In this document: in pieces, positions 1 to 42,926 of the stretch | Layout of the letters: every line of letters starts with the position of its first letter | Position numbering within the stretch: position 1 is the first letter of the stretch | Assembly: GCA_030728325.1 (NCBI GenBank) | Contig: JANQZT010000014.1 | Location: 1 to 42,926, forward strand | DNA: 42,926 bases | From: Pontimonas sp. | GTDB taxonomy: Bacteria; Actinomycetota; Actinomycetes; Actinomycetales; Microbacteriaceae | Direction of reading: 5' to 3' | The notes under the pieces: generated by a model | Databases searched by the model: none | Seen by the model: only the letters and a program-made list of their open reading frames with translations | Told to the model about the DNA's origin: nothing | Translations under genes and position numbers: made by a program

Positions 1-474
1 CTCGTCATGGCCCGAGATGCCGAAGTGTCGAAGCGTCGCGGTGTTCACCCACGCGGAATGAACGTCCACCGAAATCAGGATTACCGGAGTTTCCCCAGTC
101 GCCTCATCGAGCAGAGCTGTCGTCTTCTGGTCGCGCCACAGGCCATCCCGATATCCAGCACCGACGACGATCGGGTCCGGCGAGGGGTTCGCCGCATTCG
201 CGGCGACCGCGGTGCCCATGAGTGTTGCTGTCTCCTGGGCAGAGGACGCTCCCACGAGAGAGACCCGACGACGATGCTGAGCCCAGAGGGTGAAGTGCAC
301 GTGTTCATCCCAGAGCCCGGGAGTGACCACTCGCTCTTCGAGGTCGATGACCTCGTGGTCTCCCACCTCTGCTGTCCCCGAGGGAACAATCTGGGTGATC
401 ATCTCGCCCTCGATGACAATGTCGACGAGTTCCCCAGAAGGCGAAGCCCAACGCCTGGCACGAGTAAGAATCAC
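1..474 (-). CDS. Amidohydrolase (YtcJ-like), N-terminal part, runs off the left edge
   Basis: The 158 visible residues are the N-terminal part of a metal-dependent amidohydrolase. They show the small beta-sandwich start (about residues 1-50, ending in VVTPGLWDEH) and then the first metal-binding motif, H58-V-H60, which opens the TIM barrel in this superfamily. The text after it (TPVILISVDVHSAWVNT) resembles YtcJ-type exo-amidohydrolases, whose substrates are mostly unknown. The GTG start is chosen because it overlaps the stop of the upstream glycosylase gene (GTGA, 471-474), which suggests translational coupling. The rest of the catalytic domain lies outside the window, so substrate and completeness cannot be judged. 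Confidence 0.8.
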   Translation of the reverse strand, partial: MILTRARRWASPSGELVDIVIEGEMITQIVPSGTAEVGDHEVIDLEERVVTPGLWDEHVHFTLWAQHRRRVSLVGASSAQETATLMGTAVAANAANPSPDPIVVGAGYRDGLWRDQKTTALLDEATGETPVILISVDVHSAWVNTATLRHFGISGHDE

Positions 475-1403
475 GAACTGGCCTTTCCAGAAATTTGGCA
501 CTGCGGACAGAAATACAGCTTACGAGTGGCCATGAGCGCCATCTGGACGTGAGTTCCACACACTCGGCAGGGAAGTCCCTCGCGCTTGTAGACGAAGTAG
601 CGATCCTTCGCCACCCGCAGCGCTCGCTTTCTCCCGGCGGAATCCAAATCGTTTCGAGTCAGCATCACTCCAGTCTTGACGCCATCTGCCAACAGCCCGG
701 ACCAGTCTTTCCAGAGGTCGACAAGCACTTCCTCTGGCAACGTGGAGGCTGGCCGGAAAGGGTCGAGGAGGTGTCGAAACAGGATTTCGGCTCGATAGAC
801 GTTCCCGATCCCACTCACCACAGCTTGATCCATCAACACCACGCCAATGGGTCGCGACGTCGAGGACACTCTTTTCACGAACTCGCGCTGACCACGAATT
901 CCCGTGTCGAGGAGGGGATCAGGGCCGAGCCTGGCGACAACGGACGCTGCTTCTTCGGGCGTGTGGACCTCGCAGGCGGTGGGACCCCGAAGATCCGCCA
1001 CGACCTCAGAGGTTTCGAGCCGCAAGCGCACCGCACCGCGGGGTGCCGGAGGAAACGGTTCATCAGCATCGAAAGACTCTTCGCGCTCCCCCAGACGCCT
1101 CCTCGATGCGCGCGGTGCACCCAGGGACAGGGTTTGTGCGGAACCCGCGCGCACACTGTCGCCCTGGAGCGTCATCACATCCCAAGCTCCATAAATTCCT
1201 AGATGAACGCGCACGATGCGATCGCTCTCGAAGTGAAGAAAGAGTTGCTTACCCCTGGCTTCTGCGCGCTCCAAGACGGAGCCTGAAATAAGCGCTGCAC
1301 CGTCTCGAAACCGGCCTTGTGGGGAGGACGCGAGGATGCTCTGATTCAGAAAGACCTCGCGAAACAGCGCAGCAATGCGATGAACGGTATGACCCTCGGG
1401 CAT
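471..1403 (-). CDS. Fpg/Nei-family DNA glycosylase (Nei2 type)
   Basis: Bifunctional base-excision-repair glycosylase/AP lyase of 310 residues. After Met removal the N-terminus is the catalytic Pro2-Glu3 (PEGHTVHRIA), the hallmark of Fpg/Nei enzymes, and the VH motif fits the Nei2 branch of actinobacteria. The lysine-bearing RGKQLFLHF stretch sits near residue 50, and a zinc finger closes the protein (C279-x2-C282-x16-C299-x2-C302). Nei enzymes remove oxidised bases, mainly pyrimidines, and cut the abasic strand by beta/delta elimination. The gene starts 8 bp after rpiB and overlaps the amidohydrolase downstream, so the three probably form one transcript. The rpiB-nei2 neighbourhood also occurs in mycobacteria. 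Exact substrate range is not visible from sequence. Confidence 0.93.
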   Translation of the reverse strand: MPEGHTVHRIAALFREVFLNQSILASSPQGRFRDGAALISGSVLERAEARGKQLFLHFESDRIVRVHLGIYGAWDVMTLQGDSVRAGSAQTLSLGAPRASRRRLGEREESFDADEPFPPAPRGAVRLRLETSEVVADLRGPTACEVHTPEEAASVVARLGPDPLLDTGIRGQREFVKRVSSTSRPIGVVLMDQAVVSGIGNVYRAEILFRHLLDPFRPASTLPEEVLVDLWKDWSGLLADGVKTGVMLTRNDLDSAGRKRALRVAKDRYFVYKREGLPCRVCGTHVQMALMATRKLYFCPQCQISGKASS

Positions 1404-1411
1404 GGTGCGCC

Positions 1412-1900
1412 CTAGTTCTCGAGAGAGAAACCGGCAATAGCTCCTGTGGTCTCGAACTCAGCCATCTGGTTGATGCGCCGCACATGGCGCTCATCCCCCG
1501 GGAATGGAGTCCTCATGAAGGTGTCGATGAAGAGCAAAGCCTCATCGATGCTGTGTTGCCTCGCACCAATCGCGCAGACATTGGCATTGTTGTGCTCGCG
1601 GGCAAGGACAGCGGTGTCGACGTTCCACACCAACGCAGCCCGCACACCGGCAACCTTGTTGGCAGCCATCTGCTCACCATTTCCCGAGCCGCCGAAGACG
1701 ACACCGAGCGACTCGAGACCAGCCTCGAGGTCAGCAACCACTGCTTTTGCCGCTCGGATGCAGAAACTCGGGTAATCATCCAGGGGATCAAAGGACTCCG
1801 GGCCGTGGTCAATGACCTCGTGACCTTCGAGCTCCAGGTGCTCCGAGAGGTCCTTACTGAATTCCAGGCCAGCATGGTCAGTGGCGATATGAATACGCAT
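1412..1900 (-). CDS. rpiB: Ribose-5-phosphate isomerase B
   Basis: Interconverts ribose-5-phosphate and ribulose-5-phosphate in the pentose phosphate pathway. The 162-residue protein starts with the RpiB signature IATDHAGLE and has the anion-hole loop GGSGNGEQMAANK near residues 70-83. The Glu in GNGEQ is the catalytic base in mycobacterial-type RpiB, replacing the Cys of the E. coli enzyme. REHNNANVCAIGARQH is the conserved C-terminal substrate-binding part. The ATG is preceded by no ribosome binding site but by a TAGACT hexamer 6 nt upstream, so it is probably a leaderless start. It is the first gene of a minus-strand unit with nei2 and the amidohydrolase, divergent from the DivIVA-like gene. 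Confidence 0.95.
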   Translation of the reverse strand: MRIHIATDHAGLEFSKDLSEHLELEGHEVIDHGPESFDPLDDYPSFCIRAAKAVVADLEAGLESLGVVFGGSGNGEQMAANKVAGVRAALVWNVDTAVLAREHNNANVCAIGARQHSIDEALLFIDTFMRTPFPGDERHVRRINQMAEFETTGAIAGFSLEN

Positions 1901-1906
1901 AGTGCC

Positions 1907-1912
1907 AGTCTA
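1907..1912 (-). promoter_or_regulatory. Predicted -10 element of rpiB (leaderless)
   Basis: TAGACT lies exactly 6 nt before the rpiB ATG, so the expected transcription start is the A of the start codon. There is no Shine-Dalgarno sequence in between. Inferred from spacing alone. Confidence 0.5.
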
Positions 1913-1974
1913 TAAAGCAGGCGCATCTCACAAATCGATACCGATTTAGTTTCGGCGATGCGCATCCTGTGGTT

Positions 1975-1992
1975 TTCCCCTATCCTGGGGAA
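1975..1992 (+). promoter_or_regulatory. Palindrome enclosing a -10-like hexamer upstream of the DivIVA-like gene
   Basis: A perfect inverted repeat TTCCCC/GGGGAA flanks TATCCT (1981-1986), which is well placed to be the -10 box of the gene starting at 2015. A second perfect palindrome, GATGCGCATC, sits at 1957-1966. Either could bind a regulator or simply be an RNA hairpin. Role is inferred. Confidence 0.4.
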
Positions 1993-2014
1993 GTCTGTGG
2001 CAAGGAGCCTTGTT

Positions 2015-3154
2015 GTGAGCATTCCTGATTTCCGTCGTGCTGTTCGCGGTTACGACACCGACGACGTCGAGCGCTACGCTCGCGAGCTCTCGGAGCGTCT
2101 GGAGCGCCTGGAAAACGAGCGCGCCGAAAACGCCCGCACCATTCAGCGCCTCACCCGCGACATTCAAGAAGCCAACGAGCGTGCTTCGCGCGCGAAGCCG
2201 AGTTTTGCTGAGCTGGGTTCAGCCTTCGAAGAGACCCTCCGCCTCGCCGAGGAACAATCCCGCAAAATCACCGAGGAAGCAGCCGCAGAAGCGACCGAGG
2301 TTCTTGGAAACGCCCGGAGCGAGGCGACCCGCGTCCGCGAGACCGCAGCGAAAGAGTCTCGCAAGATTTTGTCCGACGCACAGCGCGCAGCTGAGGACCT
2401 CCGCTTGGATAGTGAGCGCGAAGCTGCTCAGCTCCGTCAGCAAGCTGCCGATGAAATCGCGAAGGCCACCAACACCCGCACCCGCGCCGAGCGCGCTGCC
2501 GCGACGATGGTCAGTCAGGCCGAAAAGCAGGTCTCCGAGCTTAAGGCTGAGGCCTCTCGCCAGGTTGAACAGGTCAAGCGTGAAGCATCCGAGCTCTTGC
2601 ACGCCGCGCAGGAGCGCGCGGTAGCGACCGATGCCAGCATTCGTCAGCAAATCGACGAGGCAGAGCGTGCTCGCGCTGCGATCCACGAGGAAGCCGACAA
2701 CTACGCACAGAAGGCCTACCAGCAGGCCGACGAGCACGTCCAGACCGCAGCCAAGCGAGCTCAGGATCTTGGTCAAGAAGCCGACCAGGTTCTGGAGACC
2801 GCCCAGCGCCGTGCTGACGAGCTCACCAAAGAGGCCCGCGGTTACGCGGAGCGCCTGATTTCAGAGACTGTCCAGCGCTCTCGCGCTATCGCTCGCGACA
2901 CCGAGGAACTGGTCAACACCATGCTCTCCGATACGGAAAGCCAGCTTTCGGACATCCGTCGTCAGCAGTCTTACCTCAACGACTATCTCCAACGGATGCG
3001 CCAGGCAGCCACCGAGGTGGACATGGAAATCACCAACATTCAGCCTCCAAAACTGACCGCTGACTCTAAGCTCCTGACCGGCGGACCAGGCGCGGAGCAG
3101 AGCATGCCCGAAGCTGTGCCCGTCACGATTGACATCGAGTCCGACCAGAAGTAG
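2015..3154 (+). CDS. DivIVA-domain coiled-coil protein
   Basis: A 379-residue protein that begins with a DivIVA-like N-terminal segment (IPDFRRAVRGYDTDDVERYA), the part that targets curved membranes in DivIVA/Wag31 proteins. It is followed by almost uninterrupted heptad-repeat coiled coil, rich in Ala, Glu, Arg and Gln, to about residue 340. The C-terminus has two short Pro-containing stretches. Proteins of this build organise polar growth or act as intermediate-filament-like scaffolds in actinobacteria (Scy/FilP-like or Wag31 paralogues); which one this is cannot be said. The GTG at 2015 is chosen over an earlier ATG because AAGGAG (2002-2007) lies 7 nt before it and the DivIVA homology begins there. 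It is divergent from rpiB. Confidence 0.85.
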   Translation: MSIPDFRRAVRGYDTDDVERYARELSERLERLENERAENARTIQRLTRDIQEANERASRAKPSFAELGSAFEETLRLAEEQSRKITEEAAAEATEVLGNARSEATRVRETAAKESRKILSDAQRAAEDLRLDSEREAAQLRQQAADEIAKATNTRTRAERAAATMVSQAEKQVSELKAEASRQVEQVKREASELLHAAQERAVATDASIRQQIDEAERARAAIHEEADNYAQKAYQQADEHVQTAAKRAQDLGQEADQVLETAQRRADELTKEARGYAERLISETVQRSRAIARDTEELVNTMLSDTESQLSDIRRQQSYLNDYLQRMRQAATEVDMEITNIQPPKLTADSKLLTGGPGAEQSMPEAVPVTIDIESDQK

Positions 3155-3215
3155 TCCCGTTCGCACCCTCGGCACTGACGTCGTAGGCTAGTTTTTTGGT
3201 GCCCTTGTGTGGCCA

Positions 3216-3232
3216 GCGGAGGGGTTCTCCGC
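3216..3232 (+). other. Short hairpin in the pepN leader
   Basis: GCGGAG/CTCCGC form a 6-bp stem with a 5-nt loop about 25 nt before the pepN start. A TAGGCT hexamer at 3185-3190 could be the pepN -10 box, which would place the hairpin in the 5' leader. Function unknown. Confidence 0.3.
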
Positions 3233-3257
3233 CTCAACGAAGTGTTTAGGAGACCGT

Positions 3258-5819
3258 GTGCCCGGCGAAAATCTCACCAAAGTAGAAGCCCTCACGCGCT
3301 CACGCATCATCACCGTCAAGGGCTACGACATTGAGATCGACCTGCGAGACGTCGCCTCCTCCCCCACTTTTCGCACCACAGCCACCATCACCTTCCTCGG
3401 GGAACCCGGAGAATCCAGCTTTATCGATGCGATCGCCCACACGGTTCACCGCGTCACCCTCAACGGGCGAGAGCTCGACCCCGCAGAAGTCTTTGCTGAT
3501 TCACGCATCGACCTTCCGACATTGGCTGCAGATAACACTCTGGAGGTGGAGGCGGACTTCTCGTATACAAATTCGGGCGAAGGTTTACACCGGTTTGTAG
3601 ACCCTGTCGATGACGAGATTTACCTCTACACACAGTTTGAGGTTCCGGACTCGAGGCGTGTCTTCCCCGTGTTCGAGCAACCCGACCTCAAGGGGACGTT
3701 CCGCTTCACCATTCATGCACCCGCCCACTGGGAGGTGGTGAGCAACCAGCCCACACCTGAGGCGACACCCACCGAGAACGGGTCAACCTGGGCGTTCGGC
3801 GCGACACCCCGTATTTCTTCGTACATCACAGCGTTGATCGCAGGACCCTACGAGGTTGTTCGCGATGAACTGGTCAGCTCCAGCGGAAAGACGATTCCCT
3901 TGGGTGTTTTCTCCCGAAAATCGCTCTCGCAGTATCTCGACACGGACTACATCATCGACATCACTCGCAAAGGGTTCGAGTACTTCGAGTCGAAGTTCGG
4001 TGTTCCGTACCCGTTCGAAAAATACGACCAACTCTTCGTCCCCGAGTTCAATGCTGGAGCGATGGAGAACGCCGGCGCTGTGACCTTCACCGAAAGTTAT
4101 GTGTTCCGGTCCCAGGTCTCCGATGCGGTCCGAGAGCGCCGAGTTGTCACGATTCTGCACGAGCTTGCCCACATGTGGTTCGGGGACCTTGTCACCATGC
4201 GCTGGTGGAATGACCTGTGGCTCAACGAATCCTTCGCGGAGTGGGCATCGACTATCGCCACAGCTGAAGCGACCGAGTGGACGGAAGCGTGGACCACGTT
4301 CCAGGCGATGGAAAAGTCATGGGCGTATCGCCAAGACCAATTGCCCTCCACCCACCCGATCGTCGCAAATATTCGCGACATCGAAGATGTCCAGGTCAAT
4401 TTCGATGGCATCACCTACGCCAAAGGTGGCTCCGTTCTCAAACAACTGGTGGCATGGGTGGGAGAGGAGGCCTTCTTCTCGGGCGTCCACAACTACTTCG
4501 TCAAACACCAGTGGAGCAATGCCACGCTCGCAGACCTCCTTGAGGAACTCGAGGATACGAGCGGTCGCGCTCTGCGGACATGGAGCGAACTATGGCTCGA
4601 AACCGCAGGGGTTAACACCCTCTATCCCGAGGTGTCCGTCGATGACTCCGGAGTGATCACTGATTTCCAGATCCGACAAACTGCCCCCGACGAGTGGCCA
4701 ACCCTTCGCCCCCATCGCCTCGCTGTAGGTTTCTATAACCCCGGAGAAGATGGTCTCCTGCAGAGAGTCTGGCGAGCTGAGCTCGACATTGACGGTGAGC
4801 TGACCCAGGTCACCGAAGCCCTGGGCAAGGTCAGACCGGAGCTCATCCTGATCAACGATGACGATCTCGCTTACGCCAAGATTCGCTTGGACGAGCACTC
4901 TCGTGCCACCGCAGTGAGGGACCTCTCTCGGGTCGCAAGCCCACTCGCTCGAGCCCTTATCTGGGGAAGTCTGTGGGATTCCACCCGTGATGCTGAGACA
5001 CCTCCCTCTGATTTCCTCGAGCTGGTTTTGGGAAATATCGCTCACGAAACAGAGAGCACCACGATTCGAACCGCGCTGGGTCAGCTCTCGTTGGTGGCGA
5101 GGAACTACGTAACACCCCAACGCCGCCAATCAGTGCTGGAGGACGTGGCAAGCAGGGTGTGGGCGCTAGCGAGCCACGCAACTGGCGGAAGCGATGCTCA
5201 GTTCCAACTGGTCAAAGCGTTCGCAAGCCTCGCCTCAACCTCCGAGCACGCCGACACCCTCGAGGCATTGCGCGAGGGCACCATCATTTTGGACGGCCTC
5301 GCCATCGACACTGACCTGTCCTGGGAGCTCCTGGCCGGCCTAGCGTTATGTGGTCGAGCAAGCTCACGCGATATTGACGAGGCCCTTGCTTTGGACAACA
5401 CGTCGAATGGCCAGCAAGCGGCTGCGCGTGCACGTTCGTTGCTCCCCACGACTGCAGACAAGAAGGCCGTATTCGATCAGTTGGTGTCTTCTGACGAGAC
5501 TCCCAACGCCATCGTGAGGTCTCTCACCCTGGGCTATGACCTCGTCAATGACCAGAGCGCACTGGAGCCGCTTGTCGATGACTACTTCGCCATGATTGAG
5601 CCGATGTGGAATGAGAGAACCTACAAGATTGCGGAATATCTTGCCGAAGGGCTCTATCCAGGCTCACTGGTATCCGGGGAGCTCGTCGACAAGTCCCGCG
5701 CTTGGTTGGAGTCACACCCTGAAATCCCAGCACTGCGCAGGATTGTGCAGGAGAACCTCGCTGGCGTCGAGCGGGCTCTCCGCGTGCAAGCCGTCGATGC
5801 GGCACACGCTGGCTCATAG
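3258..5819 (+). CDS. pepN: Aminopeptidase N (M1 family)
   Basis: Zinc metallo-aminopeptidase of 853 residues that removes N-terminal amino acids from peptides in the cytoplasm; there is no signal peptide. It contains the M1 exopeptidase motif GAMEN at about residue 267 and the zinc site HELAH at about residue 301, with the third ligand Glu in NESFAEW 18 residues later. The C-terminal half is the helical ERAP1-like domain usual for the actinobacterial enzymes. The GTG at 3258 is preferred because AGGAG (3248-3252) precedes it by 5 nt. Upstream in-frame codons have no ribosome binding site. The mscS-type channel and truncated haemoglobin genes follow closely on the same strand; a pepN-glbO neighbourhood is also known in mycobacteria. 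Confidence 0.96.
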   Translation: MPGENLTKVEALTRSRIITVKGYDIEIDLRDVASSPTFRTTATITFLGEPGESSFIDAIAHTVHRVTLNGRELDPAEVFADSRIDLPTLAADNTLEVEADFSYTNSGEGLHRFVDPVDDEIYLYTQFEVPDSRRVFPVFEQPDLKGTFRFTIHAPAHWEVVSNQPTPEATPTENGSTWAFGATPRISSYITALIAGPYEVVRDELVSSSGKTIPLGVFSRKSLSQYLDTDYIIDITRKGFEYFESKFGVPYPFEKYDQLFVPEFNAGAMENAGAVTFTESYVFRSQVSDAVRERRVVTILHELAHMWFGDLVTMRWWNDLWLNESFAEWASTIATAEATEWTEAWTTFQAMEKSWAYRQDQLPSTHPIVANIRDIEDVQVNFDGITYAKGGSVLKQLVAWVGEEAFFSGVHNYFVKHQWSNATLADLLEELEDTSGRALRTWSELWLETAGVNTLYPEVSVDDSGVITDFQIRQTAPDEWPTLRPHRLAVGFYNPGEDGLLQRVWRAELDIDGELTQVTEALGKVRPELILINDDDLAYAKIRLDEHSRATAVRDLSRVASPLARALIWGSLWDSTRDAETPPSDFLELVLGNIAHETESTTIRTALGQLSLVARNYVTPQRRQSVLEDVASRVWALASHATGGSDAQFQLVKAFASLASTSEHADTLEALREGTIILDGLAIDTDLSWELLAGLALCGRASSRDIDEALALDNTSNGQQAAARARSLLPTTADKKAVFDQLVSSDETPNAIVRSLTLGYDLVNDQSALEPLVDDYFAMIEPMWNERTYKIAEYLAEGLYPGSLVSGELVDKSRAWLESHPEIPALRRIVQENLAGVERALRVQAVDAAHAGS

Positions 5820-5829
5820 CCCCACGCCC

Positions 5830-5835
5830 TAGCAT
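5830..5835 (+). promoter_or_regulatory. Predicted -10 element of the mscS-type gene (leaderless)
   Basis: TAGCAT ends 6 nt before the ATG at 5842. The GAGGG between them is too close to the start to act as a ribosome binding site, so a leaderless start is more likely. Inferred from spacing. Confidence 0.45.
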
Positions 5836-5841
5836 GAGGGT

Positions 5842-6810
5842 ATGGAGCTAGCTGACTTCTGGGACTCCGTCACCGAGGCACTCGGTGGATACGCCCCAGC
5901 CGTGCGCATTATCGGGCTTGTCATTGCGGGCATTGCCGCGAGCTTAATTCTGCGGGTCATCATTCGGCGCATTGTGAACCAGGTCGTTCGGGGGGTGAAA
6001 CGTGCCCACAAAGTCGATGACACCCGCGAACTCACCTCGAGCCCTCTTGCGGCCATGCGTTCCGTTCAACGGACCAGAACTCTCGGCTCTGTTCTCAACA
6101 ACACGTCCACCTGGGTCATTGTCACCGTGGTCGCGATTCTGGCGCTCACCGAGCTCGGCTTCTCGGTCACGGCGCTCGTGGCGAGTGCCGGAATCTTGGG
6201 CGCAGCCCTCGGATTTGGGGCACAGTCCATCATCAAAGATGTACTGAACGGTCTCTTCATGGTGTTCGAGGACCAACTCGGTGTGGGAGACGTCGTAGAT
6301 CTCGGCATTGCCGAAGGAGTGGTCGAGCGGGTCGGTATCCGCATCACCGAAATCCGAGACGTGTCGGGAACCCTGTGGTTTGTTCGCAACGGTGAAATTC
6401 TTCGGGTCGGGAACAAGACCCAGGACTGGTCTCGAGTGATTTTGGACCTTCCCGTCCCCTATAACTCCAACATCGACGATATTCAGAACCTGCTACTGGA
6501 CTCGGCCAAAGAGTTCGCCCAGAGCCCCGAGTGGCGGCGCAAGATCATGGAGGAACCTGAAGTTTGGGGCGTCCAGTCGCTGAGCGCTGAAGCGGTGACG
6601 CTCAGGCTCGTCGTGAAGGTGCGGGCGGGTGAGCAGTGGGCTGCGGAGCGAGCGCTGTATCGCGCGCTGAAGGATTCTCTCGACAAACGTCAGGTCGACA
6701 TCCCGGCACTGAATCGCATGGTGGTGGATACCTTCGAGGGGTCCAGAGGCGCCTCACGTCGCAGCGCCGAAGCACCCATCATCCGTGACGAACCGCAGGG
6801 CGACGCTTAG
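5842..6810 (+). CDS. MscS-family mechanosensitive ion channel
   Basis: Inner-membrane channel of 322 residues that opens under membrane tension and releases solutes on hypo-osmotic shock. Hydrophobic segments lie near residues 18-38, 90-110 and 112-135. The last one, with its run of Gly and Ala (GILGAALGFGAQSIIKDVLNG), is the pore-lining TM3 and the most conserved part of the family. The cytoplasmic beta domain (FEDQLGVGDVVDLG) and an alpha/beta C-terminal domain follow. The length fits small MscS channels. It sits 22 bp after pepN and 4 bp before the truncated haemoglobin gene, so the three are probably co-transcribed, although it may also have its own leaderless promoter. Confidence 0.92.
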   Translation: MELADFWDSVTEALGGYAPAVRIIGLVIAGIAASLILRVIIRRIVNQVVRGVKRAHKVDDTRELTSSPLAAMRSVQRTRTLGSVLNNTSTWVIVTVVAILALTELGFSVTALVASAGILGAALGFGAQSIIKDVLNGLFMVFEDQLGVGDVVDLGIAEGVVERVGIRITEIRDVSGTLWFVRNGEILRVGNKTQDWSRVILDLPVPYNSNIDDIQNLLLDSAKEFAQSPEWRRKIMEEPEVWGVQSLSAEAVTLRLVVKVRAGEQWAAERALYRALKDSLDKRQVDIPALNRMVVDTFEGSRGASRRSAEAPIIRDEPQGDA

Positions 6811-6814
6811 CTCC

Positions 6815-7204
6815 ATGGTTGACGCCCACTCCACGCTCTTCGAGCGCATTGGCGGTTCTGACACTTTCGATCAGCTTGTCCGAGCCTTCTATGAAGGCAT
6901 CCGCGAAGATGACGTGTTGTTGCCGATGTATCCCCAGGAGGACCTCGAAGGCGCTATCTGGAGGCTCTCGGCGTTCCTCCAACAGTACTTTGGTGGGCCT
7001 CAGACTTATTCAGAACAGCGCGGTCATCCGCGCTTACGGATGCGCCACTCTGCGTTCAAGGTAAACCCTGGGGCGAGGGAGCGATGGCTCACTCATATGA
7101 GGCGTGCCCTCGACACCCTCCAGCTTTCTCCCCTGGATGACGGCGAAATGTGGGGCTACTTTGAGCGGGCAGCGCTCTCGATGGTCAACACCTTTGAGGA
7201 CTAG
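6815..7204 (+). CDS. glbO: Truncated haemoglobin, group II (GlbO-like)
   Basis: Small haem protein of 129 residues with the 2-on-2 globin fold. FERIGGSDTFDQLVRAFYEGIREDD gives the N-terminal helices, and LQQYFGGPQTYSEQRGHPRLRMRHSAF holds the typical YFGGP motif and the proximal His in LRMRHSAF. Group II members bind oxygen and nitric oxide and may assist respiration or detoxification. The ATG at 6815 fits the family N-terminus; an upstream ATG would overlap mscS and add a non-homologous tail. It is the last gene of the pepN-mscS group, and its stop codon overlaps the stop of the convergent gene in a shared CTAG (7201-7204). Confidence 0.92.
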   Translation: MVDAHSTLFERIGGSDTFDQLVRAFYEGIREDDVLLPMYPQEDLEGAIWRLSAFLQQYFGGPQTYSEQRGHPRLRMRHSAFKVNPGARERWLTHMRRALDTLQLSPLDDGEMWGYFERAALSMVNTFED

Positions 7205-7875
7205 TCCTCGTCGTCCGGGCCAAAATCGTGCCCACCGGGGAACTTGACCATCACATAGCCGGACTTGCTGGAGAGTCGGAGCCAGTTGTCGAGCGTGTGG
7301 ACCTGGAGGTTCTTATCCCCCAAGAAACCAAGAGCGTCAGCGGCGAAAGCCGCTCCCGCGGGAATCTTCTTGTTGTGAGCAATCGGCGAACCCCACACCT
7401 CTGCCCGGACTTTCTGAAGAACAGATTCACCGATGGAGCCGGGAACGGCTTCGGCTACCCGAGCGATTCCTTCAGCCGCGGCCGTGGCGAGGACAGGGCT
7501 TGCGACACCCAGCCTTCGGCGCCAGCCCTCGCGGGGAGGGGTGATGGCTGCCCAGGCAAGCGAGGCCACCTCGGCTGGTGTGCCCAGTGTCTTCTCGTCA
7601 CGCTCTAGCGCGGCTTTCGCCCGTGCAATCAGCGCATCTATGGGGACGACTACATCAAATTCTTGGTTTTCCTCCAGTGTGAAGACCCGGAGTCCTAGCA
7701 CTGTCGGGGTCTGATCCAGAAGACCCCGAGGAAAAAGAATGCCCACATATGCCTGGAGATGGCCGCCCGCGGCAACGAGACGAGCTGACCCGTTATTGAC
7801 GCGAGCCGCGCGCTCGAGAAACGTGACGAGGTCTTGACGGGCTGCATCGGGAGTGAGAGTGAAGGTATGTCCCAT
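7201..7875 (-). CDS. Conserved protein of unknown function
   Basis: A 224-residue protein that I do not recognise with certainty. It has no signal peptide and no clear membrane segment. It begins MGHTFTLTPDAARQDLVTFL, contains an Ala-rich, probably helical middle (LATAAAEGIARVAEA near residue 140) and ends in an acidic tail, GPDDED. The text around residues 75-110 resembles a small alpha/beta protein. The ATG at 7875 is preferred to upstream in-frame codons because those would run through the promoter and start of the divergent thioesterase gene. Its promoter seems to overlap that of the thioesterase. A role with the neighbouring globin or thioesterase is possible but unsupported. Confidence 0.7.
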   Translation of the reverse strand: MGHTFTLTPDAARQDLVTFLERAARVNNGSARLVAAGGHLQAYVGILFPRGLLDQTPTVLGLRVFTLEENQEFDVVVPIDALIARAKAALERDEKTLGTPAEVASLAWAAITPPREGWRRRLGVASPVLATAAAEGIARVAEAVPGSIGESVLQKVRAEVWGSPIAHNKKIPAGAAFAADALGFLGDKNLQVHTLDNWLRLSSKSGYVMVKFPGGHDFGPDDED

Positions 7876-7884
7876 GATGTTCTC

Positions 7885-7891
7885 TAAACTA
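7885..7891. promoter_or_regulatory. Overlapping divergent -10 elements (bidirectional promoter)
   Basis: TAAACTA reads TAAACT on the plus strand (7885-7890), 7 nt before the thioesterase ATG at 7898. It reads TAGTTT on the minus strand (7891-7886), 10 nt before the ATG at 7875. Only 22 bp separate the two start codons, so one AT-rich element probably serves both genes. Confidence 0.5.
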
Positions 7892-7897
7892 CAACCG

Positions 7898-8791
7898 ATG
7901 ACACCTTCCCAGGGGGACTCCCCGCACCTGCCGCCCGTCGAGAGCATGTTGCGAGCACTCACGCTCTCGAGCACCTCCGCCCGCACACGGGAAGACATCT
8001 TCACTGCGCCCAGCCAATGGCAGCCACACGGTCGCGTTTTTGGAGGCCAGGTGATGGCTCAAGCAGCGCTCGGCGCCATGCATACCATCGCCGAGGACCG
8101 CATCATCCACTCACTGCACGGCTATTTCTTGCGCCCGGGTGACATTGAGGAAGAAATTACCTTCTCGGTTGATCGCATCCACGATGGACGGTCTTTCTCG
8201 ACGAGACGAGTCCAGGCCTACCAAAAAGGACAGCCGATCTTTTCGATGATCGCCTCCTTCCAGGACGAGGACCCAGGCCTTGACCACCAAGCGGTGATGC
8301 CGGAAGGAATCCCTGACCCGGAGTCACTCCCCAGTGCTGCGGACGTGCTCCACGGCATCAACCACCCGGCCGCAGATATTTGGGCAAAAACTCGTGCGTT
8401 CGATCTGCGCCACCACCCCTCCTCCGTCTATGCCACTGTCGATGGGGACCCGGTCCCTCACCAAGCAGTGTGGATGAGGGCGTTGGATCGGTTGCCCGAT
8501 GACCCCAACCTGCACCGTGCCGCCCTGGCATACGCGAGCGATTTCAGCATCCTCGAACCCGTGATGCGAGCACACGGCATCAGTTGGGCAACGCCCGGCC
8601 TCAAGATGGCGAGCCTCGACCACGCCATGTGGTGGCATCGTTTCCACCGAGCGGATGAGTGGTTCCTGTATTCCCAGGAGTCCCCCTCAGCGCGCGGAGG
8701 ACGAGGCTTATCCCTCGGGCGTATCTTCGCTCAAGATGGAACCCTGGTCGCCTCAGTTGCCCAAGAGGGCATGATTCGTGTGCCCGAGTAG
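7898..8791 (+). CDS. tesB: Acyl-CoA thioesterase II
   Basis: Hydrolyses acyl-CoA to free fatty acid and CoA. The 297-residue protein has the double hot-dog architecture of TesB. The first hot-dog has HGRVFGGQVMAQAALGAM near residues 46-63 and RIHDGRSFSTRRV. The second has YASDFSILEPVMRAHG near residue 213, and SLDHAMWWHRFHRADEWFLY carries the catalytic-region residues at its end. The ATG at 7898 lies 7 nt after a TAAACT hexamer with no ribosome binding site, as expected for a leaderless mRNA. The next in-frame ATG (7946) would remove part of the N-terminal strand. It faces the MFS gene convergently with only 4 bp between stops. Confidence 0.93.
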   Translation: MTPSQGDSPHLPPVESMLRALTLSSTSARTREDIFTAPSQWQPHGRVFGGQVMAQAALGAMHTIAEDRIIHSLHGYFLRPGDIEEEITFSVDRIHDGRSFSTRRVQAYQKGQPIFSMIASFQDEDPGLDHQAVMPEGIPDPESLPSAADVLHGINHPAADIWAKTRAFDLRHHPSSVYATVDGDPVPHQAVWMRALDRLPDDPNLHRAALAYASDFSILEPVMRAHGISWATPGLKMASLDHAMWWHRFHRADEWFLYSQESPSARGGRGLSLGRIFAQDGTLVASVAQEGMIRVPE

Positions 8792-8795
8792 GAAC

Positions 8796-10007
8796 CTAGA
8801 CTTTTGCGGGCTCCTCGGGAGCTGAATCCGTAATCTCAAGAGGCTTTGTCGCTGAGCTGAGGATTGCCGAGAGAATCATCAGAGCGAGTGGAATCGAGAA
8901 GGCCACATAGATTCCGGTCACTTCCCCAAGGCTTCCCAGAGCTGGCCCCACCGTAATGCTCGAAATATAGACGACGGTAATGATCATGTTGATCCGATAG
9001 GGCGCCTTGCGCGGCTCATCGCTCATGGCGGCAACCGACATGGGGAAGCCCATGGACATTCCAAGCCCCCACAACACGAGCCCCACGAAGGGCAACGCGA
9101 TGACTTCCACGAGCATGAAAATCAAGATTCCGGATGCGGTGACCAAGGTTGACAGCAATACCGTGCGATAGCGGCCAATCTTTTCGACCACGAAACCGCC
9201 AATCAGGCGACCAAAGGTCACGACGATCCATAACATCCCGAACGCGAATGCCGCAGCTGAGCCGGAGAAACCGGACACCGTCAGGGCAATCGGAACCCAC
9301 GTTCCTGCAGATATTTCGGCCATGATGAACGAGAAACCGATAATGGCAATGGTCAGGGTGCGCTTTTCTTTCCACGCCCCCAGAGCCATTGTCCGTTCTT
9401 CTCCTCGAGGCCTCGAGAGGGGCTTGTCACGATTGGGGAATTGGAGCGAGCCCCAAACAGAAACAATGGCGACGACCGCCGCCACCAGCAGATAGTTATC
9501 GGCGAGGCTCCAGCCAGAACTAATCGCCAAGGACGCCCCACCCGCTCCCAAGAGCATGCCCATGCCGAAAGCAGCGTGGATAGCGGGGAACAAGCTTTTC
9601 GTAGAGAGACGGTCAACCGCTGTGCCCTCAAAGTTCCCCAAGAAATCAGCGATAGCCATGGGAAGCCCCATCGCAAAGAGTGCGATGGCGGAAACCACAA
9701 GGTTTCCCTCTACCAGGGAGACCCCCAACGTGGCCATGGCGGCTGCGCCCATGATGAAAATTCCGGTACCGACCATTCTCGAGCCCAACCGAAGGGTCAA
9801 CGCGTTGGCGAACAGGATTCCCGCAAGGCCACCCAAGGGGAACAGCATCACAAAAAGTCCCATTTGGGCTGTGTTCAGACTCAGAGCCTGCTGAACCTCG
9901 GGACCTCGGGAGAGCCAGGTCGAAAACAACAGAGCTCGGGTAAAGAAGATCGACGCTGCCGCAAGAGACCAGAACAGGATTTTAGGTTGTGTAACAGGTG
10001 AGGACAC
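8796..10007 (-). CDS. Major facilitator superfamily transporter
   Basis: Integral membrane carrier of 403 residues with about 12 hydrophobic helices in two groups of six and a hydrophilic loop near the middle (FPNRDKPLSRPRGEERT). Loop 2-3 has the MFS-like pattern NALTLRLGSRMVG. The substrate cannot be read from the sequence; drug or sugar efflux are both possible. The GTG at 10007 is chosen because it follows the ettA stop by 10 nt and starts directly before the first membrane helix. An ATG at 10067 would overlap ettA by 50 bp and add a polar tail. It is probably co-transcribed with ettA. The C-terminus is charged (EITDSAPEEPAKV). Confidence 0.85.
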   Translation of the reverse strand: MSSPVTQPKILFWSLAAASIFFTRALLFSTWLSRGPEVQQALSLNTAQMGLFVMLFPLGGLAGILFANALTLRLGSRMVGTGIFIMGAAAMATLGVSLVEGNLVVSAIALFAMGLPMAIADFLGNFEGTAVDRLSTKSLFPAIHAAFGMGMLLGAGGASLAISSGWSLADNYLLVAAVVAIVSVWGSLQFPNRDKPLSRPRGEERTMALGAWKEKRTLTIAIIGFSFIMAEISAGTWVPIALTVSGFSGSAAAFAFGMLWIVVTFGRLIGGFVVEKIGRYRTVLLSTLVTASGILIFMLVEVIALPFVGLVLWGLGMSMGFPMSVAAMSDEPRKAPYRINMIITVVYISSITVGPALGSLGEVTGIYVAFSIPLALMILSAILSSATKPLEITDSAPEEPAKV

Positions 10008-10017
10008 AGGGGTCTTT

Positions 10018-11700
10018 CTAGTCGCGAGTGAGCTTGCGGTATGTCGAGCGATGGGGTGCCGCTGCATCGGGGCCTAAGCGCTCGATCTTGTTTGCTTCGT
10101 AGGACTCGAAGTTTCCTTCAAACCAGTACCACTTCGCAGGGTCCGCCTCAGTACCTTCGTAAGACAGGATGTGGGTGGCAATCCGGTCAAGGAACCACCG
10201 ATCGTGGGTGATCACCACTGCACAGCCGGGGAATTCCAGGAGCGCATTCTCCAAACTCGAGAGAGTCTCCACATCAAGGTCGTTAGTGGGCTCATCCAGG
10301 AGCAATAGGTTTCCACCCTGCTTGAGCGTGAGGGCAAGGTTCAAACGGTTTCGCTCTCCACCCGAGAGAATTCCTGCCTTCTTCTGCTGGTCGGGACCCT
10401 TGAACCCAAAACTAGAGACGTACGCCCTGGAGGGGATTTCAACATTCCCCACTTGAATAACATCCAATCCGTCGGAGACGACCTCCCACAAGGTCTTGTT
10501 CGGGTCGATGCCTGAGCGATCCTGATCAACATAGGAGAGTTTCACACTCTCACCGACGATGAGCTCTCCGGCATCGAGAGTCTCCAAGCCCACGATGGTC
10601 TTGAACAAAGTCGACTTTCCCACACCATTCGGGCCGATGATTCCGACGATTCCGTTGCGAGGAAGAGAGAAGCTCAGATTGTCGATCAGGACACGATCTC
10701 CAAAGCCCTTTTTGAGGGATTTGGTTTCCAAGACCTGCTGACCAAGCCTCGGCCCCGGGGGAATCTGAATCTCCTCGAAGTCGAGCTTTTTGGTCCGCTC
10801 TGCTTCTTCCGCCATTTCTTCGTACCGGGCCAAACGAGCTTTCGACTTGGCCTGGCGACCCTTGGCATTGGAGCGAACCCACTCGAGTTCATCCGCCAGT
10901 CGCTTCGCAAGTTTCTGATCTTTCTTGCCTTGGACCTGAAGACGCTCGGCCTTCTTCTCCAGATAAGTCGAGTAGTTGCCCTCGTAGGGATACAAACGAC
11001 CACGGTCAACTTCAGCAATCCATTGGGCAACGTGATCGAGGAAGTACCTATCGTGGGTAATTGCAATCACGGCACCGGGGTACTTGGACAAGTGCTGCTC
11101 CAACCAGAGGACACTCTCAGCATCGAGGTGGTTGGTGGGCTCGTCCAGGAGGAGAAGATCTGGCTTCTCGAGAAGTAACTTGCACAGCGCTACACGACGC
11201 TTCTCACCTCCAGAAAGGTGGGTAATGGAAGCGTCGGAAGGTGGGCATCTCAACGCATCCATTGCTTGCTCGAGTTGCGAGTCAAGATCCCATGCATCTG
11301 CGGAATCAATGGCTTCCTGAAGAGTGCCCATTTCCGCGAGAAGCGAATCAAAATCTGCGTCAGGGTCAGACATTGCGGCAGAAATCTCATTGAATCGAAC
11401 GATCTTGTCGTGAATCTCCCGAACACCATCGCGGACGTTTTCAAGAACGGTCTTGGATTCATCGAGTTCCGGTTCCTGCAACAGAATTCCCACGGAATAC
11501 CCAGGGGTCAGGGCCGCGTCACCGTTAGACGGGGTGTCGAGCCCCGCCATGATCTTGAGAATGGTCGACTTACCCGCACCATTGGGGCCCACCATGCCGA
11601 TCTTCGCCCCGGGGAAGAAGGACATGGTGACATCGTCCAAAATGAGCTTGTCGCCCACCGCTTTACGTGCGCGGACCATTGTGTAAATGAATTCAGCCAT
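10018..11700 (-). CDS. ettA: Energy-dependent translational throttle protein EttA (ABC-F ATPase)
   Basis: Ribosome-associated ABC-F protein of 560 residues that in E. coli binds the tRNA exit site and gates early elongation according to ATP/ADP ratio. Two ATPase cassettes are present with Walker A GPNGAGKST (near residue 39) and GPNGVGKST (near residue 355). The signatures are LSGGEKRRVAL and LSGGERNRLNL, and the Walker B regions LLLLDEPTNHLD and LLLLDEPTNDLD. The linker between them is basic and helical, as expected for the P-site tRNA-interaction motif. There are no membrane segments. The ATG is preceded both by AGGA 5 nt upstream and by TAGACT 8 nt upstream. Confidence 0.96.
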   Translation of the reverse strand: MAEFIYTMVRARKAVGDKLILDDVTMSFFPGAKIGMVGPNGAGKSTILKIMAGLDTPSNGDAALTPGYSVGILLQEPELDESKTVLENVRDGVREIHDKIVRFNEISAAMSDPDADFDSLLAEMGTLQEAIDSADAWDLDSQLEQAMDALRCPPSDASITHLSGGEKRRVALCKLLLEKPDLLLLDEPTNHLDAESVLWLEQHLSKYPGAVIAITHDRYFLDHVAQWIAEVDRGRLYPYEGNYSTYLEKKAERLQVQGKKDQKLAKRLADELEWVRSNAKGRQAKSKARLARYEEMAEEAERTKKLDFEEIQIPPGPRLGQQVLETKSLKKGFGDRVLIDNLSFSLPRNGIVGIIGPNGVGKSTLFKTIVGLETLDAGELIVGESVKLSYVDQDRSGIDPNKTLWEVVSDGLDVIQVGNVEIPSRAYVSSFGFKGPDQQKKAGILSGGERNRLNLALTLKQGGNLLLLDEPTNDLDVETLSSLENALLEFPGCAVVITHDRWFLDRIATHILSYEGTEADPAKWYWFEGNFESYEANKIERLGPDAAAPHRSTYRKLTRD

Positions 11701-11708
11701 AGGTTCCT

Positions 11709-11714
11709 AGTCTA
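11709..11714 (-). promoter_or_regulatory. Predicted -10 element of ettA
   Basis: TAGACT ends 8 nt before the ettA ATG. AGGA within that gap could also act as a ribosome binding site, so leaderless initiation here is less certain than at other genes in the window. Confidence 0.35.
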
Positions 11715-11741
11715 CGGACTTTGGCTGCCGGGGCTTGGCGA

Positions 11742-12146
11742 CTAGAGCTCTTCTTCCTCGTCCTCTTCGGGGTCATCCTCGAGGATTGTCCGTGCCACTT
11801 TGGTGTAGTCGGTAACACCCCAATACAGATCATGCCCGAGACTGTCTGCTTCAATCTCAACGCTGGTGCCGGAGCGGTCATCATTGGACCAGTCGCGAAC
11901 CTTGAGGCGCCCCACGGTCACCACTCGGTCACCTTTGTGGAGGGACTGAGAGGCGTTGACCGCAAGGTCGCGAAAAGCGGTCACCGTGTACCAATTCGTT
12001 TCACCATCACTCCAGCGGCCAACCTTGCGGTCGAACCAGCGCTGCTGCGAGGCGAGACGAAAGCTCGTAATGGCGAGTCCTTCAGAGGTAACAATGTGGC
12101 GGGGCGTTGTGGCGATGAGCCCCGTCAAAGTGAGTTGATCGGTCAT
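11742..12146 (-). CDS. Single-stranded DNA-binding protein, paralogue without canonical tip
   Basis: OB-fold protein of 134 residues. The core (LTLTGLIATTPRHIVTSEGL, then SFRLASQQRWFDR, NWYTVTAFRDLA and LHKGDRVVTVGRLKVRDW) is clearly SSB-like. The C-terminus is acidic (DDPEEDEEEEL) but lacks the DDxxPF tip by which the main bacterial SSB recruits repair and replication enzymes. That suggests it is the second SSB often found in actinobacteria, not the essential replication protein; the second copy is linked to transformation or stress in some species. The ATG is supported by GGAAAGGA 6-7 nt upstream; an earlier in-frame start would run into the hairpin region. It lies 41 bp before ettA. Confidence 0.88.
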   Translation of the reverse strand: MTDQLTLTGLIATTPRHIVTSEGLAITSFRLASQQRWFDRKVGRWSDGETNWYTVTAFRDLAVNASQSLHKGDRVVTVGRLKVRDWSNDDRSGTSVEIEADSLGHDLYWGVTDYTKVARTILEDDPEEDEEEEL

Positions 12147-12184
12147 GGTGGATCCTTTCCTCACGCAGGCTGTCGAAGGTGTGT

Positions 12185-12205
12185 GCCCGCGCCTGCACTG
12201 CGGGC
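12185..12205 (-). other. GC-rich hairpin in the ssb leader region
   Basis: GCCCGC/GCGGGC form a 6-bp stem with a 9-nt loop between the stronger hairpin at 12220-12246 and the ssb start. It may be part of the same terminator or a leader structure. Confidence 0.3.
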
Positions 12206-12219
12206 ATGCCGACACCATG

Positions 12220-12246
12220 CCGGTCAGAGACGATGACTCTGACCGG
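12220..12246 (-). terminator. Perfect 10-bp hairpin between msrA and the ssb paralogue
   Basis: CCGGTCAGAG and CTCTGACCGG pair perfectly around a 7-nt loop, 56 nt past the msrA stop. There is no U-tract, but GC-rich hairpins without U-tracts are common as terminators in actinobacteria. An operator role for the ssb gene is the alternative. Confidence 0.5.
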
Positions 12247-12301
12247 AGAAGGCCGTTTTGTGAGTGGCCAAAGCAAAGCCCGCGCTTGTGGACAGTGAGT
12301 G

Positions 12302-12823
12302 CTAGTTCAGATACTCCGAGAAGGATTTGCGCACTTTGGCGACCTTGGGAACAGCAACGGCGAGACAGTAACCCTGCGTGGGGTTCTTGGCAAAAAAGTC
12401 CTGGTGGTAGTCCTCAGCGTCATAGAACTCTCCTAACGGCGAGATTTCTGTCACGACGCCTCCGCCCCACATCTCTTCGGCGCGTTCGCGAGCAGCCTCA
12501 AAGAGTGCGAGTTCCTCGTCATCTCGGTGGAACATGGCCGAGCGGTACTGAGTTCCGACGTCATTGCCCTGGCGGTTGAGTTGGCGGGGGTCATGCATCG
12601 TGAAGAACGCATCCAAAATCACATCTGAAGGAATCACGGAGGGATCGAAGGTCACGGCGACAGCTTCAGCGTGACCTGTGGTCCCAGTGCAAACCTGCTC
12701 ATAGGTCGGATGCGCGTTCTCGCCCCCGGTGTAGCCGGAGACAACGGAGCTCACTCCGCGAAGCACACGATAGGCAGCGTCGAGACACCAAAAACAACCA
12801 CCGGCGAGAACATAAGTCTTCAT
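12302..12823 (-). CDS. msrA: Peptide methionine (S)-S-oxide reductase
   Basis: Repairs oxidised methionine by reducing the S-sulfoxide, using thioredoxin as electron donor. The 173-residue protein has the catalytic motif GCFWC with active Cys10 and then VVSGYTGGENAHPTYEQVCTG, DPRQLNRQGNDVGTQYRS and the C-terminal AEDYHQDFF, all typical of MsrA. The Cys nearest the C-terminus (GYCLAV) is a candidate resolving residue. The ATG follows TACGCT by 7 nt and has no ribosome binding site, so it is probably leaderless. It is divergent from the DMT exporter and stands alone. No msrB is in the window. Confidence 0.96.
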   Translation of the reverse strand: MKTYVLAGGCFWCLDAAYRVLRGVSSVVSGYTGGENAHPTYEQVCTGTTGHAEAVAVTFDPSVIPSDVILDAFFTMHDPRQLNRQGNDVGTQYRSAMFHRDDEELALFEAARERAEEMWGGGVVTEISPLGEFYDAEDYHQDFFAKNPTQGYCLAVAVPKVAKVRKSFSEYLN

Positions 12824-12830
12824 GGATGAC

Positions 12831-12836
12831 AGCGTA
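12831..12836 (-). promoter_or_regulatory. Predicted -10 element of msrA (leaderless)
   Basis: TACGCT ends 7 nt before the msrA ATG with no ribosome binding site in between. Inferred from spacing. Confidence 0.45.
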
Positions 12837-12905
12837 GAGAACCCCTCTGAAAGAGGTGCTCAGACAGAGCTGCGACACGTGGTCAAAATGGCTCTGGCAA
12901 GGCTC

Positions 12906-12911
12906 TACGCT
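12906..12911 (+). promoter_or_regulatory. Predicted -10 element for the leader peptide and DMT exporter
   Basis: TACGCT ends 6 nt before a GTG-ATG pair at 12918-12923, the usual spacing in this window for a leaderless start. It would place the transcription start on the first codon of the short leader frame. Confidence 0.4.
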
Positions 12912-12917
12912 TATCCT

Positions 12918-12965
12918 GTGATGCACTGCTCCTTCGTCGCCCTATCCGCCGTTAGTTGCCGATAA
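12918..12965 (+). CDS. Possible 15-residue leader peptide upstream of the DMT exporter
   Basis: A short frame reads VMHCSFVALSAVSCR and stops with TAA that overlaps the exporter ATG by one base (TAATG, 12963-12967). It has its own -10-like hexamer 6 nt before the GTG. The exporter start has no ribosome binding site of its own, so translation of the exporter may depend on ribosomes finishing this frame. The peptide contains two Cys and three Ser. Mycobacteria have leaderless, Cys-rich leader peptides that attenuate downstream genes; the match here is only in architecture. An ATG at 12921 is an alternative start. Confidence 0.4.
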   Translation: MMHCSFVALSAVSCR

Positions 12966-13936
12966 TGGGCTATTTTTATGCACTTTTGGCTGCCTTTCTC
13001 TTTGGCGCCAACGGGTCTGTGAGCAAGGTCATCATTGAGTCTGGATTTAGTGCCATTCAGCTCACCCAAATGAGGGTCTTTGGCGCCGCCGTCATCTCAG
13101 GAATTGTGTTGTTGATTCTGGACCGCCGGTCATTCAGGCTTCCTCCGCGCCAATGGCCGGTGATTGTCATTTTGGGAGTCGTGGGAGTCGGACTCCTGCA
13201 AGCCACCTACGCCTTTGCAATTGCGTTGCTCCCCGTCGGTATCGCTCTTCTCCTCGAATACCTTGCTGTGCTGATCGTGGCAGTCGTTGCATTCTTCTTC
13301 TTCAAGGAGAAGGTCCACATCCGGCTGTGGCTGGCGATTGGACTAGTGATAGTCGGACTGGTCGTCGTTGCCGAAATTTGGTCCTCCACGTTGAATCCGA
13401 TCGGCGTTATGTGGGGACTCCTTGCGGCAGTTGCCCTTGCCACCTACTTCCTCGTAGGTGAGCGCCAGCTGAAGACCATCTCACCGCTCGCTCTCTCGTT
13501 CTGGACCATGAGCGTGGCGACGGTGTTCTGGGCTCCGTTCTCGCGCTGGTGGACATTCACAGGAGAAACATTCACCACCACTGCCTCCCTAGGAGGAACA
13601 CTGGAGAACGTTTCAGTCCCCGTATGGGCATTGGTCGCCTGGAATGTGGTGCTCGGATCTTTTGCACCGTTCCTGCTGTCGCTCAGCGCGTTGAAGAGGT
13701 TGTCTGCCACCGCCGCCGGAATTGTTGCCACCAGTGAGATCATCTTCGCTTTCGTGACAGCCTGGCTCTGGCTCCAAGAATCTCTCAACACCTGGCAAGT
13801 GGTAGGGGCTTCTGTGGTGTTCGGAGGAATCGTCATAGCTCAGACAGCCAGAACAAGTGACGTTGTCGTCCAAGCAGACCTGGCCCTCGAAACAGGACCC
13901 ATTATTTTGCCCACGGAACTCATTGAGGAGAAATAA
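12965..13936 (+). CDS. DMT-superfamily transporter (EamA family)
   Basis: Inner-membrane transporter of 323 residues with ten hydrophobic helices arranged as two EamA repeats. The first repeat begins YFYALLAAFLFGANGS and contains LLPVGIALLLEYLAVLIVA. The second contains TAAGIVATSEIIFAFVTAWLW, the typical end-of-repeat motif. The polar tail after residue 295 is cytoplasmic by usual topology. Family members export amino acids or metabolites (E. coli EamA exports O-acetylserine and cysteine) or nucleotide sugars; the substrate here is unknown. The ATG at 12965 is chosen because it directly overlaps the stop of the leader frame; a TTG at 12956 is the alternative. It converges on rnj. Confidence 0.9.
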   Translation: MGYFYALLAAFLFGANGSVSKVIIESGFSAIQLTQMRVFGAAVISGIVLLILDRRSFRLPPRQWPVIVILGVVGVGLLQATYAFAIALLPVGIALLLEYLAVLIVAVVAFFFFKEKVHIRLWLAIGLVIVGLVVVAEIWSSTLNPIGVMWGLLAAVALATYFLVGERQLKTISPLALSFWTMSVATVFWAPFSRWWTFTGETFTTTASLGGTLENVSVPVWALVAWNVVLGSFAPFLLSLSALKRLSATAAGIVATSEIIFAFVTAWLWLQESLNTWQVVGASVVFGGIVIAQTARTSDVVVQADLALETGPIILPTELIEEK

Positions 13937-13980
13937 CGATGGAGGTAGTTTTTCGCCCGCTCGTCTGATCGTCTCTGACT

Positions 13981-14002
13981 GTTACCGCATCACAGCAGTA
14001 AC
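13981..14002 (-). terminator. Hairpin between the DMT exporter and the rnj end
   Basis: On the minus strand GTTACTGC and GCGGTAAC pair over 8 bp with one G-U wobble and a 6-nt loop. It lies in the only roomy convergent junction of the window (13937-14141). On the plus strand one pair becomes a mismatch, so it should act better for the rnj transcript. There is no U-tract. Confidence 0.4.
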
Positions 14003-14017
14003 GTGGAGAAAGGCCCA

Positions 14018-14104
14018 TCACAGTCGAGTGCGGACTGCTGCCCTGGCCCGCATCTCCTCGAGAAGATTGTCCAGATCAATCTCTTTGGTTGCCTCCACCC
14101 GCAC
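14018..14104 (-). CDS. Possible small protein of 28 residues after rnj
   Basis: A short frame (GTG start) reads VRVEATKEIDLDNLL, then EEMRARAAVRTRL. It has an amphipathic, charged look and codon use like the neighbouring genes, and begins 37 nt after the rnj stop. There is no clear ribosome binding site, and I recognise no family. It might be a real small protein, the remains of a longer gene, or chance. Confidence 0.25.
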   Translation of the reverse strand: MRVEATKEIDLDNLLEEMRARAAVRTRL

Positions 14105-14141
14105 AGGAAACCCAGTGAGTGATTGGCGCGGGTGATGATCG

Positions 14142-15821
14142 CTAAGCCTCTATGACGACGGGAACAATCATCGGCCGGCGACGGTGTTGGGTGTTGACCC
14201 ATCGACCAATGGTGCGCCTGACGACCTGCTGGAACGACTGAGTGTCCCTGGTTCCGTTGGCGGAGGCCTCTTCGAGTGCCTTCACAATGGCGGGGCGAAC
14301 ATCGTCAAAAACGGAGTCGTCTGGGGCGAACCCTCGAGCGTGAATCTCGGGTCCGACGATGATTTTTCCGGTCTGTGGGTCCATGGCGATGAAAATGGAA
14401 ATGAAGCCCTCTTCGGCCAAAATGCGACGATCTTTGAGATCGGCTTCAGTGATTTCGCCAACGGTGGAGCCATCCACGTAGACGAAACCAATATCGAGCT
14501 GGCCCACCTGAGTGGCGATTCCATCGACCATATCCACGACGGTGCCGTTTTCTCCGACGAGAGTGCTTTCGCGAGGAACACCCGAGGAAATGGCCACCTC
14601 CGCGTTAGCGCGAAGGTGGCGTGCTTCACCGTGGACGGGCATGACCTGTCGAGGTTTCACGATGTTGTAGCAGTAGAGGAGCTCACCGGCAGCGGCGTGT
14701 CCCGAGACGTGGACTTTGGCGTTGCCTTTGTGGACGACGTTGGCACCCAAGTCGATGAGTCCATTGATTACTCGATACACCGCGTTCTCGTTACCGGGAA
14801 TGAGGCTGGAAGCGAGGATGACTGTGTCTCCGGGGCCAATCTCAATGGTCGGGTGCTCCCGGTTGGCCATGCGAGACAGGCCCGCCATCGGTTCACCCTG
14901 AGAGCCTGTAGTCATATAGAGCACCCGCTCATCAGGAAGCTCTACGGCCTTTTTCGCATCCACCAAGAGACCATCGGGAACACTCAGGTAGCCAAGTTCC
15001 TGGGCGATACCCATGTTGCGCACCATGGAGCGCCCCACCAGTGCCACGAGACGATTATTGGCGGCTGCCGCATCAATGACCTGTTGCACTCGATGCACGT
15101 GGGAAGCAAAACTCGCGACGATAACCCGCCTGGGTGCTCGATGAACTATTTGGTCCAGGATGGGTCCGATATCAGCTTCCCGAGGAGTGAAGCCGGGGAC
15201 GTCGGCGTTGGTGGAGTCCACCAAGAAAAGGTCCACGCCCTCTTCCCCGAGCCTCGCGAACGCCCGAAGATCGGTGAGGCGACCATCGAGGGGGAGCTGA
15301 TCCATCTTGAAGTCGCCCGTGTGCAAGACGGAACCGGCGACGGTTCGAATCATGACGGCCAGGGCGTCCGGGATCGAGTGGTTGACCGCAACAAACTCAA
15401 GATCGAAGGGACCAAGCTTTTCCCGACCGCCGGCCTCGACCGACATGGTCAAGGGACTAATTCTGTGTTCCTTGAGCTTCGCCTCAATCAGAGCCAAGGT
15501 CAGGGTGGTCCCAATCAGGGGAATGTCATCGCGAAGCCTCAGCAGGTAGGGCACCGCGCCAATGTGGTCCTCGTGACCGTGCGTCAACATGATGGCCACC
15601 ACGTCATCGAGTCGATCCCTGATCGGCTCAAAGTCGGGCAGGATCAGGTCAACGCCGGGTTGGGTCTCCTCCGGAAAGAGCACCCCGCAGTCGACGATCA
15701 GCAACTTGCCATCAATCTCAAACACGGTCATGTTGCGACCGATTTCACCAATTCCCCCGAGAGGAATAACGCGCAGAGTTCCGGGAAGTAGTGCTGGTGG
15801 GTCCACCAAAGGTTGGGGCAT
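14142..15821 (-). CDS. rnj: Ribonuclease J
   Basis: Metallo-beta-lactamase/beta-CASP ribonuclease of 559 residues with 5'-3' exonuclease and endonuclease activity in mRNA decay and rRNA maturation. The zinc site HGHEDHIGA lies near residue 81. Later metal or catalytic residues are in HSIPDA, HTGDFKMD and HVSGHAAAGE near residue 370. VDSTNADVPGFT and VIVASFASHVHRVQQV are beta-CASP motifs, and the C-terminal domain follows after residue 450. The ATG has the ribosome binding site GAAGGA 4 nt upstream, right after the dapA stop, so it is co-transcribed with dapA, as in other actinobacteria (dapA followed by rnj). Confidence 0.96.
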   Translation of the reverse strand: MPQPLVDPPALLPGTLRVIPLGGIGEIGRNMTVFEIDGKLLIVDCGVLFPEETQPGVDLILPDFEPIRDRLDDVVAIMLTHGHEDHIGAVPYLLRLRDDIPLIGTTLTLALIEAKLKEHRISPLTMSVEAGGREKLGPFDLEFVAVNHSIPDALAVMIRTVAGSVLHTGDFKMDQLPLDGRLTDLRAFARLGEEGVDLFLVDSTNADVPGFTPREADIGPILDQIVHRAPRRVIVASFASHVHRVQQVIDAAAANNRLVALVGRSMVRNMGIAQELGYLSVPDGLLVDAKKAVELPDERVLYMTTGSQGEPMAGLSRMANREHPTIEIGPGDTVILASSLIPGNENAVYRVINGLIDLGANVVHKGNAKVHVSGHAAAGELLYCYNIVKPRQVMPVHGEARHLRANAEVAISSGVPRESTLVGENGTVVDMVDGIATQVGQLDIGFVYVDGSTVGEITEADLKDRRILAEEGFISIFIAMDPQTGKIIVGPEIHARGFAPDDSVFDDVRPAIVKALEEASANGTRDTQSFQQVVRRTIGRWVNTQHRRRPMIVPVVIEA

Positions 15822-15832
15822 GAGGTCCTTCG

Positions 15833-16807
15833 TTAGCGAGTAGTGCCCGCCACCTTCGGGAGGGCACCCCCTGCGGCCGCATTGCGGTCAGGGCGGAAGT
15901 TAGAGAAATCAGCGCCGGCAACACCGTGAACCAGTGCGATGTCGTTCTCGATGAGTGCCGCTTCGGATTCTTCAGGTCCCACCAGAGGCAAGCGAACTCG
16001 AGGTGACGAGATGCGACCCAGCCCGTGGAGGATGTATTTCGTCGCTACCGTGCCGGGGACGTGCGTCATCGTGGCACGAACAAGGGGCTCCAGAAGCTTG
16101 TGCTGGGCGGTAGCGGCCGCAAGATCACTGCGGTTCACAGCATCCACGATGATTCGGTAGGGCTCAGGGGCAATATTCGCCGTCACGCCAATCAACCCAG
16201 TTCCACCAATAGCGAGTGTGGGAAGTGCGTTTGCGTCATCGCCGGCGAAATAGAGCAAATCAGTCTGGTTCATCACCCGGGAGACCTCGCTCAGGTCACC
16301 CTTCGCGTCCTTGACGGCACGGATGTTGGGGTGTTTTGCGGCTCGCAGGATGGTGTCGTACTTGATTTCGATGCCTGAGCGACCAGGAATGTCATAAAGA
16401 ATCACGGGTAGATCAGTGGCATCAGCAATCAGGCGGAAATGGGTGAGGACTCCCGCTTGAGTCGGTTTGTTGTAATACGGGGTGACCACCATCACACCGT
16501 CAGCGCCCGCTTTTTCGCTGGCTTTATAAAGCTCGATGGCGTGAGCGGTTTCGTTAGAACCACCACCCGTGATGATTTTTGCTCGTCCGCCAGACACTGA
16601 TTTGCCGGTCTTGACAAGCTGAATCTTCTCAGCGTCGGTCAGAGTGCTCGTCTCTCCGGTGGTGCCGGTCACGACGAGACCATCAGCACCGTGGCTGATC
16701 AGACTCTCCATCAGGGATTCAACGCCTGGCCAGTCCACTTCGCCATCAACGCTCATCGGCGTGACCATGGCGACCAGGACTTGGCCGAAAGGATTCTCAG
16801 TTACCAC
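15833..16807 (-). CDS. dapA: 4-hydroxy-tetrahydrodipicolinate synthase
   Basis: Condenses pyruvate with aspartate semialdehyde, the first committed step of lysine and diaminopimelate synthesis. The 324-residue TIM-barrel protein has GTTGETSTL (near residue 47), the tyrosine of VVTPYYNKP, YDIPGRSG, and the Schiff-base lysine in IRAVKDAKGD near residue 168. The start is GTG, preceded by TAGCCT at exactly 6 nt and no ribosome binding site, so a leaderless GTG start is likely. rnj follows 11 bp downstream. dapB is 3.7 kb away in a separate unit on the same strand. Confidence 0.96.
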   Translation of the reverse strand: MVTENPFGQVLVAMVTPMSVDGEVDWPGVESLMESLISHGADGLVVTGTTGETSTLTDAEKIQLVKTGKSVSGGRAKIITGGGSNETAHAIELYKASEKAGADGVMVVTPYYNKPTQAGVLTHFRLIADATDLPVILYDIPGRSGIEIKYDTILRAAKHPNIRAVKDAKGDLSEVSRVMNQTDLLYFAGDDANALPTLAIGGTGLIGVTANIAPEPYRIIVDAVNRSDLAAATAQHKLLEPLVRATMTHVPGTVATKYILHGLGRISSPRVRLPLVGPEESEAALIENDIALVHGVAGADFSNFRPDRNAAAGGALPKVAGTTR

Positions 16808-16813
16808 GCACCC

Positions 16814-16819
16814 AGGCTA
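16814..16819 (-). promoter_or_regulatory. Predicted -10 element of dapA (leaderless GTG start)
   Basis: TAGCCT ends 6 nt before the dapA GTG. The gap GGGTGC contains no usable ribosome binding site. Inferred from spacing. Confidence 0.5.
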
Positions 16820-16846
16820 GCGCTCGCAAGCGCTGGGCGCACACCC

Positions 16847-17578
16847 CTAGGGAGCTACGCGACCGTTCTGGTCAAAGGTGTCAGCCGTCATCGGCATAAG
16901 CGGCTTCCAGAGGTCTTCCATCTTCTCCGCCACCATTTCAATCTCCCGTTGCGGGAACGAGGGGAAGTGCGTTCCTTCCCGTTTGGTGCGCAAGCTGAGG
17001 AAATTCATCAAGCTTCGAGCGTTCATGGTGACGTACATGCTGGAGTAGAGCGTCACGGGCAAGACCGCTCGAGCCACTTCACGGGCCACGCCAGCCTCCA
17101 GCATGCGCTGGTAGCTCTCGTAGGCCTGAGTACACACGGCGACGACCTCATCATGGACCAGAGCAGTCTGCTCCGGTGTTCCGTCTTCGAACTCATAGGC
17201 TCCAGGCTTCCCCACCTGGACAAGCTTCCGCTCAGGACCGGGGACATAGAACACGGGGCGAAGCTCGCGATAGCGACCGCTTTCCTCGTTGTAAGAGGCG
17301 ATGCGGTGTCGCATAAATTCCCGGAACACGAAGATGGGGGCTTGGACATAGAACGTCAACGAGTTGTGCTCAAAGGGTGAACCGTGACGATCCCGCATCA
17401 AATAGTTGATCAAGCCACGGTCACGCTCAGAGGCTTCCACTCCCGAGCTTGCTGCCTCGAGGGTCTGCTCGCCCTGGGTGCTCACGCGTGCCGCAAACAG
17501 CACATCAGCGTCGCTCGCGCTGTGGCGAACAAGCTCCACCGTTACATCAGACCGGAACTCAATCTGTTCGCTTGCCAC
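16847..17578 (-). CDS. thyX: Flavin-dependent thymidylate synthase
   Basis: Makes dTMP from dUMP with methylene-tetrahydrofolate and FADH2. The 243-residue protein has the ThyX motif RHRIASYNEESGRY (RHRxxSxNxxSxR) near residue 92 and the upstream substrate loop DRHGSPFEHNSLTFYV. The C-terminal part has SLMNFLSLRTK, the conserved region near the dUMP site. The GTG at 17578 is chosen because AAAGG (17587-17591) is 8 nt before it; the GTG two codons upstream would be only 2 nt from that site. A TAGGCT hexamer at 17609-17614 gives a normal short leader. No thyA is seen in the window. Confidence 0.95.
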   Translation of the reverse strand: MASEQIEFRSDVTVELVRHSASDADVLFAARVSTQGEQTLEAASSGVEASERDRGLINYLMRDRHGSPFEHNSLTFYVQAPIFVFREFMRHRIASYNEESGRYRELRPVFYVPGPERKLVQVGKPGAYEFEDGTPEQTALVHDEVVAVCTQAYESYQRMLEAGVAREVARAVLPVTLYSSMYVTMNARSLMNFLSLRTKREGTHFPSFPQREIEMVAEKMEDLWKPLMPMTADTFDQNGRVAP

Positions 17579-17608
17579 CCGCACTGCCTTTCTCGAAAAC
17601 CTGAGCCA

Positions 17609-17614
17609 AGCCTA
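17609..17614 (-). promoter_or_regulatory. Predicted -10 element of thyX
   Basis: TAGGCT lies about 30 nt before the thyX start, giving a short leader that contains the AAAGG ribosome binding site. This is the conventional, leadered arrangement. Confidence 0.35.
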
Positions 17615-17668
17615 CTTCTCTCCCGGTAACGCTTCGTCATATCCCGGCGAGATGATGACCCGCGCGCG

Positions 17669-17674
17669 TAGGGT
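17669..17674 (+). promoter_or_regulatory. Predicted -10 element of the thioredoxin-like gene
   Basis: TAGGGT ends 8 nt before the ATG at 17683, with no ribosome binding site between. A leaderless or nearly leaderless start is likely. Confidence 0.4.
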
Positions 17675-17682
17675 AATGAGCC

Positions 17683-18141
17683 ATGGAGCCACTGCAGATT
17701 GCCCTGATTGTGGGAGCGTTAGTCGTCCTGGCGACGCTCCTGGGATTTGCCTGGCAAAACAAACAGGGAGCCGTGTCGAGGAGAGCACAGCCCTCACTCC
17801 CCGCCGATGTGCCACTCGATCTCGTAGATTCCACCGCGGTCATCACACTCCTCCAATTCTCAGGGCCTTTCTGTTCCTACTGCGCGGCCATGCGCGGCGT
17901 CCTGGGTGCTACAGCCGCCTCCAGCGAAGGTCAGGTGGCTCACCGAGAAATCGACATCACCGACTACCCGGAGCTGACCGCTTCGCTCAAGGTGTCTCAA
18001 ACCCCGACCACATTTGTCGTGATCAGAACTGGCCACATCATTTCTCGCATCCGTGGGGCAGCAAAGCCCCCTGTCGTTGCCGAGGAAGTTCATCAAGCAC
18101 TCACCACACGAAAGGCACAATCTGATGAGTACCTCATCTAA
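17683..18141 (+). CDS. Membrane-anchored thioredoxin-like protein
   Basis: A 152-residue protein with one N-terminal membrane helix (residues 4-24, LQIALIVGALVVLATLLGFAW) and a thioredoxin-fold domain outside the membrane. The active-site motif is FCSYC (C64-x2-C67) in place of the standard WCGPC, and the cis-proline loop is SQTPTTFVV near residue 107. It is therefore probably a thiol-disulfide oxidoreductase, though the altered motif may shift its redox potential or partner. It overlaps the following DUF4395 gene by 17 bp and is divergent from thyX. Together with DUF4395 and OsmC it looks like a thiol stress unit. Confidence 0.85.
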   Translation: MEPLQIALIVGALVVLATLLGFAWQNKQGAVSRRAQPSLPADVPLDLVDSTAVITLLQFSGPFCSYCAAMRGVLGATAASSEGQVAHREIDITDYPELTASLKVSQTPTTFVVIRTGHIISRIRGAAKPPVVAEEVHQALTTRKAQSDEYLI

Positions 18142-18619
18142 CTCCCCCGCGGGCATTGACCCCCGCAGCCCACGATTTGGCGCAGGCATCACCGCCATCT
18201 TGTTGTTGATCACCATCGCACTGGGGCTGGGGGCTGAAGCCTCAGGTGGAACGCTCTCGCAGCGCGCACTGGAGCCGGGGTTCTTGCTTCTCGCTGCCAT
18301 CACGGCCTTGTTTGCCTGGGGCGCGTTTGCCGGGGTCAAACGCCACCCCTACGGCGCGATCTACAAGGCAGTGCTTCGTCCTCGACTCGGCCCACCTGCC
18401 TACTTAGAAGAGCCAGAGCCTCCTACCTTCGCCCAGTTGGTGGGTTTCCTGGTCTCTGTCACCGGTGTGGTGCTGCACCTACTGGGAGTCCCCTACGGTC
18501 TCGTGATCGCCGCGGGTGTTGCCTTCATCGCGGCATTTCTCAATTCGGTGTTCGGGTTATGCCTCGGGTGCGAAATGTATGCACTCCTCGTTCGAGCGCG
18601 GATTATTCGCCCGTCCTAG
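18125..18619 (+). CDS. DUF4395-family membrane protein
   Basis: A 164-residue membrane protein with hydrophobic segments near residues 22-38, 50-66, 102-118 and 122-140. It has the DUF4395 feature of an N-terminal DPRSPRFGAGITA and a C-terminal CLGC motif in SVFGLCLGCEMYALL. The CxxC could exchange disulfides with the thioredoxin-like partner whose gene overlaps it (ATG inside the preceding reading frame). DUF4395 genes are commonly next to thioredoxin or rhodanese genes in actinobacteria; the biochemical function is unknown. It ends 91 bp before the osmC-type gene. Confidence 0.85.
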   Translation: MSTSSNSPAGIDPRSPRFGAGITAILLLITIALGLGAEASGGTLSQRALEPGFLLLAAITALFAWGAFAGVKRHPYGAIYKAVLRPRLGPPAYLEEPEPPTFAQLVGFLVSVTGVVLHLLGVPYGLVIAAGVAFIAAFLNSVFGLCLGCEMYALLVRARIIRPS

Positions 18620-18710
18620 GTGTCTCGGTGAGAATGCCCTGAGAGGTGTCGCATTAACACTGAGATAGTGGTTCGATTAGGTCACACTCACCCTTTGGAA
18701 GGATTACCTC

Positions 18711-19136
18711 ATGGCAGTCACTAGCGAAGCACGAACTCAGTGGTCAGGTTCTCTCGTGGAGGGATCTGGCTCCACCGCTCTGGTGTCCTCCGGCGCAGCA
18801 ACCTTCGACGTCACTTGGGCTGCACGTAGCGAAGGACAAACTGGAATCACCAACCCTGAAGAGCTTCTGGGCGCAGCGCACTCAGCGTGTTACTCGATGG
18901 CGCTCTCCCACGCCCTCAGCGGTGCGGGCACACCTCCGGAATCCCTCGATGTGACCGCGGCGGTGACATTTGTTCCCGGCGAAGGCGTGACGGGGTCCCA
19001 CCTTCTCGTCTCCGCAAGCATCCCCGGCATGGACGAGCAGACCTTCCAAGGATTTGCGGAGGACGCCAAAGCGAACTGCCCCATTTCGAAAGCACTGGCT
19101 GGAGTCCCGATCACCCTTGAGGCGACACTGCAGTAA
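18711..19136 (+). CDS. OsmC/Ohr-family peroxiredoxin
   Basis: A 141-residue thiol peroxidase of the OsmC fold that reduces organic hydroperoxides. The peroxidatic Cys is in AAHSACYSMALSHAL (near residue 62) and the resolving Cys in KANCPISKAL (near residue 125). NPEELLGAAHSACYS is a strong OsmC signature. The ATG has a good ribosome binding site, GGAAGGA (18697-18703), 7 nt upstream. The stop overlaps the ATG of the SDR gene (TAATG), so the two are coupled. It lies downstream of the thioredoxin-like and DUF4395 genes, possibly as part of the same redox unit. Confidence 0.93.
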   Translation: MAVTSEARTQWSGSLVEGSGSTALVSSGAATFDVTWAARSEGQTGITNPEELLGAAHSACYSMALSHALSGAGTPPESLDVTAAVTFVPGEGVTGSHLLVSASIPGMDEQTFQGFAEDAKANCPISKALAGVPITLEATLQ

Positions 19137-20086
19137 TGCTGAAGGGCTACCGCGAAGACTCCGCTCGTTTGAGAGTTCTGATTTCGGGCTCGAGCGGCCT
19201 CATCGGAACACCGCTGAAGAAGCTTCTCCAAGACCAAGGCCACGCTGTGCACACTCTCGTGCGACGTTCACCGCGCGACGCAAGCGAACACTTTTGGAAC
19301 CCCGCCTCAGGGGAAATCGAGGCAGGAATCTTGGATCACACCGATGTTGTAATTAACCTGGCTGCTGCCTCGATTTCTCGATGGCTCTTTCTCGGAAGGA
19401 CACCCTGGGCTGCCGGACAAAAAAGAAACATACTGACCTCGCGCCTCGATGCCGCAAAAACTCTGGCCACAGCCATCACGCGGGCCACAACACCACCGAG
19501 CCTCCTGATTCAAGCCAGCGCGGTCGGTTTCTATGGGGATCGAGCCAGTGAGGAGCTCACCGAGCGAAGCTCACGCGGTGAAGGTTTTCTGGCAGACGTG
19601 CAAGTTCAAGCTGAGGCCGCGGCATCAGAAGCAGAGAGCGACGTCACCCGAATCTGTTACGCCCGAAGTGCAGCAGTCATGGGGAAGGGAGCGCTGTCTA
19701 CCTCGCTGCTGAAACTTCAAACCGCGGTAGGCCTCGGAGGACCCATCGGAGATGGTTCTCAATGGTGGCCTTGGATATCTCTTCACGACGAGGTCCGAGC
19801 ATTGGCCTATCTGGCCAACCATGAAACTACTTTTGGTGTCTTCAACCTCGTGAGTCCGACACCTGCTTCTGCGCTTGACCAAACCAAGGCGCTGGCCCGA
19901 GGCATGAGGAGACCACATTGGCTGGGATTTCCGCGCTTTGCGATAGTGGCGCTTATGGGAGAGGCCGGAAAGGAAATTCTCTTGACCTCACAACGGGTGA
20001 TACCCGAGAGACTGTTGACCTCAGGCTTCAAGTTTGAGGATGAAACTCTGGAGGCAGCGGTTTCGCGGCTGCTCCACAGTGACTAG
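19136..20086 (+). CDS. TIGR01777-family SDR protein (YfcH/SDR39U1-like)
   Basis: Extended short-chain dehydrogenase-like protein of 316 residues with the nucleotide-binding motif GSSGLIGTPL near residue 20. It also has DVVINLAAASISR, SAVGFYGDR with the YG of this subfamily, and VSPTPASALDQTKALARGM. The family is a NAD(P)-binding epimerase relative; its reaction is unknown, and a link to cell division has been proposed for some members. The first ten residues before LRVLISG look like a non-homologous extension, so a start further in is possible. It is translationally coupled to the osmC-type gene. Its stop overlaps the stop of the convergent gene in CTAG. Confidence 0.92.
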   Translation: MLKGYREDSARLRVLISGSSGLIGTPLKKLLQDQGHAVHTLVRRSPRDASEHFWNPASGEIEAGILDHTDVVINLAAASISRWLFLGRTPWAAGQKRNILTSRLDAAKTLATAITRATTPPSLLIQASAVGFYGDRASEELTERSSRGEGFLADVQVQAEAAASEAESDVTRICYARSAAVMGKGALSTSLLKLQTAVGLGGPIGDGSQWWPWISLHDEVRALAYLANHETTFGVFNLVSPTPASALDQTKALARGMRRPHWLGFPRFAIVALMGEAGKEILLTSQRVIPERLLTSGFKFEDETLEAAVSRLLHSD

Positions 20087-20526
20087 GAACCCTTCTTCAG
20101 ACCAATAGCTTTTCGCACCGCCCACCGGGCACGCCGACGATCACCGCAGGCGTCATAGGCAAGGCCGAGACGAAGCCAAGACTGCCATGATTCTGGGTTC
20201 CCTTCAGCCTCCGCCTTGAAAGCGGGGAACGCGGCTTCGGCAGCTTCCCGATCGGGGCGGCCACTGGTCAAGGAGGGCAGCTCCTCCCCGGGGAGAAGCC
20301 CTGTGCGCTCGAGCTCCATCGTGAGAGCGGCTGAGCGCCGAGCAAAAATCAACTCCGCTACCAGTCCCCACGCACCCAGGAGGGGAAGGATCCCGAGTGC
20401 ATACCCCATGGCGTTAGCCAGTGCTGAGTCATCGCGGATCAGAATCCAGGCATAGTTCGCGGTGAACGCTAAATAGACAACCAACAACAGCGCCATGAAC
20501 AGCGCCGCGATCATGGGGCGATTCAT
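20083..20526 (-). CDS. Small membrane protein with TPR-like C-terminus, unknown function
   Basis: A 147-residue protein with two N-terminal membrane helices (about residues 5-24 and 40-62) and a soluble tail. In the tail, WQSWLRLGLAYDACGDRRRARWAVRKAIGL reads like one tetratricopeptide repeat. It shares ATGA with the dapB stop, so it is translationally coupled to dapB. The position after dapB is also seen for small membrane proteins in related actinobacteria. I do not recognise a named family. Confidence 0.8.
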   Translation of the reverse strand: MNRPMIAALFMALLLVVYLAFTANYAWILIRDDSALANAMGYALGILPLLGAWGLVAELIFARRSAALTMELERTGLLPGEELPSLTSGRPDREAAEAAFPAFKAEAEGNPESWQSWLRLGLAYDACGDRRRARWAVRKAIGLKKGS

Positions 20527-21260
20527 GAGTCAGCAGTAGCGAGAGCGTGCTCGAGGCCCACAGCAAGTCCCACGTGGTGTTCCATGAAGCGCAGTGCCCT
20601 GACGATTCCCGCCTGGTAGGCATCCCGGGAGTGGGTGTCGTGCGTGATGGTGAGTGTCTCTCCCACACCACCAAACTTCACATCTTGCTGCGCGAGGACC
20701 CCATTGAGTCGTAGGGAGTGCACGGGGATGCCCTGGACTTGCTCGCCCCTCGCGCTCTGGTTGGAGTGGGGAGCGATAACCCCACCTCTGTCTCGACGCA
20801 CCGCCGCGATTTCTTCCGCTGTGCGCACCGCAGTCCCGCTCGGAGAATCTGCTTTCCCAGCGTGGTGGGCCTCGACAATTTCAATGGATTCAAAGTGCTC
20901 CGCCACGGTCTTCGAAATCATCATCTGGAGGGTTGCGCCAAGAGAAAAGTTCGGAACGATAAACACGCTCGCACCAGGGTGCTCTGCCACCGTCTTGGTG
21001 AGCGTGGTGAGTCGATCGGAGGACCACCCGCTGGTCCCCACGAGGACCTTTATTCCTTGGGCGATAGCGAAGTCCACGACCTGAGCGGAGACCCCCGGAA
21101 GGGTGACGTCCACCGCGATATCCGCGCCCAACATGTCGTGCAGGTCGGAGTGCGAATCGAGGCGAGCGACGAGTTCCATCTCGGGCATCGCCTCAACGAC
21201 CTGGCACACCTGGGTTCCCAAGCGACCGGTGGCACCAACAACTGCGACACGGGTAGGCAT
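20523..21260 (-). CDS. dapB: 4-hydroxy-tetrahydrodipicolinate reductase
   Basis: Reduces hydroxy-tetrahydrodipicolinate with NAD(P)H, the second step of the diaminopimelate/lysine branch after DapA. The 245-residue protein has the Rossmann motif VVGATGRLGTQV at the N-terminus, LVGTSGW, IVPNFSLGA, and the active-site region EAHHAGKADSPSGTA, whose tandem His and Lys are catalytic. The ATG follows TAGGCT by 6 nt with no ribosome binding site, so a leaderless start is likely. The small membrane protein gene overlaps its end. Confidence 0.96.
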   Translation of the reverse strand: MPTRVAVVGATGRLGTQVCQVVEAMPEMELVARLDSHSDLHDMLGADIAVDVTLPGVSAQVVDFAIAQGIKVLVGTSGWSSDRLTTLTKTVAEHPGASVFIVPNFSLGATLQMMISKTVAEHFESIEIVEAHHAGKADSPSGTAVRTAEEIAAVRRDRGGVIAPHSNQSARGEQVQGIPVHSLRLNGVLAQQDVKFGGVGETLTITHDTHSRDAYQAGIVRALRFMEHHVGLAVGLEHALATADS

Positions 21261-21266
21261 GGGATA

Positions 21267-21272
21267 AGCCTA
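21267..21272 (-). promoter_or_regulatory. Predicted -10 element of dapB (leaderless)
   Basis: TAGGCT ends 6 nt before the dapB ATG. The gap TATCCC has no ribosome binding site. Inferred from spacing. Confidence 0.5.
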
Positions 21273-21298
21273 CAAGTGCGCCGATGGGCGCTGGCTGG

Positions 21299-21574
21299 CT
21301 AGGACAAGCTCAGGAACAACTTCTCCAGATCATCCACGCTCAGGTCACCGTCTTTGGTGGGCTTGCCGTCCTCCGCGACGCACTCTTTCATGGCGGTCGC
21401 AATGATGGCAAACCCGGCCTTATCCAGCGCGCTGGATACCGCGGAGAGTTGGGTGACGACCGAGCGACAATCTTTGCCCTGCTCGACCATCGAAATGACA
21501 GCACCGAGTTGCCCCTGTGCGCGACGTAGCCGGTTGATGACCGGTTTCATGTCTGTGGGTGTGTCCTCTGCCAT
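21299..21574 (-). CDS. CsoR-family repressor, persulfide-sensing (CstR-like) by key residues
   Basis: All-helical DUF156/CsoR-family repressor of 91 residues (INRLRRAQGQLGAVISMVEQ is the DNA-binding helix region). Copper-sensing CsoR uses Cys36, His61 and Cys65. Here the numbering matches exactly, with Cys36 and Cys65 kept but Ala at 61 and Asp at 35. Loss of the His ligand with both Cys retained is what separates CstR (per- and polysulfide sensor) from copper sensors. It follows the disulfide reductase/rhodanese gene by 21 bp in the same unit, which fits sulfane-sulfur sensing. A palindromic site on the unit's promoter suggests autoregulation. Family certain; ligand inferred. Confidence 0.9.
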   Translation of the reverse strand: MAEDTPTDMKPVINRLRRAQGQLGAVISMVEQGKDCRSVVTQLSAVSSALDKAGFAIIATAMKECVAEDGKPTKDGDLSVDDLEKLFLSLS

Positions 21575-21595
21575 GATTTCTCCTTTGGTAGCGCT

Positions 21596-23260
21596 CTAGG
21601 GTGTGCCAACAAGCTCTGGTTGGGTGGTCGCTGCCATTCCCATTTGCCAGGTGAGGTAGCCACCATCGAGGTTTGCAACCTCGATACCGTGCTGCATCAA
21701 GATGCTGGCAGCGGTGTGGCCTCGCTGCCCCACACGACACGACACGATGACTTTCTCTCCCCGGAAAGAATCGACGTTCTCCCGAAGCTCGTCCAAGGTG
21801 ACCAGCTCTGAACCGGGGATGGCTCCTCGGGTGTATTCACCATCGGTGCGCACATCCACCAGGCGCCACCCGTCTGCCATCAACGTCTCTACCTCATGCC
21901 ACTGCACCGCATTCTCGCCGGTGGCGCGGTTCTCGTTGACATAGCCGAGCATGTTGACGGGGTCCTTGGCTGACGCGAACTGTGGCGCGTAGGACAGCTC
22001 CAGATCAATCAAATCTGTTGCGGTCATTCCACCAGCCATGGCAGTAGCGATGACGTCGATGCGTTTGTCGACACCTTCTTCACCCACAGCCTGAACACCC
22101 AAAATGAGATCGGTCTCCGGATCGACGATGAGTTTCATCGCCATTTGCACTGCATCGGGGTAGTACCCGGCGTGATTGATGGGGTGCGTGTGAATGATTC
22201 GCATCGCTCGGCCCTTCATTCCCAAGACCCGCTCGGTGTAGCCGGTTGAGGCAGCGGCCATTCCGAAGAAGCCGACGATCGAGGTCCCAAAAGCGGTCAC
22301 CGCGTGTGCTGGTCGGCCGGCAATCGAGTCGGCAGCGAGACGACCGTGGCGGTTCGCTAACCCCGCCAAGGGCACAAGGCTGTAGCCATCGGGGCGCTTT
22401 TTTTGCGCCACATCGCCCACGGCCCAAATGTGGGGGTCAGAGGTTCGTTGCTGATCATCGACAACCACACCTCCCGTATCTCCCATCTCCAGTCCCGCTG
22501 CTACGGCCAGCTCAATGTTGGGGCGAGCTCCCACGGCAACAACAGTCATGTCGGCCTCGATGGTGGTGCCATCTGCGAGCGTCACACCAGATTCTGTGAT
22601 GGCCGATACCTGCGCGGAGAGTCGAACATCCAACCCTTGGAAGCGAGCACGCTCCACCAGGGGCCAGGCCATCTCCACGTCCAAGGTGGGCATAAGCTGA
22701 GGCAGAGCCTCCACCAGAGTGGTGGCAATTCCTCGGTGGACGAGATTCTCGGCCAGCTCCAACCCAATGAATCCACCGCCCACGACGATGGCGCTGCTGG
22801 CTGTCTCTGCCGCAGCAATGAGACGGTCCATGTCGTCCAAGTTCCACAAGACGTGGGCATCCTCAACCCCGGGGATGGGAGGCCTAAACGGAGTTGATCC
22901 TGGGCTCAACACCAGTGCGTCATACGCAATCTCCCGCGACTCTCCGGTTTCGAGATTGGTGACCGAGACGGTCTTCCGGTCTCGATTGATGGCGGTAGCT
23001 TCGGTGCGCAAGTGAACGTCAATGTTGAATCGCTTCTTCAGCTGCGCTGGCTGCTGAAGCACCAGAGAACCGCGATGGGGGATGACACCACCTACGTGAT
23101 AGGGAAGGCCACAGTTCGCAAACGACACAGCGCCACCACGTTCGATGACGATGATTTCGGCGCTCTCATGAATTCGGCGGAGTCTGGTGGCTGCGGACAT
23201 TCCACCGGCCACGCCTCCGATAATCACAACGGTCTGAGGGAGTGTTGATGCTGAAGTCAT
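21596..23260 (-). CDS. CoA-disulfide reductase / rhodanese fusion (CoADR-RHD type)
   Basis: FAD-dependent pyridine-nucleotide disulfide oxidoreductase of 554 residues with a C-terminal rhodanese domain. The FAD motif IIGGVAGGMSAATRLRR starts near residue 13. The single redox-active Cys50 in SFANCGLPYHVGG marks the CoADR/NADH-oxidase branch. The second dinucleotide motif is VVGGGFIGLELAE near residue 155, and LSYAPQFASAKDPVN is the conserved dimer-domain motif. The rhodanese domain (from about residue 460) ends in the active loop SCRVGQRG with Cys508. Such fusions reduce CoA or protein persulfides and polysulfides. The ATG is preceded by TATACT 6 nt upstream, so it is leaderless, with a CsoR-family operator over the promoter. 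Confidence 0.94.
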   Translation of the reverse strand: MTSASTLPQTVVIIGGVAGGMSAATRLRRIHESAEIIVIERGGAVSFANCGLPYHVGGVIPHRGSLVLQQPAQLKKRFNIDVHLRTEATAINRDRKTVSVTNLETGESREIAYDALVLSPGSTPFRPPIPGVEDAHVLWNLDDMDRLIAAAETASSAIVVGGGFIGLELAENLVHRGIATTLVEALPQLMPTLDVEMAWPLVERARFQGLDVRLSAQVSAITESGVTLADGTTIEADMTVVAVGARPNIELAVAAGLEMGDTGGVVVDDQQRTSDPHIWAVGDVAQKKRPDGYSLVPLAGLANRHGRLAADSIAGRPAHAVTAFGTSIVGFFGMAAASTGYTERVLGMKGRAMRIIHTHPINHAGYYPDAVQMAMKLIVDPETDLILGVQAVGEEGVDKRIDVIATAMAGGMTATDLIDLELSYAPQFASAKDPVNMLGYVNENRATGENAVQWHEVETLMADGWRLVDVRTDGEYTRGAIPGSELVTLDELRENVDSFRGEKVIVSCRVGQRGHTAASILMQHGIEVANLDGGYLTWQMGMAATTQPELVGTP

Positions 23261-23266
23261 GGGGAC

Positions 23267-23272
23267 AGTATA
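23267..23272 (-). promoter_or_regulatory. -10 element of the CoADR-RHD/cstR unit (leaderless)
   Basis: TATACT, a near-consensus hexamer, ends 6 nt before the ATG at 23260. The gap GTCCCC has no ribosome binding site. It touches the operator palindrome at 23272-23287. Confidence 0.65.
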
Positions 23273-23287
23273 TACCCCCTAGGGTAT
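23272..23287. promoter_or_regulatory. Candidate CsoR/CstR-family operator
   Basis: ATACCCCCTAGGGTAT has inverted arms ATACCC and GGGTAT around a 4-bp centre. That matches the G-tract, AT-flanked operators of the CsoR family. It lies directly upstream of the -10 box, in the -35/-10 spacer, where bound repressor would block RNA polymerase. The cognate repressor gene is the second gene of the unit. Binding is inferred. Confidence 0.65.
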
Positions 23288-23326
23288 TGGAGCTACTATC
23301 AGCGACCATCTGACACGGTAGTACCC

Positions 23327-24265
23327 GTGCCCTCTGGAAATCCCCTCACTCGCCTGCGTCTGAAGGCTCGAGGTCAGATTCTCACCATGCTCTCCGGTGA
23401 TCCAAATGGTGAACCGGACTGGGTGAAAGCCATCAGCGACGGCTCAGACCAGGGATACTTCGGTCCGGACTCCGCTGTGTGGCACGTCAATGGCGGCATC
23501 CCCGTCATTGTCGCTGGGGTTCGAGCGCTCTTGATGCAGACGTTGCACCCGGGCGCGATGGCCGGGGTCCACGACCATTCTCGGTATGCGAGCGACCCGA
23601 TTGGGCGCCTCTCGGGAACGGTCCGGTGGGTGGTGACGACAACGTTTGGATCCACTGACACGGTGGGGAACGAAACCTCTCGAGTGTCCAAGCTCCACAC
23701 TCGCGTGAAAGGCGAGTACCAACCGGGCAACCCACCGGAGACTTCGAAGGCCTACTCCGCCCACGATGAAGACCTGATTGCCTGGGTTCACGTGGTCTTC
23801 ACTGATGCGTTCCTCCGCGCTCACCGCGAGTGGGGCGACACGATTCCCACCGACCGCGAGGGCGAAAGTGGTGAAGACCGTTACGTCCGCGAGTGGGCGG
23901 AAGCAGGACGGCTCATGGGGATGACAAATCCTCCCACGTCAGTGGCAGAGCTCGAGCGTGCACTCGAGAATTTTCGCCCCGTCCTCCGAGCTGACGATCG
24001 CGTGAAGGAAGCGCTGAGATTCTTGACGAAACCCCCGCTCCCCCGGCTCGCACGACTGCCCTATTCCATCCTGGTGGGGGGAGCCATCGTCACGATTGAC
24101 CCTCAGTACCGAGAGATGTTGGGACTCAGAAAACCGTGGTGGCCAGCGTCTTTCCTGACCAGGCTCATGCTCGTCATCATCGGTCGAACCCTCGGAACAG
24201 AGTCCACCAGTAGACAACGCGCCCGTGAGCGCATCTCACGTCTTGCGGGAACTAGCTCTTACTGA
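23327..24265 (+). CDS. DUF2236 / MpaB-family oxygenase-like protein
   Basis: A 312-residue mainly helical protein of the DUF2236 family, which includes the fungal MpaB oxygenase and latex-clearing protein-like enzymes. GIPVIVAGVRALLMQTLHPGAMAGV and HSRYASDPIGRL are the conserved N-terminal motifs. AHDEDLIAWVHVVFTDAFL contains the His/Asp-rich core, with WVH and RAHREWG as likely haem- or metal-region residues. The family oxidises hydrophobic substrates; the substrate here is unknown. The start is GTG without a clear ribosome binding site. It is divergent from the CoADR-RHD unit, 66 bp away. Its stop overlaps the end of the FKBP gene by 7 bp. Confidence 0.88.
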   Translation: MPSGNPLTRLRLKARGQILTMLSGDPNGEPDWVKAISDGSDQGYFGPDSAVWHVNGGIPVIVAGVRALLMQTLHPGAMAGVHDHSRYASDPIGRLSGTVRWVVTTTFGSTDTVGNETSRVSKLHTRVKGEYQPGNPPETSKAYSAHDEDLIAWVHVVFTDAFLRAHREWGDTIPTDREGESGEDRYVREWAEAGRLMGMTNPPTSVAELERALENFRPVLRADDRVKEALRFLTKPPLPRLARLPYSILVGGAIVTIDPQYREMLGLRKPWWPASFLTRLMLVIIGRTLGTESTSRQRARERISRLAGTSSY

Positions 24266-25251
24266 ACGCCGAGAATGTCGACAACAAACACGATGGTGTC
24301 TGTTGCACCAATGGAGCCATCCGAGGTTCCCCCCGAGGGCCCATACCCGAGCTCCGGCGGGATGACAATAATCACCCGGGAGCCAACAGTCTGACCAATC
24401 AGACCATCACGGAATCCCGTAATGACTCCACCGGTCGGGAAGCTCGCAGGCTCGCCTCGTTCCCAACTCGAGTCGAAGACTTCTCCAGTGTTCCAGTTGA
24501 CGCCGTGGTAGTGAACGATGACGACGTCACCGCCACCCACCTCCACGCCATCGCCTTCAATGACGGTGGCCAGATCAAACTCACTCGGCACATCACCCTC
24601 GGGGATCGTCACTGTGGGGGCACCATCAGCGTCATAAGTCACACTGGGGAATCCTGCTGGCGGGTCGACAGGCTCACCCTCGATGCGATCCAGAGGGGGT
24701 GCGGGCGGTGGCTTAATTTCCACCACATCAACAATGAAGATCAAGGACTCCCCGGCACCTAGGCCAAACTCTGGTGCGCCGTCGGGGCCAAAGGCTTCTA
24801 GCGGCGGGATAAGGCCCGCCACTCGTGAACCCACGCTCGAGCAGGCTGCCGTCAGCGAGACGCCAACGAAATTCGGAGCATCGGTGTCGAGCGTCAACAC
24901 TGTTGGTGACACCTCCGTGTACCCAGACTCTTCGATCAGGTCACCGGTTGAGGCGTTGTAGAGCGAGTAATCAATCGACAAAATGTCGCCATCTTGAACC
25001 TCGGGACCATCACCCTCGATGATGACGGAGCGCTGAGTCACCACCGCAGATAGCGGAGCATCAAAGGTCACTGATGGAGTTGCACCGAACTCACCCGAAA
25101 TGGCAATCGATTCAACCTCAGCGCCACTGGGAGTGCAGCCTTCGGCCACAGCAAGGGCTTGCTCCACACTCTCTTCGGGCGCATCTGCGGCGCATCCAGC
25201 GAGAACGAGGAGACCCGAAAGGCCCAGGGCAACAGAGAGAGATTGCTTCAC
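24259..25251 (-). CDS. FKBP-type peptidyl-prolyl isomerase lipoprotein with two FKBP-like domains
   Basis: A secreted lipoprotein of 330 residues: signal peptide VKQSLSVALGLSGLLVLAGC with lipobox LAGC and Cys20 as the lipid anchor. Two FKBP-like domains follow. The first (about 70-190) is divergent and has lost the usual aromatic pocket residues. The second (about 235-330) is canonical, with VIVHYHGVNWNTGEVFDSSWERG and VIIVIPPELGYG. The protein should assist folding of exported proteins on the outer face of the membrane. The GTG at 25251 is preferred because the signal peptide starts there and AAAGG is 6 nt upstream; an ATG 60 bp earlier would put polar residues before the signal. Confidence 0.9.
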   Translation of the reverse strand: MKQSLSVALGLSGLLVLAGCAADAPEESVEQALAVAEGCTPSGAEVESIAISGEFGATPSVTFDAPLSAVVTQRSVIIEGDGPEVQDGDILSIDYSLYNASTGDLIEESGYTEVSPTVLTLDTDAPNFVGVSLTAACSSVGSRVAGLIPPLEAFGPDGAPEFGLGAGESLIFIVDVVEIKPPPAPPLDRIEGEPVDPPAGFPSVTYDADGAPTVTIPEGDVPSEFDLATVIEGDGVEVGGGDVVIVHYHGVNWNTGEVFDSSWERGEPASFPTGGVITGFRDGLIGQTVGSRVIIVIPPELGYGPSGGTSDGSIGATDTIVFVVDILGVQ

Positions 25252-25311
25252 CAGAAGCCTTTCGATGGGGTCGGAAGAACCAGCCCATCCTGACAGGTCT
25301 CCACTATGCAA

Positions 25312-25785
25312 TCAATCTGAGGTGGCCACCCGAGTCAAGGGCTCGTGGCGAACAGGGAAGTTGACCGAGTTGGCAATAAAGCACAGTTGACTCGCGCGAT
25401 GGTGAAGGTCTGGCACCACGGCGGGATCGCCCTCAGAAATCTCAATGTGGGGCCGAAGCGTCACCTCGGTCACGTGCCCAGAACCGTCCGGGCGGGTTTC
25501 CAGGATCCCCGACGCCTGGTCTTCGTAGTGTTCAACAATCACTCCAGCGGCTTGAGCGACGTGGAGAAAGCTCAGCATGTGGCATTGCGAGAGTGCCGCA
25601 ATCAAGAGCTCTTCCGGGTTCCACCGGGTGACATCACCGTGGAACGCTTTGTCGGAAGATCCTTGAATCTCCTGCTTACCGTCCGCGCGAATTACGTGCG
25701 CTCGTGAGTACGCCTTGTAGTCACTGGTGCCGGATCCCAAGTTCCCCATCCACAGGGTTTCCAGCGCAAAGTGATGGCGATTCAT
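25312..25785 (-). CDS. OsmC-family protein (second copy)
   Basis: A 157-residue OsmC-fold protein, distinct from the copy at 18.7 kb. The conserved Cys residues are in AALSQCHMLSFLHVA (near residue 68) and ASQLCFIANSV (near 133), and WNPEELLIAALSQCHML is the family signature. Members reduce organic peroxides through these two cysteines. The ATG follows TAGAGT by 6 nt, so it is probably leaderless. It lies divergent from gabT and 60 bp upstream of the FKBP gene on the same strand. Confidence 0.9.
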   Translation of the reverse strand: MNRHHFALETLWMGNLGSGTSDYKAYSRAHVIRADGKQEIQGSSDKAFHGDVTRWNPEELLIAALSQCHMLSFLHVAQAAGVIVEHYEDQASGILETRPDGSGHVTEVTLRPHIEISEGDPAVVPDLHHRASQLCFIANSVNFPVRHEPLTRVATSD

Positions 25786-25791
25786 GCTTCC

Positions 25792-25797
25792 ACTCTA
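25792..25797 (-). promoter_or_regulatory. Predicted -10 element of the second osmC-type gene (leaderless)
   Basis: TAGAGT ends 6 nt before the ATG at 25785. GGAAGC in the gap is too close to serve as a ribosome binding site. Confidence 0.45.
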
Positions 25798-25833
25798 GGC
25801 GCCCGTCGACCAGGAATTACAAGGTTCCAGGTC

Positions 25834-25839
25834 TACACT
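25834..25839 (+). promoter_or_regulatory. Predicted -10 element of gabT
   Basis: TACACT ends 8 nt before the gabT ATG. GAGGGG in the gap lies only 2 nt from the ATG, so leaderless or nearly leaderless initiation is more likely. Confidence 0.4.
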
Positions 25840-25847
25840 GAGGGGCT

Positions 25848-27188
25848 ATGACTGACACGCTTTCTCACGCACCCACCTCGAGCACCTCTGCTCGCATTGT
25901 CACCGAGATTCCCGGTCCTCGCTCGAAAGCAATGCACGAGCGCCGCGTCAAGACTGTGTCCGCGGGAGTTGCCGCGACCTTCCCCATTTACGCAGCCAGC
26001 GCCCACGACGCGGTCATCGAAGACGTTGATGGCAACCGCTTCATTGACTTCACCGGCGGTATCGGGGTGATGACCGTAGGTCACACCAACGACGCCGTGG
26101 TCCATGCCGTTGCCGATCAGGCCTCCAAGGTCACCCACACACTTTTTGCTGTAGCCGGGTACGAGCCCTACATCGAGGTCTGCGAGCTTCTCGCGAAGCA
26201 CACCCCCGGAAACTTCGCGAAGAAGTCCGTGCTCGTCAACTCTGGAGCCGAGGCTGTCGAAAACGCGGTCAAAATTGCCCGCAAGCACACGGGTCGCACC
26301 GAGGTTGCTGTGTTGCACCACGGGTACCACGGTCGCACCAATTTGACCTCCGCCATGAACTACAACATGCACCCCTACGGGACCGGTTTTGGTCCTCTCG
26401 CAGGCTCGGTGCACCACGCTCCCAACTCCTCTCCTTTCCACGATGGACTCTCCGGCGCTGAAGCGGCGGAGCGCACCATCACCTTCCTGGAGAAGCGCGT
26501 GGGGGCAAGCCAGATCGCGTGCCTCGTGGTGGAGCCTATTCAGGGTGAGGGAGGCTTCATTGTCCCCGCCGAGGGTTACCTCCAGGCACTAGTGGACTGG
26601 TGTCACGCGAATGGCATCGTCTATGTGTCTGACGAAGTACAGAGCGGAATGGCTCGCACCGGCGCCTATTTCGCCAGTGAGCACTTTGGTATTGAACCGG
26701 ACCTGGTGACGAGTGCTAAAGGCATCGGTGGCGGTATGCCAATCGCCGCAGTCACCGGACGTGCCGAGATTATGGATGCTTCTCACCCCGGTGGTTTGGG
26801 CGGAACATTCGGAGGAAACCCGGTCTCCTGCGCAGCAGTGGTCGCCGTGTTCTCCGAGGTCGACAAGCGCGGCCTCTTGAACGAGGCGAAGCGTGTAGAA
26901 AAGACACTCAAGCCAGCGCTTCTCGACCTTCAGGCTAAGTACCCGGTCATTGCCGATGTCCGAGGAATGGGAGCCATGCTCGCAATCGAGTTCATGGACC
27001 CCTCCACTGGAAAACCCGCTCCCGAGGTTGCCAAGGCTGTACAAACCCATGCTCTGCACGCTGGTGTCTTGATCCTCACTGCCGGAACTTTCGGCAACGT
27101 GCTGCGATTCCTGCCCCCCGTGGTCATCACAGACGACCAGCTTCTTGAAGCTGTCGCTGTGATGGATGACGCACTCGCCTCGCTCTAA
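25848..27188 (+). CDS. gabT: 4-aminobutyrate aminotransferase (class III)
   Basis: PLP-dependent transaminase of 446 residues converting 4-aminobutyrate and 2-oxoglutarate to succinate semialdehyde and glutamate. Class III motifs are present: DFTGGIGVMTVGH near the N-terminus, NSGAEAVENAVKIAR, HHGYHGRTNLT, the PLP-aspartate in GIVYVSDEVQSGMARTG, and the Schiff-base lysine in TSAKGIGGGMP near residue 292. The closest named relatives are GabT enzymes, but the exact amino donor is inferred. The downstream asparaginase gene overlaps its end by 23 bp, so the two are probably translated together. No gabD is seen in the window. Confidence 0.93.
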   Translation: MTDTLSHAPTSSTSARIVTEIPGPRSKAMHERRVKTVSAGVAATFPIYAASAHDAVIEDVDGNRFIDFTGGIGVMTVGHTNDAVVHAVADQASKVTHTLFAVAGYEPYIEVCELLAKHTPGNFAKKSVLVNSGAEAVENAVKIARKHTGRTEVAVLHHGYHGRTNLTSAMNYNMHPYGTGFGPLAGSVHHAPNSSPFHDGLSGAEAAERTITFLEKRVGASQIACLVVEPIQGEGGFIVPAEGYLQALVDWCHANGIVYVSDEVQSGMARTGAYFASEHFGIEPDLVTSAKGIGGGMPIAAVTGRAEIMDASHPGGLGGTFGGNPVSCAAVVAVFSEVDKRGLLNEAKRVEKTLKPALLDLQAKYPVIADVRGMGAMLAIEFMDPSTGKPAPEVAKAVQTHALHAGVLILTAGTFGNVLRFLPPVVITDDQLLEAVAVMDDALASL

Positions 27189-28164
27189 GCCAGTGGCTGC
27201 TGCGTGGCTTGGCGCCAACGACGGTGTCGTTGTCGCTGAGCTAGTGCGTGATGGCCACGTAGAGTCCCTTCATCACGGAGTACTCGCCGTTGTCGACCAC
27301 GAGGGAACAACGCTGCTGGAGCGGGGCAACCCCGACCCAATTGTGTATCCGCGCTCAACGCTGAAGCCCCTGCAAGCTCTCGCGGTTCTCGAGACTGGCA
27401 TTGCGCTCAGTTCCCTGAACCTCACACTGACCACTGCGAGCCACTCTGGATCCAGTAGACACCGCGACGCGGTCCTGGCATTTCTGCGCGCCTATGGACT
27501 TGAGGAGTCATCGTTGCAGTGCCCTCACGACTTGCCACTGGGGAGTGCTGAGCGAGCACAGTTCTTAGCCGAAGGCCACGAACCCAGCCGCCTCGCGATG
27601 AATTGCTCAGGCAAGCATGCTGGCTTCTTGGCTGCCTGCACTCATGCTGGCTACTCCACCGAGGACTATCTCAGCCTGGAGCACCCCCTCCAACGCAGCA
27701 TTACCGAGACCATTACCCGCTATGCCGAAGAGACCCCCACCTTCACCTCGCGAGATGGCTGTGGTGCACCGCTGCACGCACTCAGTCTTCGCGGGCTTGC
27801 CCGTGCCATCGCGAAGGTTGCCCATGCCGATACCCCCCACGAACAACAGTTGAACGCTGCTGTTCGAGACAACTCCTGGGCGATTGATGGCGAGGGCCGC
27901 GATAACACCGTGACCATCGAGACAGTGGGAGGAATCGCCAAGATTGGGTCCGAAGGTCTTGTCGTGATCGGAACCTCGTCAGGAGTTGCTGTGGCCGTGA
28001 AAATTCTGGACGGATCCATGAGGGCGACCTCACTGGTTGCGCTTTCCGCGCTGGAGAGCGTGGGCGCTATTTCCGCCGCAGATGCCTCTACTCTCAGTGA
28101 GCGCATGGCTCTCCCGGTGACCGGAGGTGACGCCATTATCGGGGGCTTACAAGTCCGGATATAG
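27166..28164 (+). CDS. L-asparaginase II family protein (PF06089 type)
   Basis: A 332-residue protein of the Asparaginase_II family, unrelated to E. coli AnsA/B, that hydrolyses asparagine to aspartate and ammonia. Motifs include SLHHGVLAVVDHEG, RSTLKPLQALAVLE, SHSGSSRHRDAVLAFL, MNCSGKHAGFLAAC and SRDGCGAPLHALSL. The ATG at 27166 lies inside the end of gabT in another frame. A GTG at 27193, 4 bp past the gabT stop, is equally possible; neither has a good ribosome binding site, so translation may depend on coupling. With gabT and the alanine dehydrogenase gene it suggests use of amino acids as nitrogen and carbon source. Confidence 0.92.
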   Translation: MTHSPRSKPVAAAWLGANDGVVVAELVRDGHVESLHHGVLAVVDHEGTTLLERGNPDPIVYPRSTLKPLQALAVLETGIALSSLNLTLTTASHSGSSRHRDAVLAFLRAYGLEESSLQCPHDLPLGSAERAQFLAEGHEPSRLAMNCSGKHAGFLAACTHAGYSTEDYLSLEHPLQRSITETITRYAEETPTFTSRDGCGAPLHALSLRGLARAIAKVAHADTPHEQQLNAAVRDNSWAIDGEGRDNTVTIETVGGIAKIGSEGLVVIGTSSGVAVAVKILDGSMRATSLVALSALESVGAISAADASTLSERMALPVTGGDAIIGGLQVRI

Positions 28165-28255
28165 TCTCAGAGGTGCAGGATTCCCAGCGATTCTGACCTG
28201 CTCTTACACGACGAAGTGTCGGGGCATCACATTCCCACAATTGAGGTGACACGTC

Positions 28256-29368
28256 ATGAAGATTTCGGTTATTCGCGAAATCAAGAACAACGAATTCCGA
28301 GTTGCAATGACCCCGGCAGGTGTGCGGGATCTTGTGACCGGTGGACATCAGGTCACTGTTGAAACTGGTGCAGGACTGGGCTCGGGAATTACCGACGAGG
28401 ACTATGTCGCTGAGGGCGCGAGCATCGCACCTAATGCCGCATCAGCCTGGAATTCCGCTGAGATGGTCGTCAAAGTCAAAGAACCCATCGCGAGCGAGTA
28501 TCAGTATTTCCGCTCGGATCTCCTGCTCTTCACCTACCTCCACCTCGCGGCGGAGCCCGAGCTGACCCAAGCACTCCTAGACGCGGGCACGACTTCCATC
28601 GCCTACGAGACAGTGCAAGGCCCCACCGGAGGCCTTCCTTTGCTTGCTCCCATGAGTGAGGTTGCAGGCCGACTCTCGTCCATCGTGGGTGCTGCCACCC
28701 TCCTGAAGCCAGCCGGTGGCATGGGGCTGCTCGTTCCCGGTGTCCCCGGAACGAGGCCCGCCAACGTCGTCGTTCTCGGTGGTGGAGTGGCCGGGACAAA
28801 CGCAGTGTCTGTCGCAGTGGGGCTCGGAGCCGAGGTCACGGTCCTCGACACAAACCTTCAGCGCCTGAAAGAGCTTGATGCTCTCTATGCCGGGCGCATC
28901 AAGACTGCAGCCTCCAACTCTCTCGAAATTGAGCGGGCCTGTCTCGCCGCTGATCTCGTCATTGGCTCGGTCTTGATTCCAGGAGCGAAAGCCCCCAAGC
29001 TCGTCTCGCTTGACCTGGTCTCGCGAATGAAGCCCGGAAGTGTCCTGGTCGACATCGCAGTGGACCAGGGTGGGTGCTTCGAAGGTTCCAAGCCCACCAC
29101 TCACGCTGACCCAACCTTCCAGGTTCACAACAGCACCTACTACTGCGTCGCCAACATGCCAGGGGCTGTGCCCCAAACTTCCACGGTCGCTCTCACCAAC
29201 GCCACGATGCGCTACGTCAACGCTCTGGCCAATAAAGGCTGGAAGAAGGCGTTGTCCGAGGACGCCGGGTTGGCCTTGGGGTTGAACACTGACGCCGGCA
29301 TTTTGACCAACGAAGCTGTGGGTGTTGCTCACGGAATTGACGCGGTCACGCCTTCCACCAGGCTCTAG
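28256..29368 (+). CDS. ald: Alanine dehydrogenase
   Basis: NAD-dependent enzyme of 370 residues that interconverts alanine with pyruvate and ammonia. The N-terminus IREIKNNEFRVAMTPAGV carries the substrate-binding Arg. VKVKEP contains the catalytic-region Lys, TYLHLAAEPELTQALL follows, and the NAD motif VLGGGVAGTNAVSVAVGLGA lies near residue 173. The C-terminal VHNSTYYCVANMPGAVPQTST is highly typical. GAGGTG (28243-28248) is a good ribosome binding site 7 nt before the ATG. It is separated by 91 bp from the asparaginase gene and may have its own promoter there. Its end overlaps the convergent ATPase gene by 23 bp. Confidence 0.97.
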   Translation: MKISVIREIKNNEFRVAMTPAGVRDLVTGGHQVTVETGAGLGSGITDEDYVAEGASIAPNAASAWNSAEMVVKVKEPIASEYQYFRSDLLLFTYLHLAAEPELTQALLDAGTTSIAYETVQGPTGGLPLLAPMSEVAGRLSSIVGAATLLKPAGGMGLLVPGVPGTRPANVVVLGGGVAGTNAVSVAVGLGAEVTVLDTNLQRLKELDALYAGRIKTAASNSLEIERACLAADLVIGSVLIPGAKAPKLVSLDLVSRMKPGSVLVDIAVDQGGCFEGSKPTTHADPTFQVHNSTYYCVANMPGAVPQTSTVALTNATMRYVNALANKGWKKALSEDAGLALGLNTDAGILTNEAVGVAHGIDAVTPSTRL

Positions 29369-31748
29369 TTGTCAGCTCGAACCTGTCCTTCCGCCACACC
29401 AGGAGGACCGGTTCGGGGATCGGCAGTGGAGGCGGGTGAATACGTCCCAAGGTCGCTCCGCGCATATCGCTGGGGCTTACGCCATCGAGAATGATGTCGC
29501 TCCGATCCGCAACCTCATGCCAGCGTCGCGCCAATTCCTCCGGTGATAGCACGAGCGCAATGGGTGCTCCAGCCCAGGATTCGGGGGACCGAGTAATGAC
29601 ACAGGCGCCACTGTCGGGAATGAGGCGAGGACTCGCTTCCTCTACCAACGCCACAGCTCCACGAGCTATCTGGAGCGTTTCTTCGCGGTAGCGCGCACGC
29701 CCCGGGATAGTTGACGCCACCCCGCCCAACACCTCCCTCACCTCAGCCTTTGCCACTGCCAACACGATCGTGTCCTCGGCCACGCGAGCTACTGCTCGCT
29801 GGTGTCGCGAGTTGGGTTTCATCGACATCAGCAGTGGTGACCGGCAGCTCTGCAGCAACTCGAGGAGAACATGTGCTCCCTCTTCTCCCGCCAGGGTGAG
29901 GGTGAAATCGAGGTCATCAAGCACGATTGCCCCCTCCCCCGGGCCATGCGTCCACCAGAACCAGAGCAGGAAGGGGTGCTGCGGGGCACGGATGACCTCC
30001 GTCCTCATGCTGGCAAGCGTGTGGAGTGCTGTTGTCTTTCCACTCCCCGCATCCCCTACTACGAGGCACGACGCCGGTGGGGCGTCTTCTCGACCAAGAG
30101 CTCGATGAATTCCCGCGGGAACATCATCGACGAGACCCCAGCTCTCCGCTGTGATCGCTACCTCCTGGGGTAGAGGATCTGCCCAGACTCGCCAGGGAGA
30201 GCGTTCTCCCGGTGAAGCAGGCTCGTCGGCGCGAGCAACACTGTGGAGGGCTGGCTTCAGGGATGCTCCGGCAAGAATTACCTCCCCCGGTGCAAGGTGT
30301 CGAACCTTGTCGCGCAAAGAGACGGTGAGGTCGGGAATCCAGGAGAGTGCATCTGCTTCGTCGATGACCCTTCCGCAGATACGGAGGGAAATATTGGCCA
30401 TCATGGCGTTGGAGAGAGCACCCGTCACCCGTTGGGTGGAGAGGATGACGTGAACACCCAGAGACCGCCCTCTGGCCAACACATCTGACAGCGCAGCGGG
30501 AAACTCCGGAAAGTTGGTGAGTAGCCAGGCGGCCTCATCAATCACCACGACCAGGCGAGGCAGCGGCACCTCCTGGGCCACCTCCGAAATGTCGGAAACA
30601 CCGTGGGTGTGGAGGATTCTCTCTCGTCGCAAGAGCTCTGAGTGCAATCCCACAAGCGCGCGGGACGCTCCCTCCCCGTCCATGTCGGTAATGGACCCGA
30701 TTGTGTGGGGAAGGCCCTGGAGTGTGCGCAAACCTGCTCCACCTTTGAAATCAATCAGCACGCACACCAGAGACTCGGGCGGATACCGCCGGGCGAGGCT
30801 TTGCACTAGCGCAGTCACGGTCACACTTTTGCCACTGCCCGTCGCTCCCCAGACCACAGCATGGGGGCCCTCTCGGACGAGATCCCACTGTGGCGAGTTC
30901 GGGGACAGGGAGCACCAGAGTGTCTTTCGTGGACTCTCCTCGCGTGAAACGTCCTCGCTCCGCATCTCCTCGAGTGCGCCACAGTGGCGGAGAATCCAGT
31001 GCGCTTGTGCGATGGAGAGTTGATCGGGAAGCGTGGAAAACGACGTCACTCCGGTTGACCGGACCTCCACCGTCGGGTGAGGGCCAGCCACGATCACGAC
31101 GGCACAGTCCTCGGGGACATCCTCCAGTGTGGCTACCCAGTGGGCATCCGATAATCCCGTCACGGAGTGCGGAAGCTCCCCGCGGGTATCAAGACGAAGA
31201 GTTCCAGCCCCCGCCAGGGCCCAAGTCACCGCGATTGTCCGCCACAGCCCTACCCAAGACTCATCACCCACGAGGGTGATGCTCTGATGAGGATCCACGA
31301 CGCTGGGCATCCCGGCCATCCCTGGTGTCCCCCAGAGTGCGTGCCCCTCGGGAAAGTGTGCCCACCCCAGCCCGATTCGGCAGCCATGCTCGAGCAGCGC
31401 CGATCGTCGCCACAGCGGTTGTGAGGTGGCCTCCAGGATGGAGGGACGGAGCGCAAGAGCTCGAGCCTTCTCGCGGGAGCGAATATCCGAGACTTCCTGC
31501 TCGTACTGTGCCTTCGCTTCTGAATATTCGTCGAGCTCGCGCTTTCTCACCCGCGAGGCTTGGCGGCGGGATTCATACCAACTGCCCACAACCATGGCAG
31601 GGCCCAGTAAACCCATGATGAGCGCAAGAACCTGCTGGAAGATCACGGACATCACCAGAGCCAGGATTAACGGGGTCACCGCAGCGATCCAGGGCAGGGG
31701 TGCTGGGGTGAGGGGAGCCGGAGGCTTCGGAACCTGAAGGGTGGGCAC
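29346..31748 (-). CDS. FtsK/SpoIIIE-domain ATPase, EssC/EccC-like, two P-loops
   Basis: An 800-residue membrane ATPase. Two adjacent membrane helices (residues 20-36 and 38-56) are followed by an Arg/Lys-rich coiled segment, as in EssC/EccC of type VII secretion. The first ATPase domain has Walker A GATGSGKS (301-308) and Walker B VVVIDE (400-405), with the FtsK-like FKGGAGLRTLQGLPH. The second has GDAGSGKT (565-572) and a weaker Walker B AIVLDD (607-612). EccC/EssC usually have three such domains, so this one is shorter. FHA/zinc-ribbon protein is encoded just upstream. No WXG100 or other Esx genes are visible, so secretion is only one possibility; DNA or peptide pumping are others. Confidence 0.88.
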   Translation of the reverse strand: MPTLQVPKPPAPLTPAPLPWIAAVTPLILALVMSVIFQQVLALIMGLLGPAMVVGSWYESRRQASRVRKRELDEYSEAKAQYEQEVSDIRSREKARALALRPSILEATSQPLWRRSALLEHGCRIGLGWAHFPEGHALWGTPGMAGMPSVVDPHQSITLVGDESWVGLWRTIAVTWALAGAGTLRLDTRGELPHSVTGLSDAHWVATLEDVPEDCAVVIVAGPHPTVEVRSTGVTSFSTLPDQLSIAQAHWILRHCGALEEMRSEDVSREESPRKTLWCSLSPNSPQWDLVREGPHAVVWGATGSGKSVTVTALVQSLARRYPPESLVCVLIDFKGGAGLRTLQGLPHTIGSITDMDGEGASRALVGLHSELLRRERILHTHGVSDISEVAQEVPLPRLVVVIDEAAWLLTNFPEFPAALSDVLARGRSLGVHVILSTQRVTGALSNAMMANISLRICGRVIDEADALSWIPDLTVSLRDKVRHLAPGEVILAGASLKPALHSVARADEPASPGERSPWRVWADPLPQEVAITAESWGLVDDVPAGIHRALGREDAPPASCLVVGDAGSGKTTALHTLASMRTEVIRAPQHPFLLWFWWTHGPGEGAIVLDDLDFTLTLAGEEGAHVLLELLQSCRSPLLMSMKPNSRHQRAVARVAEDTIVLAVAKAEVREVLGGVASTIPGRARYREETLQIARGAVALVEEASPRLIPDSGACVITRSPESWAGAPIALVLSPEELARRWHEVADRSDIILDGVSPSDMRGATLGRIHPPPLPIPEPVLLVWRKDRFELTTRAWWKA

Positions 31749-31754
31749 CGCGGC

Positions 31755-31760
31755 AGTACA
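31755..31760 (-). promoter_or_regulatory. Predicted -10 element of the EssC-like ATPase gene
   Basis: TGTACT ends 6 nt before the GTG start at 31748, with no ribosome binding site. Weak match to consensus; it would give the ATPase gene its own leaderless transcript downstream of two hairpins. Confidence 0.3.
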
Positions 31761-31798
31761 GCATGACGCTCGAGGGCTTCAGGCATTCCCCGCCATCG

Positions 31799-31814
31799 CC
31801 TGAGAAAACTCAGG
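31799..31814 (-). terminator. Hairpin 2 of a tandem pair between the FHA and ATPase genes
   Basis: CCTGAG/CTCAGG form a perfect 6-bp stem around a 4-nt loop (TTTT on the minus strand). It directly abuts the hairpin at 31815-31834. No U-tract follows. Confidence 0.4.
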
Positions 31815-31834
31815 TGTCCCCAGGAGTGGGGACA
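31815..31834 (-). terminator. Hairpin 1 of a tandem pair between the FHA and ATPase genes
   Basis: TGTCCCC/GGGGACA form a perfect 7-bp stem with a 6-nt loop, 3 nt past the FHA stop codon. With the adjoining second hairpin it could terminate the FHA transcript or partly attenuate read-through into the ATPase gene. Confidence 0.5.
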
Positions 31835-31837
31835 GCT

Positions 31838-32554
31838 TTAGTGCAGGGTGAAGGAGAGTGACCCGAGAGTCACCGTGGAGCCACGCACCAAGGAATAGGC
31901 GTCATACGGGATGCACTGGAGGGCTCTGGCACCTGGTTCCTCCACCACGGTGCCATTAACGGTCTTCAAGTCCTTCACCCAGAACACACCATTCTTCACC
32001 CCGAACTCGAGGTGTTCCGGTGCAACCGTGTCAGTGTCGTCATCCACCGTGATGCGCTGTAAGTCGGAGGAGTCTTGGTCGCTCACCGGCTTCACCCCGA
32101 TAATTCCTGGCATCTCGCCCACGGTGATCTGGGGGCCGTGGGAAAACTTCAGCACGAAACGAATCGGTGCGCGCTGGGTTCGAGGCTTCTGCGTCGCTAC
32201 CCGCTCGGCCTCCTCAATATCAAACAGCGACATCACCTGAGTGGGCTCTTCCTCGGGAACAGAGACGGGTTCGCTCGCGTCTGGCTCAGGCTGACTATCG
32301 GTTTTCTTCCCCAGGTTCAGGCTCCGACGAAGCCACCCGGTGGCTTTGGAGAGAGTATCTGGTTCGTCTGGCTCCGCAGAGGTGTCCTCAGCTGGTGCCT
32401 CCACAGCACCAGGTTCTGGAGTGGGAGGAGCCGGTTTGGGTCGAACCATCGACTGGCCGCACTGGGGGCAGAAAAGGCTGGAGGCTGGCACCGGGTCACC
32501 ACACCGACTGCACGGGGCAGGAGGTGTCACAGCCTGGGCATCGAAAAGACTCAT
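31838..32554 (-). CDS. Zinc-ribbon / FHA-domain protein
   Basis: A 238-residue cytoplasmic protein. A four-Cys zinc ribbon (C15-x2-C18 and C29-x2-C32) is followed by a long Pro/Glu/Ala/Ser-rich linker to about residue 130. The C-terminal FHA domain runs from about residue 130 to 238; its text includes PGIIGVKPV, EHLEFGVKNGVFWVKDLKTVNGTVVEE and TVTLGSLSFTLH. FHA domains bind phosphothreonine peptides. The GxxxGR/SxxH pattern is changed (GIIGVKP, APEHLEF), so binding may be altered. In Firmicutes EssC the FHA domains are fused to the ATPase; here they are encoded in the neighbouring gene. The ATG is probably leaderless (TAGCCT 8 nt upstream). Confidence 0.87.
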   Translation of the reverse strand: MSLFDAQAVTPPAPCSRCGDPVPASSLFCPQCGQSMVRPKPAPPTPEPGAVEAPAEDTSAEPDEPDTLSKATGWLRRSLNLGKKTDSQPEPDASEPVSVPEEEPTQVMSLFDIEEAERVATQKPRTQRAPIRFVLKFSHGPQITVGEMPGIIGVKPVSDQDSSDLQRITVDDDTDTVAPEHLEFGVKNGVFWVKDLKTVNGTVVEEPGARALQCIPYDAYSLVRGSTVTLGSLSFTLH

Positions 32555-32562
32555 CGAAGGTC

Positions 32563-32568
32563 AGGCTA
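32563..32568 (-). promoter_or_regulatory. Predicted -10 element of the FHA gene (leaderless)
   Basis: TGTG-TAGCCT, an extended -10-like site, ends 8 nt before the ATG at 32554. The gap GACCTTCG has no ribosome binding site. Confidence 0.45.
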
Positions 32569-32682
32569 CACAGCATCGCCTGGCCTTCCAGGGAGCACAC
32601 ACGAGGTATCGCCACGCGCGCTTGACACCAGGTTTTTCTGGGTGAACTCGGGGACAATGGGGGAGCTTGGAAAGGGTTCAGT

Positions 32683-33732
32683 GTGAGCATCGGGTCAAGA
32701 ATTCTTCGAGCGGGTATCGCCCTGCTCGCGCTTGGCGCGCTCGCACTCCAGGGTGGCGCGGCCTGGGGTGCCCTCTGGGTTGTCGAGAACCAGAGGATGA
32801 TCAAAGACCAGCTAGTGGCGTACCAGTTCGAGACCCCCGAGAACATTTCCTCCTACATCGACCAGGCCGGACTATCTGACCAAGGGTCTCTGTACTTGAG
32901 AACGTCACTACCGCGCGTGGTACCAGCGTATGAATTTGACCGTTACTGCACCCGTAACGAACCCGGCATCGGGGTGCTCGGTTGCTACACCACTCGCGAT
33001 TCCCGCATTTACCTCTATGACGTGACGGACCCGCGCCTGGAAAGCATCGAGCCGGTCGTGGCCGCCCACGAAATGCTCCACGCAGTGTGGTTTAGAAAAA
33101 CCACCGAGGAGCGAGACGCTCTGGCACCCCTTCTGGAAGAGGCATACGCAGCGCTCGGTCCCGACCACCCTCTGATCGAGCGGATGGCAAGCTATGAGGC
33201 CGACGACCCCGCCTCCAGGCTTCCCGAGCTCTATTCGATCATCGGGACAGAGATTCGAGAGATTCCAGAGGCGCTGGAGGCTCACTATGCCGAGTACTTC
33301 GCCAATCGCGCACTCGTCGTCGACCTCGCCGATCGGGTCTATCGGGTCTTTGACACTCTCCAAGCAGAGCTCGAGCAACTGAGCAACGAGCTTTCGTCTC
33401 GAAACGCTGAGATTGAAGGCTTGCGCTTCACCTATGAAGAAACCTCTCGGGTATTAGCAGGAGACATTGTGGCATTCAACGAAAAGGCCTCCACACCCGG
33501 CGCTTTCCCCTCGAAATCCCTATTCGAAGCAACGAGAGCAGAGCTCGTGACTCGCCAAGAACGTCTCGAGTCAATGCGGATTACTTTGCAAACCAAGATC
33601 ACGGAATACAACGAGCGTCTCGAGGAGCTCAATACCCTGAACGACGAGGTGTCTGAGCTGAACCAAGGAATCAACGTCACACTCGAGGAGGAAGAGGAGT
33701 TGACACCACCTTCGACGGATATCGAAAGTTAG
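32683..33732 (+). CDS. Membrane-anchored HEMLH (zincin-like) coiled-coil protein, unknown family
   Basis: A 349-residue protein I cannot place in a named family. One N-terminal membrane helix (about residues 10-33) suggests an extracytoplasmic body. Residues 125-135 (VVAAHEMLHAV) contain the zinc-protease motif H129-E-M-L-H133. AHYAEYFANRA (200-210) offers Glu204 as third ligand, much as the ExxAD-type motif does in M48 peptidases. Two Cys (89 and 101) could form a disulfide. Residues 215-345 are charged coiled coil ending in EEEEELTPPSTDIES. The GTG start has AAAGG (32671-32675) 7 nt upstream. It is divergent from the FHA/ATPase pair, 128 bp away. Peptidase activity is inferred from the motif only. 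Confidence 0.8.
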   Translation: MSIGSRILRAGIALLALGALALQGGAAWGALWVVENQRMIKDQLVAYQFETPENISSYIDQAGLSDQGSLYLRTSLPRVVPAYEFDRYCTRNEPGIGVLGCYTTRDSRIYLYDVTDPRLESIEPVVAAHEMLHAVWFRKTTEERDALAPLLEEAYAALGPDHPLIERMASYEADDPASRLPELYSIIGTEIREIPEALEAHYAEYFANRALVVDLADRVYRVFDTLQAELEQLSNELSSRNAEIEGLRFTYEETSRVLAGDIVAFNEKASTPGAFPSKSLFEATRAELVTRQERLESMRITLQTKITEYNERLEELNTLNDEVSELNQGINVTLEEEEELTPPSTDIES

Positions 33733-33780
33733 TTATCCCCACCCTGCCGGTACTCTCTCCTCGCTGGGCACGGGCTTCGA

Positions 33781-33786
33781 TACGCT
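33781..33786 (+). promoter_or_regulatory. Predicted -10 element of ogt (leaderless)
   Basis: TACGCT ends 6 nt before the ogt ATG; the gap AGCGCC holds no ribosome binding site. Inferred from spacing. Confidence 0.5.
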
Positions 33787-33792
33787 AGCGCC

Positions 33793-34257
33793 ATGACTTT
33801 TCACGCCAGTATTGAGAGCCCACTGGGACCTATCGCCCTCACCTCAGATGGCCGACACCTGACCGATCTGCACATTGGTCGACACGTTGCGAAGCCCACT
33901 ACCGACCCCATCATTGACGCGGCGTCCGCCCAGCTGGGGGAATACTTTGCCGGACACCGCACCGAGTTTGATCTCCCCCTCAAAGCCACGGGGACGGCGT
34001 TCCAGGAGTCTATTTGGCAAGCACTTCAAGGGATTCCTTTCGGTCACACCACCAGTTATGGCGAGCTGGGCCAGGCGGTGGGAAAACCAGGCTCCGCCCG
34101 GGCTGTAGGAGGAGCAGTGGGGGCAAACCCTCTGCCCATTGTGATTCCCTGCCACCGAGTTTTAGCCTCTGATCGTCGGATCACCGGGTACAGCGGTGGG
34201 GATGGAATCCCCACCAAAGAGAAGCTTCTCGACCTCGAAAAAATCAGCTACCGCTGA
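33793..34257 (+). CDS. ogt: Methylated-DNA-protein-cysteine methyltransferase
   Basis: Suicide DNA repair protein of 154 residues that moves the methyl group of O6-methylguanine onto its own cysteine. The active site is IPCHRVLAS with the acceptor Cys near residue 119, and the DNA-binding helix-turn-helix region is TTSYGELGQAVGKPGSARAVGGAVGANPLPIV. The N-terminal ribonuclease-like part is short, as in Ogt. Its 3' end overlaps the end of the convergent yaaA gene by 14 bp, so the last codons of both are encoded on the same DNA. No ada regulator domain is present. Confidence 0.95.
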   Translation: MTFHASIESPLGPIALTSDGRHLTDLHIGRHVAKPTTDPIIDAASAQLGEYFAGHRTEFDLPLKATGTAFQESIWQALQGIPFGHTTSYGELGQAVGKPGSARAVGGAVGANPLPIVIPCHRVLASDRRITGYSGGDGIPTKEKLLDLEKISYR

Positions 34258-35002
34258 TCACCAGATCAATCACACCCTCGCGCAGCGAGTCTTTGTCGAA
34301 GGCGTAGCCGTGGGTTGACCCCCACGCCACAACATCTTCCACACTGTCACACTTAGCACCCGTGATAGCGAGAGATCGAACCAGGGCACCCTTCACTGAT
34401 TTGTTCGCGTGACCCACCGCTTTCCTGCACCCCGCCGGGCCCTCCTTCACGAGAGAGACAAACACTCCCTGCCCCGGAGGGACAGGCGCCAGTTTCCGAT
34501 ATCCCTCGCTGCGCAAATCCAGCACAAAGTCAGGAACCTGCTCCCACAACTCTGCGGTCACCTCGGCCCACTGGGCGGCCAATGGGCCCCCTGAGAGTTT
34601 TGAGTCGAAGGACAACCGATAGGCGGGAATGGGATCAAAGGCTCTCACCAATCCGAACAGGGCTGAGAACACACCCACCGTGTCTTCCACCCATGCCCGC
34701 GGCTCTGGTTCGAGATCGTGGACGCCGAGGGCATCAAACAGCACTCCGGTGTAACGCTCGAGTGCGGGCATCACCGGCGAGCGGAGCACTTCCTGATTGC
34801 GCTGAACCTCAGGGGCGCCTTTGGGGCCAAGCTTCAGCGCCGTGAGAGCTGCGGTCTCATCCCCCGAGAGCTCCACAACTTGCTGCAGAAGCGCGCTTCG
34901 CACAGGGTTCTGAGCACCAAAGCTCAACTGCGAAAGATCGAGCGATGTTCCTGGTTCCCCGCCGGAAACTTTCGTCTCCGAGGGTGGCAGCAGGACGAGC
35001 AT
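34244..35002 (-). CDS. yaaA: Peroxide stress protein YaaA (DUF328/UPF0246)
   Basis: A 252-residue cytoplasmic protein. LVLLPPSETKVSGGEPG at the start, YTGVLFDALGV near residue 84, VFSALFGLVRAFDPIPAYRLSFDSKL and the C-terminal HANKSVKGALVRSLAITGAKC identify the family. In E. coli YaaA limits free iron during peroxide stress. The ATG lies 2 nt after the atpC stop, so the gene appears to be translated from the end of the atp operon transcript, an unexpected place for it. No separate promoter is obvious within atpC. It converges on ogt with a 14-bp overlap. Confidence 0.93.
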   Translation of the reverse strand: MLVLLPPSETKVSGGEPGTSLDLSQLSFGAQNPVRSALLQQVVELSGDETAALTALKLGPKGAPEVQRNQEVLRSPVMPALERYTGVLFDALGVHDLEPEPRAWVEDTVGVFSALFGLVRAFDPIPAYRLSFDSKLSGGPLAAQWAEVTAELWEQVPDFVLDLRSEGYRKLAPVPPGQGVFVSLVKEGPAGCRKAVGHANKSVKGALVRSLAITGAKCDSVEDVVAWGSTHGYAFDKDSLREGVIDLVISGS

Positions 35003-35004
35003 GC

Positions 35005-35268
35005 TTAGGACGTAATCTCTGCCAAGCCGGCGACGATCGTCACCTGGTTGTTGTCCACAGACAGGAAGCCATCCTCCGCCTGAGCGGTGACTTTCTGACC
35101 ATCCGTCGTGGTGATGCGCACCTCGCCTGCAGCGAGTACACCCAGGGTGGGTTCGTGACCAGCCAAAATGCCGATCTCACCCTCTGTGGTGCGCGCAACA
35201 ACCATCGTTGCCTCCCCCGACCACACTTCGGCGGTCGCGGAGACAACAGTGACGGTGAGGGTTGACAT
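35005..35268 (-). CDS. atpC: ATP synthase epsilon subunit (short form)
   Basis: Part of the central stalk of F1. The 87 residues cover the N-terminal beta-sandwich (LTVTVVSATAEVWSGEATMVVART, GEIGILAGHEPTLGVLAAGEVRI, GFLSVDNNQVTIVAG) and stop there. The two C-terminal helices that inhibit ATP hydrolysis in longer epsilon subunits (about 130 residues) are absent. The ATG at 35268 is chosen because it is 2 nt after the atpD stop and starts the homology; an upstream ATG would overlap atpD. yaaA follows 2 nt later. Confidence 0.94.
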   Translation of the reverse strand: MSTLTVTVVSATAEVWSGEATMVVARTTEGEIGILAGHEPTLGVLAAGEVRITTTDGQKVTAQAEDGFLSVDNNQVTIVAGLAEITS

Positions 35269-35270
35269 CC

Positions 35271-37626
<2,356 letters not shown>

Positions 37627-37654
37627 TGGTCACTAGTCCTTTACTCGTTGCCGT

Positions 37655-39292
37655 CTAGCGCTTGCGCTTGACGATCTTTTCCTGGTTGATTTCTTCTTCG
37701 GGGATAGCGTCAAACTCTTCGCTTCCCGGAGCACCGAGGCCGTCAGCGCCAGAACCCTGGAAGGCGACCACAAACTTGTCGACCTCCTTCTCCAGCTCGG
37801 CCTTAGTGTCATCATCGAGCACGTTGGTTGTGCGTAACGTGTCGAGAATCTTGGTATTGCGACGAAGGTGGTCGAGTAGCTCGGCCTCAAACTTGAGGAC
37901 GTCGGCGACCTCGATGGTGTCGAGCTTTCCGTTGGTGCCCGCCCAAATAGAGACCACCTGCTCCTCCACGGGGTAGGGAGAGTACTGAGGCTGCTTCAGA
38001 AGCTCCGTCAGTCTCGCACCACGTGCCAACTGGCGACGGCTCGCGGCATCCAAGTCGGACGCGAACATCGCGAAGGCTTCCAGTGAGCGGTACTGAGCAA
38101 GCTCAAGCTTCAGAGTTCCCGAAACCGACTTGATCGACTTCACCTGAGCGTCTCCACCCACACGGGACACGGAGATACCCACGTCCACAGCGGGACGCTG
38201 GTTGGCGAGGAAGAGGTCGGACTGGAGGAAGATCTGACCATCGGTGATCGAAATCACGTTGGTCGGAATGAACGCCGAGACGTCATTCGCCTTGGTCTCG
38301 ATGATCGGCAGACCCGTCATCGAGCCGCCACCCATCTCGTCGGAGAGCTTCGCACAGCGCTCGAGAAGACGGGAGTGCAAGTAGAAGACGTCACCGGGGT
38401 ATGCCTCACGGCCCGGAGGACGACGCAGCAACAGTGACACAGCACGGTAGGCCTCAGCCTGCTTGGAGAGGTCATCGAAGATGATCAGGACGTGCTTTGA
38501 GTTGTACATCCAGTGCTGACCGATGGCAGAACCGGTGTAGGGGGCGAGGTACTTGAACCCTGCAGGGTCAGACGCAGGAGCAGCGACGATCGTTGTGTAC
38601 TCCATGGCGCCAGCCTCTTCGAGAGCACCGCGCACACCGGCGATGGTCGAACCCTTCTGACCAATCGCGACATAGATGCAGCGAACCTGCTTGGTGGGGT
38701 CACCGGACTCCCAGTTGGCTTTCTGGTTGATGATGGTGTCTACCGCGATAGCTGTCTTACCGGTCTGACGGTCACCAATGATGAGCTGACGCTGTCCACG
38801 ACCCACCGGAATCATGGCGTCAATGGCCTTGATACCCGTCTGGAGGGGCTCGTGCACACTGCGCCTGGCCATAACGCCGGGGGCCTGAAGCTCGAGCGCA
38901 CGACGACCTTCAGCCTTGATAGCTCCCATGCCATCGATGGGGTTACCCAGCGGGTCCACCACACGGCCGAGGTAACCATCACCCACGGGCACGGAGAGAA
39001 CCTCACCGGTACGGGTTACTTCCTGGCCAGCCTCAACACCGCTGAACTCACCGAGGACCACGACACCGATCTCGTTCTCATCCAGGTTCTGGGCGAGACC
39101 GAGTGTTCCATCCTGGAACTTCACCAGTTCGTTAGCCATGACACCGGGGAGCCCCTCAACGTGAGCAATACCGTCCGCGGCATCCACCACGTGACCCACC
39201 TCGGTGGTGGCTGCGGTGCCGGGGTCGTAGGACTTCGCAAAGTCCTTCAGGGCATCGCGGATGTGATCCGGGTTGATTGTTAGTTCAGCCAT
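37655..39292 (-). CDS. atpA: ATP synthase alpha subunit
   Basis: Non-catalytic nucleotide-binding subunit of F1, 545 residues. It has Walker [14 protein letters not shown] near residue 170, [29 protein letters not shown] and the family signature near residue 370 ([13 protein letters not shown]). The C-terminus carries an actinobacterial extension with an acidic and then basic end ([13 protein letters not shown]). The ATG at 39292 has AAAGGA about 7 nt upstream; a further upstream ATG would overlap atpH and add unrelated residues. Confidence 0.98.
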
Positions 39293-39338
39293 GGTTTTTC
39301 CTTTGGTTGTGTGTGCACTGACACGTATGTCGCCGGCG

Positions 39339-40124
39339 CTAGCCGGCAAGTTTCATTCTCAAATCCTGCAGCCGGGTGGCCACGCTTCCATCAATAACGT
39401 CATCGCCCACGCGGATCCGCGCTCCACCAACGACACTGTCGTCGATCTGCTGCGCAATGTAGTGCGGGCGCTGATACTTCTTCTCCACGAGTTGCTCGAT
39501 GTGGGTGTGCTGGGCTGCGCTGAGACGCTTCGCGACCGACACCACGGCAAGGCCTTTGCCGCCCTGATCCGCGACAATCTCAGCCGAGTTCATCAGCATG
39601 CGTCCAATCCGGCGACCGCGGGAGTCCGACACGAGGTGACGCACAATGGCTTCTGCCTCGGGCGATACTTTCCCGCCAATCAGCGCGCCCACCAGGGTTG
39701 CTTTCGCCTGGGATGAAGCGCGCTTTGACCCCACAGCAAGCTCTACCTCGGGATCGGAGTGAATCAGGCTCGAGATGGCCAGGAGCTCTCCCACGAGGTC
39801 AGAGTCACCGGAAACCTCCGCGAGGGTCCGGATTCCCAGTTCCTCCAAAGCGGCCTGAAGATCATTCGCACTGGACCAGGGAAGGCTCACCAGCTCGCCA
39901 ATCAGCGCTTTCGCGTCGGTGGACAACGATGCGAAAGCGCCTTTCGCGAGTGCTTGGAGGGCTTTCTGGTCCGCCGAAGAATCTCCCAAAGCTCCTCGAA
40001 GGGCTTTCGACCCCGACAATCCCAGGGCAGCAGCAAACAACGAACTCGCGAGCTCGCTGGTTGCCGTATACCCGCCGAGGCTTACTCGAGCCTTGACGAG
40101 GGATTGTGTGGTCTGTGCACCCAT
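39339..40124 (-). CDS. atpH: ATP synthase delta subunit
   Basis: Peripheral-stalk subunit of 261 residues that joins the stator to the top of F1. It is longer than the E. coli delta (about 177), as is usual in actinobacteria. The C-terminal domain has [24 protein letters not shown] and the characteristic end [30 protein letters not shown]-like text near residues 225-256. The N-terminal helical part is Ala/Leu/Ser-rich. It starts 2 nt after the atpF stop and ends 46 bp before atpA. Confidence 0.95.
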
Positions 40125-40126
40125 GG

Positions 40127-40723
40127 TTACTTTGTCGCCTTCTTTGCGGGTGCTTTCTTGGCCGCGGGCTTCTTTGCGGGAGCCTTTGCTTCCTTGTCGA
40201 GATCCGCAAGGAGCTTGTCCACGACAGAGGCCGCCTTGGCGTCCTCGCTCAGGCGCTCCTGAACCACAGCGGAGGCCAAATCGAGAGCCAAGTTGCCGAC
40301 CTCTTTGCGCAAGGAGAGCACAGCCTGGTGGCGTTCTGCTTCGATTTGCGCCTGAGCACTCTGGGCTATCCGGTCCGCCTCCGCCTGAGCGTTGGTCTTC
40401 ATTTCCTGAAGAATCTGAGTTCCCTCAGAACGGGCCTGATCTCTGATGCTGGCAGCTTCTGCACGAGCGTCCGCCAGGAGTGCGTTGTATTTCTCCAACG
40501 CTTCCTTAGCTTCGGCTTGGGCATTCTCTGCCTGGGCAATTCCACCCTCGATAGCCTCGGAGCGCTCATCCAGTGTCTTCTGCAGTCTGGGCAACACCAC
40601 GCGCCAGAACAGCAGCAACACCAAAGCAAACGGAATGATCGACCAGACAATGTCATAGATCGCGGGGAGCAACGGGTTCGATGCTTCCCCTTCCGCTGCG
40701 AGAAGGAGTGCTTCGGTCTGCAT
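40127..40723 (-). CDS. atpF: ATP synthase b subunit with Lys/Ala/Pro tail
   Basis: Membrane-anchored stator subunit of 198 residues. One membrane helix (about residues 22-44, IYDIVWSIIPFALVLLLFWRVVLP) is followed by the long charged helix that dimerises and reaches F1 (LQKTLDERSEAIEGGIAQAENAQ to ERLSEDAKAASVVDKLLADL). After residue 178 there is an added basic tail ending KKPAAKKAPAKKATK, like the tails of histone H1-like proteins. This tail is not part of the b-subunit fold and is encoded by a short direct repeat. The gene lies 8 bp after atpE. Confidence 0.95.
   Translation of the reverse strand: MQTEALLLAAEGEASNPLLPAIYDIVWSIIPFALVLLLFWRVVLPRLQKTLDERSEAIEGGIAQAENAQAEAKEALEKYNALLADARAEAASIRDQARSEGTQILQEMKTNAQAEADRIAQSAQAQIEAERHQAVLSLRKEVGNLALDLASAVVQERLSEDAKAASVVDKLLADLDKEAKAPAKKPAAKKAPAKKATK
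40139..40180 (-). repeat. Direct repeat encoding the basic AtpF tail
   Basis: CTTCTTTGCGGG occurs at 40139-40150 and again at 40169-40180 (plus-strand reading), 30 bp apart. Each copy encodes part of a P-A-K-K unit of the AtpF C-terminus. Such short in-frame repeats can expand or contract by slippage. Confidence 0.6.
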
Positions 40724-40731
40724 AGTCAGGC

Positions 40732-41016
<285 letters not shown>

Positions 41017-41826
41017 TTAGTGTTCTTCCGCCAGCGCGAGCTGGAGGTAGACGGCGGTCAAAAGGGTGAAGACGTAGGCCTGCAAGGTGGCGACCAGCAA
41101 CTCGAAGAACGTGAACGCGATGCTAAACGCGATGGTTCCAATACCAAAGAATGCCATCCACGAGTCGGAGTAGAGGACGAAGAAGTGGGTGGAGGAGAAG
41201 AACAGAACCAGCAGGAAGTGACCCACCACCATGTTCATCAACAAACGAAGGGTCAGGGTGACCGGGCGAAGAATGAAGGTCGAGACAAACTCGATCGGCG
41301 TGACGATGATGTAGAGAGGCCAGGGGACGCCGGGGGGCAGTAAGGAGTTCTTCAAGAACGCCACCGGGTGCTTCCGGAGTCCTGCATAGACAAAGGCCAG
41401 ATATGCGGCAATCGCCAGCACCAGGGGCATACCAATCACGCTGGTTCCAGCGATATTGAGCCCGGGGATAATTCCCGTCACATTCATAAACCAGACCAGG
41501 AAGAAAATCGTGGTGAGGAGGGGGAGGAAGCGCTTGCCATCTTTCTCACCGAGAAGATCCTCAGCAATGTTGACGCGCACCAGGTTCAGCGCCATCTCGA
41601 TGGTTCCCTGGAAACGGCCGGGCACAACCCGCATCTTGCGGGTTCCCAACCAGAAGACCAAGACCAATGCCACAACAGCCAGAAGACGCACCAAAATGAT
41701 GCGATTCATCTCAAAAATGGTGCCTTCAAAGAGAATCGCGGGAGGGAAAAATTCCTCAATCGTCGGGGGACTGAAAGTTTCACCGGCTGCTAACTGGAAC
41801 AGCGTGTCAGTGGCTTCTGTTAACAG
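41017..41826 (-). CDS. atpB: ATP synthase a subunit, probable CTG start
   Basis: Proton-channel subunit of Fo with five to six membrane helices and the essential Arg in LRPVTLTLRLLMNMVVGHFLL. The only ATG (41709) gives 230 residues, but the frame stays open upstream and encodes EFFPPAILFEGTIFEMNR, a segment typical of this subunit's N-terminus in actinobacteria. No ATG, GTG or TTG exists between the upstream stop and 41709. A CTG at 41824-41826 has GGAG 6 nt before it and gives 269 residues, the usual length. I therefore annotate CTG. A short form from the ATG is the alternative. The gene heads the atpBEFHAGDC operon; no atpI is seen. Confidence 0.85.
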   Translation of the reverse strand: MLTEATDTLFQLAAGETFSPPTIEEFFPPAILFEGTIFEMNRIILVRLLAVVALVLVFWLGTRKMRVVPGRFQGTIEMALNLVRVNIAEDLLGEKDGKRFLPLLTTIFFLVWFMNVTGIIPGLNIAGTSVIGMPLVLAIAAYLAFVYAGLRKHPVAFLKNSLLPPGVPWPLYIIVTPIEFVSTFILRPVTLTLRLLMNMVVGHFLLVLFFSSTHFFVLYSDSWMAFFGIGTIAFSIAFTFFELLVATLQAYVFTLLTAVYLQLALAEEH

Positions 41827-41878
41827 CTCTGTCTCCAGTTTCGAGGCGCACGATAGCGCGGCGAATGTCGTCTAGAAG

Positions 41879-41884
41879 ACTGTA
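41879..41884 (-). promoter_or_regulatory. Candidate -10 element of the atp operon
   Basis: TACAGT lies about 52 nt before the proposed CTG start, in the 90-bp gap after the Sua5-type gene. It would give a leader of about 46 nt containing the GGAG ribosome binding site. No good -35 box is seen. Confidence 0.35.
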
Positions 41885-41916
41885 GCAAAGCAAAGCTGGG
41901 AGAGACGAATCAGCCT

Positions 41917-42594
41917 TCAGGCGAGGGTTGAGGCAAAACGCTCCGGGGAAATCACAGAAAAAATATCGGTGAGCGGAATGGAACCCTCCCTCACGATGCG
42001 AAGTTTCCCCTGGGGTGAATCCAGCGAGGTTGCATCGATCACGGTGGACACCTCTTTGCCCGGTTTTTCTTCCCCAGCACCCAGCACCACTGAGACAGAC
42101 TCCGCAAACCTTTTCTGGAGAGCGCTCGGTGACACCAGTGGCGTGCTTCCCACTGCCCACGCCCCCGACTGCGCGAGAGGCCCAGTTTCACTCAACAACT
42201 CCAGAGCGATACGGTTTGCCGGCATCCGCAGAGCCACGGTGCCCTTTGTGTCACCCAGGTCCCAGGTGAGGGATTCCCCCGCGGGAACAATCAGCGTGAG
42301 CGCACCTGGCCAAAACTCTCCGGCAAGCGCCGCCACCTCGTCGGCAACCCCGGCTGCTAAAGCCCGCAGCGTAGGAATACCCGGAACAAAGACCGACACC
42401 GGTGCGCCTTCTGGCATACCTCTCGCAGAGCGAAGAGCCTGCACCGCGCTGGGCTTGAATGCATCGGCAACAAGCGCGTAGGAGGTGTCGGTGGGGACAC
42501 AGACCACCTGGCCGCGACCAATAGCCATGCGGGCATGGCGCATCCCCTGAAGAAGCTCCGCCTTGTTGGCGGTCTTGAACAGTTCGGCGCTCAC
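41917..42594 (-). CDS. Threonylcarbamoyl-AMP synthase (Sua5/YrdC family)
   Basis: Makes threonylcarbamoyl-AMP from threonine, bicarbonate and ATP for the t6A37 modification of tRNAs. The 225-residue protein has the YrdC core: GQVVCVPTDTSYALVADAF near residue 28, then APVSVFVPG, LAGEFWPGALTLIVPA near residue 95, GTVALRMPAN and the C-terminal STVIDATSLDSPQGKLRIVREGSI. The usual KxR motif is less clear (ALRSARGMPEGAP). The GTG start overlaps the stop of the upstream aminotransferase (GTGA). Genes of this family often lie just before the atp operon in actinobacteria. Confidence 0.88.
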   Translation of the reverse strand: MSAELFKTANKAELLQGMRHARMAIGRGQVVCVPTDTSYALVADAFKPSAVQALRSARGMPEGAPVSVFVPGIPTLRALAAGVADEVAALAGEFWPGALTLIVPAGESLTWDLGDTKGTVALRMPANRIALELLSETGPLAQSGAWAVGSTPLVSPSALQKRFAESVSVVLGAGEEKPGKEVSTVIDATSLDSPQGKLRIVREGSIPLTDIFSVISPERFASTLA

Positions 42595-42926
42595 GCAAAC
42601 AAGCTTGCCACGGCCTCACGGAAGTGAGCCGTGTGGGCTGCCACATCCGCCGCTGTTGTGGCGGGACTCATGAGCGCCATGTTGTGAAATGGCGTGAGAA
42701 GAATCCCGCGGTTCAGAGCGTGCAAGTGCAAATACTGCTGCAACTCAAAATCATCAGCTCCCGCAGCCTCGGCCCCATCCTTCGGAGCGTGAGGAAGGAA
42801 GCTGTACTCAGCTCGGGTGCCCAGCTGGGTCACCTGCCAGGGAACATCAAACTCCTCGATGGCGGAGTGAACCCCTTCGGTCCACTCGGTGGCGCGCTGA
42901 ATCATCTCGGGATACGCCTCAGCCGT
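42591..42926 (-). CDS. Class III aminotransferase, C-terminal part, runs off the right edge
   Basis: The last 111 residues of a PLP-dependent class III aminotransferase. The end FELQQYLHLHALNRGILLTP followed by FHNMALMSPATTAADVAAHT is typical of glutamate-1-semialdehyde aminomutase-like transaminases. The active-site lysine and most of the PLP site are outside the window, so the substrate cannot be named. The frame continues without a stop to the last base (42926). Its stop overlaps the Sua5-type GTG start, so the two genes are translationally coupled. Confidence 0.85.
   Translation of the reverse strand, partial: TAEAYPEMIQRATEWTEGVHSAIEEFDVPWQVTQLGTRAEYSFLPHAPKDGAEAAGADDFELQQYLHLHALNRGILLTPFHNMALMSPATTAADVAAHTAHFREAVASLFA

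Follow-up and report, generated by a model that had tools for sequence, protein, structure and literature searches.

The window, 42,926 nucleotides of DNA analysed as a whole, carries a small repressor gene and a reductase gene side by side on the minus strand, with a palindromic operator upstream of the reductase:

21299..21574, minus strand: cstR-like repressor gene of the CsoR/DUF156 family (C36/A61/C65; 91 aa), assigned from PF02583, residues and tree
21596..23260, minus strand: gene for a CoA-disulfide/CoA-persulfide reductase with a C-terminal rhodanese domain (CoADR-RHD, CoAPR-like; 554 aa), assigned from Pfam and PDB matches
23267..23272, minus strand: TATACT, a -10-like hexamer picked out by eye, which overlaps the operator edge and lies 6 nt before the reductase start codon
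23272..23287, no strand assigned: CsoR/CstR-type operator ATACCCCCTAGGGTAT, an exact ATACCN6GGTAT match

The genome to which the window belongs measures 1.24 Mb and is 91.8% complete; the closest contigs found are from Pontimonas and Microbacteriaceae MAGs, with the best protein 97% identical.

The repressor (here called CstR) matches PF02583 by sequence with an E-value of 8.5e-23 (81 bits against a cut-off of 22.8), and a ribosome-site-like stretch, AAAGGAGA, lies upstream of its ATG. Its residues 6-67 align in phmmer to residues 6-67 of PDB 2hh7, a protein named CsoR that is presumably from M. tuberculosis; the numbering of CstR thus agrees with that of CsoR. An earlier note on this DNA had described a gapless match to the mycobacterial numbering, with Cys36 and Cys65 kept, Ala at position 61 and Asp at position 35, and it was right about the residues and, over positions 6-67, about the register. 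CstR has D35, C36, A61, E64 and C65; that is, it retains both cysteines of the dithiol site, which in the CsoR family sits between subunits, and has Ala in place of the His61 of the copper site.

The stop codon of the reductase gene is 21 nt upstream of the cstR ATG on the same strand, so the two genes look like one operon. The Pfam domains of the reductase are Pyr_redox_2, Pyr_redox_dim and Rhodanese, as expected from the description of the partner in the same note as a disulfide reductase with a rhodanese domain. Its best solved relatives are 3icr (E 1.1e-140), a CoADR-RHD that we take to be from B. anthracis, and the E. faecalis CoA-persulfide reductase 8a56 (E 6.6e-132), both of which it matches over nearly its full length. 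The only cysteines of the protein, C50 and C508, align with cysteines of both structures, one in the sequence FANCGLPY and the other in the rhodanese loop, so that both catalytic cysteines are kept; the catalytic pair of the E. faecalis enzyme is reported to be C42 and C508 (PMC9405070). With CDR and rhodanese domains and two catalytic cysteines present, the partner is predicted to have CoA-persulfide reductase activity. It falls below the curated NCBIfam cut-off for CoA-disulfide reductases: the match to TIGR03385 has an E-value of 3.3e-119, yet scores 398.6 bits against 578.8.

Across the operator from the reductase, and divergent from it, is an MpaB/Lcp-type oxygenase gene (PF09995; 23327-24265, plus strand), which may share the operator. 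All 12 of the CoADR sites examined in other genomes of the genus have this gene; the 66 loci that are not of the Pontimonas type gave no match to it.

Operator sites and the predicted regulon

The operator ends 11 nt upstream of the CoADR-RHD start codon. Its motif, ATACC-N6-GGTAT, has been published as the ScCsoR site (PMC7533328); the window has one copy, and 100 shuffles gave none. The window CstR is thus, as judged from sequence, associated with an operator before putative sulfane-sulfur genes. The overlap between the operator and the TATACT hexamer would suit repression through promoter occlusion, and it is possible that the CoADR-RHD transcript is leaderless or nearly so.

There are five exact sites in the whole window genome and none in the reversed control, and 94 in 19 genomes of the genus (window genome included) against two in the control. 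One-mismatch sites were discarded: 10 further sites were found against 13 in the control, and they therefore look like chance. The 94 sites comprise the window genome's own five, 75 that were examined in 15 other genomes and 14 (in G010, G012 and G017) that were left out. Most of the 75 (61) precede orthologues of the same five genes that follow the sites in the window genome, at narrow spacings measured to start codons extrapolated from the matches:

CoADR-RHD, first gene of the reductase-cstR operon (in the window): 12 genus sites, 11 nt before the gene in 11 of them and 54 nt in one
Thioredoxin (window genome, contig C40): 15 genus sites, 25-28 nt before the gene
Rhodanese with a lipoprotein-like signal (contig C75): 15 genus sites, 38-47 nt before the gene
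38-aa Cys-rich protein (contig C74): 11 genus sites, 39-49 nt before the gene
DUF4395 membrane protein (contig C46, with a divergent gene judged by eye to be pseudouridine-5'-phosphate-glycosidase-like): 8 genus sites, 6-10 nt before the gene in seven of them and 19 nt in one

Because the sites for each gene are in different genomes, these counts are also genome counts out of 15, many of the 15 genomes being incomplete. The operator is not universal, since 12 of 80 CstR-like loci (1 of 14 of the Pontimonas type and 11 of 66 others) do not have an exact site in the DNA fetched for them.

The remaining 14 of the 75 sites are unassigned. Eight, sorted by eye, have C-run/G-run cores: three precede short YgaP-like membrane proteins with 42-61% mutual identity (L151, L169 and L190; PF11127 for L169), two precede SLAC1-like transporters (L154 in G005 and L171 in G003, with Pfam run on L171 only), which are perhaps sulfite exporters, two lie 67 nt (L161) and 68 nt (L148) before ORFs that look catalase-peroxidase-like by eye, and one precedes a lipoprotein-like ORF (L204). 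The other six have different cores; five are inside longer ORFs, and the flank of L215 resembles those of L160 and L186, which appear argG-like by eye.

The window also contains a row of three genes (17683-19136, plus strand): thioredoxin-like, DUF4395 and OsmC. Of 14 Pontimonas-type loci, 12 have all three, and the remaining two are truncated at this point. The row has no exact CstR operator; the DUF4395 gene with an operator is the separate one on C46. A second OsmC-like protein (25312-25785, minus strand) matches four NCBIfam peroxiredoxin models, each with a score under the cut-off.

Some features of the predicted regulon bear on what the repressor might sense. CstR could be a dithiol repressor that has a different oxidant or electrophile as its physiological signal (nitroxyl, hypothiocyanite, HOCl or disulfide stress), with sulfane sulfur as one trigger among several. 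The thioredoxin among the predicted targets and the sites before catalase-peroxidase-like ORFs in two genus genomes would fit such a role, as would reports that link sulfide homeostasis in S. aureus with nitroxyl (PMC5480029) and that describe a thiol-specific response to hypothiocyanite (PMC10715087). The conserved targets, however, are mainly sulfurtransferase and persulfide-reductase genes, and we regard this alternative as unlikely.

The small Cys-rich protein, MCSPARCNRCSKVTWTGCGEHIEQALAGFGPDELCKCA, has 38 residues and a GTG start. It has no Pfam match up to an E-value of 0.1, its NCBIfam match is below the cut-off (13.8 versus 35 bits), and the best match of its profile to the PDB has an E-value of 0.23. 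In an alignment of 13 relatives, M1, C2, C7, C10, K12, T14, G17, C18, G19, H21 and C35 are invariant, and the family follows the pattern MCxxVxCxxCGKxTWxGCGxHVxxVM..VPxxxRCxC over about 38-66 residues. Similar short Cys proteins exist in fungi. Of the 66 CstR-like loci that are not of the Pontimonas type, 18 have a gene for the protein no more than 5 kb away; in several (e.g., L083-L085, L093 and L094), this gene and cstR diverge from a common operator. A class-wide search found it in 55 of 148 genomes, in two of them only at E-values of 6e-4 to 1e-3. At 30 class-level loci, a CstR-type gene lies within about 1.5 kb in 11 and an exact operator within 300 bp upstream in seven, with no sites in the reversed control; most class-level copies therefore show no exact site.

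Because the protein is Cys-rich and predicted to be persulfide-regulated, it might perhaps serve as a carrier, a sink or a zinc-bound switch. We lean toward the view that this widespread actinobacterial family is under CstR control and has a dedicated part in the persulfide response, and that the DUF4395 membrane proteins are a further component, so far unrecognised. Neither appeared in a persulfide context in the titles and abstract beginnings covered by our literature search, most subscription journals being outside its scope. What is new in this work is the regulon that we predict, and in particular its unnamed small Cys protein, which turns up repeatedly next to CstR genes in Actinomycetota.

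Copper or sulfur

Two questions related to the signal are: (i) whether CstR groups with copper sensors or with persulfide sensors; and (ii) whether the residue at position 61 goes together with the kind of genes nearby. In the tree, CstR lies inside a CstR-like group of 81 rows (98/89*), the sister of which is the pneumococcal CstR (95/91*), which has a long branch and is placed less surely. The 32 copper CsoR rows form a separate group (88/76). In the 80 loci of CstR relatives, which were chosen by likeness to CstR, both cysteines are always present and His61 never is; in the 30 copper-type loci, which are high-scoring PF02583 members from relatives and were chosen by Pfam score, Y35, C36, H61 and C65 are present in every case. 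Among the 66 CstR-like loci outside the Pontimonas type, copA/copZ lies within 5 kb of three and within 1.5 kb of none, and a rhodanese/CoADR/PDO match is absent within 5 kb in five. A copA/copZ match is absent in 5 of the 30 copper-type loci.

A fairer sample, not picked by likeness to CstR, comes from relatives at the family and order level: 90 of the 118 non-genus PF02583 matches, together with flanks of about 1.5 kb wherever the contig was long enough; the 28 omitted matches all score 92-104 bits, which is the range of the copper type. His61 is present in 51 of the 90 loci and absent in 39. The His61 loci have copA/copZ neighbours in 38 cases and a rhodanese/CoADR/PDO gene, an operator or a small Cys protein in none, with a thioredoxin match in one; the loci that do not have His61 have rhodanese/CoADR/PDO neighbours in 31 cases, an operator in 21, a small Cys protein in 12 and copA/copZ in none. 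No marker gene of any kind is present in 13 of the 51 and 5 of the 39. Fisher p-values, uncorrected for the relatedness of the genomes, are 1.8e-14 for copper genes, 4.7e-17 for sulfur genes, 3.7e-10 for the operator and 1.4e-5 for the small Cys protein.

The same sample contains a third kind, with the pattern Y35-C36-H61-T64-H65, in which the second Cys has become His. It comprises twelve members of the CsoR family, all from the bacterial family to which the window belongs (L255, L268, L272, L273, L275, L276, L283, L286, L290, L292, L298 and L303). Six of the twelve have copA/copZ nearby, and the pattern is possibly a variant metal site.

The copper alternative is that CstR is a CsoR with an altered site, which senses Cu(I) through its two cysteines and controls copper homeostasis. 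It belongs to the same family and has a similar palindromic operator, and the genome has CopZ-like and CopA-like genes (contig C48, L128, about 548-2792, minus strand) with cstR at 21299-21574 as the only PF02583 gene found. At least one PF02583 gene is present in 92 of the 99 genomes searched (window genome included), and because the window genome is 91.8% complete, a second CsoR could be missing from it. Against this alternative, however, His61 is absent and CstR is outside the copper group; in addition, the C48 contig has no operator site, even at one mismatch, and copA/copZ lies within about 1.5 kb of 0 of the 39 relatives that do not have His61. We rejected it on A61, the tree, the sulfur-gene neighbour and the absence of an operator on C48, and consider it very improbable. 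A formaldehyde sensor like FrmR was also rejected (separate long branch; NCBIfam 40.5 versus 133 bits; H61 in the E. coli FrmR reference), as was RcnR (separate long branch; 22.5 versus 138 bits; H61 in the E. coli RcnR reference).

CstR thus groups with CstR-like proteins and outside the copper clade in the tree that the earlier note had put forward as a check, and the central idea of that note, a persulfide sensor concerned with sulfur rather than copper, draws support from the tree, from the split of neighbours by His61 and from operator sites before predicted sulfur-relay genes. The signal of the repressor is very probably reactive sulfur and not copper. The operator, the regulon and the characterised actinobacterial homologue go beyond what that note contained.

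Comparison with known systems and a proposed mechanism

The copper CsoR proteins 4adz, 4m1p and 2hh7, the first of which we take to be from S. lividans and the second from G. thermodenitrificans, share the fold, family and operator style of CstR. Unlike CstR, the copper-type relatives, in common with 4m1p, have Tyr35/Cys36/His61/Cys65, and have copA/copZ neighbours. The persulfide-responsive members of the family are nearer. In S. coelicolor, a circuit of a CsoR-like regulator, a persulfide dioxygenase (PDO), a rhodanese and a sulfite transporter is reported to be repressed by ScCsoR; repression is released by polysulfide, with persulfidation of Cys37 and a requirement for both cysteines (PMC7533328). 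We compared CstR with this regulator (SCO0620) through Streptomyces orthologues (e.g., L107 and L098), two of which are 58% and 59% identical to it over 85 residues and have Cys37/Cys66. The resemblances are two cysteines one register apart (37/66 versus 36/65), the ATACC-N6-GGTAT site and rhodanese-type neighbours; at L107, as judged by eye, cstR has a divergent rhodanese gene on one side and TauE-like and metallo-beta-lactamase/rhodanese (PDO-like) genes on the other. The systems differ in that Streptomyces uses a PDO-rhodanese, a sulfite transporter and a rhodanese, whereas the window carries CoADR-RHD. A search of the window genome with the L107 PDO-like protein found no PDO, its sole match being the rhodanese domain of CoADR-RHD, a weak sign of PDO absence given an incomplete genome and one Streptomyces query. 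The predicted response is therefore reductive, through the reductase and thioredoxin, and not oxidative.

The comparison with CstR of E. faecalis, S. aureus and S. pneumoniae was made with the pneumococcal sequence only. Like these proteins, the window CstR is probably a dithiol CsoR-family repressor; it shares 37% identity with the pneumococcal chain 7mq3 across 73 residues, and has Ala at position 61, where 7mq1 has Asn. In E. faecalis, CstR is reported to control the CoA-persulfide reductase (PMC9405070), and the window CstR has a CoAPR-like operon partner. The window thus joins two known arrangements, an actinobacterial CstR and a CoAPR-like partner.

This pairing raises the question of whether the repressor might respond to CoA persulfide specifically, and report the state of the CoA pool and not sulfane sulfur in general. 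A CoAPR-like operon partner, the specificity reported for the E. faecalis enzyme toward CoASSH (PMC9405070) and the single Streptomyces PDO-like query that found no PDO-like protein in the genome all speak for such a sensor. Several relatives in other Actinomycetota, however, adjoin a PDO instead of CoADR, so that the link between sensor and CoA enzyme is not a fixed one, and we give the idea a low probability. A more general caution comes from TTHA1953 of Thermus, which according to its authors is closest to CstR and which is reported to keep its DNA binding with NaHS (PMC10318464); control of sulfur genes therefore does not prove persulfide sensing.

We conclude with high confidence, from sequence evidence, that the window protein is a CstR-type repressor which would respond to persulfide or polysulfide and control a sulfane-sulfur regulon of five targets. 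We infer its DNA binding, repression, effector and thiol chemistry as follows. The reduced repressor oligomer would bind promoter-overlapping ATACC-N6-GGTAT sites. With a rise in sulfane sulfur, as persulfide or polysulfide, Cys36 would become persulfidated, and would then react with, or be stabilised by, Cys65 of the partner subunit; the published mechanisms differ on this point, with a persulfide at Cys37 only reported for ScCsoR and a cross-link for S. aureus CstR (PMC7533328). The affinity of the repressor for DNA would drop and the regulon would be expressed, namely the CoA-persulfide reductase with cstR, the thioredoxin, the rhodanese lipoprotein, the DUF4395 membrane protein and the small Cys-rich protein. 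Together these products may reduce, relay or hold sulfane sulfur, which would close a feedback loop.

Finally, we note that the protein, a metal-sensitive repressor by its Pfam name, most likely senses persulfide. Sensors of this kind are known, so our result amounts mainly to a correct annotation. The sensor gene is the sole CsoR-family gene found in a 1.24-Mb genome that is 91.8% complete, and we suggest that a lineage with a small genome devotes a regulator of its own to sulfane sulfur and has kept a small regulon for it across the genus. The predicted regulon offers a testable first role for the DUF4395 proteins and for a conserved small Cys-rich protein that has no name in Pfam or NCBIfam.
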